In this document: positions 1 through 12,408 of the stretch, piece after piece
Layout: each line of letters opens with the position of its first letter
Position numbering within the stretch: position 1 is the stretch's first letter
Origin: a halophilic archaeon J07HX64
GTDB taxonomy: Archaea > Halobacteriota > Halobacteria > Halobacteriales > Haloarculaceae
DNA length: 12,408 nucleotides
Assembly (NCBI GenBank): GCA_000416085.1
Contig: KE356579.1
Location: 290,688-303,095, forward strand
Reading direction: 5' to 3'
Translations under genes and position numbers: made by a program
The notes under the pieces: generated by a model
The model's database searches: none
What the model was told of the DNA's origin: nothing
What the model saw: the letters and a program-made list of their open reading frames with translations, nothing else

Positions 1-439
1 GGTCGCCAAAGACCACGGCACCGTCGTGGACAGCGCGGGCGCGCTTGCCCGCCGCGATCGCCGACCGCCCGCTCGCGAGGTTGCTCTTCCCACCGAGCAC
101 GACCGATCGGGGTGCGCTGGCCCGGTTGTCCAGGCCACCGTAGACGGCGGCGAACTCGCTGACGGCCTCGTTTGCGAGACTGTCCCCCTGTGTGAGCACC
201 CCTTGTTTGCGCCACTCGACGACCGTCTCGCCCGCGCTGTTCTCGGTCTCGACGCCCAGGTAGACAACGCCGGTGTCCGTTGCGAGGAACTTCGCACCCG
301 GCGCGGGGTCGTACCCGTCGAGATTGTCGCTGGTATCCCGGAGTTCGACATCGTCGTCGAGCTGCTCGAAGTTCGCGTTGAGTGGTTCGTGCCAGTTCTG
401 TGCCCCTTTCTCTGGTGTGTTGTAGCTGTGATTGCTCAT
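1..439 (-). CDS. Tail-fibre/spike-like protein with YadA-head-like repeats, partial (3' end beyond window)
   Basis: Only the first 146 residues are inside the window; the reading frame is open to base 2. The N-terminus (about residues 7-27, with N-T-P-E-K-G then W-H-E-P-L-N-A-N-F) is a pattern I associate with the start of tail-fibre-like proteins. From about residue 95 to the edge there are short glycine-ended repeats (YGGLDNRAS, LGGKSNLAS, AAGKRARAV, FGD) of the kind that form the left-handed beta-roll head of YadA-type trimeric adhesins and some fibres. No signal peptide or membrane segment is present, which fits a component of a particle assembled in the cytoplasm rather than a classical secreted adhesin. 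It begins 6 bases after the upstream stop codon, and a GGAG lies at 452-455 inside the end of that gene, so the two are surely co-transcribed. Family assignment is inferred from motifs; a generic surface repeat protein is the alternative. Confidence 0.7.
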   Translation of the reverse strand, partial: MSNHSYNTPEKGAQNWHEPLNANFEQLDDDVELRDTSDNLDGYDPAPGAKFLATDTGVVYLGVETENSAGETVVEWRKQGVLTQGDSLANEAVSEFAAVYGGLDNRASAPRSVVLGGKSNLASGRSAIAAGKRARAVHDGAVVFGD

Positions 440-445
440 TGGTCG

Positions 446-1957
446 TTACTGCTCCTTTCGCAACATCTTGTCGTAGGCGACGGTGATTTGCTCGGTTGCA
501 ACCTCGCCGTCCGCGCTGTCCTCGAGTTCCGGCGGGTCGTAGTCCTTTATCCAGGCCTCCTTGAGCTCCCACCTGACCCTTGCTTCGCCGTTCTCGTCCA
601 GCAGGACAACGGCAATCTCCTTACGACCCTCCTCGACGTTCCCCTCTTCGACCGCCTCCGCCCAGTCGTAGAACGTGGTGTCGTCGGGCTTGACCCCCCG
701 TTCCATCTCCAGGTCGTCGAAAGTCGTCTGGCCCCACTCCGTCTCGCCGTCGCTGCCGTTCTTGTAGGAATCCTGCTCGGTAGACCGGCTGGGAATGGTC
801 ACCCCGCGCCAGCCTGGAACTGTCTTGCCGTCCAGTTCGACTTTGAACCGGCCGGTCCGCATCGGACCGTGCTGGATTGCAACGACTGTCGAGTCGTCCC
901 TGCTACCGTCCGTACACGGGCGTGCAAAGACCGGCCCGTCCCACTCGTCGCGCTCCCAGGGTGGGATGGCGGCGACACCGAGCGCGTGGCTGCCGGGTTC
1001 GACGGTGTCCGTCGTGGGACCGGTGTCCCACTCCAGGGTCACCTCCGTGCTATCGCCGGACGGGAGTTCCACCGCGTACGACTCGACTTTGAAGTGGCCG
1101 GTCTTGAGCGGACCGTGTGGGGCGGCGATGCCCGGACCGTCTCCGCCGCCCCCCGGCGAGCCTCCACCGCCGGGGCGTATAGTCCCGTAGTTGGAGATGG
1201 AGTTTCTGTAACTTTTCGCCGCCAGGACGATGCTCTCGCGGCCGGTCTGACCGCCGGTGTTCTCGACTGTCGCGGTCATCTTGATCCTCTCGCCGGCCTC
1301 GACCGGCGCGTTCGTGCTCGTGACCTCGACGGCGAGATGGGGTGGCTCGCTGACCGAGACGGTCGTCTCGTCTCTGCTGGTCCCGGTGTCGGCCCAGATT
1401 TTCCTCTCGTACTGGGGTCCGTTCCCTTCACGATACTCCCCCTGCTCGGTGGCGAGGTGGACGGTGCCGGACTCCCCGGGGTCCAGCGCCAGTTTCGTCT
1501 TCTTTTTTTTCTCGGCCTGATTGCCGATGCCGACCGCGACCGTCCCGACGCCCGCCGTCTCTCCGGTGTTCGTCGCCGTGCAGTCGGCACAGAGCGGTTC
1601 CCCCTCGGTGACTGGTCCGTTCGTCCAGTCGATGGTCACGTCCAGCGGTATCTCGGGGTCGGTCCCACCGCCGTCCTCGACAGTCACAGCAGTGCCGTCC
1701 TGGTCTGTCTCGCTCTCCACCACTGCAGTGTAGCTGTCGGCGTCGCCCGGCTCCGTCACCCAGTTGAGTATCTCCTCCGTGGACTGGCCGTTCCCCAGGT
1801 TCACGTCGGTTACGCCGCGTTGCTGTCCACCCATCGAGAGGGTCACCTGCTGGGTGGCCGCCTGTTCGCCCGTGTTCTCGACGAGCACCGTCACCGTCAG
1901 CGTCCCGCCGACGGTCACCGGCGAGTTCGTCCCCTGAATCGTGAGTATAAATGACAT
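446..1957 (-). CDS. CARDB-repeat protein fused to a phage/eCIS-type tail-tube domain
   Basis: 503 residues, ATG start, TAA stop. Residues about 3-94, 103-203 and 206-360 are three beta-sandwich repeats of CARDB type, each with a V-E-N-T-G or T-N-T-G-E turn (27-30, 130-133, 231-234) and a late G-[DE]-S strand. Domain 3 is interrupted by a Gly/Pro-rich linker (261-276). Residues about 363-500 are a full-length tail-tube domain of the T4 gp19-like family: H-G-P-M-R-T-G-R-F-K-V-E at 363-374, W-G-Q-T-T-F-D-D-L-E-M-E-R-G at 408-421, an E-I-A-V-V-L-L-D strand at 447-454, W-E-L-K-x-A-W at 463-469 and V-A-T-E at 486-489. In phages and contractile injection systems this family builds the inner tube, normally as a protein of about 150 residues. 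There is no signal peptide. A CxxC (123-126) lies in CARDB 2. The fusion is seen directly; use as a tube, cap or decoration subunit is inferred. Confidence 0.85.
   Translation of the reverse strand: MSFILTIQGTNSPVTVGGTLTVTVLVENTGEQAATQQVTLSMGGQQRGVTDVNLGNGQSTEEILNWVTEPGDADSYTAVVESETDQDGTAVTVEDGGGTDPEIPLDVTIDWTNGPVTEGEPLCADCTATNTGETAGVGTVAVGIGNQAEKKKKTKLALDPGESGTVHLATEQGEYREGNGPQYERKIWADTGTSRDETTVSVSEPPHLAVEVTSTNAPVEAGERIKMTATVENTGGQTGRESIVLAAKSYRNSISNYGTIRPGGGGSPGGGGDGPGIAAPHGPLKTGHFKVESYAVELPSGDSTEVTLEWDTGPTTDTVEPGSHALGVAAIPPWERDEWDGPVFARPCTDGSRDDSTVVAIQHGPMRTGRFKVELDGKTVPGWRGVTIPSRSTEQDSYKNGSDGETEWGQTTFDDLEMERGVKPDDTTFYDWAEAVEEGNVEEGRKEIAVVLLDENGEARVRWELKEAWIKDYDPPELEDSADGEVATEQITVAYDKMLRKEQ
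837..871. repeat. Direct repeat copy A inside the CARDB/tail-tube gene
   Basis: 35 bases with about 29 identical to 1083-1117. It encodes (minus strand) the first strand of the tail-tube domain, HGPMRTGRFKV. The second copy lies 246 bases upstream in the gene, in the same reading frame. Confidence 0.75.
1083..1117. repeat. Direct repeat copy B inside the CARDB/tail-tube gene
   Basis: Partner of 837-871. Encodes HGPLKTGHFKV (residues 281-291) inside CARDB domain 3, directly after a Gly-rich linker, so it looks like a duplicated tail-tube N-terminus inserted between two CARDB strands. Confidence 0.7.
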
Positions 1958-1980
1958 ACAATCCGATATTTCTCTGGCTA

Positions 1981-1998
1981 TCTATTATATTTTTTATA
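1981..1998 (-). promoter_or_regulatory. TATA-type promoter of the CARDB/tail-tube gene
   Basis: On the minus strand this reads TATAAAAAATATAATAGA, by far the most AT-rich stretch nearby. The two TATA-like cores are about 30 and 36 bases from the ATG at 1957, so transcription would start at or a few bases before the start codon (leaderless or nearly so, as usual in haloarchaea). Confidence 0.65.
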
Positions 1999-2020
1999 GC
2001 TCAGAACAAACTTTCTGAGC
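1999..2020. promoter_or_regulatory. 8-bp inverted repeat abutting the TATA element
   Basis: GCTCAGAA, 6-base spacer, TTCTGAGC: a perfect inverted repeat immediately upstream of the TATA element, where the BRE and regulators would bind. A-rich rather than T-rich sequence follows it on the minus strand, so it does not look like a terminator for gtrA. An operator is the best reading, but unproven. Confidence 0.4.
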
Positions 2021-2084
2021 GGCAGCTCGGCGGCTACGCGGTGTCTCGGTGCCGGAGGGTGGCGAATTGTGCGTGCGGTGGGCG

Positions 2085-2558
2085 TTAGACCGCGTGGACA
2101 CGCCAGGTAAACAGCGTCTCGAGGATGTAGTTGACGAGCATCCCGCATGCGATTCCACCGGTTTTCGCGACGAGCAGCCAGACGTCGATGCCGGCGATCG
2201 TCACGCTCACGAACAGGAGCCGAAAGACGGTGACAAAGACGAGAAACTGGATAGTGGCACCGACCGCCCGGACAGCGTGGGAGCGCACGAGGCGGCGGGC
2301 CGTGGCCCACCGGCCGTTTCCCCCGGCATCGCGGAACGTCCAGCCCTCGTTGAGCGTGAACATCACGAGGATAGCAGTCTCGATGCCGACAACGACGGCA
2401 GCCTCCTCGAGCAGACCGACCGACTCGACGAGGACGAGTAACACCATCACGTCGAACAGTGCTCCGACGACGCCGACAGAGACGAATCGCCCGAACCGTC
2501 GCGGCGAGGCCAGCGCGGCCAGCCACCGACCGAGGCGGCTGTTCTCCCGGTCGCTCAT
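2085..2558 (-). CDS. GtrA-family membrane protein
   Basis: 157 residues with four predicted membrane helices (about 23-45, 52-69, 97-117, 127-147) and short loops. The N-E-G-W-T-F-R after helix 2 (70-76) and the closing N-Y-x-L-E-x-L-F-T-W (143-152) are hallmarks of the GtrA/DPMS-type family (PF04138). Members assist polyprenyl-linked sugar transfer or flipping, often next to a GT2 synthase, as here. I chose the ATG at 2558 over the upstream GTG at 2582 because it makes a 4-base ATGA overlap with the stop of the glycosyltransferase gene, implying translational coupling. Length is normal for the family. The transported lipid-linked sugar cannot be told from sequence. Confidence 0.85.
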   Translation of the reverse strand: MSDRENSRLGRWLAALASPRRFGRFVSVGVVGALFDVMVLLVLVESVGLLEEAAVVVGIETAILVMFTLNEGWTFRDAGGNGRWATARRLVRSHAVRAVGATIQFLVFVTVFRLLFVSVTIAGIDVWLLVAKTGGIACGMLVNYILETLFTWRVHAV

Positions 2559-3301
2559 TCTTCGAGAGGTGGACCGTGACACGACCGTTCAACCGAGGCG
2601 TCGACCCGGGTCGTCCGGAGACTGGTGCGCAGCAGCGCAGTCCCCATGTCGACGGCCGACCGCACCGGCGGCACCGTCGAGTCCGGGTGGTCGTGCCAGG
2701 TGATCGGGATCTCCTGTACTGTCAGGCTGTGCGCGCTGGCGAACGCGAGGAGTTCGACATCCCAGGCGAACCCCTCCTCGGTGAGGTCCTCGCGGACCTG
2801 TCGCCAGGCGCCCGCGGTGAGCGCCTTCGCGCCGCACTGGTAGTCGTACAGCGACACGTCGAGCAGTCGTCTGGCGAGCCAGGCGAACCCGTCGCCCATC
2901 ACCCCGCGCGGGATGGACTGCCCGGTTTCGACTGTGGCATCGGGGTGGCGCCGGGAGCCGACGGCCAGACTCGTGTTCCCGCTCAGGACCGCGTCGACGA
3001 TACGACCGAGCTCCGGAACGGGTGTCGCGGCGTCGGCGTCGGCGAACGCGAGCACGTCGGTGTTGAGCGCGTCGAACCCGTCGGTGATGGCGGCCCCCTT
3101 TCCACGACGCCGTGCGGAAACCGCCACTGTCGCCGGGGTCCCGGCGAGTCGCTGTCGGGTACGCTCCCCCGGCGCGTCGAGTTCGACCCGGAGCATCGCC
3201 GGGTCGAGTATCTCTGTTACCTGCTCCAGATAGGGAACGAGCAGTTCCAGGTCGGGCCGGTACGCGGGCACGATGAACCCGAGCGTGGGCGGGTCAGCCA
3301 C
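2555..3301 (-). CDS. GT2 glycosyltransferase, dolichyl-phosphate-sugar-synthase-like
   Basis: 248 residues from a GTG start. Family A glycosyltransferase fold: V-P-A-Y-R-P-D at 11-17, R-R-G-K-G near 65-69, the metal/nucleotide D-A-D-A-A-T at 88-93, G-S-R-R-H-P-D at 115-121, Y-Q-C-G-A-K at 154-159 and F-A-W-D-V-E-L at 178-184, the last two typical of dolichyl-phosphate glucose/mannose synthases. The usual I-V-V-D-D-G-S strand after the first motif is replaced by R-V-E-L-D-A-P-G. There is no membrane anchor of its own, so the GtrA partner encoded next presumably brings it to the membrane. The start at 3301 rather than GTG 3310 is chosen because a perfect Shine-Dalgarno lies 5 bases ahead. Expected to charge dolichyl phosphate with a sugar for surface glycans; donor sugar unknown. 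Confidence 0.83.
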   Translation of the reverse strand: MADPPTLGFIVPAYRPDLELLVPYLEQVTEILDPAMLRVELDAPGERTRQRLAGTPATVAVSARRRGKGAAITDGFDALNTDVLAFADADAATPVPELGRIVDAVLSGNTSLAVGSRRHPDATVETGQSIPRGVMGDGFAWLARRLLDVSLYDYQCGAKALTAGAWRQVREDLTEEGFAWDVELLAFASAHSLTVQEIPITWHDHPDSTVPPVRSAVDMGTALLRTSLRTTRVDASVERSCHGPPLEE

Positions 3302-3306
3302 CTGTC

Positions 3307-3314
3307 TCACCTCC
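3307..3314 (-). promoter_or_regulatory. Ribosome binding site deciding the GT2 start
   Basis: GGAGGTGA on the minus strand, a full match to the 16S anti-Shine-Dalgarno, 5 bases before GTG 3301. It overlaps the competing GTG at 3310, which argues against that start. Confidence 0.65.
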
Positions 3315-3389
3315 GGGACGGCCGACCCGACCGGAGTCCGGCGACCCGACTCCGCCGGTCGACCACTGGAGAGTGACTGCAGACACCAC

Positions 3390-3407
3390 CCCGCGACCGG
3401 TCGCGGG
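3390..3407. promoter_or_regulatory. Perfect 18-base palindrome
   Basis: CCCGCGACCGGTCGCGGG. As RNA it can fold into a 7-bp stem with a CCGG tetraloop; as DNA it could be a dimer-binding operator. It lies about 90 bases upstream of the GT2 start. Confidence 0.35.
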
Positions 3408-3501
3408 TGGACCGCAGCGGACCGGTCGGGACTCTGTGGACTGCAGTCTGCGAGGACTCACGCTCTCGAGTACGACCCTTGCTCAAATCAACGTTTTGAC
3501 T

Positions 3502-3529
3502 ACCACGGGACGGCGGGAGACCCCGTGGT
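3502..3529 (-). terminator. Possible terminator hairpin after trkH (first copy)
   Basis: ACCACGGG and CCCGTGGT form an 8-bp stem around a 12-base loop, followed on the minus strand by a weakly T-containing run (GTTGATTT). It lies 80 bases after the trkH stop. A competing stem CCCCGT/ACGGGG (3521-3539) overlaps it. Weak call. Confidence 0.25.
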
Positions 3530-3608
3530 TCCGACGGGGAACCCGTATCACCGGTCTCCTGCGGTCTGTGCCGTGCGACCCGGGCGACGCCACAGTCTCA
3601 CCGGCCGC

Positions 3609-5192
3609 TCAGGAGGACCGCCAGAACAGGCCGGTGAAGATTGCGAGCACGGGGACGATCTCCAGTCGGCCGATCAACATCAGAAAGACCATCACCAGTT
3701 TCGTCTCCCCGGGGAAATGAAGATAGTCCCCGAACGGGCCGAGAGCACCGAACCCCGGGCCGATGTTGCCGAGGGTGGCGATAGAGGCGCTCATCGCCTC
3801 CAGCGTCGTGAGGGTGCCATTGTAGTTGAGCATGAAAAACACGGTGGCGATACCGTAGAGGACGAAATACAGGAGCGTGAACACCGCGATCTTCCGGACG
3901 ACGGTCTCGCTGATGACGTTGTCCCCGAACCGGACTGTGTGGACCGCGTTCGGTCGGGCGGTGGCGGCGAGTTCGCGGCGTGCCGCTTTCAGTATGACGA
4001 GCCACCGGATGACTTTTATACCGCCGCCGGTCGACCCGGCGGAGCCACCGATGAACATCGCAAAGATGATTACGATCTGACCGCCGGTGTCCCAGCCGGC
4101 AAAGTCACTGGTGGCGTAGCCGGTCGAGTTCATTATCGAACCGATCTGGAAGGCCGCCTGCCGGAACGCGTCGAACGCCTCGCCCTCCGCAACGGGACCG
4201 GGGTCGACACCCTCGGCGGCACCGCGGAACAGAACGACCGCGAGCACGGCGATCAGCACCGCGATGACGCCGACGTAGGCGCGGAACTCGGGGTCGTACG
4301 CGATGCTTTTTACATCACCGCTGAGCAGGTACCAGAACAGTGCGAAGTTCGTGCCGGCGACGACTAGAAACGGGACGAACGTCAGCTGAACGGCGGAGCT
4401 AAAGAAGCCGACACTGTCGGCCTGCGGTGAGAACCCCCCTGTCGGGAGCGTCGTGAGGGCGTGGGCAACGGCGTTGTACAGGTCCATCCGCGGCGCGAGC
4501 CCGTCCATCCCGAGGACAGGTCCCAGGTAGTGCATGGCGCTGAGTAGCAGTATCATCGCGACGGTGAACCCGAAATACACCAGCCAGAGTATCCGGGCGG
4601 TCTTGGCGATGCGCGGGGTGAGCTTCTCGAAACTCGGTCCCGGTGCCTCCGCGCTGATGAGCTGTGTGCCGTTGACCGCAATCTCGGGCAGGATGGCGAC
4701 CATCAGGACGATTATCCCCATTCCACCGAGCCACTGTGTGAGCTGTCGCCACATCAACAGCGCGCGGGAGTGCTGGTCCAGCGATATCTCGCCGAGCACT
4801 GTCGCCCCGGTCGTTGTGAACCCGCTCGTGGACTCAAACAGCGCGTTCACGATGGAGCTCGCGGCCGCCCCCGGGGACCCGGTGCTGAGTCCCACAGTCG
4901 ACTCGGTTCCTATCCCCGCGAGCAGGTACGGGATGGTGCCGATAACCGAGACAGAGACCCACGAGAGTGTGACCAGCAGGAGTGCCTCGGGCGGTCCCAT
5001 ATCGGGGTCTGCCTCCAGTTGCTCCAGGAGGAGACCGACGCCGACCACGAGCGCTATCGAGACCACGAACACCCAGATGTCCTCCCCGTAGACAACCGCG
5101 ACGACCAGCGGCACCAGCATCGCCAGCGCGACGTACCTCAGCACGGTTCCCAGAAGCGCCACCGAGACCCGCGGACTCACGTACAGGTTCAC
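3609..5192 (-). CDS. trkH: TrkH-family potassium transporter subunit (copy 1)
   Basis: 527 residues, about ten hydrophobic membrane segments, organised as four M1-pore-M2 units. The four selectivity-filter loops are visible: S-G-F-T-T-T-G-A-T (123-131), T-L-P-T-G-G-F-S-P (248-256), N-S-T-G-Y-A-T (355-361) and L-G-N-I-G-P-G-F-G (474-482). G-S-T-G-G-G-I-K-V-I-R-W (386-397) and the C-terminal G-R-L-E-I-V-P (508-514) are family signatures. It forms the membrane channel that lets K+ in under control of a TrkA-type NAD-binding protein, important for the high internal K+ of haloarchaea. GTG start; the first helices follow it directly and a GGTGGT lies 9 bases ahead. It is last in the trk group, 179 bases after the other trkH, so it may have its own promoter. 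Normal family length. Confidence 0.93.
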   Translation of the reverse strand: MNLYVSPRVSVALLGTVLRYVALAMLVPLVVAVVYGEDIWVFVVSIALVVGVGLLLEQLEADPDMGPPEALLLVTLSWVSVSVIGTIPYLLAGIGTESTVGLSTGSPGAAASSIVNALFESTSGFTTTGATVLGEISLDQHSRALLMWRQLTQWLGGMGIIVLMVAILPEIAVNGTQLISAEAPGPSFEKLTPRIAKTARILWLVYFGFTVAMILLLSAMHYLGPVLGMDGLAPRMDLYNAVAHALTTLPTGGFSPQADSVGFFSSAVQLTFVPFLVVAGTNFALFWYLLSGDVKSIAYDPEFRAYVGVIAVLIAVLAVVLFRGAAEGVDPGPVAEGEAFDAFRQAAFQIGSIMNSTGYATSDFAGWDTGGQIVIIFAMFIGGSAGSTGGGIKVIRWLVILKAARRELAATARPNAVHTVRFGDNVISETVVRKIAVFTLLYFVLYGIATVFFMLNYNGTLTTLEAMSASIATLGNIGPGFGALGPFGDYLHFPGETKLVMVFLMLIGRLEIVPVLAIFTGLFWRSS

Positions 5193-5290
5193 CGGTGACC
5201 ACCCGTCCCTGTCACCCGCGGGCTCACGTCCGTCTGTTGCTGTCGTCGGTAACTATCCACTGGTGCGGTTATCGACGACATCACACTCAT
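5189..5290 (-). other. 33-codon open frame overlapping the trkH (copy 1) start
   Basis: An ATG at 5290 opens a frame of 33 codons ending in TGA, and its stop overlaps the trkH GTG as GTGA (5192-5189). The peptide (MSVMSSITAP...) is polar and unlike anything I recognise. It could be a regulatory upstream ORF or chance. Confidence 0.15.
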
Positions 5291-5345
5291 ATGGCTGAAT
5301 TTACCGGAGCACAATCAAAAAGTTGCTGACCTCCCCCCGAAATCA

Positions 5346-5363
5346 CCGAGGGCCGAACCTCGG
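5346..5363 (-). terminator. Possible terminator after trkH (copy 2)
   Basis: CCGAGG and CCTCGG form a 6-bp GC stem with a 6-base loop, beginning 8 bases after the stop of trkH copy 2. A CTTTTTG run follows about 23 bases later on the minus strand (near 5318-5324). This separates the trkA-trkH unit from the downstream trkH; readthrough is possible. Confidence 0.35.
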
Positions 5364-5371
5364 GCGTGGGT

Positions 5372-6895
5372 TCAGGAGCGCCAGAACGACGGTGTCAAAA
5401 GCACCAGCACCGGGACGATCTCGATACGGCCGAGCCACATGAGCACGACCATGACCGCCCGTGTCGACTCCGGAAACACGAGGTAGTTGTCCATCGGGCC
5501 GGCGCGACCAAACGCCGGGCCGATGTTCAGCACAGTCGAGGCAGCGGCACCCATCGCCTCGAACTCGGAGGGGTCGACACCGCTGCGGGCCCCGTCGATG
5601 ACGACGAACAGTGTCAGCAGAAAGAAGATGACGATGCTCAACAGGACGTACCCGTAGATATCACGGATCGTTCCCTCGTCGACGGAACTTCCCGATACCC
5701 GGACCGGGCGAACTGCGTCGGGGTGGATGGCGGTGAACAGGTCCCGGCGGAACGACTTCAGCACGACCAGCCACCGCAGCGACTTTATCGAGCAGGTGGT
5801 CGACCCGACCATCCCCCCGATGAACATCGCCGCAAAGAGGACGTTCTGGCCGGCGTTCGGCCAGTTCGTGAAATCCTGGCTGGCGTAGCCCGTCGTGGTG
5901 AGAATCGAGGCGACATTGAACGCGGAGTGCCGGACTGTGTCGTGAAGTCCCATGTCGAGTTCCTGTGTGCCGATCAACAGTGCCGCGCTCGTGGCGGTAA
6001 ACAGGGCGAACACACCGATGTAGAACCGGAACTCCTCGCTCCGGAGCAGCCGCATCGGGGCCCCCCGTATCGCGAAGTAGATCAGCACGAAACTGGTCGA
6101 CCCGAGCAACATCACGGGGATGAGCACCCACTGCACGGCGGCACTGAACGCCTCGATACTCCGGGCCTCCGGGGAGAACCCCGCCGTCGAGATGGAGGTG
6201 AGCGCGTGTGCAACGGCGTTGTACAGGTTCATATTCGGCGCGAGCTCCACACCCACGACCGGTCCGAGGTAGTGCATCCCAGCCAGCACCGCCGCCACGA
6301 GCACCGTCAGCCCGAGGTACAGCCCCCAGATGAGCTGTGCGGTCTCCGAGATGCGCGGGGTGAGCCGGTTGCTGCTCTGTGACTGTGTCTCGGTCTCCAT
6401 CAACTGGGCGCCGCCGACACCGATCTCCGAGAGCACCGCGGTCACCAGGATGAGGATACCGAGTCCGCCGAGCCACTGGAGCACCTGCCGCCACATCATC
6501 ACCGACCGGCTGTGGACACCGAAGTCCCCGATGACGGTCGCCCCGGTCGTGGTGAGTCCGCTCATCGCCTCGAACATCGCGTTGACCGGCTGTGCTATCG
6601 TCCCGTTGCCCGCGACGAGAAAGGGGAGCGCCCCGATTGCGGCGACGAGCAGCCAGATTGTGGCGACGGCGAGAAACGCCTCGCGCGGTCCCACGTCCTC
6701 CTCGATGTCGGCCAGCATCCGAAGCCCACCACCCAGACCCAGGGTGACAGCCATCGGCACCAGAAACGGGAGCACCGACTCCCCGTAGAGCACGGCGAGC
6801 GCGAGCGGAAAGAGCAGGGGGAGTGTGAGATACAACAGTACGGCACCGATAAGACCGATGCTCGCCCGCCACTCGACACGGACATACTGTCCCAT
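5372..6895 (-). CDS. trkH: TrkH-family potassium transporter subunit (copy 2, paired with trkA)
   Basis: 507 residues, ATG start, same ten-helix layout as the neighbouring copy but clearly diverged. Filter loops: S-G-L-T-T-T-G-A-T (112-120), S-I-S-T-A-G-F-S-P (234-242), T-T-T-G-Y-A-S (333-339) and L-N-I-G-P-A-F-G (456-463). Compared with copy 1, loop 2 has Ala in place of the first Gly (TAGF against TGGF), loop 4 has Ala after the Pro, and the Gly-rich G-S-T-G-G-G-I-K is G-S-T-T-C-S-I-K (364-371). C-terminal G-R-I-E-I-V-P (489-495) is kept. Its start is 5 bases after the trkA stop, so TrkA is most likely its direct gating partner. Function as the K+ channel subunit is secure; ion preference of each copy is not known. 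Confidence 0.93.
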   Translation of the reverse strand: MGQYVRVEWRASIGLIGAVLLYLTLPLLFPLALAVLYGESVLPFLVPMAVTLGLGGGLRMLADIEEDVGPREAFLAVATIWLLVAAIGALPFLVAGNGTIAQPVNAMFEAMSGLTTTGATVIGDFGVHSRSVMMWRQVLQWLGGLGILILVTAVLSEIGVGGAQLMETETQSQSSNRLTPRISETAQLIWGLYLGLTVLVAAVLAGMHYLGPVVGVELAPNMNLYNAVAHALTSISTAGFSPEARSIEAFSAAVQWVLIPVMLLGSTSFVLIYFAIRGAPMRLLRSEEFRFYIGVFALFTATSAALLIGTQELDMGLHDTVRHSAFNVASILTTTGYASQDFTNWPNAGQNVLFAAMFIGGMVGSTTCSIKSLRWLVVLKSFRRDLFTAIHPDAVRPVRVSGSSVDEGTIRDIYGYVLLSIVIFFLLTLFVVIDGARSGVDPSEFEAMGAAASTVLNIGPAFGRAGPMDNYLVFPESTRAVMVVLMWLGRIEIVPVLVLLTPSFWRS

Positions 6896-6900
6896 TCTGC

Positions 6901-8238
6901 TCAGCCCATTGCGAGCATCTGGCCGACGAACTCACTCTCGACGAAGATGACGACGTTGTCACCCTGCTCGAGCACTGTATCCCCTCGCGGGACCACCTCG
7001 GTCCCTCTCCGACTCACCGCACCGAACACGACGTCAGAGTTGACACTCTCGTCGATCTCGCGGATGTTCCGCCCCACGAACTCGCTGTCCGCGCCGAGTT
7101 CGAGTTCGAGCACCTCGGCTTTGCCGCCCTCGAGCACAGCGATGTTTTCGGCCACCTTCTCGTGGGTGAACCGGATTATCTCCTCGGCGGTCACGTCCCG
7201 CGGGCTAACCGCCGCGTCGATACCGATCTCCTGGAACAGCTGGACGTAGTCCGACCGGTCGACCAGCGAGATGACCCGTTTCGCCCCGATACGCTTTGCG
7301 AGCACCGAGACGAGCATGTTGTTCTCGTCGGAGCCGAGCGCCGAGACGAGCACGTTCGCCTCGTCGAGTCGCTCGCGGCGGAGAAAGTCCGTGTCTGTCG
7401 GGTCGTGGTTCATCACGAGCGTCTCGGGCAGGTCCTCGGCGAGCGCCCGGGAGCGGTCGCTGTCCTGCTCGACCAGTTTCGGTGAGAAGTCACGCATCTC
7501 GAGCATCCGTGCGGTGTGATACCCTATTTCGCCCCCGCCAACTATGACGATATCGTCGGCCGTGTCGGGTGTCGCCACCGGGGCGACCTGCTGTGCGAAC
7601 CCCTGGACACTCCCTGGACTGCCGATTATTACCATCCGGTCGCCCGCCTTTATAATCGTACTTCCCTGGGGCAGCACGAGGTCGTCGTCCCGGAACAGTG
7701 CCGCAAAGGTCAGCGAGTCGAACCGGTCGGCCTCCGCGACTGTCTGCCCGGTGATGGGGCTGCCCTCTGTGATATCGAACTCCGCCATCTTCACGAGTCC
7801 ACCGACGAAACTGCTGACCTCGACGGCCGACGGCAGCCCGATGACGTCGACGATTGTCCCGGCCGCCTGGAGGTTCGCACAGATCACGAAATCGGCATCG
7901 AACGCCTTCCCGGTCTGCTCCCAGGTCCGCCGGTACTCTGCGCTCTTTACTCGCGCTATATTGAACGGGTCACCGAGAGTCTCTGCCGTCCCGCAGATCA
8001 CCAGGTTCGTTTTGTCGTCGTCGGTGCTTGCGATGACCATATCGGCCTGGACAGCGCCTGCCTCTATTAGCACCGACGATTTCGTCCCATCACCGGCGAG
8101 TGTGAGCACGTCGATGTCGTACTTTATATCCTCGATACGAGACTCGTCGATGTCGACGATGACAACATCGTGGTCGGACGCGAGGTCAGCCGCGATGGAC
8201 GTGCCGACCTCTCCGGCACCGATTATCACGACCTGCAC
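6901..8238 (-). CDS. trkA: Trk potassium uptake protein TrkA, two RCK modules
   Basis: 445 residues, cytosolic. Two tandem modules: RCK-N 1 with the Rossmann G-A-G-E-V-G at 7-12 and an acidic D-I-D at 29-31 ending strand 2 (NAD(H) ribose binding), TrkA-C 1 at about 150-220, RCK-N 2 with G-G-G-E-I-G at 234-239, TrkA-C 2 at about 367-445. TrkA rings sit under TrkH and gate it in response to nucleotides. GTG 8238 is chosen because it puts the first Rossmann strand at the N-terminus and has GGTGGT 5-10 bases ahead; an ATG at 8259 would add seven residues (MHDRVVI) and cannot be excluded. It leads the trkA-trkH pair. Length matches bacterial and archaeal two-module TrkA (about 445-460 residues). 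Confidence 0.93.
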   Translation of the reverse strand: MQVVIIGAGEVGTSIAADLASDHDVVIVDIDESRIEDIKYDIDVLTLAGDGTKSSVLIEAGAVQADMVIASTDDDKTNLVICGTAETLGDPFNIARVKSAEYRRTWEQTGKAFDADFVICANLQAAGTIVDVIGLPSAVEVSSFVGGLVKMAEFDITEGSPITGQTVAEADRFDSLTFAALFRDDDLVLPQGSTIIKAGDRMVIIGSPGSVQGFAQQVAPVATPDTADDIVIVGGGEIGYHTARMLEMRDFSPKLVEQDSDRSRALAEDLPETLVMNHDPTDTDFLRRERLDEANVLVSALGSDENNMLVSVLAKRIGAKRVISLVDRSDYVQLFQEIGIDAAVSPRDVTAEEIIRFTHEKVAENIAVLEGGKAEVLELELGADSEFVGRNIREIDESVNSDVVFGAVSRRGTEVVPRGDTVLEQGDNVVIFVESEFVGQMLAMG

Positions 8239-8273
8239 TATGACCACCCTGTCATGCAACTACGAACTCGTGC

Positions 8274-8303
8274 TGTCCCCAAAAAACAATCGAATCTTCG
8301 ATT
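8274..8303 (-). promoter_or_regulatory. Dyad plus T-run between gcvH and trkA
   Basis: AATCGAA-TC-TTCGATT (8288-8303) is a perfect inverted repeat, followed on the minus strand by GTTTTTTG. It may be a terminator for gcvH (6-bp AT-rich stem, 4-base loop, then T6), or an operator/promoter element 50 bases ahead of trkA. Sequence alone does not decide. Confidence 0.4.
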
Positions 8304-8431
8304 CACCGTCACCTCTGCCGACATCTCCCTCTGTTGTGCGCTCGTCGGTGAACCTGGGTCGTGTGGGCTCACTGTCCCTCTGTCGCAGGCATCCACGGTG
8401 GACCCGGTTTAGAGAGGCCCGCCAGCTCGGT

Positions 8432-8815
8432 TCACTCGATCTGTTCGCGGTACTCTGCGGGGGAGAGCAGGTCCTCGACGGTCGAGTGGTCGTCGGGTTC
8501 GATCTCCAGCATCCAGCCGTCGCCGAACGGGTCCTCGTTCACCAACTCGGGCGCGTCCCTCAGGTTGTCGTTCGTCGCGGTCACGGTGCCCGTGACGGGA
8601 GTGTACAGGTCCGAGACGGCCTTTATCGACTCGATGACACCGAACTGGTCGGGGTGTGTCAGGTGCTCACCCTCGGCGGGCAGTTCGACGAACACCACGT
8701 CGCCGAGTTCGTCCTGTGCGAACTCGGAGATACCGACCCGGACGGTGCCGTCCCGCCGACGGACCCACTCGTGGGAGTCGAGATACCGGCAGTCCTCGGG
8801 AACCTCGAAGCTCAT
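8432..8815 (-). CDS. gcvH: Glycine cleavage system H protein
   Basis: 127 residues, ATG start, full family length. It carries the lipoyl arm that shuttles the aminomethyl group between the P, T and L proteins of glycine cleavage. The lipoylation site is in [16 protein letters not shown], with Lys65 (codon 8621-8623). S-H-E-W-V (14-18), [13 protein letters not shown] (28-40), N-E-D-P-F-G-D-G-W (93-101) and the C-terminal L-L-S-P-A-E-Y (116-122) are conserved across GcvH. The frame stays open upstream of the ATG, but the alignment to the family begins exactly at M-S-F-E-V-P. No gcvT or gcvP lies in the window. It is divergent from nnr across 205 bases. Confidence 0.96.
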
Positions 8816-9020
8816 GAGTGAAATCGCGGGGTCACGGTATGTCCGTTCTTCGGTTCGCCACGGCTGCGAACCCTGACCGGTCGTCTCTCGCGCGCTGACC
8901 CGTGTCGCCACCCTGTGAGCCTCTCGTCGGTTACCGAACGGGTCGGGTGCGGTCTGCACCGTGCTCCCCGGTTGCCGGTCGAGGGACACACACTTTCCTC
9001 CGGGCGACGAATCAAAACGT
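8816..9020. other. Divergent spacer between gcvH and nnr
   Basis: 205 bases that must hold both promoters. I see no strong TATA box for either gene, only weak candidates (CATACC near 8834-8842 for gcvH, CACTTTCC near 8991-8998 for nnr, the latter about 25 bases before the ATG). Confidence 0.4.
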
Positions 9021-10451
9021 ATGATCCCGGGTTCGGAGATGGCGGTCGTGGACGCGAACGCCGAGGCGCTCGGTGTGCCGCGCAAGCAACTGATGGAGTC
9101 GAGCGGCAACGCCGTCGCACGCGAGGTGCGAGCGGTTGCCGACCCCGGTGCCGCGGTGACGGTCGTGGCTGGCCGGGGCAACAACGGTGGTGATGCGCTC
9201 GTCGCGGCACGGTTTCTCGACGACTACGACCTGCGGGTGTGTCTGCTCGGCCGCGCCGAGACGATGGGTAGCTCCATCGCCCGCGAGAACTGGACAGCAC
9301 TGGAGCGGGCCGGCTACGACACCCGCGAGGTACGCGACTCGACGGCGCTGGAACTGGGTGCGCCCGACGTTGCGGTCGACGCGATGCTCGGCACGGGCGT
9401 CAGCGGCACTCTTCGCGAACCGGAGGCGACCGCTGCCGCCGCGCTCGCGGCGAGTGCGGCGACGGTCGTCTCGGTCGATGTGCCCTCCGGACTCGACACC
9501 GAGACGGGGGAGCGGGCCGAGAACGCTGTCGACCCGGACCGTGTGGTCACCTTCCACGAGACGAAACCCGGGTTAGCGGCCCTCGATGTTCCGGTCACGG
9601 TCGCCGACATCGGCATCCCGCAGGCGGCACAGTTGTTTGTCGGTCGGGGTGACCTTCTGCGACTCGACCGTGCGCCCACGAGCCACAAGGGGGACCACGG
9701 CGAGGTGCTCGTTGTCGGCGGCGGCCCGTACACGGGTGCGCCGGCGCTGACTGCACAGGCCGCCCTGCGCGCCGGGGCCGACCTCGTCCGGGTGGCCTGC
9801 CCGCGCCCTGTCGCCGACCAGATACAGAGCTACAGCGAGAGTCTCATCGTCCGGCCGGTCGACGGTGAACGCATCCGGCCCGAGCACGTCGGCCGACTGG
9901 CGACACTCGCCGCGGAGCACGACACGACTGTCGTCGGGCCGGGCCTCGGCACGGCGGAGTCGACACTCGACGCAGTGGGGTCGCTGCTTGAGGTGGTCGA
10001 CAGTGGTCCGGTCGTCGTCGACGCGGACGCGCTGCGGGTGGTTCCCGGAACCCGGACAGACGCCAGTCTCGTCTGTACACCACATCAGGGGGAACTCGCA
10101 GAGATGGGAGGGCCGAGCCGCGAGGACACAGACGAGCGCCGCGCCGCCGTCGAGTCGTTTGCTGCCGATCTCGGTGTGACACTGCTCGTGAAAGGCCACC
10201 ACGACGTGGTCTCAGACGGCGAGCGAACCCGGGTGAACCGCACCGGCAACCCCGGCATGACTGTCGGTGGTACCGGCGACGTGCTCGCGGGTGTGACCGG
10301 CGCGCTGGCGGCCCGTCTCGGCGCGGTCGATGCGGCCGCGGTTGGCGCTTACGCCACCGGCCGTGCCGGTGACCTGGCTGTCAGCGGGGACGGCGACGGA
10401 CTGCTCGCGATGGACCTGCTCGAGGGACTCCCCGGAGCACTCCGGCGGTGA
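9021..10451 (+). CDS. nnr: Bifunctional NAD(P)H-hydrate epimerase / ADP-dependent (S)-NAD(P)H-hydrate dehydratase
   Basis: 476 residues. Repairs hydrated NADH/NADPH: the N-terminal YjeF-N domain (about 1-210) interconverts R and S hydrates, and the C-terminal ribokinase-like domain (about 221-476) dehydrates the S form using ADP. Seen: N-terminal L-M-E-S-S-G-N-A-V (24-32), G-R-G-N-N-G-G-D (51-58), D-A-M-L-G-T-G (120-126), V-D-V-P-S-G-L-D (152-159), then S-H-K-G-D-H-G (221-227), V-V-G-P-G-L-G (304-310), D-A-D-A-L (334-338), T-P-H-Q-G-E (353-358), V-K-G-H-H-D (390-395) and G-G-T-G-D (416-420) with the catalytic Asp420. ATG 9021 is preferred because the family begins near M-I-x-x-x-x-M-A-x-V-D; the frame is open back to 8961 but that extension is unlike the family. 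The only plus-strand gene here, probably leaderless. Confidence 0.95.
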
Positions 10452-10466
10452 GTGCCGTGTCGGCGG

Positions 10467-10507
10467 GGTCAGAATCAGACGGTCACCTCGGCGTCCGGCT
10501 CGGCGGG
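10467..10507. repeat. Direct repeat A: duplicated 3' end of the small membrane protein gene
   Basis: 41 bases matching 10540-10580 with about 7 mismatches, offset 73. On the minus strand it reads P-A-E-P-D-A-E-V-T-V-stop, parallel to the real C-terminus S-T-E-P-D-A-E-A-A-A-stop, so it is a relic of a tandem duplication downstream of the gene. Confidence 0.6.
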
Positions 10508-10539
10508 TCGACGCTGACCGGGGTTCAACCACCCGGTTC

Positions 10540-10580
10540 GGTCAGGATCAGGCGGCTGCCTCGGCGTCCGGTTCGGTGGA
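10540..10580. repeat. Direct repeat B: functional 3' end of the small membrane protein gene
   Basis: Partner of 10467-10507. It contains the last codons and TGA stop (10548-10550) of the small gene. Confidence 0.6.
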
Positions 10581-10679
10581 GGGCTCCTCGTCGGTCGAAC
10601 TGCGGAGCCGGTACAGGATGGCGGCGCCAATGGTGGTTGCGGCGACGATACCAGCGATGCGTTTCTTTGTAGCTCGCAT
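10548..10679 (-). CDS. Small single-helix membrane protein, 43 residues
   Basis: No family recognised. Layout: basic N-terminus (M-R-A-T-K-K-R), one hydrophobic helix at about 8-23 with Gly at 10 and 18, basic R-L-R (24-26), then an acidic Ser/Glu/Pro tail (S-T-D-E-E-P-S-T-E-P-D-A-E) ending in three alanines. The start is well supported because a TATA element centres 28 bases before the ATG, exactly right for a leaderless haloarchaeal mRNA. The gene lies between convergent nnr and the erythromycin-esterase-like gene and is transcribed from its own promoter. Its tail is duplicated just downstream. Haloarchaea have many such small membrane proteins; the role is unknown. Confidence 0.6.
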   Translation of the reverse strand: MRATKKRIAGIVAATTIGAAILYRLRSSTDEEPSTEPDAEAAA

Positions 10680-10700
10680 ATCAACACGTTTCGGCTGGTA

Positions 10701-10713
10701 GTACATATATCTT
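10701..10713 (-). promoter_or_regulatory. TATA element of the small membrane protein gene
   Basis: AAGATATATGTAC on the minus strand, centred about 28 bases before ATG 10679. The position predicts that transcription begins at the start codon. Confidence 0.6.
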
Positions 10714-10716
10714 GAA

Positions 10717-10741
10717 CGCTGTTTCACACACAGAAACAGCG
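10717..10741. promoter_or_regulatory. 9-bp inverted repeat upstream of the small gene's TATA element
   Basis: CGCTGTTTC, 7-base spacer ACACACA, GAAACAGCG: perfect arms ending 4 bases before the TATA element. The placement suits an operator or activator site for the small membrane protein gene. Confidence 0.45.
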
Positions 10742-10899
10742 GTCTCTCGTGTGACTCGAACACGTCGACCAGCTGGCGGCGCTCGTCGCGCGGAACACGA
10801 CACGACTCTCACCGTAGTCTGCCCGTCGCAACTCGACTACACACAGTGACCGAGTCGACCGGTAACTGGCTCAGACTACCGGGAGCGGACCAGTAAGTG

Positions 10900-12232
10900 T
10901 CAACTGTCTCTAGATTCACCGCTCGCACCGAGCGGCCGGGACGGTGTCGATCGGCTGAGAAAGAGCAGTCCGTCGAACCCGGTGAGCGGTGTCTGGAGAT
11001 ACTGCTGCCCGGGCGCGTCGGGGTCGTACACGGTACCGACCCACCGGATACGCTGTGGCGTGTTGAGCCAGTCCCGCAGACGCGGGTCCGCCGCGGCTGC
11101 CCGGACGTCGAGCAACCAAGGAGTGTTACCGACCGCGTCGAACTGGGCAGTCGCAGTTCCGTCTGCCGGCTCCCCAAGCGCGAACTGCCGCGGTCCGTTG
11201 TTGTCCGTCTCGCCTGCCTCGGCCGCCCGGAATCTGCCACGTCCGACGTCGAACCCGACCGACGTGTAACAGTCGCCGAACTCGCGGGCGAGTTGCTCGC
11301 CCATCGTCGCCGCGTCGGTCCAGACCTGTCCGTCGTCGAACGTGCCGCGTTTCACGTGGCTGTTGTGTGCCCAGACGGCGACCCGACCGTTCGGGTCCTG
11401 CTCGACACACCACCCGACGTTCGCTGCCATGTACTGGTCGCGCCGTGCCATCCCCTCGGGGTTCGGCCCCGTCGTCTTGTGCCGTACCCGTGACCAGTCA
11501 CAGGTCTGCTTGACGACACGACACAGGTGCCTCGCACGTGTCCACGCCCGCCTGCCGGCCGCGTCGACGTACGCCTCCTCGCTGTCGAGCAGTCGCTCCT
11601 CGATTGCACGGGCGGCCGCCGTTGCCTCGTCGAGCGCCCGCTCCACGACAGGCCCGGATGAGGTTCCGAAGGTAGCGAGTCGCGCGAGTGGGCCGCTGTC
11701 TACGAACGACGGGTCGACGCGCTCGAAGTACGACCGGAGCGGCTCTGCCGGTGTGGCCGGCCGGCTCAGGTCGACTCCCTCGCACACTGACCCGGTCTGT
11801 CGGCGGACGACCCCGGTTGAACGAGCGGAGCCACGACAGCAGGTCCCGTACCGACTCGACCCGCCACATCCACTTCTCGAGTCCTGCGAGCGCGGTCTCG
11901 GGGTCGCCCTCCCCCTGCCTGACGTACGCGTCCAGCGCGCACGCCGCCGAGGTGTCAGTCTCGAACGCGACTGTCCTGACCCCGAACTCCCGGACGAGCA
12001 GTGCCACCAGCCCCGTTTTCAGCCGGAAACACTCCCGGGTCCCGTGTGTCACCTCGCCGAGTCCGACGACCCGGTTCCCCCCCGCCGTCCCGTCCCGGTC
12101 GAGCAGTCCGGATACCGTCTCCACGAGCGTGTCCTCGCTGGCCCGACTGTCCGTTGCTCTGTGTACCGGCGACTCGTCGAGGCTGTCTGCGGGAACTGTG
12201 TACTCCCGTATCGCGTCACTACTGCCTGCCAT
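10900..12232 (-). pseudogene. Erythromycin-esterase-family protein, interrupted by a one-base frameshift
   Basis: The two halves lie in different frames. The first (from ATG 12232) carries residues 1-152 with G-E-V-T-H-G (59-64) and A-F-E (89-91). The second carries on from G-V-D-L-S with R-R-D-Q-Y-M-A (263-269 of the rejoined protein), A-H-N-S-H-V (288-293), M-G-E-Q-L (310-314) and S-V-G-F-D (324-328). Removing one G from the GGG at 11777-11779 joins them as R-G-V-D, the sequence expected in the family, giving 443 residues, a normal length. The His in the GExxHG motif and the later His pair match the residues essential in Ere enzymes. As written, translation gives 152 correct residues then a wrong tail ending at 11498. 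In archaea such proteins are putative hydrolases; macrolide esterase activity should not be assumed. Recent pseudogene and sequencing error are both possible. Confidence 0.85.
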
Positions 12233-12265
12233 ACTGCCTCTCGTGCTCCGGGTACGTCCGTTCCG

Positions 12266-12274
12266 GCTATACCG
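12266..12274 (-). promoter_or_regulatory. Possible TATA element of the erythromycin-esterase-like gene
   Basis: GGTATAGCC on the minus strand, about 38 bases before ATG 12232, with AGAGG as a possible ribosome site 6 bases ahead of the ATG. A short leader would be expected. Bases 12275-12408 hold nothing else I can support. Confidence 0.3.
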
Positions 12275-12408
12275 TTTCTGGACTCGAACAGGTGCTCCTT
12301 CGGACGACGGTCTCGGCCACGTCTGGACGATTTTCAACTCAGTATCACGCCAGCGTCTCGAGATGTCCTCGGACTTCTGCGAGAGCGCGACACTCCCCCG
12401 TGATGACG

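Follow-up and report, generated by a model that had tools for sequence, protein, structure and literature searches.

In this study, we found that a halophilic archaeon, J07HX64, encodes a protein, P0001, in which an N-terminal array of CARDB domains is joined to a tail-tube domain of the T4 gp19 type, and that this combination is real and rare. The gene starts with ATG, encodes 503 amino acids and occupies 446..1957 on the minus strand of the window, that is, of the whole 12,408-nucleotide stretch analysed here. PF06841 matched residues 369-498 (464..853, minus strand) over profile positions 3-133 of 134, with an E-value of 1.1e-26 and 93.7 bits (cut-off 28.2). The preliminary description of this DNA had placed a full-length T4-gp19-like domain at the C-terminus, a claim to be dropped if residues 363-500 gave no PF06841 match, and on this point it was right. 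The match stops 5 residues short of the C-terminus, and the extension is N-terminal. By sequence, the gp19 part also matched solved tubes of contractile injection systems (CIS), namely 7b5h (E 3.5e-8) and Afp1 (E 1.3e-7). The CARDB family (PF07705) was above its cut-off over two stretches (41.7 bits; cut-off 22.7), and the AlphaFold model contains three seven-stranded sandwiches at residues 3-94, 105-203 and 208-362 and a tube-like domain at 371-502, in agreement with the N-terminal CARDB array that had been proposed. On the minus strand, domain 1 (residues 1-94; Pfam and model) is encoded by 1676..1957, domain 2 (residues 105-203; model) by 1349..1645 and domain 3 (residues 208-362; model), which has two long loops, by 872..1336.

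The AlphaFold monomer was built on 31 sequences and has a mean pLDDT of 76.4 and a pTM of 0.45, so that the relative placement of the domains is not predicted. The pLDDT falls below 50 at residues 249-289 in domain 3 and 392-411 in gp19. The latter segment (725..784, minus strand) is the region of the beta2-beta3 loop of the gp19 domain itself, in which pattern and model indicate a shortened core. The gp19 domain is full length, but this loop is short (12 residues) and poorly predicted. A Foldseek comparison with the PDB and viral models returned generic multi-Ig matches of low TM-score. In a crude hydropathy test, P0001 has no membrane-like segment (maximum 19-mer 0.79). Its first 45 residues contain a 15-mer of hydropathy 1.51, mostly beta strand in the model, which leaves export not strictly excluded.

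The same architecture occurs elsewhere, as the preliminary description had expected. Searches of about 5.8 billion proteins in two rounds, with 8000 candidates scored in each, gave 23 proteins with CARDB and gp19 in one chain, P0001 included (P0001-P0022 and P0025; up to 684 aa); the second round added none, and the CARDB assignment of P0006 and P0025 rests on a separate Pfam scan. Most come from jgi, ena or ncbi contigs, and P0018 is from a Halovenus sp. metagenome-assembled genome (MAG). Recurrence of the fusion in 22 other database proteins shows that it did not arise from faulty local assembly. A search of genome contigs returned fusions solely from Halovenus sp. LUM.78, which is a MAG (8 loci in all; the genome of the window was possibly outside that search), and a search of viral contigs gave no fusion and a single weak CARDB-only match. 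Among the 17 other genomes of the genus, gp19 was found in G005, G009 and G010 and the fusion only in G009, which is LUM.78, so that 2 of the 18 genus members searched carry it. Fusions and Tat-type gp19 proteins intermingle in the gp19 tree; 18 of the 43 inner branches, the deep order included, are open, and the tree gave no answer as to which gp19 lineage is ancestral to the fusions.

The gene next to P0001 encodes a fibre. Its start lies 6 nt past the end of the P0001 gene, and its 5' 146 codons (2..439, minus strand) are 89% identical to a 328-aa fibre of LUM.78. A run of N at G000:C1:290638-290688 (L004 638-688) abuts the left edge of the window; because the window starts at this scaffold gap, the fibre gene is truncated and the sequence beyond is missing. 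The complete LUM.78 fibre has a Peptidase_S74 match followed by a coiled-coil-like end. The copy in the window ends before the S74 part, and 5/5 complete relatives are above the cut-off of Peptidase_S74 (PF13884). The window fibre has no hydrophobic start in the crude hydropathy test, which, together with the lack of a membrane-like segment in the fusion, is compatible with cytoplasmic assembly. Upstream of P0001 on the same strand are genes for a GtrA/DPMS membrane protein (2085..2582) and a family 2 glycosyltransferase (GT2; 2555..3310). LUM.78 contig L037 has GT2, GtrA and the fusion gene in the same order. LUM.78 contig L038 carries a gp19 end, the complete 328-aa fibre, a second, shorter fusion (390 aa) and then a convergent gene, which we take to be DUF502 and which by eye resembles a gene beyond the gap near the window in its genome. 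Judged by eye from gene starts, no tail gene other than the fibre and no capsid, portal or integrase gene was recognised around P0001. The idea of a tail-derived protein would have lost ground if no homologue lay near a tail-structural gene; a fibre adjoins the fusion both here and in LUM.78.

Other genes of this region were also observed. At 10903-11787 and 11501-12337 of the window (minus strand), an erythromycin-esterase-like gene (PF05139) is present as two overlapping pieces in different frames, and 3609-8259 (minus strand) holds two tandem TrkH genes plus a TrkA gene for potassium uptake. A very acidic tandem-repeat protein (L003 18723-20000 and L004 1-637, with ANVTVNGEFVGTT in the repeat) enters the gap beside the window.

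The pairing of a gp19 gene with a fibre gene is not confined to the fusions. At least eight such pairs exist in haloarchaea, with a spacing of 6-13 nt in all eight recognised: those of the window, LUM.78, G046, G049, G060, G062, G322 and Natronosalvus, where plasmid NZ_CP101160 of Natronosalvus amylolyticus carries the pair and the G130 contig has the same gene order. All of the complete first fibres that were scanned (6/6) have the S74 chaperone domain. In G049 (L035 10336-12460), gp19 is followed after 7 nt by an S74 protein (31.3 bits; cut-off 22) that lacks the shared fibre N-terminus, and the second S74 protein in the row scores 22.1 bits against the same cut-off of 22. The fibre alignment was matched, at one end or the other, in at least 135 of the 392 genomes sampled. 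Because the gp19-fibre gene pair recurs, the anchoring of fibres, one of several roles suggested for P0001 in the preliminary description, fits the data; capping, tipping or decorating a tube is more conjectural, with the only PF17482 sheath match 2.66 Mb away and a fibre as the only adjoining tail gene recognised.

Whether the pair goes with a contractile sheath is less clear. A sheath (PF17482) match was found in G000, the genome of the window, and in G046 and G060, and none in G049, G062, G130 and G322, that is, in 3/7 of the pair-bearing genomes recognised (at least seven) in the 392-genome sample. For these seven, Fisher's test gave p 0.040 by genome and 0.44 by genus, and an earlier count of six pair genomes gave 0.32 by genus, so that an obligate link to a contractile sheath was not upheld; the link is suggestive at most. 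Among the pair genomes without a PF17482 match, G130 and G322 are rated 99% complete, G062 78% and G049 59%. In view of G130 and G322, a dependence of the pair on a contractile machine is conjectural. In the same sample, 46/47 sheath genomes also have gp19, and 31 of the 77 gp19-bearing genomes have no PF17482 sheath.

Several gp19 loci of other types came to light in this survey. Tandem pairs of gp19 matches stand at isolated sites in genomes without PF17482 (L100, L101, L102, L103, L108 and L110; about 5.5-6.7 kb). Haloglomus halophilum has two adjacent gp19 genes (L042 9718-12227), the second with a C-terminal DUF6517, which is another type of fusion. Tat-like starts, judged by eye, precede gp19 at L040 9872-10450, L041 9878-10450 and L104 6153-6713 and in P0089, P0091, P0031 and P0033; two of the Tat-type gp19 proteins have a PKD domain, and it seems that these tube folds are exported singly. 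The third gene of the Natronosalvus plasmid locus (L083 10335-10709) encodes a Gly-Phe-rich protein of 124 aa with a Tat-like start, and the end of its product resembles those of P0031 and P0033 (DVINAW/DVINAG).

The host genome, which is 72% complete and has gaps, likely contains a CIS. Its only PF17482 match (E 7.9e-22) is at G000:C1:2950805-2951125, about 2.66 Mb from P0001 in scaffold coordinates (2.95 Mb vs 0.29 Mb). Directly downstream of this sheath is the start of a separate tube gene (MRTGRFKVTIDDIEVPGWRS), which runs into a gap; P0001 is the sole gp19 profile match in the genome. Since the sheath has a tube start of its own beside it, P0001 is not the main tube of the host CIS. A sheath and the start of a stand-alone tube gene, of the kind that the preliminary description had proposed to look for nearby, are thus present in the genome, but at a distant locus and not beside the fusion. 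PMC11566945 describes the CIS of Halogeometricum as acting like a T6SS and reports a CIS cluster for 41/350 Halobacteria genomes. The PF17482 match in 47/392 of our sampled genomes, 12%, equals that share.

A trace of a tube protein lies within the CARDB part of P0001. Residues 170-188 in CARDB domain 2 (1394..1450, minus strand), TEQGEYREGNGPQYERKIW, are a copy of the tube beta2-beta3 (inter-ring) loop, as judged from sequence comparison, with 15/19 amino acids and 43/57 nucleotides identical to the CIS tube of the same genus (L039). When the CARDB part (residues 1-355) was compared with the L039 tube without gaps, the top score was 95, whereas 60 shuffles averaged 31.5 and did not exceed 43; against the gp19 domain of P0001 itself it was 61 (shuffled maximum 47). 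With a loose pattern, the inter-ring loop was found outside gp19 in 15/23 fusions, 11 of which have YREGN itself; P0015, P0017, P0019 and P0022 have degenerate forms. The pattern was absent from all 82 compared proteins without gp19. The loop within the gp19 domain has 12 residues in P0001 vs 15 in the L039 tube and 4 in the paired gp19 genes L036, L079 and L081 (these lengths leave out L083, L031, L032, P0004 and P0008-P0013). Fusions P0014, P0015 and P0017-P0021 keep the 15-residue loop, so the idea of a loop transfer does not hold uniformly. According to PMC8718954, the rings of most tail tubes described so far touch most extensively through the beta2-beta3 loop; removal or mutation of this loop halts tube growth in several phages, though its removal in YSD1 gave hexameric rings. 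We infer that the copied loop docks on a tube ring.

The last CARDB domain has a hypervariable loop. This loop 1, between strands C and D (residues 246-297; 1067..1222, minus strand; from alignment and model), has 36-59 residues between the positions of the P0001 anchors L245 and L298 and a mean pairwise identity of 0.23, compared with 0.62 for the gp19 part and 0.47 each for the CARDB core and the F-G loop region. These values, with gaps scored as mismatches, cover 15 fusions; the alignment comprised 17, of which P0014 and P0019, with an additional domain at this place, were left out, and the remaining six of the 23 fusions are not part of it. Loop 2, between strands F and G (residues 332-353; 899..964, minus strand; from alignment and model), is conserved in most fusions: PPWERD(E/D)WDGPVF is kept in 11/15, with P0007, P0018, P0022 and P0025 deviating. 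With this and the mean identity of 0.47, we rejected the possibility that the F-G loop is as variable as loop 1. Loop 1 consists of recurring modules in varied combinations, such as AAKxYxNSISNxG, FIDTTTK, WKEERF, HGPLKTG and an HU arm (RSARKGRNPQTGKEIKIPAK). HGPLKTG, the module of the tube N-terminus, is in loop 1 of P0001-P0003. In P0001 the tube-derived segment is the sole graft (residues 280-293; 1079..1120, minus strand), and 31/42 of its nucleotides are identical to the start of its own gp19.

Segments of other origin are found in exposed loops of some of the fusions, a hint that these loops may belong to the recognition part of a tail-like particle. The HU arm is a DNA-binding element and the GroES mobile loop a chaperonin-binding element. 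Pfam Bac_DNA_binding was matched in 4/17 fusions (best E 7.5e-13) and Cpn10 in 1/17 (E 4.2e-4); as excerpts, P0016 and P0020 were over the HU cut-off and P0022 over the Cpn10 cut-off. Against structures, P0025 matched an IHF construct best (E 2.4e-14) and 1hue with E 1.4e-9, and P0022 matched GroES (E 2.1e-4) at residues 245-281, in its F-G loop. In a low-confidence model of P0025, the HU segment forms part of the loop that links strand 154-164 to strand 207-215 in the last CARDB domain, with no HU fold. The five fusions with HU or GroES segments are each represented by more than one member, contig or source, which argues against a single assembly error. From these observations one may imagine that the last CARDB domain is an archaeal recognition scaffold, borne by a ring of phage type with a fibre at its side, whose C-D loop, and in some fusions F-G loop, is diversified with exchangeable peptide modules, some of them captured from unrelated genes (HU arm, GroES loop, tube). 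Such a scaffold would recall the variable loops of Ig domains, but we regard the proposal as an unlikely one at present.

Plasmid, PDB, Pfam and DNA-pattern searches revealed no source for the modules SISNxG, FIDTTTK, WKEERF and IAHPDM. A 36-residue query with SISNxG and WKEERF had no match among plasmids and a 55-residue one had none in the PDB; SipA_VBS, at 16.3 bits below its cut-off of 20.3, was treated as a chance hit for this query. An excerpt with IAHPDM matched no Pfam family. Ribosomal L7/L12 was dropped as the source of the module TADVKELADQLVN (P0008-P0013), having no support from Pfam or the PDB. The FIDTTTK DNA pattern was found in 1/59 relatives, LUM.78, at a position fitting its own L037 fusion gene; in 53 viral stretches nothing was convincing among the 5 with G+C >0.55 or with A/R following. 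P0048 (617 aa, NCBI source), a secreted-looking protein, has gp19 pieces scattered in altered order plus the FIDTTTK module.

Our preferred, though tentative, reading is that P0001 is an accessory adaptor ring which arose from the tube protein of a contractile system, displays Ig-like arms and carries a fibre. The gp19 domain would form a ring that does not stack indefinitely, since its own inter-ring loop is altered, and the CARDB arm would use the copied loop to dock onto an adjacent tube ring. The P0001 ring might cap or end the tube or act as the base of the fibre, and the recognition surface would be made up of the S74-type fibre together with the variable loop of the CARDB part. This adaptor-ring reading is favoured by the full-length gp19 domain and the 6-13 nt fibre spacing in all eight recognised pairs, by the GT2-GtrA-fusion order kept in LUM.78 and by a host genome in which a sheath gene and the start of a separate tube gene are present. 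The loop copy outside gp19 in 15/23 fusions, the gp19 loop cut to 12 residues and the identity of 0.23 in loop 1 vs 0.62 in gp19 also argue for it. It is weakened in that the fibre is the only recognised tail gene beside P0001, that G130 and G322, 99% complete, lack PF17482 and the sheath association is not significant by genus, and that the fusions are mixed with Tat-type gp19 in the tree.

An alternative is a domesticated structure that is independent of any CIS, in which gp19 works outside an injection tube and the gp19-fibre pair forms a separate assembly for adhesion or at the surface. The 31/77 gp19 genomes without a PF17482 sheath, the pairs of G130, G322, G062 (78% complete) and G049 (59%), all genomes that gave no sheath match, the Tat-type sequences seen by eye before gp19 (L040, L041, L104, P0089, P0091, P0031, P0033) and the Natronosalvus locus, whose third gene looks Tat-exported and which lies among beta-propeller genes, all point in this direction. 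However, neither P0001 nor its fibre has a clear export signal in the crude hydropathy test, the host genome carries a sheath and a separate tube start, and the copied inter-ring loop points to a tube as partner; we therefore consider such a structure possible but doubtful. P0001 might also be a cargo of the tube, an archaeal counterpart of specialised Hcp whose CARDB arms are delivered by firing and whose grafted peptides then bind in the target cell. Effector delivery by extended tube proteins has been described for Hcp (PMC8262886), and some fusions have HU-arm or GroES-loop segments. This is improbable, given that P0001 is extended at its N-terminus and by a large region (fusions reach 684 aa) and that no toxin domain was found in the fusions among the best 25 of 43 Pfam families. 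In addition, rings no longer stack in Pseudomonas when large chimeras are bound to Hcp (PMC8262886), and PMC11566945 describes Halogeometricum tubes without extra lumen density and secreted candidates with DUF4157.

Least likely of all is that the fusion and the fibre are a tube-and-fibre remnant of a halovirus or provirus tail with no present use. The fibre alignment in at least 135/392 genomes and the fusion in just 2 of 18 genus members searched would suit such a remnant, but the frames are open, the gp19-fibre pairing recurs and the gene order is kept between two species. Moreover, no capsid, portal or integrase was recognised by eye from gene starts, and the viral contigs gave one weak CARDB-only match.

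To our knowledge, where tail tubes bear Ig-like domains, these are attached C-terminally and the phage has no sheath; a CARDB-tube fusion was not found in the open-licence PMC papers searched. Siphophage tail proteins such as lambda gpV, T5 pb6 and extended gp17.1 of SPP1 likewise have a tube fold and Ig-like domain(s) in one polypeptide (PMC8718954). However, these have one C-terminal Ig-like domain and make up the main tube of a sheathless tail, as stated there, whereas P0001 has several N-terminal CARDB domains, a contractile-type gp19 and grafted loops and is not the main tube; it is therefore not a siphophage Ig-bearing major tail protein. Specialised (evolved) Hcp shares with P0001 a tube subunit and a large extra region, but its extension is C-terminal, with toxic domains in the cases tested, and that of P0001 is N-terminal and of adhesion type (PMC8262886); P0001 has no C-terminal extension of >60 aa and does not belong to this group. 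The C-terminal extensions of specialised Hcp nonetheless soften the view, taken in the preliminary description, that large additions normally find no space in a contractile tube. Cis1 of Halogeometricum borinquense is also a contractile-system tube gene in the same host class. Cis1 stands alone directly downstream of the sheath (PMC11566945), whereas P0001 lies elsewhere, adjoins a fibre gene and no sheath gene, and is extended N-terminally by three CARDB domains. Complete relatives of the neighbouring fibre share the intramolecular chaperone with Peptidase_S74 (PF13884) fibres and spikes, but fibres of the window type are paired with a lone gp19 gene, unlike S74 fibres in a full tail locus. 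PMC10553843 speaks of CARDB adhesins.

In conclusion, a contractile-type tube domain that is preceded by an array of CARDB domains and tied to a fibre gene would show how archaeal tube subunits are turned into adaptors or displays. The copied inter-ring loop gives a precise and testable docking prediction. If it is true that the loops capture peptides from unrelated genes, this would amount to a new way of diversifying recognition surfaces. Haloarchaea commonly have tube-like genes but no PF17482 sheath, as in 31 of the 77 gp19 genomes sampled.
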